Source: Streptomyces griseus (GTDB lineage: Bacteria; Actinomycetota; Actinomycetes; Nanopelagicales; Nanopelagicaceae). Taken from it: a stretch of 64,000 bases of DNA. The translations under genes were made by a program, and so were the position numbers. This document shows, piece after piece, positions 1-64,000 of this stretch. Within the stretch, counting starts at the first letter, position 1; every line of letters starts with the position of its first letter. The notes under the pieces were generated by a model. That model saw nothing but the letters and a program-made list of their open reading frames with translations, did not search any database and was not told the DNA's origin. Location of the stretch: assembly GCA_945884695.1 (NCBI GenBank), contig CAMCYO010000003.1, forward strand, positions 62,001 to 126,000, written 5' to 3'.

Positions 1-400
1 TGCACTCATCAATAAAATTCTGCTTCACGGCAAGCGTTCAACTGCTGAAGCAATTGTTTATAATGCACTTGAAGGATGTCGCTCAAAGACGCAGGTTGAT
101 CCAATCATCACCCTTAAGCGCGCGCTAGATAACATCAAACCAACTGTTGAAGTTCGTTCACGTCGCGTTGGTGGAGCTACTTATCAGGTACCAGTAGAAG
201 TTAAAGCTGGACGCTCAACAACTCTTGCTCTTCGCTGGTTAGTTGATTTCTCACGCGCACGTCGCGAAAAGTCAATGGCAGAGCGTTTAACTAATGAATT
301 AATTGATGCCAGCAATGGTCTTGGCGCAGCTGTTAAGCGTCGCGAAGACACTCACAAGATGGCAGAGGCCAACAAGGCTTTTGCTCACTATCGCTGGTAA
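1..400 (+). CDS. rpsG: 30S ribosomal protein S7 (partial, 5' end missing)
   Basis: The open frame enters from the left edge (first full codon at base 2) and stops with TAA at 398-400, giving 132 residues. Bacterial S7 is about 156 residues, so roughly 24 N-terminal residues lie outside the window. The visible part carries S7 hallmarks: the segment [17 protein letters not shown] near the new N-terminus, the [16 protein letters not shown] strand region, and the C-terminal [15 protein letters not shown] helix. S7 binds the 3' major domain of 16S rRNA and nucleates the 30S head. It lies 50 nt before fusA, the usual str-operon order. Confidence 0.97.
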
Positions 401-450
401 TTACCGAAACTAATCCGAGACTTTTACAAGAAACTATTAGAGGAGAATAA

Positions 451-2553
451 GTGGCCACGGATACTGCAATCGACTTAGCCAAGGTTCGCAATATTGGAAT
501 CATGGCCCATATCGATGCGGGCAAAACCACAACCACTGAGCGCATTCTTTTCTACACCGGTATCAACTATAAAATCGGTGAAGTTCACGAAGGCGCAGCA
601 ACAATGGACTGGATGGAGCAAGAGCAAGAGCGCGGTATCACCATTACCTCTGCTGCTACTACTTGTATGTGGCACGACCACCTCATCAACATTATTGATA
701 CACCAGGTCACGTTGACTTTACTGTCGAGGTAGAGCGTTCGTTGCGCGTACTTGACGGAGCAGTTGCAGTATTTGATGGCGTTGCAGGTGTGGAGCCACA
801 ATCTGAAACTGTATGGCGTCAGGCAGACCGCTATAGCGTTCCACGTATTTGTTTTGTAAATAAGCTAGACCGCACAGGTGCAAATTTTGATATGTGCGTC
901 GGAATGATTGTTTCTCGACTTAACGCAAAGCCACTCGTTCTCCAAGTTCCAATCGGAAACGAATCAGACTTTTTGGGTGTTGTTGATTTGATTGCCATGA
1001 AAGCACTTGTTTGGCCAGGAGAAACTAAGAAGGGTGAGGATTACCTCATCGAAGAAATTCCAGCAGCGCTGGCAGAAAAATGTAAACAAGCACGCCACAC
1101 ACTTATCGAAGCTTTATCTGATGCTGATGATCAAGTGATGGAAAAATACTTAGATGGCGCCGAGCTAAGCGATCAAGAGATCATCGACGGAATCCGTCGC
1201 GCAACTCTTGCTGCAAAGGCTGTTCCAGTGCTTTGCGGATCAGCTTTTAAAAACAAAGGTGTACAACCAATGTTGGACGCAGTAACTCGCTACCTGCCAA
1301 GCCCACTGGATGTAGAGGCCATCATTGGTCACAGTATGGCTGATTCTGAATTAGAAGTTATTCGCCATCCAGATAACAAAGAACCATTCGCAGCCCTTGC
1401 ATTTAAAATCATGTCAGATCCACATCTTGGAAAGCTTCACTTTATTCGTATTTATTCAGGTGTACTCAATACAGGTTCTGCAGTTCTTAACTCTTCCAAA
1501 GATCGCAAAGAGCGCATCGGCAAGATTTATCAGATGCACGCTAATAAGCGAGAAGAACGCGATAGCGCAGGAGCTGGAATGATTGTTGCTGTTATGGGTC
1601 TCAAGGACACCACAACGGGTGAAACTTTGTGCGATGTTGATAAGACAGTAATTTTAGAATCAATGGATTTCCCAGCTCCAGTTATTTCGGTTGCAATTGA
1701 GCCAAAGACTAAGAGCGATCAAGAAAAACTTGGCGTTGCTATTCAGCGTCTTTCTGAAGAAGATCCAACATTCCACGTCAAGACCGATGAAGAAACCGGT
1801 CAGACAATTATCGCTGGTATGGGTGAGCTTCACCTTGAAATTCTTGTAGACCGTATGCGTCGCGAATTTAACGTTGAAGCTAACGTCGGTAAGCCACAAG
1901 TTGCATACCGCGAAACACTTCGTAAGAACGTTGATCGCTATGACTACACACATAAGAAGCAAACTGGTGGTTCTGGACAGTTTGCAAAGATCCAAATTGC
2001 TATTGAACCGCTTCCAACAGGTACAGAAGGCGGATACGAATTCGTTAACAAAGTCACCGGTGGACGTATTCCTCGCGAATACATCCCTTCAGTCGATGCT
2101 GGTTGTAAAGAGGCAATGCAGACAGGTCCTCTTGCTGGTTATCCACTCACCGATGTGCGTGTAACTCTTCTTGATGGCGCCTACCACGACGTTGACTCGT
2201 CGGAGTTGGCCTTCAAGATTGCTGGTATTGCAGCGTTTAAGGAAGCAGCAAAACTTGCTGGTCCTGCGATTCTCGAACCAGTGATGGCAGTTGAAGTCAT
2301 TACCCCTGAAGATTTCATGGGCGATGTCATCGGCGATATCAATAGTCGTCGTGGCCAAATTCAGGCCATGGACGAGCGGTCAGGTGCCCGCATTGTTAGG
2401 GCGCTCGTTCCGTTGTCAGAGATGTTCGGCTATGTCGGAGATCTTCGCTCCAGAACGCAAGGTCGCGCGAGTTACAGCATGCAGTTCGATTCGTATGCAG
2501 AAGTTCCTGCAAACGTAGCGAAGGAGATCATCGCCAAAGCTCGCGGCGAATAG
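451..2553 (+). CDS. fusA: Translation elongation factor G
   Basis: EF-G is the ribosomal translocase GTPase; 700 residues is the normal length. The G domain shows AHIDAGKTT (19-27), DTPGH (83-87) and NKLD (137-140), followed by the domain II-V regions, including GGSGQFAKI and [11 protein letters not shown] in domain IV. The start is GTG, with AGGAGA at 441-446 ending 4 nt before it. It sits between rpsG and tuf, as in the classical str operon, and no terminator is seen between the three genes. Nothing is unusual in the protein. Confidence 0.98.
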
Positions 2554-2628
2554 TCCCAACGATCCACCACAACAAAATAAAAAACCCTAACTAAAAGCAC
2601 TCACACAAAGGAAAGACGAGGACCAAAA

Positions 2629-3822
<1,194 letters not shown>

Positions 3823-3835
3823 TTGTTGAGTTGGG

Positions 3836-3862
3836 CCCGGCGGTATTAAAACCGCCGGGTTT
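3836..3862 (+). terminator. Hairpin after tuf (probable str-operon terminator)
   Basis: CCCGGCGGT (3836-3844) pairs perfectly with ACCGCCGGG (3851-3859) around a 6-nt loop, followed by only three T. It starts 14 nt after the tuf stop. The stem is strong but the U-tract is weak, so termination may be partial. Confidence 0.75.
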
Positions 3863-3884
3863 AACACACCAAGAGTTCTACAAG

Positions 3885-3913
3885 TTCAAAAAACTTTAAG
3901 CAAGGCCTAGAAA
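3885..3913 (+). promoter_or_regulatory. Candidate promoter of the S10 operon
   Basis: TTCAAA (3885-3890) and TAGAAA (3908-3913) are 17 nt apart, between the tuf hairpin and rpsJ. The -35 match is poor. The call rests mostly on position, because a new promoter is expected after the terminator. Confidence 0.3.
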
Positions 3914-3939
3914 TAGGAAACGAAGACGAGGAGATCACA

Positions 3940-4248
3940 ATGGCGGGACAGAAGATCCGCATTCGGCTCAAGGCATATGACCATGAGGTGATTGACACTT
4001 CGGCGAAGAAAATCGTCGAAACTGTTGAGCGCACTGGTGCAACTGTCGCTGGGCCTGTTCCGCTACCTACAGAGAAGAACACGTACTGCGTGATCCGCTC
4101 TCCTCACAAATATAAAGACAGCCGCGAGCATTTCGAGATGCGCACACATAAGCGCCTCATCGACATCATTGATCCAACCCCTAAGACGGTTGATTCATTG
4201 ATGCGCCTGGATCTCCCAGCCGGCGTTGACATTGAAATTAAGTTGTAA
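3940..4248 (+). CDS. rpsJ: 30S ribosomal protein S10
   Basis: A 102-residue protein with the S10 fold: it begins [19 protein letters not shown], contains GPVPLPT and the loop [18 protein letters not shown], and ends [13 protein letters not shown]10 is part of the 30S head and is also the NusE transcription antitermination factor. It has an ATG start with GACGAGGAG upstream (about 3927-3933). It is the first gene of the S10 operon, with rplC 16 nt downstream. Confidence 0.98.
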
Positions 4249-4264
4249 GGGATCGGGATAAAAA

Positions 4265-4981
4265 ATGACAAATACCGGTTCAAAAACCACACAATCGCAG
4301 GGCTCTGCTATCAAGGGAATCTTGGGCAAGAAGCTCGGAATGACACAAGTATTTGATGCTAATAACAAGATGGTTCCTGTAACCGTTGTTGAAGCCGGAC
4401 CTTGTGTTGTTACCCAAGTGCGCACTCCTGAGGTCGATGGCTATTCAGCCGTTCAAATCGCATTCGGTGCGATTGACCCAAAGAAAATTTCTAAACCACT
4501 TGCTGGTCACTATGCAAAAGCTGGAGTGACTCCACGTCGCTCCGTTGCTGAACTTCGCACAACTAATGCCTCTTCTTACACAGTAGGACAAGAACTTGGT
4601 GCAAATGTTTTCCAAGCGGGCGAAATGGTTGATGCAACAGGAACAAGCACTGGTAAAGGTACTGCTGGTGTAATGAAGCGTCACGGCTTCGGTGGTATCG
4701 GTGCATCTCACGGTGTAGACCGCAAGCACCGTATGCCAGGTTCTATCGGTGCATGTTCAACACCAGGTCGTGTATTTAGCGGAATGCGCATGGCAGGACA
4801 TATGGGAGCAGAGCGCATTACTACGCAAAATCTCCTTGTTCACTCCGTTGATGCCGAGAAGAACTTATTGCTCATTAAGGGCTCAATTCCAGGTCCTGAT
4901 GGCCAACTTGTTTTTATCCGTTCAGCTGCAAAGAAAGCAATCTTTGAAGTTGTTAGCCAAGCAGAAAAGGTTGGTGCATAA
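4265..4981 (+). CDS. rplC: 50S ribosomal protein L3
   Basis: L3 binds near the 3' end of 23S rRNA and is an early assembly protein. The 238 residues include [14 protein letters not shown] and the long [17 protein letters not shown]-type extension that reaches the peptidyl-transferase centre. Compared with typical L3 there are about 17 extra Ser/Thr/Gln-rich N-terminal residues before IKGILGKK. The ATG at 4265 follows GGGATCGGGA. A GTG or other start closer to the core was not evident, so I keep this start. rplD begins 2 nt after the stop. Confidence 0.96.
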
Positions 4982-4983
4982 CC

Positions 4984-5661
4984 ATGGCCCTTACTGTTGA
5001 AATCAAGAACGCAGAAGGAAAGAAAGTTGGCAGCGTTGATTTGCCAGCAGAAATCTTTGATGCGCAAACAAATATTCCATTGATTCACCAAGTTGTTACA
5101 GCCCAACTTGCTGCTGCTCGCCAAGGTACACAGAAATCTAAAAACCGTGGTGAAGTAAGTGGTGGTGGAAAGAAGCCGTTCAAGCAAAAGGGAACAGGTA
5201 ATGCCCGTCAGGGATCCAGCCGTTCTCCAAACCAGATTGGTGGAGGTACTGCTCACGCAGTTCGTCCTCGTCAATATGGACAACGCACACCTAAGAAGAT
5301 GATTGCTGCAGCTCTCCGTGGAGTTCTCTCCGACCGTCAGCGCAACGACCGTATTCATGTGCTTGATTCAGTTTCTACATCTGCTTCAACAAAGGCGGCC
5401 CTTGCTGCAGTTCGTCAATTTAGCGATCGCAAGAACTTATTAGTGATCGTTTCACGCAACGAGGATTTAGCATGGCGTTCACTTCGTAATGCCGATGACC
5501 TACATCTTTTGGTTCCAGATCAATTAAATGCCTATGACATCCTAAAAAGCGATGACATGGTTTTCTCTGAATCTGCGATCAAAGATTTCCTTGCAGGTCC
5601 TGCAAAGGGCAAAAGCGCAACAGCTGTTGCTCGTGAGAGTGAAGTAGAGGTATCAGCATGA
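4984..5661 (+). CDS. rplD: 50S ribosomal protein L4
   Basis: L4 lines the peptide exit tunnel. The 225-residue protein shows the tunnel loop with [20 protein letters not shown] and [13 protein letters not shown], then the globular C-terminal domain ([24 protein letters not shown]). A short extra tail after the family core (about residues 205-225) is Ala/Glu/Lys-rich. It overlaps rplW by 4 nt (ATGA), so the two are probably translationally coupled. Confidence 0.97.
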
Positions 5662-5948
5662 GCGACCGCGATATTTTGCTAGCACCCGTAGTTTCTGAAA
5701 AGTCATACGGTCTGCTTGATCAGAATAAGTACACATTCTTAGTGGCAACAGATGCCAATAAGACTCAGATCAAGATTGCGGTTGAAAAAGTGTTCGGTGT
5801 TAAAGTAATTAGCGTTAACACAATGAACCGTCAAGGAAAGAACAAACGCACACGTTTTGGTGACGGAAAGCGCAAAGACACTAAGCGAGCAATTGTGCAA
5901 GTAGCAGCTGGCGACCGCATCGATCTCTTTGGAGGCCCAGTCTCCTAG
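5658..5948 (+). CDS. rplW: 50S ribosomal protein L23
   Basis: 96 residues; L23 sits at the tunnel exit, where trigger factor and SRP dock. Recognisable segments are [12 protein letters not shown] at the N-terminus, [27 protein letters not shown], and the basic extension [21 protein letters not shown]. The ATG overlaps the rplD stop by 4 nt. rplB follows after 32 nt. Confidence 0.97.
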
Positions 5949-5980
5949 CGGAGACCGGGACTACAGGAACAGGACAGATC

Positions 5981-6814
5981 ATGGCCCTTCGTAAATTAAA
6001 GCCAACGACCCCAGGTCAACGTGGTGCAAGCGTTCCAGATTTTGCTGAACTCACACGTACAACACCTGAGAAGTCACTTGTGCGTCCAATTCACTCAAAG
6101 GGTGGACGTAACGCATCAGGTCGCATCACTGTTCGCCATCAAGGTGGAGGACACAAGCGCGCATATCGCCTCATTGATTTCGTTCGCAACGATAAAGATG
6201 GTGTACCTGCAAAAGTTGCTCACATTGAATACGACCCAAACCGCACAGCACGTATTGCTCTTTTGCATTATGCAGATGGAGAAAAGCGTTACATCATCGC
6301 TCCAAATAAATTAGAGCAAGGTGACACTGTCGAAAATGGTCCAAAGGCTGACATTAAGCCTGGCAATAACTTGCCACTTCGTAATATTCCCGTAGGTACA
6401 GTCGTGCACGCAATTGAACTTCGCCCAGGTGGCGGAGCAAAGATTGCTCGCTCTGCTGGTGCCAGCGTTCAACTTGTTGCAAAAGAAGGCGCAATGGCGC
6501 AACTTCGTATGCCATCAGGTGAAATTCGCAACGTAGATGTTCGTTGCCGTGCAACTGTTGGTGAAGTCGGTAACGCCGAGCAATCCAACATTAACTACGG
6601 TAAAGCTGGACGTATGCGTTGGAAGGGTCGTCGCCCAACGGTTCGTGGTGTAGTTATGAACCCAGTAGATCACCCACATGGTGGTGGCGAAGGAAAAACT
6701 TCCGGTGGTCGCCACCCAGTTACACCGTGGGGTCAGCCAGAAGGTCGTACTCGTAAGAAAAAAGCGAGCGATTCACTCATTGTCCGTCGTCGTAAATCGA
6801 ATAAGAATCGATAG
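5981..6814 (+). CDS. rplB: 50S ribosomal protein L2
   Basis: 277 residues, the standard length. L2 supports subunit association and peptidyl-transferase folding. The highly conserved C-terminal block [20 protein letters not shown] is present, including the functionally important His, and the basic tail [17 protein letters not shown] ends the protein. The ATG follows CAGGAACAGGA. rpsS follows after 9 nt. Confidence 0.98.
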
Positions 6815-6823
6815 GGAGCCCTC

Positions 6824-7105
6824 ATGCCACGTAGTTTAAAGAAGGGTCCATTTGTGGACGGCCATCTACTGAAGAAAGTAGATGACCAGAATGCAAAGAA
6901 CACCAAGAACGTGATCAAGACATGGTCTCGTCGGTCGATGATTACTCCTGCAATGATCGGTCACACCATTGCGGTGCATGACGGTCGCAAGCACATTCCT
7001 GTTTTTATTACCGATGCAATGATCGGTCACAAACTTGGTGAGTTCTCACCAACACGTACCTTCAAGGGCCACGTCAAAGATGATCGGAGAGCTACTCGTG
7101 TCTGA
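6824..7105 (+). CDS. rpsS: 30S ribosomal protein S19
   Basis: 93 residues with the canonical start [19 protein letters not shown] and the C-terminal block [17 protein letters not shown]19 lies in the 30S head near the A-site finger and binds S13. ATG start with AGGGAGCC upstream. Its last 8 bases overlap the start of rplV. Confidence 0.98.
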
Positions 7106-7487
7106 TATTAAAGCTCCAGGTTCTGAGGCATTAGTGGCTCGCGCAGTTTTGCGCGATATCCGCCATACACCACAGAAAGCGCGCCGAGTCGTTGACTTAA
7201 TCCGTGGTTCACGTGTTGATCAAGCGTTGGCTGTTTTGAAGTTTGCACCACAAGCTGCAGGTCAAGATGTTTACAACCTGCTTGCCTCAGCTGTTGCAAA
7301 TGCAAAGCAGAAAAATCCTGCAATCCGCGATGAATCTGAACTGTGGGTAATCGAAGCTCTCGTTGACGAAGGTGTCACGATGAAGCGCTTCCGCCCACGT
7401 GCGCAAGGTCGCGGTTTCCGAATTCTTAAGCGAAGCAGTCACATCACTGTTGTCGTTTCAGATACCAAGAAGGGAGCGACCAAATAA
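7098..7487 (+). CDS. rplV: 50S ribosomal protein L22
   Basis: The frame is open further upstream, but the true start is the GTG at 7098: it gives [22 protein letters not shown], has GGAGAG at 7086-7091 at good spacing, and removes a non-homologous 21-residue extension. The 129-residue product matches L22: [23 protein letters not shown], and the tunnel-lining hairpin [25 protein letters not shown]. It overlaps rpsS by 8 nt (GTGTCTGA) and rpsC by 1 nt (TAATG). Confidence 0.95.
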
Positions 7488-8311
7488 TGGGTCAAAAAGT
7501 AAACCCCTACGGCTTCCGACTTGGTATCACTACGGAGTTTAAATCACGTTGGTATGCCGACAAGTTGTATAAGGACTATGTCAAAGAAGATGTTCTTATT
7601 CGTCGCATGATGCAAAAAGGCATGGAGCGCGCAGGCGTTTCCAAGATTGAAATTGAGCGCACTCGTGATCGCGTTCGTATCGACCTTCACACCGCACGTC
7701 CGGGCATTGTTATCGGTCGTCGTGGAATGGAAGCTGACAAGCTTCGCATTGAATTAGAAAAACTTACTGGCAAGCAAGTTCAATTGAACATTCTTGAAGT
7801 AAAGAATCCAGAAATTGATGCTCAACTTGTTGCGCAAGGAATTGCAGAACAACTTGCAGCTCGTGTGTCATTCCGTCGCGCAATGCGTAAGGGAATGCAG
7901 ACTGCTTTGAAAGCTGGCGCAAAGGGCATTCGTGTTCAGTGCGGTGGACGTCTTGGTGGAGCTGAAATGTCACGTTCTGAGTTCTACCGCGAGGGTCGTG
8001 TTCCACTACATACCTTGCGTGCAGATATCGATTATGGTTTCTACGAAGCACATACAACATTTGGTCGTCTTGGTGTGAAGGTGTGGATTTACAAGGGTGA
8101 AGTAATTCAGTCTCGTGCAGAGCGCGAAGCAGCAGCACTTGCCGCAGCCCGTGCTCCTAAGAAAGATCAAACACGTCGTGCACCACGTGCGCCTCGCGGT
8201 GAAGTTACAACTTCATCGGTTGAATCTCGTGCAAACAGTGCAACTGCAGTTGTTGAAGCACCCGTCGAAACTCTTACTCCTCCAGTAGTTACCGAAGGAG
8301 GCGAGGCATAA
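7487..8311 (+). CDS. rpsC: 30S ribosomal protein S3
   Basis: S3 forms the mRNA entry site. The 274 residues include [13 protein letters not shown] at the N-terminus, a KH domain with the GRRG loop (77-80) and the C-terminal domain with [10 protein letters not shown]. About 60 further residues form a low-complexity Arg/Ala/Pro then Thr/Val/Glu tail, a length variation common in Actinobacteria. The ATG overlaps the rplV stop by one base; rplP starts immediately after the TAA. Confidence 0.97.
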
Positions 8312-8725
8312 ATGTTGATTCCACGTCGCGTTAAGCACCGCAAACAACACCACCCATCTCGTAGTGGTGCATCAAAGGGCGGAACTGCAGTTTCCTTCGG
8401 AGACTTTGGTATCCAAGCACTTGAGCCTGCTTACGTAACAAACCGTCAAATTGAAGCAGCGCGTATTGCAATGACGCGTTACATCAAACGTGGTGGAAAG
8501 GTATGGATCAATATTTATCCAGACCGTCCATTAACTAAGAAGCCCGCTGAAACACGCATGGGTTCTGGTAAAGGTTCACCTGAATGGTGGATCGCAAATG
8601 TGAAGCCAGGTCGCGTAATGTTCGAAATTTCGGGCGTTACAGAAGCAATTGCTAATGAAGCGATGCGCCTTGCTATTCACAAATTGCCAATGAAGTGTCG
8701 AGTCGTGAAACGTGAGGAGGCGTAA
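8312..8725 (+). CDS. rplP: 50S ribosomal protein L16
   Basis: 137 residues, standard length. It begins [19 protein letters not shown] and includes the conserved RVWIRIFPD-like segment ([25 protein letters not shown]) that contacts the A-site tRNA. The ATG directly follows the rpsC TAA, with CCGAAGGAGGCGAGG upstream as ribosome-binding site. It overlaps rpmC by 1 nt. Confidence 0.98.
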
Positions 8726-8940
8726 TGGCTACTAAGACCAATGAGGAGCTTCGCGCGCTATCGCCTGAAGAGATTGCCGAAAAGCTACGCGAATCAAAGG
8801 AAGAACTTTTCAACCTTCGATTCCAAGCAGCTACCGGTCAACTTGAAAGCCACGGTCGCCTTGGCGCAGTTCGTAAAGAGATTGCTCGTCTTTACACAAT
8901 CATTCGCGAACGTGAATTAGGAATCGGAGGCGCAGCATGA
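8725..8940 (+). CDS. rpmC: 50S ribosomal protein L29
   Basis: 71 residues of two helices typical of L29: [39 protein letters not shown], then [17 protein letters not shown]29 lies beside L23 at the tunnel exit. The ATG overlaps rplP by 1 nt (TAATG) and its stop overlaps rpsQ by 4 nt (ATGA). Confidence 0.97.
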
Positions 8941-9221
8941 CCTCGAATAATTCTTCAGCGACTAACGAAGAACGCGGTTTCCGCAAGACCCGCGAAGGAA
9001 TCGTTGTTAGCGACAAGATGGATAAGACTGTAACTGTTGAAGTTATGGATCGTGTGAAGCACGGTTTGTATAGCAAAGTTATGTCTCGTTCACGCAAATT
9101 GAAAGCCCACGATGAGCTCAATGCTGCAGGCGTCGGCGATCGCGTAATGATCATGGAAACTCGACCACTATCGGCAACTAAGCGTTGGCGTGTAGTTGAG
9201 ATCCTCGAGAAGGCTAAGTAA
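8937..9221 (+). CDS. rpsQ: 30S ribosomal protein S17
   Basis: 94 residues. After a Ser/Asn-rich start the S17 OB-fold appears: [62 protein letters not shown]17 is a primary 16S rRNA binder. The GGAGGCGC of the rpmC end serves as ribosome-binding site; the start overlaps rpmC by 4 nt. Confidence 0.97.
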
Positions 9222-9240
9222 AGGACCTGGTGGATAAGAG

Positions 9241-9609
9241 ATGATTCAACAAGAATCGCGCCTACGCGTGGCCGATAACACGGGAGCTAAAGAGCTCTTG
9301 TGTATTCGCGTTCTCGGTGGCTCCAAACGTCGCTATGCCGGTATCGGAGACATCATCGTATGTTCAGTCAAGGATGCAATTCCTGGCGGACAAGTAAAGA
9401 AAGGTGAAGTCGTTAAGGCTGTCATCGTTCGTACAGTTAAGGAACGTCGTCGTCCAGATGGTTCCTATATTAAATTTGATGAAAATGCCGCAGTCATCTT
9501 GAAAGCAGATGGCGAACCCCGTGGCACTCGTATCTTCGGACCTGTTGCTCGCGAACTACGCGATAAGCGTTTTATGAAGATCATCTCGCTCGCACCGGAG
9601 GTTTTATAA
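9241..9609 (+). CDS. rplN: 50S ribosomal protein L14
   Basis: 122 residues, exactly the usual length: [39 protein letters not shown] through [22 protein letters not shown]14 forms an intersubunit bridge and is the RsfS docking site. A 19-nt gap with AAAGGACCTGG precedes the ATG. Confidence 0.98.
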
Positions 9610-9611
9610 CA

Positions 9612-9923
9612 ATGGCGAAAATTAAGAAGGGCGATACCGTTTTGGTAATCGCCGGAAAAGATAAAGGCATCACTGGCAAAGTGCTCGACCTTGATTCCAA
9701 TCGCATCCTTGTTGAAGGTGTTAACCGCGTAAAGCGTCACACTGCAGAATCAACCGGCGATCGTGGAGCCAAAGTTGGTGGCATCTTGACCATTGAAGCA
9801 TCGATTGCAATTTCTAACGTCATGATCGTTGATGAAGATGGTAAGGCAACTCGCCTTGGCGCTCGCAAAGATGAAAATGGCAAGAATGTTCGCATCTCGC
9901 GTCGCACCGGAAAGGACATCTAA
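9612..9923 (+). CDS. rplX: 50S ribosomal protein L24
   Basis: 103 residues with the KOW motif ([23 protein letters not shown]) and the RVKRHTAES segment of L24, an assembly initiator that binds the 5' domain of 23S rRNA. The ATG lies 2 nt after the rplN stop, with GGAGG at 9597-9601 inside the end of rplN. It overlaps rplE by 1 nt. Confidence 0.98.
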
Positions 9924-10480
9924 TGTCTACTGGCCAACTTGTACGTCTCAAAGGTCGCTACCGTAGCGAGATTGCTCCTGCACTCAAGTCTCAATTTGGG
10001 TACAAGAACGTCATGCAGATTCCAACGTTGACAAAGATTGTCGTCAACATGGGTGTCGGTGAAGCTGCTCGCGATGCCAAGTTAATTGAGGGTGCTATTC
10101 GCGACTTAACAACAATTACTGGGCAAAAGCCACAGGTAACTAAGTCACGCAAATCAATCGCACAATTTAAATTACGCGAAAACATGCCAATTGGCGCACA
10201 TGTAACACTTCGCGGAGATCGCATGTGGGAATTTGCTGATCGCCTACTTTCTATCGCGCTTCCTCGTATCCGCGACTTCCGCGGCCTTTCACCCAAGCAA
10301 TTTGATGGCAAGGGCAATTACACCTTTGGTCTCACCGAACAAGTTGTGTTCCCTGAGATCGAACAAGACAAGATTGATCGTCCGCGCGGTATGGATATCA
10401 CTTTTGTTACAACTGCTACCAACGATGACGAAGGTCGCGCACTGCTTAAAGCGCTCGGCTTTCCATTCAAGGAGAACTAA
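9923..10480 (+). CDS. rplE: 50S ribosomal protein L5
   Basis: 185 residues. Key segments are [44 protein letters not shown] and [25 protein letters not shown]5 carries 5S rRNA into the central protuberance. Its ATG and stop each overlap the neighbouring gene by a single base (TAATG). Confidence 0.98.
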
Positions 10481-10665
10481 TGGCTAAGACATCGCTCAAA
10501 GTAAAAGCTGCCCGTAAGCCAAAGTTCAAGGTTCGCGGTTATACACGTTGTCAGCGTTGCGGTCGTCCGCATGCTGTCTACCAAAAATTTGGAATTTGTC
10601 GCATCTGCTTCCGAGAGATGGCACATGCTGGCGAACTTCCTGGCATCACGAAAGCATCCTGGTAA
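10480..10665 (+). CDS. rpsN: 30S ribosomal protein S14, zinc-binding (type Z)
   Basis: 61 residues with a complete zinc ribbon: C24-x2-C27 and C40-x2-C43. This is the short zinc-type S14 (RpsN type Z), rather than the ~100-residue zinc-free form that many Actinobacteria keep for zinc starvation. It sits inside the spc operon between rplE and rpsH and starts on TAATG. A 73-nt gap follows, the longest inside the spc genes. Confidence 0.97.
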
Positions 10666-10738
10666 TTAACCCAACAACTACGAAACAGGTCCAGACACCT
10701 CGTCTAGAAACCGGTTCGAGAAAGGCCACAGGCCAAGC

Positions 10739-11143
10739 ATGACAATGACAGATCCGATCGCAGATATGTTGACACGTCTGCGTAACGCGAACTCTGCCTA
10801 TCACGATTCGGTAGCAATGCCATCGTCGTCGGTAAAAACGCGTATCGCAGTAATCCTTCAACAGGAGGGCTTCATCGCTGGACATCGCGTTGATGCAAAT
10901 CCAAATGGTGTTGGTAAGACACTTGTTCTAGATCTTAAGTTCGGTCCGAACCGTGAGCGTTCGATTGCTGGACTTCGTCGTGTTAGTAAGCCAGGACTTC
11001 GCGTCTACGCAAAGTCAACGGCTCTGCCAAAAGTTCTTGGCGGATTGGGCGTTGCCATCATCTCCACTTCATCTGGCTTGCTTACTGATAAGCAAGCCAA
11101 CAAACAGGGCGTAGGCGGAGAAGTTCTCGCCTATGTGTGGTAA
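10739..11143 (+). CDS. rpsH: 30S ribosomal protein S8
   Basis: 134 residues starting [23 protein letters not shown] and ending [25 protein letters not shown], typical S8. S8 organises the central domain of 16S rRNA and in several bacteria represses the spc mRNA. The ATG follows GAGAAAGG. A second in-frame ATG lies two codons later. Confidence 0.98.
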
Positions 11144-11148
11144 TTGAT

Positions 11149-11688
11149 ATGTCACGTATCGGTCGTATGCCAATTACCCTGCCAAAGGGAGTAGAAGTTT
11201 CCATCACTGGGCAAGAAGTAGCAGTGAAAGGACCTAAGGGTTCGCTCTCACGTGTTATTGCTGAGCCAATTCATGTTTCACAAAATGAAGGCGTAGTAAC
11301 AATTGTTCGTCCAGATGACGAGCGTCTAAGCCGTTCACTTCATGGCCTTTCTCGCACACTCATTGCCAACATGGTCGAAGGTGTGACTACTGGTTATAGC
11401 AAGACCATTGAAATTGTTGGTGTTGGTTATCGTGTTGCAGAAAAGGGTAAAGACCTTGAATTCGCACTTGGCTATAGCCACTCCATTCTTTTCCCAGCTC
11501 CTGCCGGGATTTCCTTCAAAGTGGAGTCGCCAACTAAATTCGCAATTTCTGGAATTGATAAGCAACTCGTAGGTGAAGTTGCTGCCAAAATCAAAAAGCT
11601 TCGCAAAGCCGATCCTTACAAGGGCAAGGGTTTGCGTTTGGAAGGCGAAGTTGTTCGCCGCAAGCAAGGAAAGACGGGTAAGAAGTAA
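11149..11688 (+). CDS. rplF: 50S ribosomal protein L6
   Basis: I choose the ATG at 11149, which gives the family-standard [17 protein letters not shown] start (179 residues). An in-frame GTG at 11137, overlapping the rpsH end, would add four residues without homology. Diagnostic segments are [33 protein letters not shown] and [26 protein letters not shown]6 sits at the base of the L7/L12 stalk. It overlaps rplR by 1 nt. Confidence 0.96.
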
Positions 11689-12065
11689 TGGCAATCGGTG
11701 TAAAGGTCCGTAAAGGCTCGGCAACAAATGCCCGCGCTCGTCGTCATTTCCGCGTTCGCAAGAAGGTCTCCGGAACTTCTGCGCGTCCTCGCTTAGTCGT
11801 CTCACGTTCTACGCGTCATCTTTTCGTACAAGTAATTGATGATTCACAGAGTCGCACAGTTGTTTCTGCATCAACAATGGAAGCTGACCTTCGAGTCGCC
11901 ACTGGCGATAAGAGTGCGAAAGCTCGCCAAGTTGGAGTTCTTATTGCGCAACGCGCAAAAGCTGCAGGAATTTCCGCAGTTGTATTTGATCGTGCCGGCA
12001 ATAAGTACCACGGTCGCATTGCAGCGCTTGCTGATAGTGCGCGGGAGAACGGATTGGAGTTCTAA
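11688..12065 (+). CDS. rplR: 50S ribosomal protein L18
   Basis: 125 residues: basic N-terminus ([24 protein letters not shown]), then [14 protein letters not shown] and the C-terminal [29 protein letters not shown]18 binds 5S rRNA. Both junctions are single-base TAATG overlaps with rplF and rpsE. Confidence 0.98.
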
Positions 12066-12682
12066 TGGCTGTTAATCCAACTCAAACTCGCGAAGGCGCA
12101 GATGCCCCCAAGGGCAACGATCGCCGAGAACGTCGTGAACGTCGCGATGACCGTCAGCAAGAGAAGAGCCCATTCATCGAGCGCGTGGTTTTCATTAACC
12201 GCGTATCTAAGGTTGTTAAGGGTGGTCGTCGCTTCTCATTCACCGCACTTGTTGTTGTCGGCGATGGCAATGGTCAAGTGGGCATTGGTTATGGAAAATC
12301 AAAAGAAGTTCCACAAGCAATTGCTAAAGCCGTTGAAGAAGCGAAGCGATCTTTCTTTAAAGTTCCACGCATTCAAGGAACTATTCCTCACCCATCACAA
12401 GGTGAAGCAGCAGCTGGCGTAGTTCTCTTGCGTCCTGCAAGTCCAGGAACTGGAGTTATTGCTGGTGGTCCAGTGCGTGCAGTACTTGAGTGCGCTGGTA
12501 TTACCGATGTGCTCACAAAATCTTTGGGTTCAAACAACGCAATCAATATGGTTCACGCCACCGTTGCTGCGCTGAAGCAACTCGAAAGTCCAGAGGCAAT
12601 TGCACTTCGTCGTGGACGTCCACTTGAAGATGTTGCACCTGCAGCAATTATCCGCGCTTCGCGATTAACGGTAGGTGCATAA
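12065..12682 (+). CDS. rpsE: 30S ribosomal protein S5
   Basis: 205 residues. A charged N-terminal extension of about 40 residues (rich in Arg/Asp/Glu) precedes the S5 double-stranded-RNA-binding-like domain ([40 protein letters not shown]) and the C-terminal domain ([25 protein letters not shown]). S5 lines the mRNA entry and decoding region. Single-base overlaps join it to rplR and rpmD. Confidence 0.98.
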
Positions 12683-12864
12683 TGCCTCGTTTAAAAGTAA
12701 CTCAAATTCGTTCCAAGGTGGGCAGTAAGCCAGAGTTGCGCGACACGTTGCGCTCTCTTGGTTTAAAGCGCATCAACGATGTTGTTGTTCAAGAAGATCG
12801 TCCAGAAATTCGTGGCATGGTTCACGCCGTTCGCCACTTGATCAAGGTTGAGGAGGTCGAATAA
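12682..12864 (+). CDS. rpmD: 50S ribosomal protein L30
   Basis: 60 residues: [33 protein letters not shown] through [17 protein letters not shown], a complete short bacterial L30. Its ATG overlaps the rpsE stop by 1 nt, and rplO starts 2 nt after its own stop. Confidence 0.98.
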
Positions 12865-12866
12865 CC

Positions 12867-13307
12867 ATGACACTCAAAGTTCATCATCTCCGTCCAGCCC
12901 CTGGTGCAAAAACTGTAAAGACTCGTAAGGGTCGCGGTGAAGCATCAAAGGGCAAGACTGCAGGTCGTGGTGGTAAGGGAACTCGTGCCCGTAACCAAGT
13001 TCGCGCAGGATTTGAAGGCGGTCAGCTGCCTTTGGTTATGCGCTTGCCTAAGTTGCGCGGTTTCAAAAACCCTGCGCGCGTTGAATACCAAGCGGTCAAC
13101 GTTGCACTCATCAATGCTCTTTATCCAAAGGGTGGCACAGTCACAGTTGAAGATCTTGTTGCCAAGGGCGCCGCTCGCGACGGCCTTCCAGTCAAGATCC
13201 TTGGCAATGGAGAAATCGCAGTTAAGGTAAGCGTCCAAGCTCATAAGTTCTCAGGCTCTGCAGTGGAAAAGATTGCAGCAGCAGGTGGGTCAACAAAGAC
13301 TTTGTAA
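12867..13307 (+). CDS. rplO: 50S ribosomal protein L15
   Basis: 146 residues with the Gly/Lys/Arg-rich N-terminus ([21 protein letters not shown]), the [19 protein letters not shown] segment and the C-terminal [17 protein letters not shown] region. L15 is a late 50S assembly protein. GAGGAGG upstream, inside the end of rpmD, serves the ATG. It is the last spc ribosomal gene; secY follows after 49 nt. Confidence 0.98.
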
Positions 13308-13356
13308 TTTAACTGCCATACGTTGTACTTCGTGAAGTGAGAGAGGAAGAGGATCC

Positions 13357-14652
13357 GTGCTAGCAGCATTTGGTAAGGCCTTCAAGACACCTGACTTGCG
13401 CAGGAAGATTTTCTTCACTCTTTCAATCATGGGCTTATTCCGGTTTGGATCTGTTGTTCCAACTCCAGGCGTCTCATATGTAAACGTGCAGACCTGTTTA
13501 AAAGAGGTTCAATCTGGTGGCCTCTTTGGTTTGATTAACTTATTTAGCGGTGGAGCACTACTACAACTTTCAGTTTTTGCCCTCGGAATCATGCCTTACA
13601 TCACTAGCTCCATTATTGTTCAACTTTTGACAGTGGTTATTCCTCGTTTTGAAGCGCTCAAGCAAGAAGGTCAATCTGGCACTGCCAAGTTAACTCAATA
13701 CACCCGTTACCTCACCATCGGTCTTGCAGTATTGCAATCAACAGGACTTGTTGCCGTTGCTCGTACGCCAGGACGCTTAATTGCCGGATGTGACGCAGCA
13801 ATTATTCCTGATACTTCATGGCAGCGAATTGTCACAATGATTTTCGTAATGACTGCCGGAACCTCGGTCATCATGTGGCTGGGCGAATTGATTACTGATC
13901 GCGGAGTCGGTAATGGTATGTCAATCTTGATTTTCACATCTATTGCTGCAGGATTTCCTGGAAACTTGTGGAGCATCAAACTACAAAAGGGACTCTTTGC
14001 TTTCTGTTTTGTTCTTGCAGTGGGAGTTTTGGTGGTTGCAGCAGTTGTATTCGTGGAGCAAGCACAGCGGAGAATCCCAGTTCAGTATGCAAAGCGCCAA
14101 GTTGGACGCCAAAGCTATGGCGGAACTAGCACCTACATTCCAATTAAAGTAAACCAAGCAGGCGTTATCCCCGTAATTTTCGCCTCTTCTTTGCTCTATA
14201 TCCCATCGCTGATTGTTAACTTCACTAACTCTCAAGCAGCGTGGGCAGTGTGGATTAGCCGAAACTTTGTTAAGGGCGATCACTGGATTTACATCCTTTC
14301 TTATGCAGCAATGATTATCTTCTTCACCTATTTCTATGTTGCAATCACATTCAACCCAGATGAAGTTGCTGACAATATGAAAAAGTACGGGGGATTTGTT
14401 CCTGGAATTCGTGCAGGTCGCCCAACTTCTGAGTATTTGCAATATGTACTTTCAAGAATTACAGCCCCTGGTTCGTTGTACTTGGCATTTGTTGCCATCA
14501 TTCCGATCTTGGCTCTCATTCTTTTCGGTGCAACTCAGAACTTCCCATTTGGTGGAACAGCTATCTTGATCGTCGTCGGTGTAGGACTTGATACTGCTAA
14601 GCAGATTGAAAGCCAGCTACAACAACGCTCATATGAGGGGTTCTTGCGCTAA
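13357..14652 (+). CDS. secY: Protein translocase subunit SecY
   Basis: 431 residues forming the ten-helix channel of the Sec translocon. Recognisable parts are the first membrane helix (KIFFTLSIMGLFRFGSVVPTPGV), the plug and FSGGALLQLSVFALGIMPYITSSIIVQLL, the cytosolic loop with QRRIPVQYAKR, and the C-terminal GFVPGIRAGRPTSEYL region. The start is GTG behind GAGAGGAAGAGG. It overlaps adk by 1 nt, so secY, adk and probably map are coexpressed with the spc operon. Confidence 0.98.
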   Translation: MLAAFGKAFKTPDLRRKIFFTLSIMGLFRFGSVVPTPGVSYVNVQTCLKEVQSGGLFGLINLFSGGALLQLSVFALGIMPYITSSIIVQLLTVVIPRFEALKQEGQSGTAKLTQYTRYLTIGLAVLQSTGLVAVARTPGRLIAGCDAAIIPDTSWQRIVTMIFVMTAGTSVIMWLGELITDRGVGNGMSILIFTSIAAGFPGNLWSIKLQKGLFAFCFVLAVGVLVVAAVVFVEQAQRRIPVQYAKRQVGRQSYGGTSTYIPIKVNQAGVIPVIFASSLLYIPSLIVNFTNSQAAWAVWISRNFVKGDHWIYILSYAAMIIFFTYFYVAITFNPDEVADNMKKYGGFVPGIRAGRPTSEYLQYVLSRITAPGSLYLAFVAIIPILALILFGATQNFPFGGTAILIVVGVGLDTAKQIESQLQQRSYEGFLR

Positions 14653-15299
14653 TGCGTTTAGTCCTGGTTGGACCACCAGGTGCGGGTAAAGGAACACAAG
14701 CGCAATTCTTGGCTACGCACTACTCCATTCCACATATATCTACTGGAGATATCTTCCGTGCCAACTTAAAAGAGGGAACACCTCTTGGTATCCAGGCGAA
14801 GTCATTTATGGACCGTGGAGAATTAGTACCTGATTCAGTAACCAATGAGATGGTTAGAGATCGTTTAACAAAAAGTGATGTCAGCAATGGCTTTCTTCTC
14901 GATGGATTCCCACGAAATGTGGCCCAGGCGCAAGTATTACGAGATATTTTGAAAGAGAAAAACACGCCCCTAGATGCGGTCCTTGAGTTAGTAATCCAAA
15001 GAAGAGAAATAGTCCTTCGCTTATCAGGACGTCGTACGTGTCGTAATTGCGGAAAAGTTTGGCACTTAACCTATGACAAGCCAACAACTTTTGATATTTG
15101 TGATTCTTGCCAAGGCGAGCTCTACCAACGAGAGGACGACAAGGAAGAAGTCGTTACTCGTCGCCTAGAAGTTTACGAAGAGCAAACTGCTCCTATTGTG
15201 GCCTTTTATGAAAGTGAAGGTTTACTGATTTCAATAAGCGCTACCGGCTCTGTTTCAGAGATAACAGATCATGCGATTAAAGCACTAGCTAAATCCTAG
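14652..15299 (+). CDS. adk: Adenylate kinase, zinc-lid form
   Basis: 215 residues. It interconverts AMP + ATP and 2 ADP. P-loop GPPGAGKGT (7-15), the NMP-binding HISTGDIFR, and GFLLDGFPRN are present. The LID domain is the long type with a Cys4 zinc site (C130, C133, C150, C153), as in Gram-positive enzymes; many high-GC Actinobacteria instead have the short-lid form, so the zinc lid deserves note. Starts on the TAATG junction with secY. The stop TAG is reused as the start of the -10 hexamer for map. Confidence 0.97.
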   Translation: MRLVLVGPPGAGKGTQAQFLATHYSIPHISTGDIFRANLKEGTPLGIQAKSFMDRGELVPDSVTNEMVRDRLTKSDVSNGFLLDGFPRNVAQAQVLRDILKEKNTPLDAVLELVIQRREIVLRLSGRRTCRNCGKVWHLTYDKPTTFDICDSCQGELYQREDDKEEVVTRRLEVYEEQTAPIVAFYESEGLLISISATGSVSEITDHAIKALAKS

Positions 15300-15311
15300 A
15301 ATATTATTATG
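15297..15311 (+). promoter_or_regulatory. Leaderless promoter -10 for map
   Basis: TAGAAT (15297-15302) lies 6 nt before the map ATG (15309), and no Shine-Dalgarno sequence precedes that ATG. This fits the actinobacterial leaderless arrangement, with transcription starting at or next to the A of ATG. It would let map be expressed apart from the spc operon. Confidence 0.55.
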
Positions 15312-16121
15312 CCAATTCAGATTAAGACTTTAGAACAACTCCAAACTATGCGACGTGCCGGTCTACTGGTGGGCCAGACTCTGGAATTATTGAAAACTTC
15401 TATCAAAGTCGGAATGCGCACTGACGCACTTGACGCCATCGCAGCAGCAAATATTAAACGTGGTGGTGGAACATCAAATTTTAAAGGGTATCGGGGATTT
15501 CCAGCCACAATCTGCGTTTCAGTTAACGATGAAGTTGTCCACGGGATTCCAGGTGATCGAGTGCTTGAAGAAGGCGACGTAGTTTCAATCGATTGTGGAG
15601 CAATTATAGATGGTTGGCATGGAGATGCAGCGTTCTCAGTAGGCGTTGGCAAAGTAGATCCGCAAGATCAAAAGATGATGGATGTCTGTGAGGAATCAAT
15701 GTGGCGTGGGATTTGCGCAGGTTCTAATGGCGCAAAGTTAACCGATATCAGTTATGCGATCGAAGAATATATAAAGTCTCAAGGCAAGTATGGAATTTTG
15801 CAAGAATATGGCGGGCATGGCATCGGAACTGAGATGCATCAAGAGCCACACGTATTAAATTTTGGCAAAAAAGGGTTAGGTCCTGAAATTACACCGGGAT
15901 TTGCTCTAGCAATTGAGCCAATGATTACTCGAGGAACTCATAAAACTAAAGTTCTCTCCGATGACTGGACAGTTGTTTCTCACGATAAATCCAGAAGTTC
16001 ACACTTTGAGAATTCGTACTGCATTGCCCCGGATGGCAAACCATTTGTGTTGACCGCTATCGATGGTGGCAAAGCACGACTGGGGGCTTTGGGTGTCGAG
16101 ATCTCTGCTCTGCTCGCATAA
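15309..16121 (+). CDS. map: Type I methionine aminopeptidase
   Basis: It removes the initiator methionine from nascent proteins. The 270 residues keep the pita-bread metalloprotease ligands D95, D106, H170, E203 and E234, with the substrate-side H78 in DEVVHGIPG. There is no N-terminal zinc finger or SH3-binding extension, so it is a short cytosolic form. It lies 9 nt after adk. A -10 hexamer close to the ATG and the absence of a ribosome-binding site suggest a leaderless transcript. Confidence 0.97.
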   Translation: MPIQIKTLEQLQTMRRAGLLVGQTLELLKTSIKVGMRTDALDAIAAANIKRGGGTSNFKGYRGFPATICVSVNDEVVHGIPGDRVLEEGDVVSIDCGAIIDGWHGDAAFSVGVGKVDPQDQKMMDVCEESMWRGICAGSNGAKLTDISYAIEEYIKSQGKYGILQEYGGHGIGTEMHQEPHVLNFGKKGLGPEITPGFALAIEPMITRGTHKTKVLSDDWTVVSHDKSRSSHFENSYCIAPDGKPFVLTAIDGGKARLGALGVEISALLA

Positions 16122-16221
16122 TCACCCCCGATTGTGAGCTTTTTTACAGGTGTGGCACGAACTACACCCGTGTAAGCCTCTAGAGCTCATAGGCGATTTC
16201 CCTTATACCCCCGCCTGGCTT

Positions 16222-16227
16222 TAGAAT
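16222..16227 (+). promoter_or_regulatory. Candidate -10 element upstream of infA
   Basis: TAGAAT stands about 50 nt before the infA start in the 155-nt map-infA gap. No good -35 sequence is seen at 16-18 nt. The preceding TCAC...GTGA followed by a run of six T (about 16124-16147) may act as a weak terminator for map. Confidence 0.35.
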
Positions 16228-16276
16228 CACCTTTCGCTTTACGTCAATTCCACATGCACAGAAGAGAAGGTATCGC

Positions 16277-16498
16277 TTGGCCAAGAAAGATGGTGCTATC
16301 GAAATCGAGGGCACTGTTGCTGAAGCGCTACCTAATGCGATGTTTCGCGTGGAGTTAACGAACGGGCACAAAATTCTCGCTCACATCAGCGGGAAGATGC
16401 GGAAGAACTACATCCGTATCCTTCCAGCCGATCGTGTCATCGTGGAGTTGAGTCCATACGATCTCACCCGAGGTCGGATTGTTTATCGTTACAAGTAA
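16277..16498 (+). CDS. infA: Translation initiation factor IF-1
   Basis: 73 residues, an S1-type OB fold: [48 protein letters not shown] and [24 protein letters not shown]-1 blocks the A site during initiation. The family N-terminus shows that the start is the TTG at 16277, with GAGAAGG at 16264-16270. It is the first gene of the alpha-operon block; rpmJ follows after 62 nt. Confidence 0.97.
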
Positions 16499-16560
16499 TT
16501 CTTTTAAGAATTAGGTGTTCGTAAATAATTTTAGATGTAGAAAATGAAGGAGGGCAGCTC

Positions 16561-16674
16561 ATGAAAGTTAAGCCAAGCGTGAAGAAAATTTGCGAAAAGT
16601 GCAAAGTTATTCGTCGCAAGGGTCGCGTCATGGTTATCTGCGACAACCTCCGACATAAGCAACGTCAGGGCTAA
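16561..16674 (+). CDS. rpmJ: 50S ribosomal protein L36, zinc-binding
   Basis: A 37-residue gene: it starts [19 protein letters not shown] and ends [12 protein letters not shown]11, C14, C27 and H32 form the zinc site, so this is the C+ form of L36. AAGGAGGG (16547-16554) is a near-perfect Shine-Dalgarno sequence 6 nt before the ATG. Its place between infA and rpsM is the classical one. Confidence 0.97.
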
Positions 16675-16766
16675 GAAGTAAAAACTTAAATCGTCGAAAG
16701 ATGGATTAAGGAAAGTGTTACGCGTGGCGCAACTGCGAGAAATATCGAAAGATAAATCACGCAGAC

Positions 16767-16800
16767 CCTTGGACCGGTAGGCCAAGGCCCATCAATTGAT
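16767..16800 (+). promoter_or_regulatory. Hairpin and palindrome in the rpsM leader
   Basis: CCTTGG (16767-16772) pairs with CCAAGG (16782-16787) around a 9-nt loop, followed at once by the perfect 10-bp palindrome ATCAATTGAT (16791-16800). Both lie in the 172-nt gap between rpmJ and rpsM. In other bacteria S4 represses the alpha operon through a leader at this place, but no sequence match to such a leader is claimed. Confidence 0.3.
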
Positions 16801-16846
16801 CGGGAGCGTTGCGGAGGACCTATCGGTTTAATGAATGGTTGGTTAT

Positions 16847-17224
16847 ATGGCACGTCTTGTCGGTGTTGATCTACCGCGCGAAAAGCGCGTTGAGGTCGCA
16901 CTCACCTATATTTTTGGAATGGGAATAACCCGTTCTCAAAAAACTCTCGCGGCAACTGGCATTAGTCCAGATACACGCGTTAAAGATCTTCAAGAGCCAG
17001 AGTTGGCAAAACTCCGTGAGTTCATTGAAGCTAACTTCAAAATTGAAGGCGATTTGCGACGTGAAGTCGCTGCCGATATTCGACGTAAAGTCGAAATTCA
17101 AAGCTACCAAGGTATTCGTCACCGCAAGGGACTTCCTGTACGTGGTCAGCGCACACATACAAACGCTCGTACTCGTAAGGGTCCTCGTAAAGCAATTGCC
17201 GGTAAGAAAATGGTGACTAAGTAA
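16847..17224 (+). CDS. rpsM: 30S ribosomal protein S13
   Basis: 125 residues from the ATG at 16847: [59 protein letters not shown] and the basic tail [17 protein letters not shown]13 bridges the 30S head to the 50S subunit. An in-frame ATG at 16835 would add four residues (MVGY); homology favours 16847, although GGAGG at 16813-16817 is far from both. It overlaps rpsK by 1 nt. Confidence 0.95.
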
Positions 17225-17658
17225 TGGCCGCTCCTAAAGCAAAACCAGCTGCAGCAACTACAAAAGCTGCACCAAAAGGAAAAGTAAAAATTCGCAAGAA
17301 GGAGAAGAAGAACGTTGCTGTTGGACAGGCGCACATCAAGAGCACTTTCAACAACACGATCATCTCCATAACCGACTTGACTGGAGCAGTTATCTCTTGG
17401 TCTTCATCTGGCCAAGTTGGCTATAAAGGCTCACGTAAGTCCACTCCCTTTGCTGCTCAACTTGCTGCAGAATCAGCAGCTCGTCGCGCGCAAGAGCATG
17501 GCTTAAAGAAAGTTGATGTTTTTGTTAAGGGTCCAGGATCTGGACGCGAGACAGCAATTCGTTCATTGCAAGCAGCCGGTCTGGAAGTTGGTGCCATCTC
17601 TGATGTCACACCAGCACCACATAACGGCTGTCGCCCAACCAAACCACGTCGAGTTTAG
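17224..17658 (+). CDS. rpsK: 30S ribosomal protein S11
   Basis: 144 residues. About 30 Ala/Lys-rich residues precede the S11 core ([46 protein letters not shown]) and the C-terminal [17 protein letters not shown]11 forms the platform with S6/S18 and contacts the Shine-Dalgarno helix. TAATG junction with rpsM; 16 nt to rpsD. Confidence 0.98.
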
Positions 17659-17674
17659 GGAAGGAAGAAAATAA

Positions 17675-18301
17675 ATGGCTCGTTATACCGGTGCAGACTG
17701 CAAGCGTTGTCGTCGCGAAAAAGTAAAGCTCTTCCTTAAGGGCTCTAAGTGCGATGGTCCAAAGTGTCCAATTGAATCTCGTCCTTATCCACCAGGGCAA
17801 CATGGCCGTGGTCGTGCAAAGGAATCTGAATACCTACTTCAGATGCGCGAAAAGCAAAAGTGCGCACGTATTTACGGCGTATTGGAAAAACAATTCCGTG
17901 GATATTACGAAGAAGCTAATCGTCGCCAAGGTAAGACTGGCGAGAACTTGCTCGTACTTTTGGAGACTCGTCTCGATAACGTGATTTTCCGTGCAGGCTT
18001 TGCAAAGAGTCGCGACATGGCGCGCCAGTTGGTTCGCCACGGACACTTCACTGTGAACGGAAAGAAAGTAAATATTCCTTCTTTCCGTGTAACCCCCATG
18101 GACATCATCGATGTACTTCCAAAATCACTAGATCTCACACCATTCATCGTCGCAAGCGCTGAACTTGGTGAAAAGACAGTACCTGCGTGGATGGAAGTGG
18201 TGGGTGGGCAAATGCGCATCCTAATCCACGGAACTCCTGCTCGTGCCGTGATTGATACCCAAGTTCAAGACCAGCTCATCGTTGAGTTCTACTCCAGATA
18301 A
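17675..18301 (+). CDS. rpsD: 30S ribosomal protein S4, zinc-binding
   Basis: 208 residues. The N-terminal domain keeps the zinc cysteines C9, C12, C26 and C31; the central S4 RNA-binding domain contains RLDNVIFRAGFAKSRDMARQLVRHGHFTVNGKKVNIPS. S4 starts 30S assembly and often represses the alpha operon. The ATG follows AGGGAAGGAAG. rpoA follows after 91 nt that hold a 7-bp hairpin. Confidence 0.98.
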   Translation: MARYTGADCKRCRREKVKLFLKGSKCDGPKCPIESRPYPPGQHGRGRAKESEYLLQMREKQKCARIYGVLEKQFRGYYEEANRRQGKTGENLLVLLETRLDNVIFRAGFAKSRDMARQLVRHGHFTVNGKKVNIPSFRVTPMDIIDVLPKSLDLTPFIVASAELGEKTVPAWMEVVGGQMRILIHGTPARAVIDTQVQDQLIVEFYSR

Positions 18302-18349
18302 TTTTTGGATTTGCAGTACCCGTACTACCTAGAACTGAATAGAAATGAT

Positions 18350-18371
18350 GGAGATCAAATAGTGGATCTCC
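18350..18371 (+). promoter_or_regulatory. 7-bp hairpin in the rpoA leader
   Basis: GGAGATC (18350-18356) pairs perfectly with GATCTCC (18365-18371) around an 8-nt loop, with no T-run after it. It ends 21 nt before the rpoA GTG and 9 nt before the GGAGGAG at 18381-18387. It might stabilise or process the mRNA, or modulate rpoA translation; nothing more can be said from sequence. Confidence 0.3.
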
Positions 18372-18392
18372 CTGACATATGGAGGAGCAATA

Positions 18393-19406
18393 GTGCTAAT
18401 CGCACAACGTCCCACCCTCGTTGAAGAACCAGTTAGTGAAAACCGTTCTCGGTTCATCATTGAACCGCTAGAACCAGGTTTTGGATACACCCTCGGCAAC
18501 AGTATGCGCCGTACTCTGCTCTCCTCAATTCCAGGAGCTGCAGTGACAAGCATTCAAGTTGCTGGCGCTCTTCATGAATTCACCATTCTTGAAGGTGTAA
18601 AAGAAGACCTCACTGACATCGTTTTGAACATTAAAAACTTGGTTTTTTCATCCGATAACGATGAAGAGACTATTGTTTACATCCGCAAAAGCGGCGCCGG
18701 AACTGTAACTGGTGCCGACATTGCCGCGTCCGCTGGCGTTGAAGTTCACAACCCTTCACTTCACATTGCAACTCTTAACGGAAAAGCCAATCTTGAGATT
18801 GAGCTAACTGTTGAGCGTGGTCGTGGCTATGTCACCGCAGTACAAAATAAAGTTTCTGGCGCGCCAATTGGTCGCATTCCAGTTGACTCTATCTATTCAC
18901 CTGTATTAAAGGTTACCTACAAAGTTGAGGCAACTCGTGTTGGTCAACGTACCGACTTCGATCGCCTCGTTGTAGATGTCGAAACCAAGCCATGCATGAA
19001 GCCACGCGATGCGGTTGCATCTGCCGGTAAAACTCTTGTTGAGCTCTTCGGACTTGCTCGCGAACTCAATCTTGATGCTGAAGGCATTGAGATGGGGCCC
19101 TCTGCTGTTGATTCTGCTCTCGCTGCTGACCTAGCTCTTCCTATCGAAGATCTAGATCTCACAGTTCGTTCATATAACTGCTTGAAGCGCGAAGGTATTC
19201 ACACAGTTGGAGAACTCGTAGGACGAAGTGAAGCTGATTTACTTGATATTCGTAACTTCGGTTCGAAATCAATTGATGAAGTGAAGGCAAAGTTAATCTC
19301 TATGGGAATGTCCCTTAAGGATTCACCTGCTGGCTTTGATCCAACACAGCATCATAATTACGACGCTATTGTCGACGACGAATTCGTTGATTCAGAGCAG
19401 GCCTAG
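18393..19406 (+). CDS. rpoA: DNA-directed RNA polymerase subunit alpha
   Basis: 337 residues. The N-terminal dimerisation domain shows [25 protein letters not shown]; the C-terminal domain (about 250-320) contains [45 protein letters not shown], which contacts UP elements and activators. GTG start with GGAGGAG at 18381-18387. It lies between rpsD and rplQ, 10 nt before rplQ. Confidence 0.98.
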
Positions 19407-19416
19407 GAGATAAAAA

Positions 19417-19929
19417 ATGCCAAAACCAAGTAAAGGTCCTCGTTTGGGCAGTGGCCCATCGCACGAGCGGTTACTTCTAGGAACTCTTGCCGAACAACTT
19501 TTTCAGCACGGAAAGATCACAACAACTGAGGCAAAAGCTAAGCGCTTGCGTCCCCTTGCAGAAAAGTTGATTACTTTTGCAAAGAAGGGCGACCTTGCTT
19601 CACGTCGTCAAGTAATGACCACTATTTCAAATAAGAGTGTTGTACACACACTTTTTACTGAGATTGGTCCTCGCTTTGAAACACGCAATGGTGGTTACAC
19701 AAGAATTACAAAGATCGGTCCTCGCAAAGGTGACAATGCCCCAATGGCAGTCATTGAAGTGCTCACTGATGGAACACCTGCAAAAGCTGCAACTGTTGCT
19801 GAAGCAGAAAAAGCAGTGAAGAAGGCAGCAGTAAAGAAAGCTCCCGCTAAAGCAGAAGCAAAAGAAAAGAAAGCTCCAGCTAAGAAAGCTGTAGCCAAAA
19901 AATCTGCTTCTAAGAAAGCTGCTGAGTAA
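19417..19929 (+). CDS. rplQ: 50S ribosomal protein L17 with Ala/Lys-rich tail
   Basis: 170 residues. The L17 core occupies about 1-120: [57 protein letters not shown], then [25 protein letters not shown]. The last ~45 residues are almost only Ala, Lys and Glu in repeated [10 protein letters not shown] units, an actinobacterial-style extension likely to be disordered. AGGAG precedes the ATG. It ends the alpha operon, with a hairpin at 19956-19984. Confidence 0.97.
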
Positions 19930-19948
19930 CAACTCAACATAAGCGTCC

Positions 19949-20782
19949 ATGACCGAACCCACTCTCTTGCCCGAGAGTGGGTTTCGTCGTCTTAGGATTG
20001 AACTTGCATACGATGGCACGAACTATTTTGGTTGGGGCAAACAACCAGATCGCAGAACTATTCAAGAAGAGATTGAAAGCGCACTCAGCACCATTTCACG
20101 GGTAAAGATTGACAGCGTTGTTGCAGGTCGTACAGATGCTGGAGTTCACGCTGTTGGTCAGGTAATTCATGTAGATGTTCCAGAAGGTCTTAAAATCGAA
20201 GATTTACTCTTTAAATTAAACACTCTTCTTGATGAAGACATCCGAATACATAAAGTAGATATTGCCGAGCCTGGCTTTCATGCTCGTTTTTCAGCCCTTC
20301 GCCGGCATTACATCTACAAGATTGTGGATGGTAATCAAGTGGTTGCCCCATTAATGCGCTTTGATATCGCACCCTGGTATCGCACCCTTGATATTGATCA
20401 AATGAACGAAGCAAGCCAACTTCTCATTGGCGAACATGATTTTTTTGCATTCTGTAAGTTTCGTGCAAGCTCCACAACGATTCGCAATTTGGAAAGATTT
20501 GATTGGATTCGTGATGGAGAAGGCGTATTAATCGCCAATGTTGTGGCCGATGCCTTTTGCTACTCAATGGTTCGCAATCTAGTTGGCGCAGTAGCATGTG
20601 TGGGAGAGGGCAGATTTTCACCTTCATGGATTACTTCAGTTCTTACCAATGCCGAGCGAATCTCAGATGGCATGGTTTTTCCTGCCCGTGGCTTGACGCT
20701 AAAGAAAGTGGAGTATCCAGCTGCAGATCAGCTAATGGCACGGCTTGAATCCACTCTCCGCCGTCGAGGAGATGAGGAGTAG
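19949..20782 (+). CDS. truA: tRNA pseudouridine synthase A (positions 38-40)
   Basis: 277 residues. TruA makes pseudouridine in the anticodon arm. The catalytic Asp is D63 in GRTDAGVHAVGQV; LRIELAYDGTNYFGW near the start and ARFSALRRHYIYKI are typical. The only plausible starts are ATG at 19949 and TTG at 19967; most TruA proteins begin just before the RLRIELAYDG strand, so the first ~13 residues are uncertain. The 5' coding region contains the 11-bp hairpin, which may act as terminator or attenuator. It lies between rplQ and rplM as in many bacteria. Confidence 0.95.
   Translation: MTEPTLLPESGFRRLRIELAYDGTNYFGWGKQPDRRTIQEEIESALSTISRVKIDSVVAGRTDAGVHAVGQVIHVDVPEGLKIEDLLFKLNTLLDEDIRIHKVDIAEPGFHARFSALRRHYIYKIVDGNQVVAPLMRFDIAPWYRTLDIDQMNEASQLLIGEHDFFAFCKFRASSTTIRNLERFDWIRDGEGVLIANVVADAFCYSMVRNLVGAVACVGEGRFSPSWITSVLTNAERISDGMVFPARGLTLKKVEYPAADQLMARLESTLRRRGDEE
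19956..19984 (+). terminator. Hairpin after rplQ, lying inside the truA start
   Basis: AACCCACTCTC (19956-19966) pairs with GAGAGTGGGTT (19973-19983) around TTGCCC, an 11-bp perfect stem followed by TTCGTCGTCTT. It lies 26 nt after the rplQ stop, where a terminator is expected, but also within the first codons of truA if the ATG at 19949 is used. Confidence 0.6.
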
Positions 20783-20831
20783 GAAGAAGTGGTGCTCTTA
20801 GCCGAGCTTCTGAGCAAGGAAATAGGCTGTT

Positions 20832-20861
20832 TTGACCCACTGGGCGCAACAAAGGTACCCT
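20832..20861 (+). promoter_or_regulatory. Promoter of rplM-rpsI
   Basis: TTGACC (20832-20837) and TACCCT (20856-20861) are separated by 18 nt, 50 nt after truA. This is one of the best sigma-70-like pairs in the window, and it places the transcription start near 20868, giving a leader of about 55 nt. Confidence 0.65.
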
Positions 20862-20918
20862 TACCCTTCTGCGCCACAAGGGCGCGTAGCAAAAAGCAAT
20901 CAGTAGAAGCGAGGGTAA
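20861..20918 (+). promoter_or_regulatory. Candidate structured leader of rplM
   Basis: TTACCC (20861-20866) can pair with GGGTAA (20913-20918), continuing through TTCTGC with GTAGAA (20903-20908) across a 4-nt bulge. An alternative inner hairpin is GCGCC (20871-20875) with GGCGC (20881-20885). The outer pairing would hide GAGGG (20911-20915), the ribosome-binding site of rplM. The transcription start near 20868 would exclude part of the left arm, so the outer pairing matters only if transcription starts upstream. Confidence 0.35.
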
Positions 20919-20922
20919 GAGC

Positions 20923-21375
20923 GTGCGTACATATAGCCCAAAGCCTGGAGATGTAGTGCGAAAGTGGCATGTCATCGACGCGCAAGATGTTGTATTGGGT
21001 CGCGTTGCTACTCATGCTGCAGTTTTACTTCGTGGAAAGCACAAACCAACTTTCGCACCTCACATGGATATGGGTGACTTCGTCATCATTATCAATGCAG
21101 AGAAGATTGCCCTTTCTGGTTCAAAGAGCACACAAAAATATGCTCACCAACACTCTGGTTTTCCAGGTGGTTTAACTTCAACTGTGTACGGCGACCTTAT
21201 GGTCAAGTACCCAACCCGTGCAGTGGAGAAAGCTATTAAAGGAATGTTGCCAAAGAACACTCTTGGCCGCGCCATGGCGACAAAGTTGAAAGTGTATGCA
21301 GGCCCAGAACATCCACATGCTGCACAAGCACCAACACCATATGTGTTCGAACAAGTTTCCCAAATTCTTAAGTAA
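20923..21375 (+). CDS. rplM: 50S ribosomal protein L13
   Basis: 150 residues. L13 segments: [63 protein letters not shown] and [33 protein letters not shown] start with GAGGG at 20911-20915. It has its own promoter and forms a two-gene operon with rpsI, 24 nt downstream. Confidence 0.98.
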
Positions 21376-21399
21376 ACGTTAAATAGAGGATAAAAACCA

Positions 21400-21891
21400 A
21401 TGATGTCTGAGAACACTGTAGTGACCGAACTTGATGAGACAGAAGCTCCAACTTCGTACTCTTCATCGACTCCTGCGCCAGCAACTAACCGCCCTGCGAT
21501 CAAAGCACCAGGTGGCGGTACCGGTCGTCGCAAAGAAGCAGTCGCTCGTGTACGTCTAGTACCTGGTACCGGTCGTTGGGTTGTCAACGGTAAAGAGTTA
21601 GCCTCATATTTTCCAAATAAAGTTCACCAACAATTAGTTTCAGAGCCATTTCGCACAGTTGGTGCAGAAAACGGTTACGACGTATTTGCTCGTATCGATG
21701 GTGGCGGAGTTTCTGGTCAAGCAGGTGCACTTCGTCTAGGAGTTGCACGTGCTCTCAATGAAATTGATGAAGAAGCTAATCGTCCAGCGCTGAAGAAGGC
21801 CGGATTTTTAACTCGCGATGCTCGCGTTATCGAGCGCAAGAAGTACGGCTTGAAGAAGGCTCGTAAGCGCTCGCAATACAGCAAGCGTTAA
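21400..21891 (+). CDS. rpsI: 30S ribosomal protein S9
   Basis: 163 residues. About 38 N-terminal residues are Ser/Thr/Pro/Glu-rich and absent from short S9 proteins; the core begins [32 protein letters not shown] and ends with the tRNA-contacting tail [19 protein letters not shown]. Two consecutive ATG codons start the frame (21400 and 21403). N-terminal S9 extensions are common in Actinobacteria. Confidence 0.97.
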
Positions 21892-21920
21892 TTCACATCC
21901 GCGATATTTAACCCGCGAAC

Positions 21921-23261
21921 ATGGCGCTTTTTGGCACCGATGGTATTCGTGGCTTAGCCAACAGCGAACTCACAGCAGAACTTGCATTAGACGTTGGTGT
22001 TGCGGCTGCGCATATTTTGATTGAAAGCCTTGGTTCTACAAAAACGCGGCCTCGAGCAATTATTGGTCGAGATTCACGTGCCTCCGGTGAGTTTCTGGAA
22101 TCTGCAGTAGTTGCTGGTTTAACAAGCGCCGGTGTCGATGTTTATCGCGTGGGCGTATTACCAACTCCCGCAATTGCCTTCTTGGTGGCTCAAAGTAGCG
22201 CCGATCTTGGAGTAATGATTAGCGCTTCTCACAATCCGATGCCAGATAACGGAATCAAGTTATTTGCACGTGGCGGCGAAAAATTAGATGATGCACTTGA
22301 ATCAGCAATTGAAGCTCGCTTACGAGAACCATGGCAGCGACCAACTGGCCGAGATGTTGGGCGAATTATTAACGACGAAGGTGCTATCGAAACTTACATA
22401 ACCCACCTTCTTTCTACAATTCATCTCAAACTTTCAGGAATAAAAGTTGTCATCGATTGTGCAAATGGTGCGGCCTCCTATGTAGCCCCAGAAGTTCTAC
22501 GTCGAGCTGGCGCAGAAGTCATTGCAGTATCGAATCAGCCAGATGGGTGGAATATCAACGAAGGATGTGGATCAACGCACCTTGATTCTTTACGTGCTCA
22601 TGTTCTGAAAAATAAAGCAGATATTGGAATCGCGTTAGATGGTGATGCCGACCGTTGTCTCGTTGTTGATAAATCAGGTGGGGATGTTGACGGAGATCAG
22701 ATTTTGGCAATCTTGGCCATTGCCTTTAACTCTGAAAAGAAACTCAAATCAAATACCGTTGTTGGTACAGTTATGAGTAATTTAGGTTTTGTAAAAGCTA
22801 TGGAAGAAAATGGAATTAAGGTTATTAAAACTGCGGTTGGCGATCGTTATGTATTGGAAAGAATGTTTCAGGATGGTTTGAATCTTGGCGGAGAACAATC
22901 TGGCCACATAATCTTCAAAAATTTTGCAAATACAGGCGATGGCACGTTGACAGCGCTGCATGTATTGCTAGAGATGAAGCGATCAGGAAAAAGCGTGCGC
23001 GACCTTGCCTCGGTAATGGTGCGCTTTCCTCAAGTGTTAATTAATGTTAAGAATGTAGCTAAAGAAAAACTTGCCCAATCCAAAGCTATCGCCAAAGCTA
23101 TCGCCATGGCCGAAGAAGAGTTGGGCGATACTGGCAGAGTTTTATTGCGGGCTTCAGGGACGGAACCGTTAGTTAGAGTGATGGTAGAAGCATCAAGTGA
23201 TAGCGTGGCCTTAGCGATTGCAAATAAACTTGCTCAGGTAGTAACTCAGGAATTGGGGTAA
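21921..23261 (+). CDS. glmM: Phosphoglucosamine mutase
   Basis: 446 residues. It converts glucosamine-6-phosphate to glucosamine-1-phosphate for UDP-GlcNAc and peptidoglycan. The phosphoserine loop is SASHNPMPDNG with S103; the metal loop DGDADR and the sugar-binding GEQSGH follow, and the C-terminal phosphate site is RASGTEPLVRVMVE. It precedes glmS with only 3 nt between them, so the two steps of GlcN-1-P synthesis are made from one mRNA. Confidence 0.98.
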   Translation: MALFGTDGIRGLANSELTAELALDVGVAAAHILIESLGSTKTRPRAIIGRDSRASGEFLESAVVAGLTSAGVDVYRVGVLPTPAIAFLVAQSSADLGVMISASHNPMPDNGIKLFARGGEKLDDALESAIEARLREPWQRPTGRDVGRIINDEGAIETYITHLLSTIHLKLSGIKVVIDCANGAASYVAPEVLRRAGAEVIAVSNQPDGWNINEGCGSTHLDSLRAHVLKNKADIGIALDGDADRCLVVDKSGGDVDGDQILAILAIAFNSEKKLKSNTVVGTVMSNLGFVKAMEENGIKVIKTAVGDRYVLERMFQDGLNLGGEQSGHIIFKNFANTGDGTLTALHVLLEMKRSGKSVRDLASVMVRFPQVLINVKNVAKEKLAQSKAIAKAIAMAEEELGDTGRVLLRASGTEPLVRVMVEASSDSVALAIANKLAQVVTQELG

Positions 23262-23264
23262 ATC

Positions 23265-25103
23265 GTGTGTGGAATTGTCGGTTACACCGGACGACATTCT
23301 GCAACCGAACACCTTATTGAAGGATTGCGGCGCCTTGAATATCGAGGATATGACTCGGCTGGAATCGCGCTAGGAACCCCCAAAAAGCTTTTTGTTGAAA
23401 AGCGCGCAGGCAAATTGATCAATCTTGAGAACTCTTTAGGTAAAGCAATTCCTGATGCACATAGCGGAATTGGTCATACGCGTTGGGCAACACATGGCGG
23501 ACCAAGTGATAAAAATGCTCATCCGCATTGTGATAATGAAGGAAAGCTTGCTGTAATCCATAATGGAATTATTGAAAATTATGCAGAACTTCGATCTGAC
23601 CTCGAATCTCGAGGACACACTTTTGATTCTGAAACCGACACAGAATCGGTTGCACATTTACTGAGTGAGCTTCACAAAGGCCATAAGGGAGATCTTGCAT
23701 CTGCAATGCGTGAAGCGGTAGCGCTCCTAAGGGGATCTTTTACTCTACTTGCAATTCATAGCGATAATCCAGAAGTCATTGTTGGAGTACGTAGAAACTC
23801 ACCACTTGTGGTTGGGCTTGGCGAGGGTGAGAATTTTTTAGCTTCAGATGTTTCTGCTTTTATCGAATATACAAAACGCGCAGTTGCTCTAGGCCAAGAT
23901 GAAGTCGTAACCATCACTCCCTCTTCGGTTTCTATAACAGATCTAAAGGGTCGCGACCTTGCTTTTAAAGAATATGAAATCACCTGGGATTCAAAAGCTG
24001 CAGAAAAGGGTGGGTTTACCCATTTCATGCTTAAAGAAATCTTTGAACAACCAAAGGCGATTGCCGACACATTGTTAGGACGCCTGGGGGATAAGAATCA
24101 AATAGTTCTGGATGAACTGCACTTAACTAAGGAGGAAATCAAAGGCCTTGCGAAGATAGTCGTCTTAGCTTGTGGCACTGCGTATCACGCTGGTTTGGTT
24201 GCAAAATACGCAATTGAGAAATGGGCAAAAATCCCAGTAGAAGTTGAGCTAGCAAGTGAATTTCGCTACAGGGATCCAATCATTGATAAGCAAACTCTCG
24301 TTATTGCCATCTCTCAATCTGGTGAAACCATGGATACCTTGATGGCTTTGCGATATGCCAAGGCGCAAGGTGCGCGAGTACTTGCTGTATGCAATACCAA
24401 TAGTTCAACAATTCCCCGCGAATCTGATGCGGTTCTTTATACACATGCGGGCCCTGAAATTGCCGTTGCTTCAACTAAAGCGTTTCTCACCCAGCTCATC
24501 GCTGTGTATGTGATTGGTTTGTATTTAGCTCAAGTGCGAGGTGTAATGAGTGGCGATGATATTAGGAAGATCTTTAATGAGATGGATGAACTACCCGCGA
24601 AAGTAGAACAAATTCTTGAGACAGTAGAACCACTTCGAGAACTTACTCGTAGTTTTTCTCAATCTACTTCAGTTCTATTTCTTGGTCGCCATATTGGATT
24701 CCCTGTCGCGCTAGAAGGTGCGCTGAAATTAAAAGAGTTGGCGTATATGCATGCAGAAGGCTTTGCCGGTGGAGAACTCAAACATGGCCCCATTGCGCTC
24801 ATCGAAGAAGGCACTCCAGTCATTGCAATTTTACCTTTCGGTCATGAGTACTCACTGGATGAAAAGATGTTAAGTAATATCCAAGAAGTTAAAGCACGGG
24901 GCGCCAAAGTTATTGTCATTGCTCAAGAGGATATTGTCGTGCAGGGTGCTGATCACGTTATTCGAATTCCAGGAGCACCCGCATTACTGCAAGCCGTTTT
25001 AGCAACAGTGCCTTTACAAGTTTTCGCTTACGAGATGGCTATTGCGCGAGGTAATGATGTCGATCAACCTCGCAATTTAGCCAAATCAGTTACGGTCGAA
25101 TAA
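23265..25103 (+). CDS. glmS: Glutamine-fructose-6-phosphate aminotransferase
   Basis: 612 residues. It makes glucosamine-6-phosphate from fructose-6-phosphate and glutamine. The start is GTG and Cys2 of MCGIVGYTG is the glutaminase nucleophile; SGIGHTRWATHGGP and HNGIIENYAELR belong to the same domain. Two SIS sugar-isomerase domains follow (ISQSGETMDTL; CGTAYHAGL) and the C-terminus is the expected NLAKSVTVE. No glmS ribozyme is possible in the 3-nt gap to glmM. The next gene starts directly after the stop. Confidence 0.98.
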   Translation: MCGIVGYTGRHSATEHLIEGLRRLEYRGYDSAGIALGTPKKLFVEKRAGKLINLENSLGKAIPDAHSGIGHTRWATHGGPSDKNAHPHCDNEGKLAVIHNGIIENYAELRSDLESRGHTFDSETDTESVAHLLSELHKGHKGDLASAMREAVALLRGSFTLLAIHSDNPEVIVGVRRNSPLVVGLGEGENFLASDVSAFIEYTKRAVALGQDEVVTITPSSVSITDLKGRDLAFKEYEITWDSKAAEKGGFTHFMLKEIFEQPKAIADTLLGRLGDKNQIVLDELHLTKEEIKGLAKIVVLACGTAYHAGLVAKYAIEKWAKIPVEVELASEFRYRDPIIDKQTLVIAISQSGETMDTLMALRYAKAQGARVLAVCNTNSSTIPRESDAVLYTHAGPEIAVASTKAFLTQLIAVYVIGLYLAQVRGVMSGDDIRKIFNEMDELPAKVEQILETVEPLRELTRSFSQSTSVLFLGRHIGFPVALEGALKLKELAYMHAEGFAGGELKHGPIALIEEGTPVIAILPFGHEYSLDEKMLSNIQEVKARGAKVIVIAQEDIVVQGADHVIRIPGAPALLQAVLATVPLQVFAYEMAIARGNDVDQPRNLAKSVTVE

Positions 25104-25772
25104 GTGCAACGAGCGGATGTTTCGCGCAGAGGACAGAAGAATCGGGCGCTTCGATGGAGTGCTCTGCTCATTATCGGCTTCGTTATGGTGACAAATCAAG
25201 TAATGATAAATGGACCACTCATTGATCTTGATGCGCGAATCGCAAATGCCCATCGTCATAATTTCACACCTTGGATTGATTCTATTTTCCGAAGAGTTGA
25301 TAATTTGGGTCTTCGTGGTTTAACAGCAACAATTTTGCTTTTATCCGCACTCTATATTTCAATGAAGTTTAAAACTTGGCGCCCAATGAACTTGGCAGTT
25401 CTTTCACTGATTGCGCTAAATCTTGTTGTTGGGATTGCAAAACTTGGAATAGGTAGAACAAAACCTCGTCTTAATATCGATTTGATTTACGCAGGTGGAC
25501 TTTCTTATCCGAGCGGGCATGCTTCGAATGCACTTCTTACTTGGGGCATCTTGGCTTATCTCATCTATAGGTACGCCCATGTTGACCGATACCAAGGTCG
25601 TCTAGCTAGTGCAGGCGTTGGCCTAATTTCATTTGCAGTCTGCGTAGTTTCCCTATTTAGAAACACTCATTGGCTCTCTGATTTGTTAGGCGGACTCTTT
25701 ATTGGGGGAGCACTCTTAGTCTTGGTAATTGCTGCAGATAGGTTTGTCCCTTCTGCAAGCCAGCGTTCTTGA
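25104..25772 (+). CDS. PAP2-family membrane phosphatase
   Basis: 222 residues with about five or six membrane segments. PAP2 (type 2 phosphatidic acid phosphatase) motifs: motif 1 as K113-x6-K120-P121 (usually K-x6-R-P), motif 2 as PSGH (136-139), motif 3 as THWLSD with H189 and D193. The arginine usually found six residues before the motif 3 His is a serine here, while an Arg stands at 186. Possible substrates are undecaprenyl pyrophosphate or phosphatidylglycerol phosphate; the sequence cannot decide. GTG start directly after the glmS stop. The peptidoglycan neighbours (glmM, glmS, alr) favour a cell-envelope lipid role, by inference. Confidence 0.85.
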   Translation: MQRADVSRRGQKNRALRWSALLIIGFVMVTNQVMINGPLIDLDARIANAHRHNFTPWIDSIFRRVDNLGLRGLTATILLLSALYISMKFKTWRPMNLAVLSLIALNLVVGIAKLGIGRTKPRLNIDLIYAGGLSYPSGHASNALLTWGILAYLIYRYAHVDRYQGRLASAGVGLISFAVCVVSLFRNTHWLSDLLGGLFIGGALLVLVIAADRFVPSASQRS

Positions 25773-25774
25773 AT

Positions 25775-25789
25775 TAGTATGTGACCATG
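25775..25789 (+). promoter_or_regulatory. Leaderless promoter -10 for acpS
   Basis: TAGTAT (25775-25780) lies 6 nt before the ATG at 25787, with no ribosome-binding site. It decides the start in favour of the ATG over the GTG at 25781. Confidence 0.5.
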
Positions 25790-26134
25790 ATTGAGGGAAT
25801 TGGAATCGATGTTGTCGATATTGATCGCTTCGCGCAATCATTAGAACGTACACCGCTCTTAGCTGAGCGAGTTTTTACAGATTCTGAAAGATCACTTTCC
25901 ATTTCCTCAAAAGCTGGCCGCTTTGCTGCAAAAGAAGCGCTAGCTAAAGCCCTTGATGCAGGCAAAGGCTTGTCATGGCTGGATGCCGAAGTCATTAACC
26001 TAGAATCTGGAAAGCCTGCATTTATTTTTCGAGGAGAAATAGCAGATTTAATAGATGGAGCAACTGTGCACTTATCGATCTCACATGATGCTGGAATTGC
26101 ATCTGCAATTGTTATTGTGGAGCGTCAACCGTGA
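25787..26134 (+). CDS. acpS: Holo-[acyl-carrier-protein] synthase
   Basis: 115 residues from the ATG. It transfers phosphopantetheine from CoA to the acyl carrier protein. The family motifs GIGIDVVDIDRF (Mg-binding Asp) and GRFAAKEALAKAL (Mg-binding Glu), plus HLSISHDAGIASAIVI at the C-terminus, are all present. An in-frame GTG at 25781 would add two residues; the -10 hexamer spacing favours the ATG. It overlaps alr by 4 nt (GTGA). The NAD(P)HX dehydratase gene often found between acpS and alr in other Actinobacteria is absent. Confidence 0.95.
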   Translation: MIEGIGIDVVDIDRFAQSLERTPLLAERVFTDSERSLSISSKAGRFAAKEALAKALDAGKGLSWLDAEVINLESGKPAFIFRGEIADLIDGATVHLSISHDAGIASAIVIVERQP

Positions 26135-27255
26135 CCAACAGGGCTCAAGTTGAAATTAATTTAGATGCAATTGTCCATAATGTTGCAATGCTTAAAAAAA
26201 GTTCTGGGACGCCACTCATGGCTGTAGTAAAAGCTGATGCATATGGACACGGCTTAATTCCAGTTGCCAACACCTGCCTTCAAGCAGGAGCGCAGTGGCT
26301 TGGAGTAGCTTTACTTGAAGAGGCAATTACCTTGCGAGAATCCGGTATTCAAGCACCAATACTTTCTTGGCTAGTGCCACCAGGATCAGATTTCCAAAGG
26401 GCTATTGAATTGGATATCGACCTTGGCGTTGCATCAATAAAGATTTTTCGGGAAGTAATGAACGCTTCAAAAAAGGTTGGAAAGAAGGCGCGCATTCACA
26501 TTGAAGTAGATACAGGAATGACTAGAGGTGGATTTCTAGATGAGTGGGATGCTTTTTTAGATTTACTTTCTAAAGACAAAGAAGGCGCAGAGATTGTTGG
26601 TCTATTTTCGCACTTTGCTCGTGCCGATGAGCCTGGAGAGCCTCAGAATGCTCAACAACTAAAAAGATTTTTTGAGATGTCTGATGATCTCAATCGAATC
26701 GGAATAGAGCCAATCCTTCATCATCTTTCAAACTCTGCAGCAACTATTGCAGATGCTTCATCGCACTTTGATTTGGTTCGCACCGGAATTGCAATGTATG
26801 GGTTATCCCCAGATGTTGAAAAAATGGGAAATTCAAAGAAACTGGAGCTGTTGCCTGCGATGACGTTACGCGCAAAAATTCATCTGGTTAAGAAAGTTTT
26901 ATCTGGAACCCCTGTTGGATACGGAGCAACTGCGATAACAAAATCCGATACGACGCTGGCTGTCATCGCTATGGGATATGCCGATGGCATCCCACGTTCG
27001 GCGCAATTGGCTGGTGTCTTTAGCCAAGGCCGTCGTGCACCCATCATTGGTCGTGTCTCTATGGATCAATTTGTTGTAGACCTCGGTGCAGATTCGACGG
27101 CAGTCGCCGGAGATTGGGTAATAGTTTTTGGGCCAGGAACTCTCGGTGAATTTACGGCTGATGATTGGGGAAAGGCAAGTTCAAGTATTAATTATGAAAT
27201 TGTGACAAGAATTGGGCCAAGAGTGCCTAAGATTTACATAAATTCCGCGAAGTAA
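26131..27255 (+). CDS. alr: Alanine racemase
   Basis: 374 residues. PLP-dependent racemisation of L-alanine for peptidoglycan. The PLP lysine is K34 in VVKADAYGHG, the catalytic Tyr is Y264 in PVGYGAT, and RVSMDQFVVDLG marks the C-terminal domain. GTG start overlapping acpS by 4 nt. It ends the envelope gene run; the ABC transporter genes begin 38 nt later with their own ribosome-binding site. Confidence 0.98.
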   Translation: MTNRAQVEINLDAIVHNVAMLKKSSGTPLMAVVKADAYGHGLIPVANTCLQAGAQWLGVALLEEAITLRESGIQAPILSWLVPPGSDFQRAIELDIDLGVASIKIFREVMNASKKVGKKARIHIEVDTGMTRGGFLDEWDAFLDLLSKDKEGAEIVGLFSHFARADEPGEPQNAQQLKRFFEMSDDLNRIGIEPILHHLSNSAATIADASSHFDLVRTGIAMYGLSPDVEKMGNSKKLELLPAMTLRAKIHLVKKVLSGTPVGYGATAITKSDTTLAVIAMGYADGIPRSAQLAGVFSQGRRAPIIGRVSMDQFVVDLGADSTAVAGDWVIVFGPGTLGEFTADDWGKASSSINYEIVTRIGPRVPKIYINSAK

Positions 27256-27292
27256 AGTACGTTCTTAACTTGCGAAGACGAAGGGCAGGAGA

Positions 27293-28084
27293 ATGAAAGA
27301 TAACTCTCTGCTCTCCGTCTCCAATCTTTCTGTAAATTTTGGGGGCTTAGCGGCCTTATCTGATGTATTTCTCAAAGTTAACGCCAAGGAAGTTGTGGGC
27401 TTAATTGGACCAAATGGAGCAGGTAAGACAACTTTATTTAACGCAATTTCAGGTTTGGTGAAACCATCACAAGGAACAATCGCCCTACACGGGGAGAAAA
27501 TTTCTTGGCCCGAGCCTCATCAACTTTCAAAACTTGGAATCGCTCGCACACTGCAAGGAGTTGGACTTTTTTCAGGGCTCACTGTTTTGGAAAATGTCAT
27601 GATGGGTGCAGATCGTCATAGAAGTTCTCACTTCTTTCGTGACATTGCAGGACTTTCATCTCGCGATGAAGCACACCTAAAAGAGCGAGCAATGCAAGCT
27701 CTCGCCTGGACCGGCGCGCATACATTCGCCGATAAGTTTTCAAGCCAACTCGCTTATCCAGATTCAAAACGCGTGGCTTTGGCACGAGCACTCGTTCTTG
27801 AGCCAGCGCTCTTGCTCCTAGACGAACCTGCCGCAGGCCTTGGGCACGACGATATAGAAAAATTAGCAACGTTAATTAAGCAAATTAAAAGTAAATGTGC
27901 AGTGTTGGTTGTCGAGCATCACGTGGACTTTGTAAGCAAGATATCGGACAGAGTCTACGTTCTCAATTTTGGCAAGGTTATTTCTAGCGGAACATTTGGC
28001 GAAGTTAAGATGAATCAAGAAGTGATCTCGGCATATTTAGGCGCTTCAAATGATTCTGAAACCTCTTCTCTAGGAGGTAAGTAG
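27293..28084 (+). CDS. livG: Branched-chain amino-acid-type ABC transporter ATPase (LivG-like)
   Basis: 263 residues. One of the two ATPases of a Liv-type (HAAT) importer. Walker A GPNGAGKTT, Walker B LLLLDEPAAGL and the H-loop VVEHHVDFV are intact. The ABC signature is degenerate: LAYPDSKR stands where LivG proteins have a LxxGQ/DQR sequence, so the signature Gly is a Pro. The first ATG has AGGGCAGGAGA upstream. It is followed by livF after 1 nt. The substrate class (branched-chain or other hydrophobic amino acids, amides, urea) cannot be fixed from the ATPase. Confidence 0.9.
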   Translation: MKDNSLLSVSNLSVNFGGLAALSDVFLKVNAKEVVGLIGPNGAGKTTLFNAISGLVKPSQGTIALHGEKISWPEPHQLSKLGIARTLQGVGLFSGLTVLENVMMGADRHRSSHFFRDIAGLSSRDEAHLKERAMQALAWTGAHTFADKFSSQLAYPDSKRVALARALVLEPALLLLDEPAAGLGHDDIEKLATLIKQIKSKCAVLVVEHHVDFVSKISDRVYVLNFGKVISSGTFGEVKMNQEVISAYLGASNDSETSSLGGK

Positions 28085-28085
28085 A

Positions 28086-28799
28086 ATGTTAGAGATTCGC
28101 AATTTGATTGCTTCGTATGGTCCCGTCCTTGCTATTCGCGATATCTCCTTTACTGCAGATGTAGGAAAGATCACTACAGTTATTGGGGCAAATGGTGCTG
28201 GAAAGAGCACGCTACTTCGCGTGATTTCTGGACTTGAGCCAGCAACAAGTGGATCAATTACTTGGCAAGGTCACTCACTTTTGAACAAAACCCCTGAAGC
28301 AATTGTTCGACTTGGCGTAGCACATGTACCAGAAGGGCACGCTGTCATTGCCTCACTCACTGTCGCAGAAAACATAGAGATGGGTGCACTTTTTCGTCGA
28401 CGAAGACATAAGCAAGATGTGAGAGTAGCTATTTCCGAAATGTATGCTCTTTTCCCAAGGCTAGAGGAGAGAAAAAACCAACTTGCAGGAACTCTTTCAG
28501 GTGGAGAGCGTCAAATGCTGGCTATTAGTAGAGCTCTTGTTTCCAGACCTTCACTTCTTTTATTAGATGAGCCATCCCTTGGCCTAGCGCCATTAGTTGT
28601 TGAGCAAATTATTGCGACCATAAAGCAACTCTGCATTTCAACTGGGTTGAGCGTTCTATTGGTTGAACAGAATGCAAACACTGCATTAGCCGTTGCAGAT
28701 CATGGAGTTTTGTTATCCCTTGGATCTGTTGTTGCCGATCAACCTGCTTCGCTTATGCGAGCTGACTCAGCGCTACGTTCAGCGTATTTGGGGTATTGA
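28086..28799 (+). CDS. livF: Branched-chain amino-acid-type ABC transporter ATPase (LivF-like)
   Basis: 237 residues, usual LivF length. Walker A GANGAGKST, canonical signature LSGGERQMLAISRAL, Walker B LLLLDEPSLGL and H-loop LLVEQNANTALA are all intact, unlike the partner LivG. VPEGHAVIASLTVAENI is a LivF hallmark. The ribosome-binding site is CTAGGAGG at the end of livG. It overlaps the first permease by 1 nt. Confidence 0.93.
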   Translation: MLEIRNLIASYGPVLAIRDISFTADVGKITTVIGANGAGKSTLLRVISGLEPATSGSITWQGHSLLNKTPEAIVRLGVAHVPEGHAVIASLTVAENIEMGALFRRRRHKQDVRVAISEMYALFPRLEERKNQLAGTLSGGERQMLAISRALVSRPSLLLLDEPSLGLAPLVVEQIIATIKQLCISTGLSVLLVEQNANTALAVADHGVLLSLGSVVADQPASLMRADSALRSAYLGY

Positions 28800-29710
28800 T
28801 GGAGACCGCGCTGACAACATTATTCTTAGGCACCACAAGAGGCGCGGTTTTTGCCCTTGTTGCAATGGGGCTAGTTCTTGTCTGGCGCGGTGCTGGCATC
28901 GTGAATTTTGCGCAAATGGGCCAGGCAATGTTTACAACCTATATTGCTTCAAGTTTAATCATTTCAGGACATGGTTATTGGTTTGCTTTTCTCATTGCGC
29001 TCATGGCCGGAGCTCTCCTGGGGGCCTTGGTTGATTTGGCCATCATGAGACCACTAACTCGGCGAAGTCATTCAGGAATTTTGGCGAGCGAATCCATGCG
29101 TGCCACTGTGCCAGTAATCGCCTCACTCGGAATTTTAGGAATTTTGCAATCCCTTGCTGGAATGCTCTGGGCAGCAGAGGAGCGCGGATTCCCATCACCA
29201 GTGAGCGATGTTGCAGTCAAAGCATTTGGAAAAACTGCGCCGTTCACCAATTTTGATTTATTCATAATCATTGTTGTTCTGCTTACTCTTGCAGCAACCA
29301 CGCTCTTCTTTACAAAAACAGGTATGGGATTAGCGATGAGAGCCACTGCACTCAACCCAGAAGTGGCGAGATTAAGTGGAATCCGAATTGGTCGTGTTCG
29401 AACACTCAGCTGGGCGATATCTGGCGTCGCCTCGTCGTTAGCAGGATTGCTGATCACTCCATCTGCCAATTTATCGCCTAATACTTTAGATCTCATTCTT
29501 ATCGTGGGATTTACCGCAGCAGTTGTCGGAGGCCTTGAAAGTTTGCCAGGAAGTGTTGTCGGCGGATTCATACTTGGCTTACTTATTGCGATCGTAAATG
29601 TGTATGACGCTCCAGATGATGTGTTTTTAGCACTTTTGCTTTTCTTATTGGTAGTTCTCATACTCAAGCCAGGTGGACTATTTGGTAGTAAGAAGGTGCG
29701 CAGTGTCTAA
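28799..29710 (+). CDS. livH: Branched-chain amino-acid-type ABC transporter permease (LivH-like)
   Basis: 303 residues and about eight membrane segments. The N-terminal GAVFALVAMGLVLVWRGAGIVNFAQMGQ and the C-terminal GFTAAVVGGLESLPGSVVGGFILGLL are the BPD_transp_2 pattern of LivH proteins. The ATG at 28799 (TGATG overlap with livF) is preferred to the TTG one codon earlier. It overlaps livM by 8 nt (GTGTCTAA). Confidence 0.93.
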   Translation: METALTTLFLGTTRGAVFALVAMGLVLVWRGAGIVNFAQMGQAMFTTYIASSLIISGHGYWFAFLIALMAGALLGALVDLAIMRPLTRRSHSGILASESMRATVPVIASLGILGILQSLAGMLWAAEERGFPSPVSDVAVKAFGKTAPFTNFDLFIIIVVLLTLAATTLFFTKTGMGLAMRATALNPEVARLSGIRIGRVRTLSWAISGVASSLAGLLITPSANLSPNTLDLILIVGFTAAVVGGLESLPGSVVGGFILGLLIAIVNVYDAPDDVFLALLLFLLVVLILKPGGLFGSKKVRSV

Positions 29711-30692
29711 TCACAAAAGAACTGGAGTTCGCAATCTTGTGATTACAGTTGTTTTCGCAATTATCGTCATAGTACTTGGTGCGATTCTTGATCCTTATAA
29801 CCAAGGTCAACTTGCAGTTGTTTCGATGCTATTTATTGGAGTTCTTTCTGTAACTTTATTAACAGGAACATCAGGTCAAATTTCACTTGGCCAAGGTGCT
29901 CTCATGGCGGTAGGCGGGTATGCAAGTGCGCTAACTATTCTAAACCTTGGACTTTCAATGTGGTTTGCACTTGTCATGGCAATAATTGTTAGCGCACTTG
30001 CCGGACTACTCCTTGGATTTGCAGCTGCGCGATTAACTGGTCCATACCTTGCCGGAACAACTCTTGTATTGGCCCTCGCCTTGCCCTCACTTGCTATCCG
30101 TTTTGAGTCTGTTCTTGGTGGAGATGTAGGACTTAGCGTTGATTTCGGAAACCCACCTTCGTGGCTCATTTCCGCAGTCGGTGAAATTGGTTATGAACAA
30201 TGGCAACTATATGCAACAGTTCCGCTCACGTGCCTAGCTCTTCTTGCAACTGCAAATATTTTGTCTTCACGAACTGGTCGCATGTGGCGAGCTATTCGAG
30301 ATCACGAGAGCGCTGCTTCATTGATGGGAATAAATGTTTCCAATAATAAAATATTTACATTTGTCATAAGTTCTAGTTTTGCAGGTTTATCTGGTGCGTT
30401 ATACGGATTGCGCGGAATTGTCGGACCAAGTGTTTACCCCATTTCACTTTCCCTATTGTTGTTAACGGGTGCAATATTGGGGGGACTGCGTAGCATTGCT
30501 GGAGCCCTCATTGGTAGCGCGCTCGTTGTTTTCTTACCTGATCTCATCGAGTGGGCTACGAGGCCGTTGGCGCTATCTGAGCAGATAGGCAATTACTTAC
30601 CTGGTTTAATCGGGGGCGTATTACTCCTCTTAACTGTGATCCTTAATCCGGGTGGGATAGCACATGCTCTCCATCGTCACAAAACTAAGTAA
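29703..30692 (+). CDS. livM: Branched-chain amino-acid-type ABC transporter permease (LivM-like)
   Basis: 329 residues, eight to ten membrane segments. LLTGTSGQISLGQGALMAVGGYASAL and RAIRDHESAASLMGINVSNNKIFTFVISSSFAGLSGALYG are LivM signatures. The start is the GTG at 29703 with AAGAAGG about 4 nt before it; the longer frame back to 29673 would begin inside livH with no homology. The mRNA then has a 240-nt gap before the binding protein gene. Confidence 0.93.
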   Translation: MSNHKRTGVRNLVITVVFAIIVIVLGAILDPYNQGQLAVVSMLFIGVLSVTLLTGTSGQISLGQGALMAVGGYASALTILNLGLSMWFALVMAIIVSALAGLLLGFAAARLTGPYLAGTTLVLALALPSLAIRFESVLGGDVGLSVDFGNPPSWLISAVGEIGYEQWQLYATVPLTCLALLATANILSSRTGRMWRAIRDHESAASLMGINVSNNKIFTFVISSSFAGLSGALYGLRGIVGPSVYPISLSLLLLTGAILGGLRSIAGALIGSALVVFLPDLIEWATRPLALSEQIGNYLPGLIGGVLLLLTVILNPGGIAHALHRHKTK

Positions 30693-30704
30693 GACTTTTA
30701 TTCT

Positions 30705-30875
30705 CGGCTGGAATCGTTAGCCGTCGGCTAGACCCCCTTTTCAGCTCACTTTCACCAGAGAGAACCCATAAATAATGAGGTGGTGCCTCTTCTACAACGC
30801 TTTTGTCACCATTTCATCGTTCCTTTCCCGTACACCCTCTGCTAACTTTCCATTTACGTGGGTCGCCTCCGACCC
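30705..30875 (+). promoter_or_regulatory. Palindrome-rich gap before the binding-protein gene
   Basis: The 240-nt livM-livK gap holds a hairpin CGGCT (30705-30709)/AGCCG (30719-30723), an overlapping odd palindrome TAGCCGTCGGCTA (30718-30730) and a 6-bp hairpin GGGTCG (30860-30865)/CGACCC (30870-30875) with a 4-nt loop. No good promoter or known riboswitch was recognised. Such a gap could hold a separate promoter or a processing site that raises binding-protein expression. Confidence 0.35.
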
Positions 30876-30932
30876 AGCTATCGCCAGCCTTTGAGGCATG
30901 GCGCTATCTCGTTCAAGGAAAGAGTGAATGTA

Positions 30933-32279
30933 GTGAAATTTCATCCATCTCTGAGCAAGCCAGGGTTCCTGACCCTTGTTGCGGGTTTGGCAGTAGGAGC
31001 GCTTGCGCTTTCATCACTGCCAGCTAACGCAGCAAGTGATCCAGGTGTTACCGACACAGAAATTGTTCTGGGAATGCAGTTGCCACAAAGTGGTCCAGCT
31101 AGCCCAGGTTATAACAAAGTGGATGACGCAATGCGCGCCTACTTTGATTACGTCAACTCCAAAGGTGGAGTCAATGGTCGCATGATTCGTCTTGAAGTTG
31201 AAGATGATACTTACAAAGCCGGCCTTACCGTTTCAACCGCTTCTAAATTAATCAACCAAAAAAAGGTATTTGCCTTTGTTGGAAGCATCGGAACTCAGAC
31301 ACATATCTCAGTTATCAAAGATATTAATCGTCGTGGAATTCCTGACATTTTCGTGAACAGCGGATACAGCGGGTTTTATACCGACCCAAAGAAGTATCCA
31401 AATTCATTCGGTGGCCTCGGAACATATGTTGTCGAAGCAAAAATTCTTGGAAAGTACCTCAAGGAAACTTACGGCGACAAGAAAATTGGAATTCTCTATC
31501 AAACCGATGACTTCGGCCGAAATGCCGTTGCAGGATTTGCAAACGCAGGTTTGAAATTCACTCCTAAAGAAACCGCTGCAACATTCATTGCAGGAACTCA
31601 AGGTTCTCTAGGGCTTGTTAGCCAAATGTCACAACTGAAAGCTAATGGTGTTGAAGTTGTCATTATTGCCGCCGTCTCCTCGGCAAGTGCCGTCGCGATC
31701 AGTACAGCTGCGAAAATTGGTTATGCCCCTAAGAAGTGGGCAATTATTAGCGTAGGGGCCGATGCAACAACAATCCAAGGTCTTCTTTATGCTGGTGGAG
31801 TCCCATTCGCAACGAGCGCTGCAATGTTGACTGGTGCTATTTCAGCATCGCATGCTCCAGCTGCTGGAGATTCTTCCGATGAATTTGTCACTGCATTCAA
31901 AAAAATCAATGATGATTTCAACAAGGGCCCTTCAAAGGCTTGGGATAATAACGTTTTGCAAGGTATGAACACTGCTTACCTCACAACGCAAGCACTCTTT
32001 GGAGTGGGAAAGAATCTCACTCGTAAGGCTTTGGTTTCTTACCTTGAAACTAAGGGATCTTCAATGAGCAGTGCAGCTCTTGTGCCACTGGGATATTCCA
32101 AGACAACGCATGAGGCTTACACAGGATTCTGGGTTGGCGCATACGACGCATCTACTGTCTTGAAGCCAGTAGGTACGGATCGCGTCGTTTACACCACAGA
32201 TTCAGGAACAGGTCCAGTAACAGTTTCTACTTACAAGCGTCCAGCAATGCCTGTGGATGCACTACCGAAGGGTGCCTAA
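30933..32279 (+). CDS. livK: Liv-type ABC transporter substrate-binding protein (secreted)
   Basis: 448 residues from the GTG at 30933, chosen because AAGGAAAG (30915-30922) lies 10 nt before it and because it gives a normal signal peptide (about 1-34, ending LPANAA). A GTG at 30924 is possible; the longer frame back to 30858 is not. The mature part is a type I periplasmic-binding fold (Peripla_BP_6): TDTEIVLGMQLPQSGPASPG, VEDDTYKAGLTVSTASKLINQKKVFAFVGSIGT, KKIGILYQTDDFGRNAVAGF. There is no lipobox cysteine after the signal peptide, so membrane attachment is unclear. Likely ligand: hydrophobic amino acid or a related small amide. Confidence 0.9.
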   Translation: MKFHPSLSKPGFLTLVAGLAVGALALSSLPANAASDPGVTDTEIVLGMQLPQSGPASPGYNKVDDAMRAYFDYVNSKGGVNGRMIRLEVEDDTYKAGLTVSTASKLINQKKVFAFVGSIGTQTHISVIKDINRRGIPDIFVNSGYSGFYTDPKKYPNSFGGLGTYVVEAKILGKYLKETYGDKKIGILYQTDDFGRNAVAGFANAGLKFTPKETAATFIAGTQGSLGLVSQMSQLKANGVEVVIIAAVSSASAVAISTAAKIGYAPKKWAIISVGADATTIQGLLYAGGVPFATSAAMLTGAISASHAPAAGDSSDEFVTAFKKINDDFNKGPSKAWDNNVLQGMNTAYLTTQALFGVGKNLTRKALVSYLETKGSSMSSAALVPLGYSKTTHEAYTGFWVGAYDASTVLKPVGTDRVVYTTDSGTGPVTVSTYKRPAMPVDALPKGA

Positions 32280-32280
32280 C

Positions 32281-33909
32281 GTGAAGTCATTATCAATGCG
32301 TAAGGTCGTAGCGATGGTTGGCGCAACTGCGCTCATTGTCAGCGGAACGATTTTGGCGATTCCAAGTGCAAGTGCAGCGCCAGTATGCGGAACCAAAGCA
32401 GGTATTGAAACCTGCGGTGGTCTCCTCAGTAATGGCGCAGCCTATGCAATTAAAATCCCTTCGAACTTCAAAGGAACAGTCTTTTACTGGAACCACGGAT
32501 TCCGTCCCTCATATCCATATCCTGGTTACACACCACCGAAGGGTGTTGAAGAAATAACCCTCGGCAATCAAACTACCAACAGTGACTCCACAAAAGAGAT
32601 GCTCAACCTCGGTTATGGAGTTGCTACATACGATAGATCCACTGGTGGTCTTCATGGTTGGAACACAGCCGAAGGTGTTGCAATGCTCAAAGAGCTCGTT
32701 GATACAACTAAAGCGAAATATCCAAATGCCACTAAGTCAGTTATCTGGGGCTCTTCAGGTGGTGCGCCAGTTGTCAATATGTTCGCCGAGAAGTATCCAG
32801 AGTTAACGAATGCAGTTGGTTTAGCAACACCTGTTGCAACCAATATTGGTCGTCAATTGCAATCTGGTTGCGACCTCTTTTTCATCATGAGCGTTTTCTT
32901 TGATCCAACAATTAAAGGATGCGATGCACTTGGTGGCAAAGGCGTAGCTGGACACATGGCTGCTTTGGGCGAACTTGCCAAAGTTGGCGCGCTCTTAACT
33001 GCTTGGTCAAAGAACTTAGGTGCGCCAGGACTTGAATACCCTGCAGCGCTCAAGGGAGGCGGAATTCCACAACGTTCTGCTCTGTTGTTGATGGGTCTTC
33101 TTGCTGGCATGCCAACCAAGAGTCAACATATGGATGGAATCACAACTTCAGCTTTGGTTCCAGAACAGAGTATTAACGCAACAGTAGCAATTCTAGAAAA
33201 CACTCTTGATGCTGCAGCCACCGGAATTCTTGCCGGTCAAGCCGTATCAGAAGTTGTCGGTGGAAAGTTCTACGACAATACAAAAACTGACTACACCTCT
33301 TTGCTTGATGAAGCAGATTCAGGTCGCTACAACTTAGGACTATCTGGTGATGAAGCAATTGGTGCAATGTTGTTGATGCTCAAGATGGCACCACGCATTA
33401 CCGGTGAAGCTACAGCAATGGCTGGCATAAAAGCTCTTGATAAAGTCAACTACACATCCACCAAACCAACAATCTTGCTTCATAACGAAGCGGATCGCTT
33501 GGTATGGCCAGGACAATCTGTTGCCTATGTAGATGCAAAGCGTGCAGTATTTGATGCTAACCAAAGCAAGTACGAAGATGCTTTGGCAAGTGCTAAAACT
33601 GGTGCTCAACTTCTAGCTGCAATGAAAATGAAGCCAAAATGGAACACATTGGCACTGTATGCAATGACACCTGAGACATATACCAAGTACACAGATGCTG
33701 GTCTCCCAGTTCTTACAGGACTTGGAGCCAATTCTGGAGTAGGCCACCAAGCCTTCTCCGCTGCGCAAACAATGGCTTTCGCCAAATTGCTCTACTACGC
33801 AGCAAACTCTGGCAATATTCCAAGTGATGCATTAATCGGTAAGAACATTGCCGAAGGTGTGGGCTTAAACCCAGATTTGGATTTCCGTCCAACTGAGTTG
33901 AAGTACTAA
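32281..33909 (+). CDS. Secreted alpha/beta hydrolase of unknown substrate
   Basis: 542 residues. The GTG at 32281, one base after the livK stop, has GAAGGG upstream and starts a Sec signal peptide (about 1-33, ending SASA). The mature protein has an alpha/beta-hydrolase triad: nucleophile S159 in GSSGG (157-161), probable Asp D405 in HNEADRLVWPG, probable His H489 in GVGHQAF, and an oxyanion-loop-like WNHGF at 70-74. About 200 mostly helical residues sit between the nucleophile and the acid, which suggests a large lid. Cys36 and Cys45 may form a disulfide. Its place behind the binding protein suggests it releases the transported ligand outside the cell; that is inference. Esterase, amidase or peptidase activity cannot be told apart. 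Confidence 0.8.
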   Translation: MKSLSMRKVVAMVGATALIVSGTILAIPSASAAPVCGTKAGIETCGGLLSNGAAYAIKIPSNFKGTVFYWNHGFRPSYPYPGYTPPKGVEEITLGNQTTNSDSTKEMLNLGYGVATYDRSTGGLHGWNTAEGVAMLKELVDTTKAKYPNATKSVIWGSSGGAPVVNMFAEKYPELTNAVGLATPVATNIGRQLQSGCDLFFIMSVFFDPTIKGCDALGGKGVAGHMAALGELAKVGALLTAWSKNLGAPGLEYPAALKGGGIPQRSALLLMGLLAGMPTKSQHMDGITTSALVPEQSINATVAILENTLDAAATGILAGQAVSEVVGGKFYDNTKTDYTSLLDEADSGRYNLGLSGDEAIGAMLLMLKMAPRITGEATAMAGIKALDKVNYTSTKPTILLHNEADRLVWPGQSVAYVDAKRAVFDANQSKYEDALASAKTGAQLLAAMKMKPKWNTLALYAMTPETYTKYTDAGLPVLTGLGANSGVGHQAFSAAQTMAFAKLLYYAANSGNIPSDALIGKNIAEGVGLNPDLDFRPTELKY

Positions 33910-33936
33910 CTACCTATAAATAAAGCTCAACTAATC

Positions 33937-33972
33937 AATTGGGGCTCGCACCTTCGGGTGTGGGCCCCAATT
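33937..33972 (+). terminator. 16-bp hairpin with UUCG tetraloop after the hydrolase gene
   Basis: The arm at 33937-33952 (AATTGGGGCTCGCACC) pairs with 33957-33972 (GGTGTGGGCCCCAATT) with two G-U pairs around a TTCG tetraloop, the very stable C(UUCG)G type. The following bases ACTTTGCC form only a weak U-tract. It probably ends or protects the transporter-hydrolase mRNA. Confidence 0.7.
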
Positions 33973-33982
33973 ACTTTGCCTG

Positions 33983-33998
33983 TAATCTCACCACTGTG
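33983..33998 (+). promoter_or_regulatory. Leaderless promoter -10 for tsaE
   Basis: TAATCT (33983-33988) lies 7 nt before the GTG at 33996, and 10 nt after the hairpin. No ribosome-binding site precedes the GTG. It would drive tsaE-tsaB-rimI-tsaD. Confidence 0.5.
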
Positions 33999-34433
33999 AA
34001 AATCACAACTCCAGATGCGATGTTCCAACTTGGCGCCACCATCGGGGCCAAACTCGTTGCGGGAGATCTTCTTTTAATTAATGGGCCACTTGGCGCCGGA
34101 AAAACCTTACTCACACAAGGCATTGGTTCAGCACTTGGAATTGCAGGTATTACTTCGCCTACTTTTGTCATTTCAAGAGTTCATGAAGGCGAAATCCCAT
34201 TGATTCATGTTGATGCATATCGCCTGTTGGATTCATCAAATTCTAATTACTTACTAGATGATCTAGATCTGGACACACAACGCGAAAGTGCAGTAACAGT
34301 TATTGAATGGGGAGGAAGTGAATCCTCGAGACTTTCTGATGAAAGGCTTGAAATCACTCTTGAGATAAGTGGAGATGAACGCGTTGTCAGCGCAACCGGA
34401 ATTGGTACTCGATGGAAGGGATTTACCTTATGA
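33996..34433 (+). CDS. tsaE: tRNA t6A synthesis ATPase TsaE
   Basis: 145 residues from the GTG at 33996. The frame is open back to 33939, but that part covers the hairpin and the -10 and lacks homology. Walker A is GPLGAGKTLLTQG, followed by the TsaE motif TSPTFVISRVHEG and HVDAYRL. TsaE hydrolyses ATP to recycle the TsaB-TsaD complex that adds threonylcarbamoyl to A37. It overlaps tsaB by 4 nt (ATGA). Confidence 0.95.
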   Translation: MKITTPDAMFQLGATIGAKLVAGDLLLINGPLGAGKTLLTQGIGSALGIAGITSPTFVISRVHEGEIPLIHVDAYRLLDSSNSNYLLDDLDLDTQRESAVTVIEWGGSESSRLSDERLEITLEISGDERVVSATGIGTRWKGFTL

Positions 34434-35053
34434 GTATTTCCTTAGCAATCGATACGGCAACTTCTCGCACTGGCGTTGCAATTATTAATGGCCAAGAAAT
34501 CATCTGGCAAGGAAGCCATGATGGCGCAACGGCCCATGGCGGAGCGCTATCCACTTTAGTGAGCCAAGCACTCAGTGATCATCCAAAGATTGATCAAGTG
34601 ATTGTTGGTATGGGTCCTGGTCCATTTACAGGATTGCGCGTGGGTATTTCATTTGCACGGTCCTTTGCACTTGCCAGACAAATTAGCATTATTGGAATTT
34701 GCTCATTAGATGCTATTGCTCCACTTGTTATCCAAGGCAATACTCTGATTAAAGATGGAGAAGATTTTATAGTTGCTACTGATGCACGACGAAAAGAAAT
34801 GTATTGGGCGAAGTATTCGAAAGGGATTCGAGTGGGTGAGCCAGGAGTAAATCTACCTGCCGTGATTGCCAACCTTGGACTTCCTATTTTTGGTGAAGGT
34901 GCAATTAAGTACGGTTTATCAAAGAATACAGATACGCAATACCCAAACTTGTTATCACTGGTTGCACTCTCACAAAATCCACGTGCGCATGTAAGTGAAC
35001 CCATGTATTTACGACGCCCCGATGCTCAACCCACAAGTGAGCGCACCCCGTGA
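34430..35053 (+). CDS. tsaB: tRNA t6A synthesis protein TsaB
   Basis: 207 residues from the ATG at 34430 (ATGA overlap with tsaE), giving the standard start MSISLAIDTATSRTGVAII. HGGALSTLVSQAL and VGMGPGPFTGLRVGISFARSFAL are the ASKHA-fold TsaB signatures. It is the inactive partner that holds TsaD. It overlaps rimI by 4 nt (GTGA). Confidence 0.95.
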   Translation: MSISLAIDTATSRTGVAIINGQEIIWQGSHDGATAHGGALSTLVSQALSDHPKIDQVIVGMGPGPFTGLRVGISFARSFALARQISIIGICSLDAIAPLVIQGNTLIKDGEDFIVATDARRKEMYWAKYSKGIRVGEPGVNLPAVIANLGLPIFGEGAIKYGLSKNTDTQYPNLLSLVALSQNPRAHVSEPMYLRRPDAQPTSERTP

Positions 35054-35505
35054 TTACTTATCGCCTCATGCAGGCAATCGATCTGCCCGTTGTTACAAGT
35101 ATGGAGAAAGCTATTTATCCCAAGGATGCATGGTCGAGTGCGCAATTTAAAGAAGAGCTAGCGGGAGTTCCAAAGAATCGTTTATACGTAGTGGCGCTCA
35201 ATAATGAGAGTGAAATAGTGGGCTACGCCGGCGTATTTTCACCAGCACAAGGAATAGATGCCGATATTCACACATTGACAGTGGCACCAGAGCAAAGGCG
35301 CAAAGGAATTGGCCGTGCGATGTTGGAGCAATTAATCACCTGGGCTAGACAGCGAGAAGCCCCAGCAATATTTCTAGAAGTGCGCGAAGGCAACGACGAA
35401 GCCTCACCGTTGTATGAATCTGCAGGATTTGAAGCTATTTCTCGCCGCGATGATTATTACGCCTCTGGTGTGCATGCAGTTGTTATGAAAAAGGATTTGT
35501 TATGA
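35050..35505 (+). CDS. rimI: Ribosomal protein S18 alanine N-acetyltransferase-type GNAT
   Basis: 151 residues, GNAT fold: [23 protein letters not shown], the acetyl-CoA loop [16 protein letters not shown] and the C-terminal [17 protein letters not shown], characteristic of RimI. RimI acetylates the N-terminus of S18 in enterobacteria and has wider N-acetyl activity in mycobacteria. It is locked in the tsa operon by 4-nt overlaps on both sides. Confidence 0.92.
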
Positions 35506-36539
35506 GCCATGAACCTTTAGTTTTAGGCATCGAAACATCCTGTGATGAAACTGCCATTGGCATTGTTCGTGGGCGCACACTACTTGCCAATGTTATTTCA
35601 TCCAGTGTTGAAGAACATGCTCGATTTGGGGGAGTAGTACCCGAAATTGCTTCGCGCGCGCATCTTGAAGCAATGGATTCGATCCTGCATCAAGGGCTGA
35701 GTGAGGCAAAGATTTCACTTAAAGATATTGATGCAGTTGCTGTCACGGCCGGACCAGGCTTAGTTGGCGCACTCCTCGTAGGAGTTGCATCGGCAAGTGG
35801 ATTAGCTCTAGGACTTGGTAAACCTATCTATGGCGTTAATCATCTTGCCGCGCACGTCTCGGTAGATTTATTGGCGCACACGCAAGAGGTGAAACCAACA
35901 ATTGCGCTGCTTGTCAGTGGCGGACATTCATCCCTACTTCAAGTTGATGACATCACTTCATCCGTCACAAAATTAGGCGAAAGCATGGACGATGCAGCAG
36001 GTGAGGCGTTCGATAAAATTGCACGAGTGATGGGACTTGGATTCCCTGGTGGCCCTGCAATTGATCGGGATGCTCGAAGTGGAAATAAAACTGCAATTGA
36101 TTTTCCTCGGGGATTAACGCAGAGCAGTGATTGGGAAACGCGTCCTTTTGATTTTTCATTCTCTGGTTTAAAGACAGCGGTCGCTCGATACTTAGAAGCA
36201 ACACCAAACTATGCACGGGCCGATGTCTCGGCCTCTTTCCAAGAAGCAATTGTTGATGTCTTAATGCAGAAAGCGATTAGAGCATGTGCCAGCACGGGTA
36301 TTGATTCATTAGTAATAGCTGGCGGAGTTGCGGCAAATTCCAGGTTGCGCACCCTTGCCCAAGAACGCTGTGATAAGTTGAAGATCTCGTTACGGATCCC
36401 AGAGCCAGCCTTGTGTACCGATAATGGAGCGATGGTTGCTTGCTTGGGCTCACTCATGGTCAGCGCGGGGCGCTCGCCCAGCCAGGTCGGTATTGAGGCC
36501 CAATCCAGTATGAGCGTGACGAGGGTGAGCCTGGCCTAA
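35502..36539 (+). CDS. tsaD: tRNA N6-adenosine threonylcarbamoyltransferase TsaD
   Basis: 345 residues. TsaD transfers threonylcarbamoyl to A37 of ANN-decoding tRNAs. [15 protein letters not shown], the metal-binding [12 protein letters not shown] (HxxxH), [32 protein letters not shown] and [10 protein letters not shown] are all present. The ATG overlaps rimI by 4 nt. It ends the operon just before the groES promoter. Confidence 0.97.
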
Positions 36540-36546
36540 CTTCAAA

Positions 36547-36575
36547 TTGACCGTAGCCAGCCCTCCTCCTAGGCT
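36547..36575 (+). promoter_or_regulatory. groESL promoter
   Basis: TTGACC (36547-36552) and TAGGCT (36570-36575), 17-nt spacer, directly before the CIRCE element, which covers the expected transcription start. Confidence 0.8.
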
Positions 36576-36580
36576 TGGCG

Positions 36581-36607
36581 TTAGCACTCAAGGCCCGAGT
36601 CTGCTAA
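36581..36607 (+). promoter_or_regulatory. CIRCE operator (HrcA binding site) of groESL
   Basis: Left arm TTAGCACTC is perfect; after a 9-nt spacer the right arm GTCTGCTAA matches GAGTGCTAA in 7 of 9 positions. Total length 27 nt, as in the canonical CIRCE. Another TTAGCAC half-site lies 3' of it at about 36615-36621. This implies heat-shock control by HrcA. Confidence 0.88.
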
Positions 36608-36670
36608 TTCTTTATTAGCACCGACCCTGAGGAAGACCTAAGCGTTCGTTAACTACAAAGGAGTCAACAC

Positions 36671-36967
36671 ATGGCCGTAGCCATTAAGCCACTAGAAGAT
36701 CGCATCGTTGTTAAAGCAAACGAGGCTGAAACAACAACTGCATCTGGTCTTGTAATCCCAGATACTGCAAAAGAAAAGCCACAAGAAGGCACTGTCATTG
36801 CAGTAGGCCCAGGTCGCTTCGACGATGGAGTTCGCGTTCCTATGGACGTCAAAGTTGGCGATGTTGTTCTTTACAGCAAGTACGGCGGAACTGAAGTGAA
36901 GTACAACAACGAAGAGTACTTAGTCCTATCAGCTCGCGACATTCTCGCTGTGATTGAGAAGAAGTAA
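36671..36967 (+). CDS. groES: Co-chaperonin GroES
   Basis: 98 residues, the usual length. [38 protein letters not shown], the mobile loop, and [34 protein letters not shown] are typical. GroES caps the GroEL cage. AAAGGAG at 36657-36663 is the ribosome-binding site. groEL starts immediately after the stop. Confidence 0.98.
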
Positions 36968-38602
<1,635 letters not shown>

Positions 38603-38623
38603 GTCTTAATAAGTATTAATGAG

Positions 38624-38658
38624 AAAGAGCCTCACTCGTCCGAGTGGGGCTCTTTTTA
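38624..38658 (+). terminator. Rho-independent terminator of groESL
   Basis: AAAGAGCCTCACTC (38624-38637) pairs with GAGTGGGGCTCTTT (38642-38655) with one G-U pair around GTCC, merging into a T-rich tail (CTCTTTTTATT). The A-rich left side makes it usable in reverse for whiD too. Confidence 0.9.
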
Positions 38659-38706
38659 TTGAACAACTCTTAACGTGAAACTAGTAGCCAAAATTCCGTG
38701 GAGTGG

Positions 38707-39009
38707 TTAGGAGGCTTCAGAAATACTTGCTGAGATCTTTCTATCAAGAATCATGGTTCGGTCATCTTCACTTAGACCGCCCCATATTCCGTAGGGCTCT
38801 TGAATACTTAGCGCTTGATCGCGACATTGTTGAATCACCGGACATGTTGCGCAGACAGCCTTGGCGGCGTTCTCACGATTGCGACGACGAGGTCCGCGCT
38901 CGCCTTCAGGATGGAAAAACATCTCGCTAGGAAGGTCCTGGCAGGCACCTTCAAATTGCCATTCCCATAGCTCAGCAAGAGGCTTGGGAAGTCTTGATAT
39001 CTCAGTCAT
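38707..39009 (-). CDS. whiD: WhiB-family iron-sulfur regulator, WhiD/WhiB3 type
   Basis: 100 residues. The reverse frame is open much further (to 39273), but the start is the ATG at 39009-39007: AAAGGAG precedes it, and the protein then begins MTEISRLPKPLAELWEWQFEGAC, matching WhiD of Streptomyces and WhiB3 of mycobacteria. Cluster ligands C23, C53, C56 and C62, the turn EPYGIWGGLSEDDR, and FFHPEGERGPRRR are present. Wbl proteins bind a [4Fe-4S] cluster and sigma factor region 4; WhiD/WhiB3 are tied to sporulation, redox and NO response. It is divergent from the MerR-like gene and convergent with groEL, as in the groEL-whiB3 neighbourhood of mycobacteria. Confidence 0.95.
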   Translation of the reverse strand: MTEISRLPKPLAELWEWQFEGACQDLPSEMFFHPEGERGPRRRNRENAAKAVCATCPVIQQCRDQALSIQEPYGIWGGLSEDDRTMILDRKISASISEAS

Positions 39010-39138
39010 GCCAACTCCTTTTAGTAGTGGCTCAACCATACAACCGCGCCGTAAGTTGTTCAAGCCTAGGCGCGCCATATCTTCTTCATTTAAGCGTTTC
39101 GAGTGGTGAGTTTGGACATAGAAGGCAAAGATTGAGGC

Positions 39139-40017
39139 GTGGATGAACTCTTTACAGTGGCTTCGGTGGCTCGCCGCATAGGCGTTGCACCGGCCACCCT
39201 GCGTACGTGGGACCTTCGCTATGGCTTGGGGCCCTCCCATCATGAGCCAGGAACTCATCGCCGTTATTCCCATAAAGATGTAGCGCGACTGACGTTAATG
39301 CGAAACTTAATTTGTTCAGGCGTCAGTGCAAGCGAAGCTGCGCACAGTGCGCTCTCCTCAAAAGTATCCAGCGCCGGATCCAAAATTACCTCGACTAAAC
39401 CACTAGCCCCCATTGATGATGAAGTTGTTTCAGCTCTCTACCGTTCGGCAAGAACACTTGACTCTGCATATCTTGAAATGTTATTAAGTAAATCAATCAA
39501 GGAGCTGGGAGTTGTAGATGCATGGCAGAGCGTCATCACTCCGTTATTGCATAAAGTGGGTCAAAGGTGGGTCGACAAAGGTGACGGAATTGAAGTGGAG
39601 CACCTTTTAAGCGAAATACTGAAGAAAGTATTACTCACTCCAACAATTGCAAAACCAGTTAACTCTCGTCCCGTTTTACTTGCATGTGTAGGAGAAGAAC
39701 TGCATTCATTAGCAATCCATGCCTTGGCTGCAGCACTTGCAGAGCGCAAAATAGAAAGTTACTTTCTTGGCTCTCGTACTCCATTGGAAGCGCTCTCCCA
39801 AGTCATTAAACGTTTAGCGCCTCCAGCTATTTTCTTATGGGCACAATTGCCTGAACATGGTGAAGCCAAATATTTTCAGTCACTACCCAAAGTCCGTCCT
39901 GCCCCTCGAATCGTGCTGGGCGGGCCCGGCTGGAACCGCGTCGATTATGGCTCTGTAGCCTTTGCCGATGACCTTTACTCTGCGTGCGAGGAGATTTCCA
40001 GGGCAGTCGGGGCGTAA
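39139..40017 (+). CDS. MerR-type regulator with B12-binding-like domains (CarH/LitR-like)
   Basis: 292 residues from the GTG at 39139. Residues 1-72 are a MerR winged helix (FTVASVARRIGVAPATLRTWDLRYGLGPS, HRRYSHKDVARL). Residues about 92-170 look like the four-helix B12-cap domain with W144 and the E154-H155 pair in IEVEHLLSEIL. Residues about 177-285 form a Rossmann-like B12-binding domain; the lower-ligand motif is altered to GEELHS (His189), without the usual following Gly. This is the architecture of the light-sensing repressor CarH and relatives. Whether cobalamin is bound is uncertain. 130 nt separate it from divergent whiD. Many Actinobacteria have such a gene near whiB3/guaB. Confidence 0.8.
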   Translation: MDELFTVASVARRIGVAPATLRTWDLRYGLGPSHHEPGTHRRYSHKDVARLTLMRNLICSGVSASEAAHSALSSKVSSAGSKITSTKPLAPIDDEVVSALYRSARTLDSAYLEMLLSKSIKELGVVDAWQSVITPLLHKVGQRWVDKGDGIEVEHLLSEILKKVLLTPTIAKPVNSRPVLLACVGEELHSLAIHALAAALAERKIESYFLGSRTPLEALSQVIKRLAPPAIFLWAQLPEHGEAKYFQSLPKVRPAPRIVLGGPGWNRVDYGSVAFADDLYSACEEISRAVGA

Positions 40018-40046
40018 TTGCACCGATAGACTTCACGCCTTACACC
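40018..40046 (+). promoter_or_regulatory. Candidate guaB promoter
   Basis: TTGCAC (40018-40023) and TACACC (40041-40046) with a 17-nt spacer, directly after the MerR-like gene and 54 nt before the guaB ATG. The -10 match is weak. Confidence 0.35.
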
Positions 40047-40051
40047 GCTGA

Positions 40052-41214
<1,163 letters not shown>

Positions 41215-41215
<1 letters not shown>

Positions 41216-42327
41216 TGAGCGATATTGAATTAGCCCCCGGCAAACGTGCCCGACAAGCATATTCATTTGATGACATTGCGATTGTGCCAAGTCGACGCAC
41301 TCGCGACCCAGAAGATGTATCAACTACATGGCAAATTGATGCCTATAAATTTGCCCTTCCCCTCATGGCGGCTCCGATGGATTCTGTTGTATCGCCAGAG
41401 ACTGCAATTGCAATTGGAAAACTTGGGGGTCTTGCGGTACTTAATCTTGAAGGACTTTGGACTCGCTATGAAGATCCACGTATACAACTTGGTGAAATTG
41501 CATCCATGCCAGATACGCATGCAACTCGTCGCATGCAGGAGCTCTATTCAGCACCGATTCAACCATCTCTTATCAAAGAACGCCTTAAGCACATTCGAGA
41601 TGCTGGCGTAACAGTTGCAGGTTCCCTTTCCCCTCAGCGCACTTTCGAATTACATAAAACAGTGATTGAGGCTGGCGTTGATATTTTCGTTATTCGTGGA
41701 ACTACTGTGAGCGCCGAACATGTCGCAACAAATAACGAAGCACTCAACTTGAAGAAGTTCATTTATGAATTAGATGTTCCTGTCATTGTTGGAGGATGTG
41801 CAACCGCAACGGGGGCGTTACACTTAATGCGAGCAGGAGCAGCTGGAGTATTAGTCGGCTTTGGTGGCGGCTCTGCTCACACAACGCGTAAGGTTTTAGG
41901 AATCGAAGTCCCTATGGCATCTGCCGTTGCCGAAGTTGCTTCAGCTCGTCGCGATTACTTAGATGAATCTGGCGGACGTTACGTGCATGTCATTGCAGAT
42001 GGTTCAGTTGGAAGAAGTGGAGACATTGCAAAAGCCGTTGCATGCGGGGCCGATGCGGTAATGATTGGATCACCACTTGCAAAAGCCACAGAAGCGCCAG
42101 GACTTGGATGGCACTGGGGCAATGAAGCTCATCACCCAGAACTTCCACGTGGAGAACGTGTAGCAGTCGGAACAAGTGGCACGCTAGAGGAAATCTTGCT
42201 CGGGCCATCGCACGCAGCCGATGGCTCAATGAACCTATTTGGTGCATTTAGGCGCGCAATGGCAACGTGCGGATACTCGGATGTCAAAGAGTTCCAACGC
42301 GTCGAGGTTCTTATCCATCGTGCCTGA
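41215..42327 (+). CDS. guaB3: GuaB3-family IMP dehydrogenase-related protein
   Basis: 370 residues of IMPDH-like barrel without CBS domains, starting [32 protein letters not shown], the GuaB3 hallmark of Actinobacteria and cyanobacteria. The barrel motifs [28 protein letters not shown] and [24 protein letters not shown] are present. At the place of the catalytic cysteine loop (GxGSxCTTR) it has [11 protein letters not shown], with His222 instead of Cys. Cyanobacterial GuaB3 has been described as a GMP reductase; the activity here is not known. TAATG junction with guaB; 8-nt overlap with guaA. Confidence 0.9.
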
Positions 42328-43873
42328 TAAGAGCAATGGCGTATTAGTCGTCGATTTTGGGGCGCAATATGCGCAATTGATTGCACGAAGAGTGCGTGAA
42401 GCAAAAGTTTTTAGCGAAATAGTTCCATCGACTATCACAGCAGAAGAGATAAAAGAAAGAAATCCCGAAGCCATAATTCTTTCAGGTGGTCCTTCAAGTG
42501 TTTATGCGCAAGGTGCGCCGAAACTAGATGAAGGCATATTTTCACTCGGCATTCCGATTTTTGGAATATGTTATGGGTTCCAAGCAATGGCCGTGGCACT
42601 TGGTGGAGTAGTAAGCCAAACTGGCACATCCGAATTCGGGCGTACTCAAGTGCAAGTTCTAGCTGGCTCAAAAGTTTTCTCAAAACTTACAAATGAGCAG
42701 AGCGTATGGATGAGTCATGGTGATTGTGTTACCCAAGCCCCTAAGGATTTTCTCGTTTCAGCATCTTCTGACCAAACGCCAATTGTTGCATTTGAAAGTT
42801 CAACAGGTAAATTAGCAGGAGTCCAATTTCACCCAGAAGTTCTACATACAGAACATGGCCAAGAAATATTGGAAAACTGGTTAATCAATATCGCTAAATG
42901 TTCACCATCGTGGACAACGAGCAATATTGCACTAACTGAGGTTGCAAAAGTAAGAGAACTTGTTGGAACAAAGAGGGTTCTATGCGGACTCTCTGGCGGA
43001 GTTGATTCTGCAGTGGCTGCGGCAATTGTGCAAAAGGCAATTGGTTCTCAATTGACCTGTGTTTTCATCAACCACGGATTACTTCGAGCTGGCGAAGCCG
43101 AACAAGTGGAGAAAGATTTTGTAGAAGCAACAGGTGTTGCCCTGAAAGTTGTCGACGTTCGCGATATTTTCTTACGTGCACTTGCTGGAGTAACAGATCC
43201 AGAAGCGAAGAGAAAGATCATTGGCCGAGAATTCATACGGGCATTTGAGGGCGCTTCACGTGATATTTCCCAAGGTGGAGAGGTTGAATTTCTAGTACAG
43301 GGCACCTTGTATCCAGATGTTGTTGAATCAGGCGGGGGGAGCGGAACTGCAAATATTAAATCTCACCATAACGTGGGTGGGTTGCCTGATGATCTTTCCT
43401 TTATATTAATCGAACCCCTTCGAACGCTATTTAAAGATGAAGTACGACAAGTGGGATATGAGCTTGGTTTACCTGAAGTAATAGTTGGGCGACAACCATT
43501 TCCGGGGCCCGGTCTTGCAATTCGAATCATTGGAGAAGTTACTCAAGAACGCCTAGAGATTCTGCGCCTTGCAGATTCAATAGCTCGCGAAGAGTTAAGC
43601 AAAGCTGGCCAAGACGGCTTAATTTGGCAGTGCCCTGTGGTTCTCTTGGCAGATGTGCGAAGCGTTGGAGTTCAAGGCGATGGTCGCACATATGGACACC
43701 CGATTGTTTTACGACCAGTATCGAGTGAGGATGCCATGACAGCCGATTGGTCTCGTTTGCCCTATGACTTGCTTGAAAAGATCTCAACTCGAATCACCAA
43801 TGAAGTCCGTGACGTTAACCGAGTTGTCTTAGATATCACAAGCAAACCGCCCGGAACGATTGAATGGGAATAA
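42320..43873 (+). CDS. guaA: GMP synthase (glutamine-hydrolysing)
   Basis: 517 residues from the GTG at 42320, which overlaps the guaB3 stop by 8 nt (GTGCCTGA) and gives the usual length; the frame is open upstream to 42239 inside guaB3. Class I amidotransferase domain: [20 protein letters not shown], nucleophile Cys in [25 protein letters not shown] pyrophosphatase: [16 protein letters not shown]. The C-terminal dimerisation domain ends KPPGTIEWE. It completes IMP to GMP with guaB in the same operon. Confidence 0.97.
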
Positions 43874-43907
43874 GTTTTCTTACAGTACTTGGTAACATTG
43901 GCATCTT

Positions 43908-44606
43908 ATGAAAGGCAAATCTATGAAACGTGCAGTTGTGGTAGGACTAATTGCGTTGCTAGCTAGCGGGCTCTCTGCCTGTTCATCGACAAAGAAAGAA
44001 ATTGTCATAGCTGCACCTACTCCAAGTGTCCAAGCACCCACAACGATTGTTGCAGGTTGTGGAACAACAACTGCGGTTCCTCATATTGGTGTAACTGTGC
44101 CAGCGCCTTCAGGTTTGCTTACCGAAAATATTTCATCTTTTACATTAACTACCAATTGCGGTGAAATTGATTTTGACGTATACCAAAAACTAGCACCACA
44201 AACTGTTACTGCAATGACTGTGTTAGCGCGTGCAGGATACTTCGATGGTTCACTCTGCCATCGTTTAACAACAGAGGGAATATTTGTATTGCAATGTGGA
44301 GATCCAACAGCCAGAGGAAACGGTGGGCCTGCTTGGGCGTATAAAGATGAGAATCTGCCAAAGATCGTTGACAACAACTATCCAGCGGGCACAATTGCCA
44401 TGGCTAATGGTGGTCCAAACTCAAATGGTTCACAGTTTTTCTTAGTGTATGCAGATACATCTTTGGGCAACGACTACACAATTTGGGGCAAAATTACTAA
44501 GGGCTTAGAGATACTTAAAGCAATTGCTGGCGCTGGTGTACAAGGCGGAGGTGCAGATGGTTCACCTGCCCAAACTGTTGCTATCGAGAAAGTTGCTGTC
44601 AAATAA
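43908..44606 (+). CDS. Cyclophilin-type peptidyl-prolyl isomerase lipoprotein
   Basis: 232 residues. A lipoprotein signal with lipobox LSAC (Cys25) is followed by a Thr/Pro/Val-rich linker (about 26-60) and a cyclophilin domain: FTLTTNCGEIDFDVYQKLAPQTVTAMTVLARAGYFDGSLCHRLTTEGIFVLQCGDP, GTIAMANGGPNSNGSQFFLVYAD. The active-site region keeps H-R, FxxQ-like (FVLQCGDP) and SQFF. It likely folds proteins on the outer face of the membrane. ATG at 43908 or 43923; AAAGG at 43910-43914 would serve the second, TAACAT at 43893-43898 the first. It ends 1 nt before the convergent PIG-L gene, with no terminator between. Confidence 0.92.
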   Translation: MKGKSMKRAVVVGLIALLASGLSACSSTKKEIVIAAPTPSVQAPTTIVAGCGTTTAVPHIGVTVPAPSGLLTENISSFTLTTNCGEIDFDVYQKLAPQTVTAMTVLARAGYFDGSLCHRLTTEGIFVLQCGDPTARGNGGPAWAYKDENLPKIVDNNYPAGTIAMANGGPNSNGSQFFLVYADTSLGNDYTIWGKITKGLEILKAIAGAGVQGGGADGSPAQTVAIEKVAVK

Positions 44607-44607
44607 T

Positions 44608-45348
44608 TTAGTTTGTATTAACTATTTTAAATGCTTCGGCAATTCTTCCTTCAGGAAAACTTGCTAACCCAGCATTTCTTTCACCCCAGGATTTGACCAT
44701 ATTTTCCAACTCTTGATTATGAGCAGTTTGGGAAACGTGCGAATGTAACGCTTTCATCTTCAATGCAAAGGTATCTGTTATGTCAACAAAGTGATCTGGT
44801 GTTGCGTGTCCCATGACCCAAAGCTCTTTAACTCTCCAGGGCTTAATTCCTGCTTCAAGCAAATCTGGAAATGCAAAAGGATTTCGTGCATCCGGGTAAA
44901 CCGCTTGAATGGCGCTCTCGCCAGCTGCAAGATGATCGGGATGACTAGCACCAATGCGCTCCCAATTTCGTTCTGGACTTTGAATGACCATACGATCAGG
45001 TTGGGCGATTCGAATTGCTCTTACAATATCTTTTCGTAAGGCAAGTGTTGGCTCCAGAGAACCATCGCGATAATTTAAGAAAGTTATATCTGTAACGCCA
45101 ATTGCTTCACCGGCGGTTCTTTGTTCACGTTGGCGGACAGCGGGCATTTCTTCGACGGGGATTCCGGACTCTTCTCCGCCTTGATCACCATTTGTGCATA
45201 TGCAGTACGAGACATGTATGCCGGCCTTAATCCATTTGGCAAGAGTTCCTGATGCACCAAAATCAGAATCATCGGGGTGGGCAGTAACAACAAGAACTCG
45301 CTTGATTTCGGAATCAGCAATCGGTTCCACTATGGACCTCACATTCAT
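44608..45348 (-). CDS. PIG-L/LmbE-family N-acetylglucosaminyl deacetylase
   Basis: 246 residues. The zinc motif AHPDDSDFGASGTLAKW near the N-terminus and HPDHLAAGESAIQAVYPDARNP in the middle are the PIG-L family signatures. Members deacetylate GlcNAc-inositol (MshB), cleave mycothiol conjugates (Mca) or act on other N-acetyl sugars; nothing here distinguishes them, and no other mycothiol gene is in the window. Start at 45348 with a reverse -10-like TAGGCT 8 nt upstream and no ribosome-binding site. Divergent from pcrA. Confidence 0.9.
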   Translation of the reverse strand: MNVRSIVEPIADSEIKRVLVVTAHPDDSDFGASGTLAKWIKAGIHVSYCICTNGDQGGEESGIPVEEMPAVRQREQRTAGEAIGVTDITFLNYRDGSLEPTLALRKDIVRAIRIAQPDRMVIQSPERNWERIGASHPDHLAAGESAIQAVYPDARNPFAFPDLLEAGIKPWRVKELWVMGHATPDHFVDITDTFALKMKALHSHVSQTAHNQELENMVKSWGERNAGLASFPEGRIAEAFKIVNTN

Positions 45349-45352
45349 GGGA

Positions 45353-45385
45353 CGTAAGCCTAATGTCGCGTAAGCCTAATAGAAT
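45353..45385. promoter_or_regulatory. Overlapping divergent promoters with a 12-bp direct repeat
   Basis: CGTAAGCCTAAT occurs twice (45353-45364 and 45369-45380), period 16 bp. The reverse strand of the first copy gives TAGGCT (45362-45357), 8 nt before the PIG-L start. The second copy runs into TAGAAT (45380-45385), 7 nt before the pcrA ATG at 45393. Both genes thus appear to have leaderless promoters sharing one short region. Confidence 0.5.
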
Positions 45386-45392
45386 GCCAACC

Positions 45393-47624
45393 ATGACGAG
45401 CACTGACCCTTTACTCGAAGGGCTCAATCCTCAACAAAGTCTGGCTGTCTCACATGCAGGTGGGCCTTTATTAGTTGTTGCAGGTGCCGGCTCAGGCAAA
45501 ACACGAGTTCTTACTCGCAGAATCGCATATCTGATGGCGAGGCGAGGATGCGCTCCCTATGAAATATTGGCAATTACATTTACCAATAAAGCTGCAGGTG
45601 AAATGAAAGATCGTGTTGCAGCTTTAGTTGGCCCAGTTGCACGGTCTATGTGGGTTTCAACATTTCACTCAGCATGTGTTCGCATTTTACGACAAGAAGC
45701 TTCGCGCATGGGCTATAGCAATTCATTTAGTATTTACGATCAGGCAGACAGCGCGCGTTTGATTACGATTGTTTCGAAAGAGCTCAACTTAGACCCCAAG
45801 AAATACCCACCACGTCAATTTCAATCGATGATTTCAAATGCTAAAAATGAATTGATGGGGCCTTCTGATTACCTTAATGCCACAACTAATCAATTTGAGC
45901 AAGTTGTTGCAGAAGTTTATGCGGTCTATCAGCGTCGCTTACAGCAAGCAAATGCCATGGATTTTGATGATCTAATTCTTAAGACCGTGGAAGTGTTACA
46001 GCGCTTCCCTGAAAGTAAGTCACGCTTTAGGTCACGTTTTCGACACGTACTGGTAGATGAGTATCAAGATACAAACCATGCGCAATACCAGTTGATTCGA
46101 GAATTAGTCGGCGAAGAAAGAGATTTGCTACCACCGGCCGAGCTCTGCGTTGTAGGCGATGCCGATCAATCAATTTATGGATTTCGTGGTGCCACCATTC
46201 GAAATATCATGCAATTTGAAATGGATTACCCAAATGCTACAACTGTCTTACTTGAACAGAACTACAGATCGTCTCAAAATATTCTAAACGCTGCAAATGC
46301 AGTTATCACTAAGAATGAAAGCCGTAAGGAAAAGAACTTGTGGTCAGAAGCTGGCTCTGGTGCTCCGCTGATTGGGTATGTAGCAGAGTCCGAACATGAT
46401 GAAGCAGAGTTCATTAAAGATGAGATTCGGCAATTGCAGAATTCGGGAAGCTCTGAACCAGGTGATACTGCGATTTTCTATCGCACCAATGCCCAATCAC
46501 GTGTTTTTGAAGAAGTTTTTATGAGGGCAGCGCTACCTTATAAAGTCGTAGGGGGTGTTCGCTTTTATGAGCGCAAAGAAGTTAAGGACTTGCTTGCATA
46601 TCTACGCGTTGTCGTTAATCACAGTGACGAGGTCTCACTTAGGCGCATTATTAACGTACCCAAACGCGGTATTGGCGATAGGGCTTTAGATTATGTAGAT
46701 GCATTTGCACAAGAGCATGCGCTTTCTTTCTGGCAGGCTCTTCACAGATGTACTGAAATGGCGGACATGCCTAGTCGTTCAACTGCCTCTATTCGAGACT
46801 TTTTATCAACACTTTCTGCACTCAGCGTTCTTGTAGAGGCCAAAGTACGCCCATCAGTAATTATTGAAGCAGTCCTTGAGCAGTCAGGGTTAATGGCCGA
46901 ACTTTCGGCAAGTAAAGATCCACAAGATGAAGTCCGGGTGGAGAATTTACAGGAGTTAGTTGCAGTCTCTTTGGAATATGAGGAAAAACCTTTTGAGGCT
47001 TTGGGTGAGGATGAAGAGATCTCACTTTCTGGTTTTCTCGAGCAAGTTTCACTTGTTGCAGATGCCGATGAAATTCCTGAAGGAGAAGACCATGGTGGGG
47101 TAGTGACTCTTATGACGCTACATACTGCCAAGGGCCTTGAATTCCCTACCGTCTTTCTTGCAGGCCTTGAAGATGGAATATTTCCACACTCGCGCACCTT
47201 GGGCGAAAAGAAAGAGATTGAAGAAGAGCGCCGACTGGCCTACGTTGGTTTAACACGTGCACAACAACGTCTATATCTCACACGAGCTGAATATCGATCT
47301 TCATGGGGAGCGCCAAGTTTTAATCCACCATCGCGTTTTTTAGAAGAAATTCCCGAAGATGTAATTCAGTGGCGTTCTACAAATGTTATTGCTCCACGCA
47401 CTTCTACCAAAAGAAATTTTTCCGCACCACCTCCAAGAGCAACTGGTAAGAAAAGCATTGCATTAAACCTTGCAGTTGGAGAGCGTGTGTCACATGACAC
47501 ATTTGGCCTCGGAACCGTTCTGGCATTATCTGGTGAAGGCGATCGTGCTGAAGCGACTATAGATTTTGGCTCATATGGTGAGAAGCGATTGCTCCTGCGC
47601 TATGCACCCGTTGAGAAGCTCTAG
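45393..47624 (+). CDS. pcrA: ATP-dependent DNA helicase PcrA/UvrD
   Basis: 743 residues from the ATG at 45393, chosen by the -10 hexamer 7 nt before it; ATG codons at 45363 and 45384 lie in the promoter. Superfamily 1A helicase: Q-motif LNPQQSLAV, Walker A GAGSGKT (31-37), motif II VDEYQDT, motif III VVGDADQSIYGFRGA, motif IV EQNYRSSQNIL, motif V VTLMTLHTAKGLEF and motif VI EEERRLAYVGLTRAQQRLYL. A C-terminal Tudor-like domain (VGERVSHDTFGLGTVLAL...) is the part that binds RNA polymerase. It acts in nucleotide excision repair and replication-conflict clearance. Confidence 0.96.
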   Translation: MTSTDPLLEGLNPQQSLAVSHAGGPLLVVAGAGSGKTRVLTRRIAYLMARRGCAPYEILAITFTNKAAGEMKDRVAALVGPVARSMWVSTFHSACVRILRQEASRMGYSNSFSIYDQADSARLITIVSKELNLDPKKYPPRQFQSMISNAKNELMGPSDYLNATTNQFEQVVAEVYAVYQRRLQQANAMDFDDLILKTVEVLQRFPESKSRFRSRFRHVLVDEYQDTNHAQYQLIRELVGEERDLLPPAELCVVGDADQSIYGFRGATIRNIMQFEMDYPNATTVLLEQNYRSSQNILNAANAVITKNESRKEKNLWSEAGSGAPLIGYVAESEHDEAEFIKDEIRQLQNSGSSEPGDTAIFYRTNAQSRVFEEVFMRAALPYKVVGGVRFYERKEVKDLLAYLRVVVNHSDEVSLRRIINVPKRGIGDRALDYVDAFAQEHALSFWQALHRCTEMADMPSRSTASIRDFLSTLSALSVLVEAKVRPSVIIEAVLEQSGLMAELSASKDPQDEVRVENLQELVAVSLEYEEKPFEALGEDEEISLSGFLEQVSLVADADEIPEGEDHGGVVTLMTLHTAKGLEFPTVFLAGLEDGIFPHSRTLGEKKEIEEERRLAYVGLTRAQQRLYLTRAEYRSSWGAPSFNPPSRFLEEIPEDVIQWRSTNVIAPRTSTKRNFSAPPPRATGKKSIALNLAVGERVSHDTFGLGTVLALSGEGDRAEATIDFGSYGEKRLLLRYAPVEKL

Positions 47625-47667
47625 GATTGCACCCGTCTTCACATTCCAAACATGAATGGAGTCCATT

Positions 47668-48831
47668 GTGGATCTCTTTGAGTATCAAGCAAGAGATCTT
47701 TTCGAAAAACATGGAGTTCCCGTATTAGCAGGTGCAGTTGCAACAACTGCCGATCAAGCTCAATCTGCTGCTGAAAAAATTGGCGGGAAAGTTGTGATTA
47801 AAGCTCAAGTTAAAGTTGGCGGGCGAGGAAAAGCAGGCGGTGTAAAGCTAGCTCAAAATGCAAAAGATGCGCGAGAAATAGCTAGCGCAATTCTTGGAAT
47901 GGATATTAAAGGGCATATTGTAAAAAAAGTAATGATTGCACAAGCAGCGCCCATCGAATCAGAATATTATTTAGCGATTCTCTTAGATCGATCCAACCGA
48001 ACATTCCTAATTATGGCCTCTGTTGCTGGAGGTATGGATATAGAGCAAGTGGCTCATGAAACACCAGAAAAACTGGTTAAGGTGCCCGTTAATTCCAATG
48101 ACGGGCTTTCAAAGTCTGATGCCCTAAAAATCATCAATGATGCAAAATTTCCAGCCGATATCGCAGAGCAAGTGGCAGAGACCTTGCTGCTTATCTGGAA
48201 AGTTTTCACCACAGAAGATGCAACCTTGGTTGAAATAAACCCGCTCGTTAAAACATCCGATGGACGCATCATTGCCCTTGATGGAAAAGTAACTCTTGAT
48301 GACAGCGCTGGATTTCGCCACCCAGATCATGAAGGGCTGATTGACGAATCTGCAACCGATCCACTCGAGGCGCTAGCTAAAGCGAAAGATTTAAATTATG
48401 TGAAACTGAATGGACAAGTTGGCATTATTGGAAATGGTGCCGGTTTAGTGATGAGTACTCTTGACGTTGTCGCTTATGCAGGAGAAAAATTTGGGGGAGT
48501 AAAGCCGGCAAATTTCTTAGATATTGGTGGCGGAGCATCTGCTCAAGTGATGGCAGATGGTCTTTCAATTATTCTGGGTGACCCTGATGTGAAGAGCGTA
48601 TTTGTGAATGTTTTTGGAGGGATTACCGCTTGTGACGCAGTTGCCAACGGAATTGTTCAAGCACTTGAAATGTTGGGCTCAAAAGCCACGAAACCAATTG
48701 TTGTCAGGTTAGACGGAAATAATGTCCTCGAAGGACGCAGAATTCTTAATGAAGCTAAACATCCATTGGTGCAGCAGTTGGACACAATGGATGGCGCAGC
48801 TTCAAGAGCTGCGGAATTGGCGGCTAAGTAA
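47668..48831 (+). CDS. sucC: Succinate-CoA ligase beta subunit
   Basis: 387 residues from the GTG at 47668, which has GGAG 6 nt upstream and gives the family start [19 protein letters not shown]; the ATG at 47656 would add four residues. ATP-grasp domain ([30 protein letters not shown]) and C-terminal CoA-ligase domain ([21 protein letters not shown]). It makes ATP or GTP from succinyl-CoA in the TCA cycle. 1-nt overlap with sucD. Confidence 0.97.
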
Positions 48832-49712
48832 TGACTATTTTTGTAAATAAAACTAGCCGGGTCATAGTTCAAGGCATGACTGGTTCAGAGGGAACTAAGC
48901 ACACTCGTCGCATGCTTGCCTCTGGCACAACAATTGTTGGAGGCGTTACGCCTGGTAAAGGTGGCCAAGTTGTCGAGATTGATGGTCATAAACTTCCAGT
49001 ATTTAACACAGTAGCGCAAGCACGATCTGCCACAGGCGCGGATGCTTCGGTGGTATTCGTTCCGCCGAAATTTGCAAAAGCTGCTGTCATCGATGCTATT
49101 GATGCTGGAATACCTTTAGTTGTAGTTATTACCGAAGGAATTCCAGTTCATGACACGGCAGCTTTCTATGCATATTCAGTTTCAAAAGGAACAACAAGAA
49201 TTCTTGGACCAAATTGTCCAGGAATTATTTCTCCAAGTGAAAGTAATATCGGAATTATTCCTGCAGATATCGCTGGAAAAGGAACTATCGGCTTAGTTTC
49301 TAAGTCAGGAACTCTGACATATCAAATGATGTACGAGCTGCGTGATATTGGATTTAGCACGGCAGTAGGAATTGGCGGAGACCCTGTCATCGGCACAACA
49401 CACATCGATTGCCTGCGTGCTTTTCAAGATGATCCTGAGACCGAAGCCATCGTCATGATTGGTGAAATCGGTGGGGACGCGGAAGAGCGTGCAGCGGCAT
49501 TTATTAAAGCCAATGTCACAAAACCTGTTGTGGGATATGTTGCTGGCTTCACTGCACCTGAAGGAAAAACTATGGGACATGCCGGCGCAATTGTTTCTGG
49601 TTCTTCGGGAACAGCCCAGGGCAAGAAAGATGCTCTGGAAAAAGCCGGTGTCCAAGTAGGACAAACTCCAAGTGAAACTGCTCGCATCATGCGGGCACTT
49701 TTGAATCGCTAG
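48831..49712 (+). CDS. sucD: Succinate-CoA ligase alpha subunit
   Basis: 293 residues. The CoA-binding Rossmann part is [24 protein letters not shown] and [20 protein letters not shown] is conserved; the phosphohistidine is in [18 protein letters not shown]. It pairs with SucC (TAATG junction). perM starts 4 nt after the stop. Confidence 0.97.
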
Positions 49713-49716
49713 ACAA

Positions 49717-50835
49717 ATGTTTCAACGCGTCCTCTGGGTCTCGTTGACGCAAGCACTACGCACTATTGCTCTTTTATTATTACCAATATCTTTTCTTACT
49801 CTTTTGGCATGGGCAACTGCCGGAAGTAGTACCGCAAATACAGCAGATCCTATTCGTGTAGCAATCTGGTTATGGCTTGCATGCCATCACATTCCGTTTT
49901 CACTTCTCTTACCTCCAGCGCAAATTTCAGGCTTTCTTTCTTATCTTCCACTCGGTGCACTTATTTTTCCTTTTTTGGTTATTCGAAAGAGTTTTGGTCG
50001 AGTTATTAACCATATAGACATCGGCGAGCAATCTATCCGCTTGGCAAGATCACTCTTTACTGGAATATATTCTCTATGTGTAACTCTTATTGCTTGGCTA
50101 GCTCAAACTCAAAGCGTTAAGCCCGTTTATTATTGGGCTCCACTAATTGTTACAGCTGGTACATGGCTAACCACGAGCACGGTGGTAAGGAAGAAGCGCT
50201 CACTATCATTTATTCCTATTGATATAGGGTTTCGATTAATTGCAGTTGCCCTTGGAATTTCAAGCCTCGTGCTTGCAATTTCTCTTTTTGTGCATCTGGA
50301 AATGGTTAAGGACTTAACTTTAGTTTTGCAACCTGGAATCTTAGGCGGTGCTCTCTTACTACTTATCAATATTTTATTCATACCAAATGCGATTGTTGCA
50401 ACACTTTCCTATTTCGCCGGTTCAGGATTTGCTATTGGGACAGAAACAATTATTTCTCCATGGTCACATACGATTGCCGAGATTCCCGCTCTTCCAATTC
50501 TTGGAGCCCTTCCTACTGTGCGCCACCCAATGTTTCTGATTGCCGTAGTTTTCTTTATAGCGATGGGAAGTGTTTTACTCACTGCAACAATCTCACAGAG
50601 TCAACGAGTGACTTTGCAGAGTTTTATTGCAATTATTCTCGCAACCCTCTTTCTTTCAATTATGAGTAGTGGTGCACTGCTGACTTCATCTCTGGATACA
50701 GTTGGAGTTTCGCTCTGGAAATTCCCTTTGACTCTATCGATTGAAGTTGGAATCGGGATTCTTCTTGGGATGTTTGCACCTCGGCTCTTTGATCTTATTT
50801 CTGCAAGAAATCCACTTCGAAAACGTGGCGCATGA
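49717..50835 (+). CDS. perM: DUF6350 membrane protein (PerM-like)
   Basis: 372 residues with about nine hydrophobic membrane segments and short charged loops. No enzymatic motif is visible. Its position between sucCD and purN-purH is that of the mycobacterial PerM (DUF6350), reported to support cell division under stress; the assignment rests on synteny and topology. ATG start without a clear ribosome-binding site. Its stop overlaps purN by 4 nt. Confidence 0.8.
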   Translation: MFQRVLWVSLTQALRTIALLLLPISFLTLLAWATAGSSTANTADPIRVAIWLWLACHHIPFSLLLPPAQISGFLSYLPLGALIFPFLVIRKSFGRVINHIDIGEQSIRLARSLFTGIYSLCVTLIAWLAQTQSVKPVYYWAPLIVTAGTWLTTSTVVRKKRSLSFIPIDIGFRLIAVALGISSLVLAISLFVHLEMVKDLTLVLQPGILGGALLLLINILFIPNAIVATLSYFAGSGFAIGTETIISPWSHTIAEIPALPILGALPTVRHPMFLIAVVFFIAMGSVLLTATISQSQRVTLQSFIAIILATLFLSIMSSGALLTSSLDTVGVSLWKFPLTLSIEVGIGILLGMFAPRLFDLISARNPLRKRGA

Positions 50836-51407
50836 AGATAAGAGTTCTCTTACTTGCCTCTGGGGATGGATCATTGGTTCAAGCAATAATTGATGCTGTT
50901 AAAAAGGATGAATTAGATATACACATTGTTGGGCTGGTCTGTGATCAACCTGGTGCACGGGTTATTGAACGTGTAAAGGCTGCTGGTATTCCAACGTACC
51001 TCATTCCAATTGCGGTTGCGAGGCAACAGTGGGACAAAGAGATATGGGATGTAGGAATTGAGTTAAACCCAGATTTGATTGTCAGCGCAGGGTTTATGCG
51101 TATCCTTTCACCCGAATTTGTGGAACGTTTTAAGGTTATTAACTCCCACCCATCGCTACTGCCTAACTTTCCCGGTGTGCATGCAGTCAAAGACGCCCTG
51201 CTGGCAAATGTGGCAATGACTGGAACAACAATCCATTGGGTGGATTCTGGCGTAGATACAGGCGAGATTATTGCCCAAGTTGAAATTGCGGTGGTTCCAA
51301 ATGATGACATCGCATCACTCCATGAGCGTATTAAGATTGTCGAACGAGGTCTCATCGTAGAGACAATCTCAAAACTCTTACCCACATTGGAGAAACGCCA
51401 TGTCTGA
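50832..51407 (+). CDS. purN: Phosphoribosylglycinamide formyltransferase
   Basis: 191 residues. It formylates GAR with 10-formyl-THF in purine synthesis. Catalytic Asn and His in INSHPSLLPNFPG and Asp in HWVDSGVDTGEIIAQ are intact; the phosphate loop is ASGDGSLVQAI. The ATG overlaps perM by 4 nt and the end overlaps purH by 8 nt (ATGTCTGA). Confidence 0.97.
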   Translation: MKIRVLLLASGDGSLVQAIIDAVKKDELDIHIVGLVCDQPGARVIERVKAAGIPTYLIPIAVARQQWDKEIWDVGIELNPDLIVSAGFMRILSPEFVERFKVINSHPSLLPNFPGVHAVKDALLANVAMTGTTIHWVDSGVDTGEIIAQVEIAVVPNDDIASLHERIKIVERGLIVETISKLLPTLEKRHV

Positions 51408-52944
51408 GCGCAAACCAATGAGACGAGCGCTTATTAGCGTTTATGACAAAACTGGAGTCATTGAGTTAGGAAAACTTTTACAGAGCACTGGTGTAGAAAT
51501 ACTCTCTACAGGTTCAACTGCAAAGACATTGCAGGGCGCAGGAATTACCGTAACTGAGGTAAGTACTTACACAGGTTTTCCGGAAATAATGGGAGGGAGA
51601 GTAAAAACTCTGCACCCAAGGATTCACTCCGGGATTTTGGCAGATCAAAACAATCCAGAGCACTTGCGCGCGATTGAAGAGTTAGACATATTGCCTTTTG
51701 ATTTAGTTGTTATAAATCTTTATCCGTTTCAAGCAACGATTGCATCTGGAGCTGATTTTTCCGAATGCATTGAGCAGATAGACATTGGTGGTCCTTCAAT
51801 GTTGCGAGGCGCGGCAAAGAACTATGGTTCGGTTGCAGTTATTTGTCATCCCAATCAATATGGGCAACTTTCACAAGCGATAGTAGATGGTGGATTTAGC
51901 GATCTGGAGCGTAGAGCACTCGCACTTGAAGTCTTTAGAACAACTGCAGAGTACGACTTATCGATTGCCACTTGGTTAGGTGAGAATAGGCAAACACTTC
52001 CTACCTGGTTTGGTCGCATCTGGAATCAGCAAAACCCCCTTCGTTATGGTGAAAATCCACATCAAAAGGCAACTCTTTATGCAGATAGTGCAGCCTCATC
52101 AGGACTTGTTGCATCTAAGCAATTACATGGCAAGGAGATGTCATTTAATAACTACACGGATGCTGATGCAGCTTGGCGCGCAGCCCACGACCACAGCGCC
52201 CCCTGTGTTGCAATCATTAAGCATGCAAATCCATGCGGAATCGCTATAGGTTCCTCAATTGCCAAGGCGCATCGCAAGGCTCACGAGTGTGACCCCATTT
52301 CAGCTTTTGGTGGAGTTGTTGCAGCTAACCGTGAAGTAGATGCAGAAATGGCCCAGGCGCTTTCTCAAATTTTCACAGAAGTTCTTATTGCTCCTAGTTT
52401 TTCAAAAGAGGGTCTTGCAATATTGATGGGCAAGCCATCCATTCGAATTTTGGAATGTGCAACATCTGAAATTACTCCTTTCGAGTTGCGACTTGTTTCT
52501 GGAGGAGCACTACTTCAAGATACCGATCTCATTAATGCAGATGGCGATGATCCCAAGAACTGGAAGCAAGTGTCCGGTCCTGCAGTGAGTGCAGAAATTT
52601 TGCAAGATTTGCATTTTGCTTGGCGCTCTGTGCGGGCGGTGAAGAGCAATGCAATTCTCTTGGCAAAAGATGGCGCATCCATTGGAATTGGAATGGGTCA
52701 AGTAAATCGCGTGGACTCTGCGCAGTTAGCGGTCTCACGTGGGGGAGATCGAGTGCAATCCTGCGTCGGAGCAAGCGATGCCTTTTTCCCATTTGCCGAT
52801 GGTCTGGAAATCCTTATCAAAGCCGGAGTCTGCGCCATAGTTCAACCTGGTGGAAGCGTGCGAGATGAAGAGGTTATCGCCGTGGCACAAAAGGCAAATA
52901 TCCCAATGTTTTTCACAAGCGTGCGCCATTTCTCGCATGCATAA
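51400..52944 (+). CDS. purH: Bifunctional AICAR transformylase / IMP cyclohydrolase
   Basis: 514 residues. N-terminal IMP cyclohydrolase (MGS-like) domain: [53 protein letters not shown] (here [15 protein letters not shown]). C-terminal AICAR transformylase: KHANPCG and [16 protein letters not shown], ending SVRHFSHA. It does the last two steps to IMP with purN upstream and uses the folate pool that folD supplies. Confidence 0.97.
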
Positions 52945-52951
52945 ACGGCGT

Positions 52952-52967
52952 TAGGATTGGGAAAATG
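52952..52967 (+). promoter_or_regulatory. Leaderless promoter -10 for folD
   Basis: TAGGAT (52952-52957) lies 7 nt before the folD ATG at 52965, in the 20-nt gap after purH. GGGAAA in the spacer is too close to the ATG to serve well as a ribosome-binding site. Confidence 0.5.
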
Positions 52968-53804
52968 AGCGCACAGATTTTAGATGGCAAGGCACTTGCC
53001 CAAAGAATTAAATCAGCAATGGCTCTAGAAGTTATTGAATTGAAAAAAAATGGAAAAATTCCAGGACTCGGAACCGTTCTTGTTGGAGATGATCCAGGCT
53101 CACATTCATATGTAAAAGGCAAACATCGAGATTGCCAAGAAGTAGGAATTACCTCTATTCAAATTAATCTTCCCGCATCAGCCAAAGAGGCAGATATTTT
53201 GTCAGCAATTGCCGATCTCAATGCTTCAAAAGAATGCACCGGATACATAGTTCAACTCCCACTTCCATCCGGAATAAATTCTCAAAAAGTCTTAGAAGCA
53301 ATTGATCCATCTAAAGATGCAGATGGCCTGCACCCCCTAAATTTGGGCCGACTAGTAAGTGGTCAATCAGGTCCCTTGCCATGTACACCGCGCGGAATTG
53401 TCGAACTCTTGAGAGCGTACAAAGTGGCCATTGATGGAGCTGAGATCACTGTAATTGGTCGAGGCATCACCGTTGGGCGCCCATTGGGACTTTTATTAAC
53501 TCGCAAGAGCGAGAACGCAACGCTTACTTTGACTCATACTGGAACTAAGGATTTAGCCAGACATACCAAGAAGGCAGATATTGTTATTGCAGCAATTGGT
53601 AAGGCGCATTTTTTAACTGCTGCAATGATCAAAAGTGGCGCAACGGTAATTGATGTTGGAATCTCACGTACGCGTGAAGGTTTGCTCGGAGATGTTCACC
53701 CTGCAGTTTCGCAAGTTGCATCATTTATTGCACCGATGCCGGGAGGCGTTGGACCAATGACTCGAGCTATGCTATTAAAAAATGTAGTTGAAGCATGTCG
53801 TTGA
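52965..53804 (+). CDS. folD: Methylene-THF dehydrogenase / methenyl-THF cyclohydrolase
   Basis: 279 residues. It interconverts methylene-, methenyl- and 10-formyl-THF. Family blocks: [77 protein letters not shown] and [13 protein letters not shown]. It supplies the formyl donor for the adjacent purN and purH. It overlaps the DUF3017 gene by 10 nt. Confidence 0.97.
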
Positions 53805-54022
53805 AAATTAGTAGTACAAAATTTCTGGCCTACTTTGCCGTAGTAGTGGGTCTGGTGGCGGGGATAGCTGGCTATGTTCGCGCAGGTGCCTTATTTATTG
53901 CAGTAGGAGCCCTTAGCGTGAGTATTTCTCATCACAGCTCACGTAGGTTTGAACGCTATCTGCCCATACTTTTGGCGATAGCGCTCTTCGTCTTGGCTTT
54001 GGCCCTTCCTCGAGGACGCTAG
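53795..54022 (+). CDS. DUF3017 small membrane protein
   Basis: 75 residues with two or three hydrophobic stretches ([50 protein letters not shown]) and basic ends. DUF3017 proteins are found after folD in many Actinobacteria and have no known function. It starts within the folD end (10-nt overlap). Confidence 0.8.
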
Positions 54023-54079
54023 AATTATCTTGATGTCGAGAGAGTTTAAAGAAAACCTCTAAGAAAGGCAGTGAACGCA

Positions 54080-55030
54080 ATGTCGAAAAAAGTAAGCGTT
54101 ATCGGAGCTGGATTTTATGGTTCCACAACTGCCATGCGATTAGCTGAATACAATATTTTTGACACGGTTGTCTTGACAGATATTGTCGAAGGTAAGCCAG
54201 AAGGTTTAGCTCTGGACATGAATCAATCGCGCTCAATTGAAAATTTTGAAACAAAAATTATAGGAGCAACAACTACTGCCGACGGTGGCGGATACGAAGC
54301 AACCGCTAACTCGGATGTAATTGTTATTACTGCAGGCCTTCCTCGCAAACCTGGCATGAGCCGCATGGATCTCATCGGAGTTAACGCAGGTATCGTCCGC
54401 GGAGTTGCAGAAAACATTGCAAAGCACAGCCCGAACGCCGTAATTATCGTTGTTTCTAATCCTCTTGATGAGATGACAGCGCTGGCGCAATTGGCCTCAG
54501 GTTTTCCTCGTAATCGTGTCATGGGTCAGGCTGGAATGCTTGATACAGCGCGATTTACAAACTTTGTTGCAGAAAAACTAAAAGTTCCAGTGGGCTCAGT
54601 TAAGACGTTAACTTTGGGATCTCATGGGGACACCATGGTTCCCGTTCCAAGTCGTTGCACCGTTGATGGCGTTGCTCTCACTCAAAAATTATCTCAAGAA
54701 GAAATTGATGATTTGGTAACCCGTACCCGCAATGGCGGAGCAGAAGTAGTTGCTTTACTCAAAACTGGTTCTGCATATTACGCACCATCTGCTGCTGCTG
54801 CGCGCATGGCCAAGGCGGTCATCGAAGATTCAGGTGCAGTAATGCCAGTCTGCGCATGGGTTGACGGAGAATATGGAATCTCAGGTGTTTATCTCGGAGT
54901 TGAAGCACAAATTGGGCGCGGTGGAATTACCAAAGTTGTTGAAACCGCACTTTCTCAAAGCGAATTAGCAGAACTCAAAGTTGCTGCAGAAGCAGTCCGT
55001 GCAAAACAAGCAGATGTACAGAGCCTCTAG
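54080..55030 (+). CDS. mdh: Malate dehydrogenase (LDH-like type)
   Basis: 316 residues from the ATG at 54080 (AAAGG at 54064-54068); a GTG at 54071 would add three residues. NAD-binding [17 protein letters not shown], substrate loop [12 protein letters not shown] with the Arg that marks malate over lactate, [13 protein letters not shown], catalytic His in [10 protein letters not shown]. This is the tetrameric LDH-like MDH, not the dimeric cytosolic type of many Actinobacteria. icd follows after 13 nt. Confidence 0.95.
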
Positions 55031-55043
55031 AACTGGAGTAGTA

Positions 55044-56258
55044 ATGAAGAAGATTAAAGTCGTAGGAACTGTTGTAGAGCTCGACGGAGATGAAATGACC
55101 AGAATCATCTGGCAATTCATTAAAGAGCAGTTGATCTTGCCTTATCTGGACATCAACCTTGAGTATTACGATCTTGGCATTGAGCACCGTGATGCGACGA
55201 ATGATCAAGTAACTATTGATTCAGCCCTTGCCATTAAGAAACACGGTGTCGGCGTTAAGTGCGCAACCATCACACCAGATGAGGCCCGAGTAGAAGAATT
55301 TGGCCTTAAGAAGATGTGGAAATCTCCAAACGGGACTGTGCGAAATATTCTGGGCGGTGTTATTTTCCGCGAGCCAATTATTATCAGCAATGTTCCACGA
55401 TTGGTACCTCAATGGACAAAGCCGATTGTTATTGGTCGTCATGCATTTGGTGATCAGTACCGTGCGACAGATTTCTTGGTGCCAAGTGCTGGAACACTCA
55501 CGATGACATTTGCTCCAGAAGATGGAAGCAAGCCAATGGAGTTTGAAGTGTACAAATTTGAAGGTTCTGGCGTTGCAATGGGCATGTATAACGTTGATGA
55601 ATCCATTCGCGATTTTGCACGTGCTTCACTCAACTACGGATTAATCCGTAATTACCCAGTCTTCTTATCAACTAAAAACACAATTCTAAAAGCTTATGAT
55701 GGACGATTTAAAGATATCTTTGAAGTGATCTTTAAGACTGAGTTTAAAGAGAAGTTTGAAAAAGCCGGCATAACCTACGAGCATCGTTTAATTGATGACA
55801 TGGTTGCTACTGCTTTGCGTTGGGAAGGTGGGTATGTCTGGGCTTGTAAAAATTATGATGGCGATGTTCAGTCAGACACAGTTGCCCAAGGTTTTGGTTC
55901 ACTTGGCTTAATGACAAGTGTTCTAATGACTCCAGATGGAAAGACGGTAGAGGCAGAAGCTGCACACGGAACCGTTACTCGCCACTTCCGAAATCATCAA
56001 CAAGGCAAAGCAACATCAACAAATCCAATTGCATCAATTTTTGCTTGGACACAAGGGCTGCAACATCGCGCTAAGTTGGATAACACTCCAGAGTTGGCAA
56101 AATTTGCAGCAACCCTTGAGCGAGTCTGTATCGAAACTGTTGAGTCAGGAAAAATGACTAAAGATCTAGCCGTCTTGATCTCACCTGATGCTCCATGGGA
56201 GACAACACAAGAGTTTTTGGCATCCATCGATGCCAATCTCCAAAAGGCTATGGCCTAA
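55044..56258 (+). CDS. icd: NADP-dependent isocitrate dehydrogenase
   Basis: 404 residues from the ATG at 55044 (GGAG at 55035-55038); the frame extends upstream inside mdh without homology. Dimeric eukaryote-like type [80 protein letters not shown]. Forms a two-gene TCA unit with mdh. Converges with the ugpC-like gene, 15 nt apart, no terminator seen. Confidence 0.97.
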
Positions 56259-56273
56259 TTTAGGACCGAAGTT

Positions 56274-57356
56274 TTATTTTAAGCGCTCACCTGTTGCTGA
56301 ATCGAAGAAGTGAATTACCTCTGGGTTGGCAACAACGCTAATTGTTGTTCCTGGCTTTGGTGGACTCTTAGGGTCCCAACGAATAATCACTTGAGCGCCT
56401 TCATCTAATGAGTGCGCAAACTTAATTGTCGGATCTGCTGGCTTTCCGTAAACAAATGCATCAGCGCCAAGTTCTTCAACAACTTCAACAAGAACATCGA
56501 ATCCAGCACTTGATGGAGTGAAACTCTCTGGTCGCACGCCAACTGTCACCGTTGAGCCTGTATTTGTTGGAACAGGAATTGAGAGCCCGCCAAGTTTTGC
56601 AATCCCACCCGAAACCGGAGCGATAAGTAAGTTCATAGCAGGGGAACCAATAAATCCAGCAACAAAAGCATTAGCAGGATTGTCATAGAGGTTTCGCGGT
56701 GTATCAACTTGTTGCAGCAATCCATCCTTAAGGACCGCAACACGATCTCCCATCGTCATGGCTTCGACTTGGTCGTGAGTTACATAAACAGTTGTAATAC
56801 CAAGACGACGTTGCAGGGCTGCGATTTGCGTACGTGTTGCAACACGTAACTTGGCATCTAAATTTGAAAGTGGCTCGTCCATAAGAAAAACTTGAGGCTC
56901 GCGAACAATTGCTCGTCCCATTGCAACTCTTTGGCGCTGTCCACCAGAGAGTGCTTTAGGTTTGCGGTCAAGATATGGCTCGAGATCTAATAGCTTTGCC
57001 GCTTCTAATACTCTGCGATCGCGCTCTTCCTTGGATACGCCGGCAATTTTAAGTGCAAAGCCCATATTTTCAGCAACGCTCATATGTGGATAGAGCGCGT
57101 ATGACTGAAATACCATCGCGATGTCACGATCTTTTGGTGCAATATTTGTGACATCACGATCGCCTATGAGAATGCGACCGTTATCAATTTCTTCAAGGCC
57201 AGCCAACATACGAAGTGAAGTGGATTTTCCACAGCCTGATGGCCCGACGAGAACTAAGAATTCGCCATCTTTAACAACAAGATCTAGTTTGTCGACGGCA
57301 GGGACTGTGGTGCCTGGATAAATACGTGTTGCTTTTTCGAATACAACTGAAGCCAT
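56274..57356 (-). CDS. Sugar ABC transporter ATPase, MalK/UgpC/MsmK family
   Basis: 360 residues. Walker A GPSGCGKST, Q-loop MVFQSYALYPHMSV, signature LSGGQRQRVAMGRAI, Walker B VFLMDEPLSNLDAKLR, H-loop YVTHDQVEAM, then a TOBE regulatory C-terminal domain (VGVRPESF). This is a CUT1 carbohydrate-importer ATPase. No permease or binding protein lies beside it, so it probably serves several importers coded elsewhere, as MsmK/MsmX do. Start 57356 with AGGAG upstream. Confidence 0.93.
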   Translation of the reverse strand: MASVVFEKATRIYPGTTVPAVDKLDLVVKDGEFLVLVGPSGCGKSTSLRMLAGLEEIDNGRILIGDRDVTNIAPKDRDIAMVFQSYALYPHMSVAENMGFALKIAGVSKEERDRRVLEAAKLLDLEPYLDRKPKALSGGQRQRVAMGRAIVREPQVFLMDEPLSNLDAKLRVATRTQIAALQRRLGITTVYVTHDQVEAMTMGDRVAVLKDGLLQQVDTPRNLYDNPANAFVAGFIGSPAMNLLIAPVSGGIAKLGGLSIPVPTNTGSTVTVGVRPESFTPSSAGFDVLVEVVEELGADAFVYGKPADPTIKFAHSLDEGAQVIIRWDPKSPPKPGTTISVVANPEVIHFFDSATGERLK

Positions 57357-57493
57357 AATTAATTACTCCTTCTCCGAGCAGGTACGTGCTCGACGATCCG
57401 TTGGTTGAAGGTGAAGACCCGTGTGAGGCGAACCCTCAGCAGGTGCCTGAAATATAGGCGAAAGTTCAACTCCAGGCAAGACTCTGTTCGAGA

Positions 57494-57509
57494 TAAGATG
57501 TGCCATATG
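57494..57509 (+). promoter_or_regulatory. Leaderless promoter -10 for the CorC-like gene
   Basis: TAAGAT (57494-57499) is 7 nt before the ATG at 57507. It sets the start there instead of the distant in-frame ATG at 57405, which would add 34 basic, non-homologous residues. Confidence 0.55.
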
Positions 57510-58805
57510 CAAAGCGACCGATCACTTCACGGGCTCGTAACAAATATAGGAATCGTTGCCGCGCTTATTTTGATTGCAGCTCTCTTCGTTGCTGCTGAAA
57601 TCGCTCTGATTTCTTTGCGTGAAAGCCAAGTTCGCCAAATGGCAACTCGCGGTCGCAGAGGTGCTCGAGTTGCTGCACTGTCGACAAACCCCAATCGCTT
57701 TTTAGCAGCGGCTCAAGTGGGAGTCACTGTCTGTGGATTTCTCTCTGCAGCCCTTGGCGCAGAAAGACTTGGCACGTATGTAGAACCGTGGTTAGAAAGT
57801 TCAGGTCTTTCAAAAACATGGAGTAGCAATCTCTCCCTTGTCGGGTTAACTCTTGTTATTGCTTACTTTTCTTTAGTCTTTGGTGAGTTAGTTCCGAAAA
57901 GATTGGCCCTGTTCCGAACTGAAGAAATTGCACTTGCATCAGCCCCGATTATCGATGTACTTGCAATGTTTTTCAGACCCATTATTTGGTTGCTTTCACA
58001 TTCAACAGATTTAGTAGTGCGTATTTTTGGAGTTGATCCAAAAGAAAAGCGCACTCAGATGTCAGAGGAGGAGTTGCTAGATTTAGTCACAGGTCATGCT
58101 GCTCTTAGCGATGAAGAACGCGACATCGTAGAAGAAGTATTTAATGCCAGCGAGCGCCAAGTCCACGAAGTCATGGTGCCCCGTACTGAAGTAGATTTCA
58201 TGGATGGCTCATTAACTATTAGCAAAGCAATCGCATTAGCTGTCGAAAGAGCACACTCTCGATATCCCGTTGTCCGGGGTTCAAGTGATGAGATTATTGG
58301 TTTTATTCATGTGAGGGATTTACTCGACACATCACTTGCTGGGAAAGATGGGAAAATTCAAGAGTTAGTCAGATCGATTATGTTCTTGCCAGGAACTAAA
58401 GGAGTTTTGCCGGCCCTTACTGAAATGCGTAGCCAGCGTCAGCATTTAGCAATTGTGCTCGACGAATATGGCGGAACCGATGGAATTATCACCATGGAAG
58501 ACCTCGTTGAGTGCCTCATTGGAGATATTAAAGACGAATATGACAGCCATGAAACGGAAGTCCAAGAGCAATCTCATTCAGGAGATATTGAGGTTGATGG
58601 GCTGATTTCCATCGAAGATTTATTGGATCAAACGGGAATTGAAATCCCGGAGGGCCCTTATGAGACTGCAAGCGGTTTCGTGATGCACTTCCTGGGGCGC
58701 ATGCCACAAGCAAAAGACGTGCTTACAATCAACGGAATCCGTGTCGAAGTCTTATCGCTGGAAGGAAAGCGCGCGGGCCGTCTTTTAATCTCTCGTTCGG
58801 TCTAG
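57507..58805 (+). CDS. CNNM/CorC-family CBS-domain membrane protein (hemolysin-like)
   Basis: 432 residues. A DUF21 (CNNM) membrane domain (about 1-190; [32 protein letters not shown]) is followed by two CBS domains ([70 protein letters not shown]) and a C-terminal CorC_HlyC transporter-associated domain. The family includes Mg/Co export proteins and is often labelled hemolysin. trpS follows after 11 nt. Confidence 0.93.
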
Positions 58806-58816
58806 TTCATGCGAGA

Positions 58817-59824
58817 ATGTCGCTCGTGACCCGCAAGAGAGTTCTCTCCGGCATTCAGCCAACGCATGACTCATTTCATCTTGGTAATTACTTAGGTGCA
58901 CTCAAACAATGGGTTGATCTCCAAGAAGAACACGATGCATTTTATTGCGTTGTAGATCTCCATGCCCTCACGATTGAAACCGAACCTGCACTTCTTCGGA
59001 AGAGAATTCTAGCCTCAGCTGCACAGTTGTTGGCACTTGGGGTAGATCCCGACAAGTGCACACTCTTTTTGCAATCACATGTTCCTGCACACAATCAACT
59101 CGGTTGGATTATGGAATGTCTAGCTGGATTTGGTGAAGCCAGTCGCATGACTCAGTTCAAGGACAAGTCCCAAAAAACTGGTACAGACCGCACAGTAGTT
59201 GGACTTTTCACTTACCCAATGTTGCAAGCTGCCGACATCTTGTTGTATCAAGCCGACTTGGTTCCTGTAGGCGAGGATCAACGTCAACACATTGAACTGA
59301 CGCGCGATTTAGCAGGTCGCTTCAATTCTCGATATGGGCAAGCTTTTCAGCTTCCTGATGCTTATATTTTGAAAAGTGGAGCAAAGATTAATGATCTACA
59401 AGAGCCAACATCGAAAATGAGCAAGTCTGCAAATTCCATGCAGGGGGTTATTGAACTTATGGATACTCCTGAAATAAATGTAAAGAAAATCAAGAGTGCC
59501 ATGACAGATACTGGAAGAGAAGTGGTTTTTGATGAGAAAGAGAAACCGGGAATCAGTAATTTATTAACAATCCACTCTGCACTATCTGGTAAGAAGATTA
59601 GTGATATAGAAAAAGAATACGAAGGAAAAGGTTACGGAGATTTTAAAGCTGGAGTCGCCGAAGTCGTTGTTGAAGTCCTAAGGCCTATTCGCCAGCGAGC
59701 TCTTGAACTTCTGGAAGATGAAACTTATTTACTGAAAATTCTGACTGGTGGGGCTCTTAAAGCCCGCGCGGTGGCTGAAAAAACAATGGCAAATGCATAT
59801 CAAAATCTTGGTCTCGTGCAATGA
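58817..59824 (+). CDS. trpS: Tryptophanyl-tRNA synthetase
   Basis: 335 residues. Class I synthetase with the HIGH-like HLGN (21-24), the KMSKS motif in [11 protein letters not shown] and [18 protein letters not shown] at the start. Usual bacterial TrpRS length. It overlaps the next gene by 4 nt (ATGA). Confidence 0.97.
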
Positions 59825-60810
59825 GAAAGCTTCGCTCGGTACTCTCCCTTGCACTAATAGCAGTTCTCACTTTTTCCAATATTTCTCCAGTCCAAGCCAA
59901 CCCTTCACTTCACATTGGGGTGGCTTATGACACCGGTGGATTGGGTGATCATTCTTTCAATGATGCGGTAAATGCAGGTTTAATTCTTGCTAAAAAGCGA
60001 ATCAAGTTTGCCATCGATTCAACTGTAACTATCGGAACAGAAAATGATAGACAATTACGCATTCTTTCACTCATTAAGAAGAAATGTGATGTTGTCGTGG
60101 TAGTCGGATCCCAGTATGCATCCGCACTAAAAGTAGTTGCCACACAGTTCCCAGATCAACAATTTGCAATTATCAATGATGAATCTATAGGGCTTAGGAA
60201 TGTAACTTCTCTTGTCTTTGCCGAAAATCAAGGCGGATACCTGGCCGGTGCTACAGCAGCACTTCTATCGAAAAGTTCTAAAATCGGAATAATCACGAAT
60301 ATCGCACAAAATAAGGGATTTGAAAAAGGGTTTGCATCAGGTGCGACCACAGTAAAATCCACGATTGTTATTGATTCAAAATATGCAAATGATTCTGTAG
60401 CGAGTGTGGCAAAACTGATGATTGCCCAAGGAGCAGATGTTATTTTCTCCACAAACCCAGGTTCAGATGTTGAGCTATTGAATGTGGTTGCAGCTGCCAA
60501 TAAAAGTGGAAAATCTGTAGGAGTAATTGGGCTAGAGCCTGAGCAGTATGCGACGTTGAGTGCGTCGACGAAAAAGTATCTTGTAGCCTCAGTTGTAAAG
60601 CGCATTGATATTGCGCTAGTGGACCTAGTTTCAGAGGTGTCACTAGGCAATACTTTGTCGGATATTCTCAATCCCGAGGTTGGGTCATCCGGGCGCCGGT
60701 ACGGAATTTTCGACAAGGGAGTAGAAATTTCTCTCTGGTCGCCAGATCTTGCTAAGGTGGCGAAGCAGATCAATCTTTTGGCCAAGAAAGCGGCAAAACT
60801 TTCTACCTAG
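59821..60810 (+). CDS. BMP-family ABC transporter substrate-binding protein 1
   Basis: 329 residues with a Sec signal peptide (about 1-26, SPVQA then NPS) and a BMP (Med/PnrA) fold: [71 protein letters not shown] proteins bind nucleosides for uptake. The ATG overlaps trpS by 4 nt, so this copy is coexpressed with trpS, unusual for a binding protein. No lipobox cysteine is seen. Confidence 0.88.
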
Positions 60811-60868
60811 GGTTGAGAGTTTATCTTTTCGTTATAACTTACAGTCCTCTCGTGCGAGCCTTAAATAC

Positions 60869-60900
60869 TTGTTTTTTCGACTCTGACGCTAGGCTAGCCT
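60869..60900 (+). promoter_or_regulatory. Candidate promoter and palindrome upstream of the second BMP gene
   Basis: TTGTTT (60869-60874) and TAGGCT (60890-60895) are 15 nt apart, slightly short. The -10 is embedded in AGGCTAGCCT (60891-60900), a perfect 10-bp palindrome that could be an operator. Confidence 0.4.
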
Positions 60901-60943
60901 GAAATCAACTCCCCATCTAATACATGGGACCCTTGGAGGAAAA

Positions 60944-62008
60944 TTGAAAAAGTCAATGCGTTATGTAGCGCTCTTTGCTGCTACTTCATTTGCAGTAGGT
61001 ATCACCGTGGCTCCAGTTGCCACAGCAGCTGCTCCAGTTACGTTGTGTATCGCACTCGATACAGGCGGCGTGGATGATCACTCATTCAACGCATCAGCAT
61101 GGGCTGGCGCACAAGCTTCAGATAAATTCACAAAGACAAAGGCAACATATCTTCCTGCAGCATCAACTGCAGATTTCGTTCCAAACTTGAAGAAGCTTGT
61201 TGACAATAAGTGCACAATTATTGTCGGCGTTGGCTATCAAATCGGGCCGGCAATTTTGGCTTCAGCTGCTGCCAACCCAAAAGTCAAATTCGCAATCGTC
61301 GATAACGACGGTGCTGATCACGGTCCCAACTTTGATCAATATCCAGGAAAGACATTCCCTAACTTGAAGGCGCTTCAATTCTCAACAGATGAGTCTTCAT
61401 TCCTTGCTGGCTACCTAGCCGCTGGAGTATCCAAGACCGGAGTTGTTGCAACATACGGTGGCGCACCTTATCCATCTGTAACAATGTTCATGGATGGTTA
61501 CTACAAGGGCGTTGCTTATTACAACAAGGTAAAGGGCAAGTCAGTTAAGGTTCTTGGTTGGGATCCTGACAAGCCTGCTGCCGGTTCATTCGTTGGAGAT
61601 TTCCAGAACAGCGCAAAGGCAATTCAGATGTCAAAGAGCTTTGAACAACAAGGCGCAGACATCATTTTCCCAGTTGCTGGAACCCTTGGTGGAGATACCG
61701 CTGGTAACTCAATTAAAAGCAAGAAGTCCTTGGTCTTCGGAGTCGATCAAGATTTCTATGATTACCTACCTCAGTACAAGTCTGTAATTCTTAGCTCTGT
61801 TGTTAAAGGTGTAGGAGCATCTGTCCTTGCAGTAACCAAGGATTGTGTTGATGGGAAATACACAGGAACTGGATATTTCGGAAACCTTGCAAACAAGGGA
61901 ACTTTCCTAGCTCCATATCGCCAGATGTCAAAGAAAGTACCTGCCAAGCTACAAGGAGAAATCCGCTCGCTTCAAGCAGATATTATTTCTGGCGCACTTT
62001 CAATCTAA
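60944..62008 (+). CDS. BMP-family ABC transporter substrate-binding protein 2
   Basis: 354 residues from the TTG at 60944, with GGAGGA at 60935-60940; an ATG at 60956 is also in frame but 15 nt from that site. Signal peptide about 1-29 (APVATAAAP). Mature BMP fold: LCIALDTGGVDDHSFNASAWAG, FAIVDNDGADHGPN, SFLAGYLAAGVSKTGVVATYGG, ADIIFPVAGTLGGDT, FGVDQDFYDYLP. It is a paralogue of the preceding gene and stands next to the nucleoside importer ATPase, so it is the likelier main binding protein. Own promoter and strong terminator suggest high, separate expression. Confidence 0.9.
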   Translation: MKKSMRYVALFAATSFAVGITVAPVATAAAPVTLCIALDTGGVDDHSFNASAWAGAQASDKFTKTKATYLPAASTADFVPNLKKLVDNKCTIIVGVGYQIGPAILASAAANPKVKFAIVDNDGADHGPNFDQYPGKTFPNLKALQFSTDESSFLAGYLAAGVSKTGVVATYGGAPYPSVTMFMDGYYKGVAYYNKVKGKSVKVLGWDPDKPAAGSFVGDFQNSAKAIQMSKSFEQQGADIIFPVAGTLGGDTAGNSIKSKKSLVFGVDQDFYDYLPQYKSVILSSVVKGVGASVLAVTKDCVDGKYTGTGYFGNLANKGTFLAPYRQMSKKVPAKLQGEIRSLQADIISGALSI

Positions 62009-62019
62009 TAGATCACAGT

Positions 62020-62068
62020 AGTAAAGGAGTAGGTCCGGAAATCGGGCCTACTCCTTTACTTTTTGTTC
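62020..62068 (+). terminator. Strong terminator after the second BMP gene
   Basis: An 18-bp stem (62020-62037 with 62043-62060, one G-U pair) around GAAAT is followed by TTTTTGTTCTTT. It is the strongest terminator in the window and separates the binding-protein mRNA from the transporter genes. Confidence 0.93.
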
Positions 62069-62069
62069 T

Positions 62070-62107
62070 TTGATTACTTTCTAATAGAGGGTAGATTTAC
62101 TGACATG
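62070..62107 (+). promoter_or_regulatory. Leaderless promoter of the nucleoside ABC ATPase gene
   Basis: TTGATT (62070-62075) and TAGATT (62092-62097) with a 16-nt spacer; the ATG at 62105 follows 7 nt after the -10. It is the only leaderless promoter here with a good -35. Confidence 0.65.
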
Positions 62108-63622
62108 TCATTAGAACTTCGAGGTATTACAAAGAGCTTCGGTTCGTTAGTTGCAAATGACTCTATAGATTTCTTAGTCGGCGATGGCGAGATCCATGCC
62201 ATTCTTGGCGAAAATGGCGCTGGAAAATCCACTTTGATGAACATTGTTTATGGCCTGACATCTTCAGATTCTGGAAAAATTTTAGTTGACGGTAAAGAGT
62301 TAGATATCAAAACTCCCGCCGATGCATTAGCTGCTGGCATCGGTATGGTCCACCAACATTTTATGTTAATTCCGGTTTTCACTGTGGCAGAAAATATCGT
62401 ATTAGGACATGAGAAAACAAAGAGATTTGGCTTGCTCGATTTAGAAACGGCTAAGGAAGAAATTCGCAGGGTATCCAAGGAATTCAATTTCGATGTAGAC
62501 CCGGATGCCCTTGTCGAAACTTTGCCGGTCGGGATCCAACAGCGTGTCGAAATTATCAGAGCCCTTATTTATGATGCAAAGGTTCTCATTCTCGATGAGC
62601 CAACTGCAGTTTTGACACCGCAAGAAACAGATGAGTTATTAAGAAATATGAAGAGTTTGCGAGACAAGGGCACATCTATTGTTTTCATTACCCACAAATT
62701 GCGCGAGGTCCAAGAAGCAGCGGACAAGATTACGATCATTCGTAGAGGTAAAGTAGTTGGAACCGCTTTGCCCAGTGCTTCGCAAGAGGAGTTGGCCTCT
62801 CTCATGGTGGGTAGGCCAATTTCACTTGAGGTTGAGAAGGCCCAAGGAAAATTTGGTAAGCCTGTACTCACAATTGAAAATCTTAATATTCATGATGTGA
62901 CTGGGCGCAGATTGGTTAAAAACATATCCCTGGAAATTAGATCTGGCGAAGTAGTGGCAGTTGCAGGAGTTCAAGGCAACGGGCAGAGCGAATTGGCTAA
63001 AGCCCTGCTAGGTCTTCAGGAATTTGTTGATGGCAAGATAATTTTAGATGGGAAAGATATCACTGGATCAGATGTTAGGGAGTGCTTACACGCTGGGATT
63101 GCCTACGTTCCAGAATCTCGTGAGCTCGATGGATTAATAGGTAGCTTTTCCATTGCAGAGAATCTTATTTTGGATTTACATGACTTACCTCCTTATGCAA
63201 AAGGCCCAGTGATGTTTCCCAAAGTTGTCGCTAAAGAAGGTGATTTACGTGTCAAGGAGTTTGATGTCCGCTTGCAGAATATTCAAGATCCAGCCTCGTC
63301 TTTATCTGGCGGAAATAAGCAAAAAGTAGTTTTGGCTAGAGAACTTTCTCGTCCTGTGAAGTTAGTTGTTGCCTCTCAACCAACTCGTGGTTTGGATGTT
63401 GGGTCAATTGAATTCGTTCACGAGCGAATCCTGGCCGAACGCGATGCAGGACGAGGCGTTTTGCTATTTAGCACCGAGCTTGATGAGGTGATTGCACTTG
63501 CAGATCGGATTGCGGTTATGTACGCGGGGGAGATTATTGCCATAGTTTCACCAGAGACATCCAGGGCCCAGTTGGGTCTTCTCATGGCTGGGGTTCGCTC
63601 GGAAAATAAGACGAGTGCATGA
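62105..63622 (+). CDS. Nucleoside (BMP-type) ABC transporter ATPase
   Basis: 505 residues from the ATG at 62105; an in-frame ATG at 62063 lies within the terminator and promoter. Two tandem ATPase domains as in sugar and nucleoside importers: first with Walker A GENGAGKST, signature-like LPVGIQQRVEI and Walker B VLILDEPTAVL; second with degenerate Walker A GVQGNGQSE, canonical LSGGNKQKVVLARE and CASQPTRGLDVG (here VASQPTRGLDVG). The asymmetry is normal for this family. It overlaps the permease gene by 4 nt. Confidence 0.93.
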   Translation: MSLELRGITKSFGSLVANDSIDFLVGDGEIHAILGENGAGKSTLMNIVYGLTSSDSGKILVDGKELDIKTPADALAAGIGMVHQHFMLIPVFTVAENIVLGHEKTKRFGLLDLETAKEEIRRVSKEFNFDVDPDALVETLPVGIQQRVEIIRALIYDAKVLILDEPTAVLTPQETDELLRNMKSLRDKGTSIVFITHKLREVQEAADKITIIRRGKVVGTALPSASQEELASLMVGRPISLEVEKAQGKFGKPVLTIENLNIHDVTGRRLVKNISLEIRSGEVVAVAGVQGNGQSELAKALLGLQEFVDGKIILDGKDITGSDVRECLHAGIAYVPESRELDGLIGSFSIAENLILDLHDLPPYAKGPVMFPKVVAKEGDLRVKEFDVRLQNIQDPASSLSGGNKQKVVLARELSRPVKLVVASQPTRGLDVGSIEFVHERILAERDAGRGVLLFSTELDEVIALADRIAVMYAGEIIAIVSPETSRAQLGLLMAGVRSENKTSA

Positions 63623-64000
63623 AAATGATTTCGAAAGCTTTTTCTAGAATTAAACTTCCGCTTTTAGCCTTTGTCTTGGCTGCTTTCTTTGGTGGAATTC
63701 TTATTGCACTATCAGATCGCGAAGTTTTGCCTCTTATCGGCTCACCCTGGAAATTCTTTACCGCAGCGCTACATTCGGCTGGAAATGCCTACCTTGCACT
63801 CTTTCAGGGTTCGATATTCGATACCAACCTTGTTAAAGATGGTTCCCTACTGAGTGGTTTCTATCCGCTATCAGAGACTTTACTTATTGCGACTCCGCTG
63901 ATTTTGACCGGCTTGTCAGTAACGCTCGCCTTTAAAGCGGGTTTGTTCAATATCGGAGCACAAGGTCAATTTATATTCGGAGCCATAGGTGCTTCTTATA
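63619..64000 (+). CDS. Nucleoside (BMP-type) ABC transporter permease (partial, 3' end missing)
   Basis: The frame starts at the ATG at 63619 (ATGA overlap with the ATPase) and stays open to the window end, giving 127 residues. A first membrane helix (LPLLAFVLAAFFGGILIALSD) is followed by a periplasmic stretch and a second hydrophobic part TLLIATPLILTGLSVTLAFKAGLFNIGAQGQF, the typical RbsC/YufP-type permease motif (GLFNIGAQGQ). It completes the core of the nucleoside importer; the second permease is expected further on. Confidence 0.92.
   Translation, partial: MKMISKAFSRIKLPLLAFVLAAFFGGILIALSDREVLPLIGSPWKFFTAALHSAGNAYLALFQGSIFDTNLVKDGSLLSGFYPLSETLLIATPLILTGLSVTLAFKAGLFNIGAQGQFIFGAIGASY

Follow-up and report, generated by a model that had tools for sequence, protein, structure and literature searches.

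A conserved CarH-like MerR-B12 protein as the probable regulator of a divergent WhiB3/WhiD-like gene in Actinomycetes

The stretch of DNA analysed (64,000 nt, hereafter the window) corresponds to C3:62001-126000 of a 1.48-Mb genome that was rated 100% complete. The genes considered here are arranged in the order groES-groEL, whiB (minus strand), a MerR/B12-domain gene (plus strand), two guaB-like genes, and guaA, with the neighbours named by eye. The whiB gene (38707..39009, minus strand; start codon ATG at 39007-39009 and stop codon at 38707-38709), identified by ORF calling and by domain and relative searches, encodes a WhiB3/WhiD-like protein of 100 aa containing four Cys residues and a GIWGG motif. 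A likely ribosome-binding site of whiB, AGGAG, was read from the sequence at 39015..39019 on the minus strand. The opposite gene (39139..40017, plus strand), assigned by domain searches and a structure model, starts with GTG at 39139, has a stop codon that ends at 40017, and encodes a CarH-like MerR-B12 regulator of 292 aa. The original prediction had described a divergent pair with a shared region of 129 nt, and both genes lie where it placed them, separated by an intergenic gap at 39010-39138. The product of the groEL gene (36968-38602), which is located next to groES, has a His-rich C-terminal tail, a feature of mycobacterial GroEL1. A tRNA search found none.

The MerR-B12 protein was detected in 41 of 60 genomes, including the window's own, at an E-value of 1e-5, and an alignment model matched 158 of the 296 genomes of the class at 1e-15, paralogues included. 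The loci examined were a part of these, namely those returned by the 60-genome and class-wide searches together with 40 chosen stretches. Among 89 distinct loci (97 rows minus L002 and seven duplicates; L099 and L100 were added after this count), WhiB was the divergent neighbour in 76, with whiB-merR gaps of 102-446 bp, and in a second scan of named organisms it was the divergent neighbour in 77 of 80. The two sets overlap, L140 being a contig equal in length to that of L065. Organisms in the second scan included Lentzea, Saccharothrix, Goodfellowiella, Umezawaea, Kibdelosporangium, Streptoalloteichus, Pseudonocardia oroxyli, Kineosporia, and Motilibacter, and by hand count the linked loci cover 19 families of the class. 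All 44 merR loci examined in the family of the window genome (the home family) have both whiB and the DNA element described below; related strains raise these linkage and element counts. At many loci groEL, guaB, or both also adjoin the pair, and at 3 of the 13 unlinked merR loci (L076, L078, and L084) merR lies directly beside groEL and whiB is gone. In a tree of 153 proteins, made by a quick method with the home family thinned and containing long branches, the unlinked label was clustered but did not form one clade (6 changes versus 15.4 when shuffled). Four records titled as a Bifidobacterium breve MAG or as Spirochaetaceae (L141, L142, L145, and L184) also carry the locus; these cluster with uncultured actinobacteria in the tree, and their titles look wrong.

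The window WhiB matches the Pfam Whib domain with an E-value of 2.5e-23. Its best relative of solved structure is WhiB3 (8cyf; 1.1e-31), far ahead of WhiB1 (5.4e-13), and in this respect the gene resembles Mycobacterium WhiB3 and Streptomyces WhiD. Among the WhiB neighbours of 153 linked loci, one of which is partial and was left out, four Cys residues were found in 152 of 152 and a G[VIL]WGG motif in 151 of 152. The WhiB3/WhiD loci of the model genera are not known to have a MerR-B12 regulator. Among the genomes examined, G054 (9.2 Mb) carries a whiB with no linked merR, yet unlinked merR matches are present. WhiB3 is termed an orthologue of WhiD in a passage of PMC4255298.

Comparison of the gaps revealed a conserved element of the form TANRAYCG-YKY-CAWARGTTGKTCAAG across the class. 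It covers the spacer and the -35 hexamer of what is presumed to be the whiB promoter and, with the gaps read side by side, lies mostly 11-90 bp from the whiB start. Its home-family form, derived from 44 gaps, is TACAAYCGNNNCATARRTTGTTCAAG, and the copy in the window is CGCGCCGTAAGTTGTTCAA (39045..39063, plus strand; matrix score, 47.3), a presumed operator made up of two similar halves 11 bp apart. Read on the whiB strand, the home-family element contains TTGAAC followed after 17 bp by TANNNT, a presumed promoter whose -35 (TTGAAC) lies within the element at 39058..39063 and whose -10 (TATGGT) is located at 39035..39040 in the window, both on the minus strand. The spacer between the hexamers is nearly as conserved as the hexamers themselves in the 44 gaps. 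A scan with consensus promoter and terminator models listed nothing and gave no promoter at these presumed hexamers. In six gaps (L005, L007, L009, L011, L016, and L034) some 6 bp separate the end of the presumed -10 from the start codon ATG of whiB, and the whiB mRNA may therefore be leaderless there.

A matrix built on the 44 home-family gaps was tried on 108 gaps of other lineages, or 100 after exact duplicates were removed. Three further loci (L171, L193, and L206) were excluded because they are too similar, and among the named loci it is exactly these that the tree groups with the home family. A score of at least 0 was reached by 90 of the 100 gaps but by none of 1000 dinucleotide shuffles, and by none of 100 gaps when the matrix was reversed; near-identical strains, above all those of Lentzea, inflate the matrix counts. 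The score was negative for ten gaps, and for 10 the best match was on the opposite strand, with three gaps belonging to both groups. The element occurs once in the home genome when up to 3 mismatches of 21 are allowed. Two further matches there, each with 2 of 17 mismatches, were rejected as sites since the reversed control gives equally many. A few matches with one mismatch were found away from the pair in other genomes. One recurring sequence of this kind was discarded, being coding in all three loci checked (EAGTKIVQ, in a frame of 476-477 aa). Two loci of the same genus as the window carry 16/17 matches between genes (L225:2019-2038 and L226:1991-2010), about 70 bp from a gene for a secreted protein that resembles, by eye, a fasciclin-domain protein, and the match in L227 sits between genes that look by eye like a permease gene and a glutamine-synthetase-like gene. 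These three intergenic matches could be second targets or chance occurrences.

A 188-aa ORF that begins at an ATG at 39273 encloses whiB, and its frame runs open through the element, as would be seen if the conserved block coded for an N-terminal extension of WhiB. Relative to the whiB reading frame, however, the element is spread over all three frames (41, 41, and 49 occurrences), which marks it as non-coding, and 93 of 131 loci contain an in-frame stop. A coding extension can therefore be dismissed with near certainty for the class. The 188-aa ORF is regarded as an open frame only, because relatives of WhiB begin at the position matching 39009.

The halves of the element have the consensus sequences CGYKYCAWA and TTGKTCAAG and are 11 bp apart, with TTGKTCAAG lying over the -35. 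In passages of PMC8156234, the 11-bp repeat bound by Thermus thermophilus CarH (TtCarH) is given as nAnnTnnACAn. The -35 half agrees with this repeat at 4 or more of its 5 fixed bases in 98 of 131 loci (3 of 131 when shuffled), a fit that is in part simply that of a -35 hexamer, and the other half reaches this level in only 1 of 131 loci and fits 0 of 5 bases in the window. Of 94 gaps outside the home family, 16 contain an inverted copy of the element that faces merR and has an offset of exactly 37 bp, the next non-self offset being found twice; when offsets are ordered by mean score, two come ahead of 37 bp, namely 0 and 20, both of which overlap the element itself. In the home family, 13 of 44 gaps contain a direct copy at an offset of 26-27 bp. 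A possible second direct copy in the window (39071..39089, plus strand; offset 26 bp) was picked out by eye and is weak and doubtful; with a matrix score of -19.3 it falls outside these 13.

Loci in which whiB lacks a linked merR provide a natural comparison. A search for this WhiB (E-value, 1e-20) in 25 genomes that lack either the regulator or its link to whiB was positive in 10, yielding 11 loci. The element was found within 300 bp upstream of whiB in none of the 11 (best score, -15.8), indicating, at the level of sequence comparison, that whiB can outlast the loss of merR while the element does not. Six of these whiB genes are located beside groEL or guaB: two beside groEL and, in the window's own genus, four (G005, G012, G014, and G018) in which merR is gone and whiB diverges directly from guaB. 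Orthology is less certain for the remaining five, and least certain for L138 and L139, which show 51% identity and may be other WhiB paralogues. The comparison is to be read with the caveat that deletion of merR may itself have removed the element and that the four losses within the genus may represent one or two events. At one control locus (L132), a 14/17 match is located at the far end of whiB rather than upstream. In eight home-family genomes without merR (G002, G003, G004, G006, G021, G023, G173, and G233), no such whiB was detected at 1e-20.

WhiB-family proteins act near the -35 together with a sigma factor, and the element overlaps the presumed -35 and -10 of whiB. It might thus be an autoregulatory site of WhiB or a plain conserved promoter, with merR a mere neighbour, and the finding that none of 16 merR loci without an adjoining whiB has the element also fits this explanation. 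Its absence from all 11 whiB loci without linked merR, however, argues against it, as do the conservation of the spacer, which a plain promoter does not need, and the inverted copies that face merR in other lineages, and we consider autoregulation or a plain promoter quite improbable. The conservation of the gene pair, together with that of a DNA site where the whiB promoter is presumed to lie, instead suggests that the MerR-B12 protein probably controls whiB. That the MerR-B12 protein binds the element is considered very probable.

The MerR-B12 protein of the window has a MerR winged-helix DNA-binding domain at residues 5-68 (39151..39342, plus strand; MerR_1, PF13411, 50.5 bits against a cut-off of 21.6). 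Its helical cap (B12-binding_2) passes the Pfam cut-off, and the B12-binding domain falls just short of it (28.2 versus 32.1 bits). The NCBIfam CarH model (NF052513) matches with an E-value of 7.8e-28 but at 97.5 bits, below the cut-off of 400 for assignment as an equivalog. An AlphaFold (AF2) model of the protein has a mean pLDDT of 87, and its best Foldseek match is T. thermophilus CarH (7e-16), the protein having the CarH fold. VIA-align returned photocobilins, CarH, the SCHIC domain of AppA, and MetH, with Z-scores from 19.6 to about 16; for TtCarH the Z-score was about 18 and the rmsd 2.6 over about 190 residues.

According to passages of PMC8156234, CarH homologues are defined by the motifs Wx9EH and ExHx2Gx41SxV/Tx22-27GG. 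The first is present in the window as W144 and, nine residues on, E154-H155 (39568..39603, plus strand), as had been noted from the sequence alone. In the linked proteins the Trp is conserved in 73 of 76 (Phe in three) and the Glu and His in 75 of 76 each, and the corresponding numbers in the second set of 77 are 75, 69, and 77. The second motif retains ExH, GG, and the spacings, but its Gly is replaced by Ala or Pro, its Ser by Trp, and its V/T mostly by Gln. The window sequence GEELHS, which the original prediction had called imperfect, does have Ala for Gly but keeps ExH with the axial-ligand position H189 (39703..39705, plus strand; His in 75 of 76 and 77 of 77 linked proteins). A larger departure, which had escaped that prediction, is W234 (39838..39840, plus strand), located at the Ser of the SxV/T motif in the pocket for the cobalamin tail; the linked proteins almost invariably have Trp here (73 of 76 in one set, 75 of 77 in the other). 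As reported in PMC9144470, the residue at this position in AerR hydrogen-bonds dimethylbenzimidazole, and Ser or Ala is found there in MetH and CarH. The residue beside the cap Trp in TtCarH is a His that becomes the upper ligand on illumination (PMC8156234), and this position is V145 in the window and Glu, Ala, or Gln in most relatives. In 5 of the 13 unlinked relatives (L085, L086, L088, L089, and L097) the cap Trp itself is replaced by Gln or His, which suggests a changed upper-ligand pocket in these proteins.

The protein thus shares with CarH/LitR (TtCarH, 3whp and 5c8d-f) the MerR domain, the helical bundle with Wx9EH, the Rossmann domain with ExH and GG at equal spacing (x41 and x24), and an element over a promoter with halves 11 bp apart. 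It differs in the Gly to Ala, Ser to Trp, and V/T to Gln changes, in lacking the His beside the cap Trp, in that only one half of the whiB element fits the TtCarH repeat, and in its presumed target, which is whiB3/whiD rather than carotenoid genes. The CarH fold, the cap, and the axial His are retained. By the stricter second motif the protein, as aligned here, is not a CarH member, and it probably works like CarH nonetheless. Since the cap motif and axial His are kept and Ser is replaced by Trp, the residues facing the corrin are retained and the tail pocket is altered. The light-state His is missing as well, but the retained residues make binding of a corrinoid likely, and a corrinoid is the putative ligand that we somewhat favour.

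The same regulator and operator could operate with a B12 domain that no longer binds cobalamin, the protein acting ligand-free like CarA or with a tail-less corrinoid, heme, or another ligand. Consistent with this are the Trp at the position whose counterpart contacts dimethylbenzimidazole through a hydroxyl in AerR (PMC9144470), the replacement of Gly by Ala or Pro, the residues of the four CarH-type paralogues examined at the Trp position (Ser in L220 and L221, Gly in L223; L222 is incomplete there), and the closeness in fold of the heme-binding AppA SCHIC (Z-score, 17). Myxococcus xanthus CarA is also a repressor with MerR and B12 domains and is able to act without B12, but according to PMC8156234 it lacks Wx9EH, whereas that motif and the axial His are nearly invariant here. 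Similarly, AppA SCHIC and AerR share the domain fold (Z-scores of 17.2 and 13.6), but the matched structures have no MerR domain, and SCHIC, as described in a passage of PMC9144470, has lost the cap Trp and has its axial His shifted by two, unlike the window family, in which the Trp is kept and the His is in register. Ala at the Gly position, moreover, occurs in the B12-binding MerR protein of solved structure 8jbs and in L221. An appreciable minority chance remains with a domain that has given up cobalamin.

Alternatively, the protein could be a full CarH photoreceptor whose AdoCbl form represses whiB in the dark and is released by light. Wx9EH, the axial His, and the CarH fold fit this possibility, as does the content of the home genome, which encodes a PduO adenosyltransferase (C7:89663-90166), a class II NrdJ (C4:115586-117412), a MetH-sized B12-binding ORF (C1:227436), and a rhodopsin (C3:31327-31995); CobA/CobO/BtuR was not found in this genome. 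The rhodopsin gene, a check proposed with the original prediction, lies on the window's contig about 30 kb before the window. None of these four genes tracks the regulator closely. PduO is found in 56 of the 60 genomes, with or without merR, and B12 supply is thus uninformative as a predictor. By hand counts of genomes that are not independent, 18 of the 27 home-family genomes that have merR also encode a rhodopsin, as do 3 of the 10 that lack merR and only 1 of 13 other genomes with a merR match (also counted by hand), making rhodopsin a weak and confounded predictor. These counts, the missing light-state His, and the replaced Gly, Ser, and V/T of the B12 motif speak against a full photoreceptor, which appears unlikely, and light as the signal is likewise rather doubtful. 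Of the CarH-type light sensing originally predicted, the CarH-like character is upheld by the fold, cap motif, and axial His, and sensing of light through AdoCbl is made less certain by V145 and Trp234.

Taken together, the evidence favours, with a probability of about 0.7, the reading in which the divergent whiB (WhiB3/WhiD) is regulated by the MerR-B12 protein, a CarH-like factor that would respond to a ligand and act via the conserved element. In this mechanism, a corrinoid-loaded oligomer would sit on the element over the whiB spacer and -35 and block RNA polymerase at the whiB promoter, in the way that CarH acts on its own targets. The promoter would be freed if the ligand were lost or if light or redox chemistry changed its upper face, and release of the protein would raise the level of the Fe-S regulator WhiB. 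Candidate release signals are corrinoid loss, upper-ligand chemistry driven by light or redox, and another ligand. MerR activators act on spacers of 19-20 bp, whereas the whiB spacer of 17 bp is already optimal, and repression is for this reason considered probable rather than activation. In lineages with the inverted copy facing merR, the protein may also govern its own gene. The idea that the pair could link light or cobalamin to redox control is well supported on the side of the redox regulator, by the conserved linkage and by an element at the presumed whiB promoter that accompanies linked merR.

No literature joining a MerR-B12 gene to whiB was found in open PMC. It is tentatively proposed that an old and distinct CarH-like branch, in which the pocket for the cobamide tail has been rebuilt (Ser to Trp), may be the ancestral regulator devoted to WhiB3/WhiD in Actinomycetes. 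Through this branch a signal from a corrinoid, light, or redox state would reach the network of Fe-S regulators, and it may have gone unnoticed because it was lost in the model genera. WhiB3 and WhiD have been studied for redox balance, virulence, and sporulation, and the present comparison provides a candidate regulator of them and a defined site for it. This regulator is conserved between acI bacteria of fresh water and the genera Lentzea and Saccharothrix, so that its control of whiB is testable in culture. Should a corrinoid still be bound in the altered pocket, this would represent a new way of holding or choosing cobamides.
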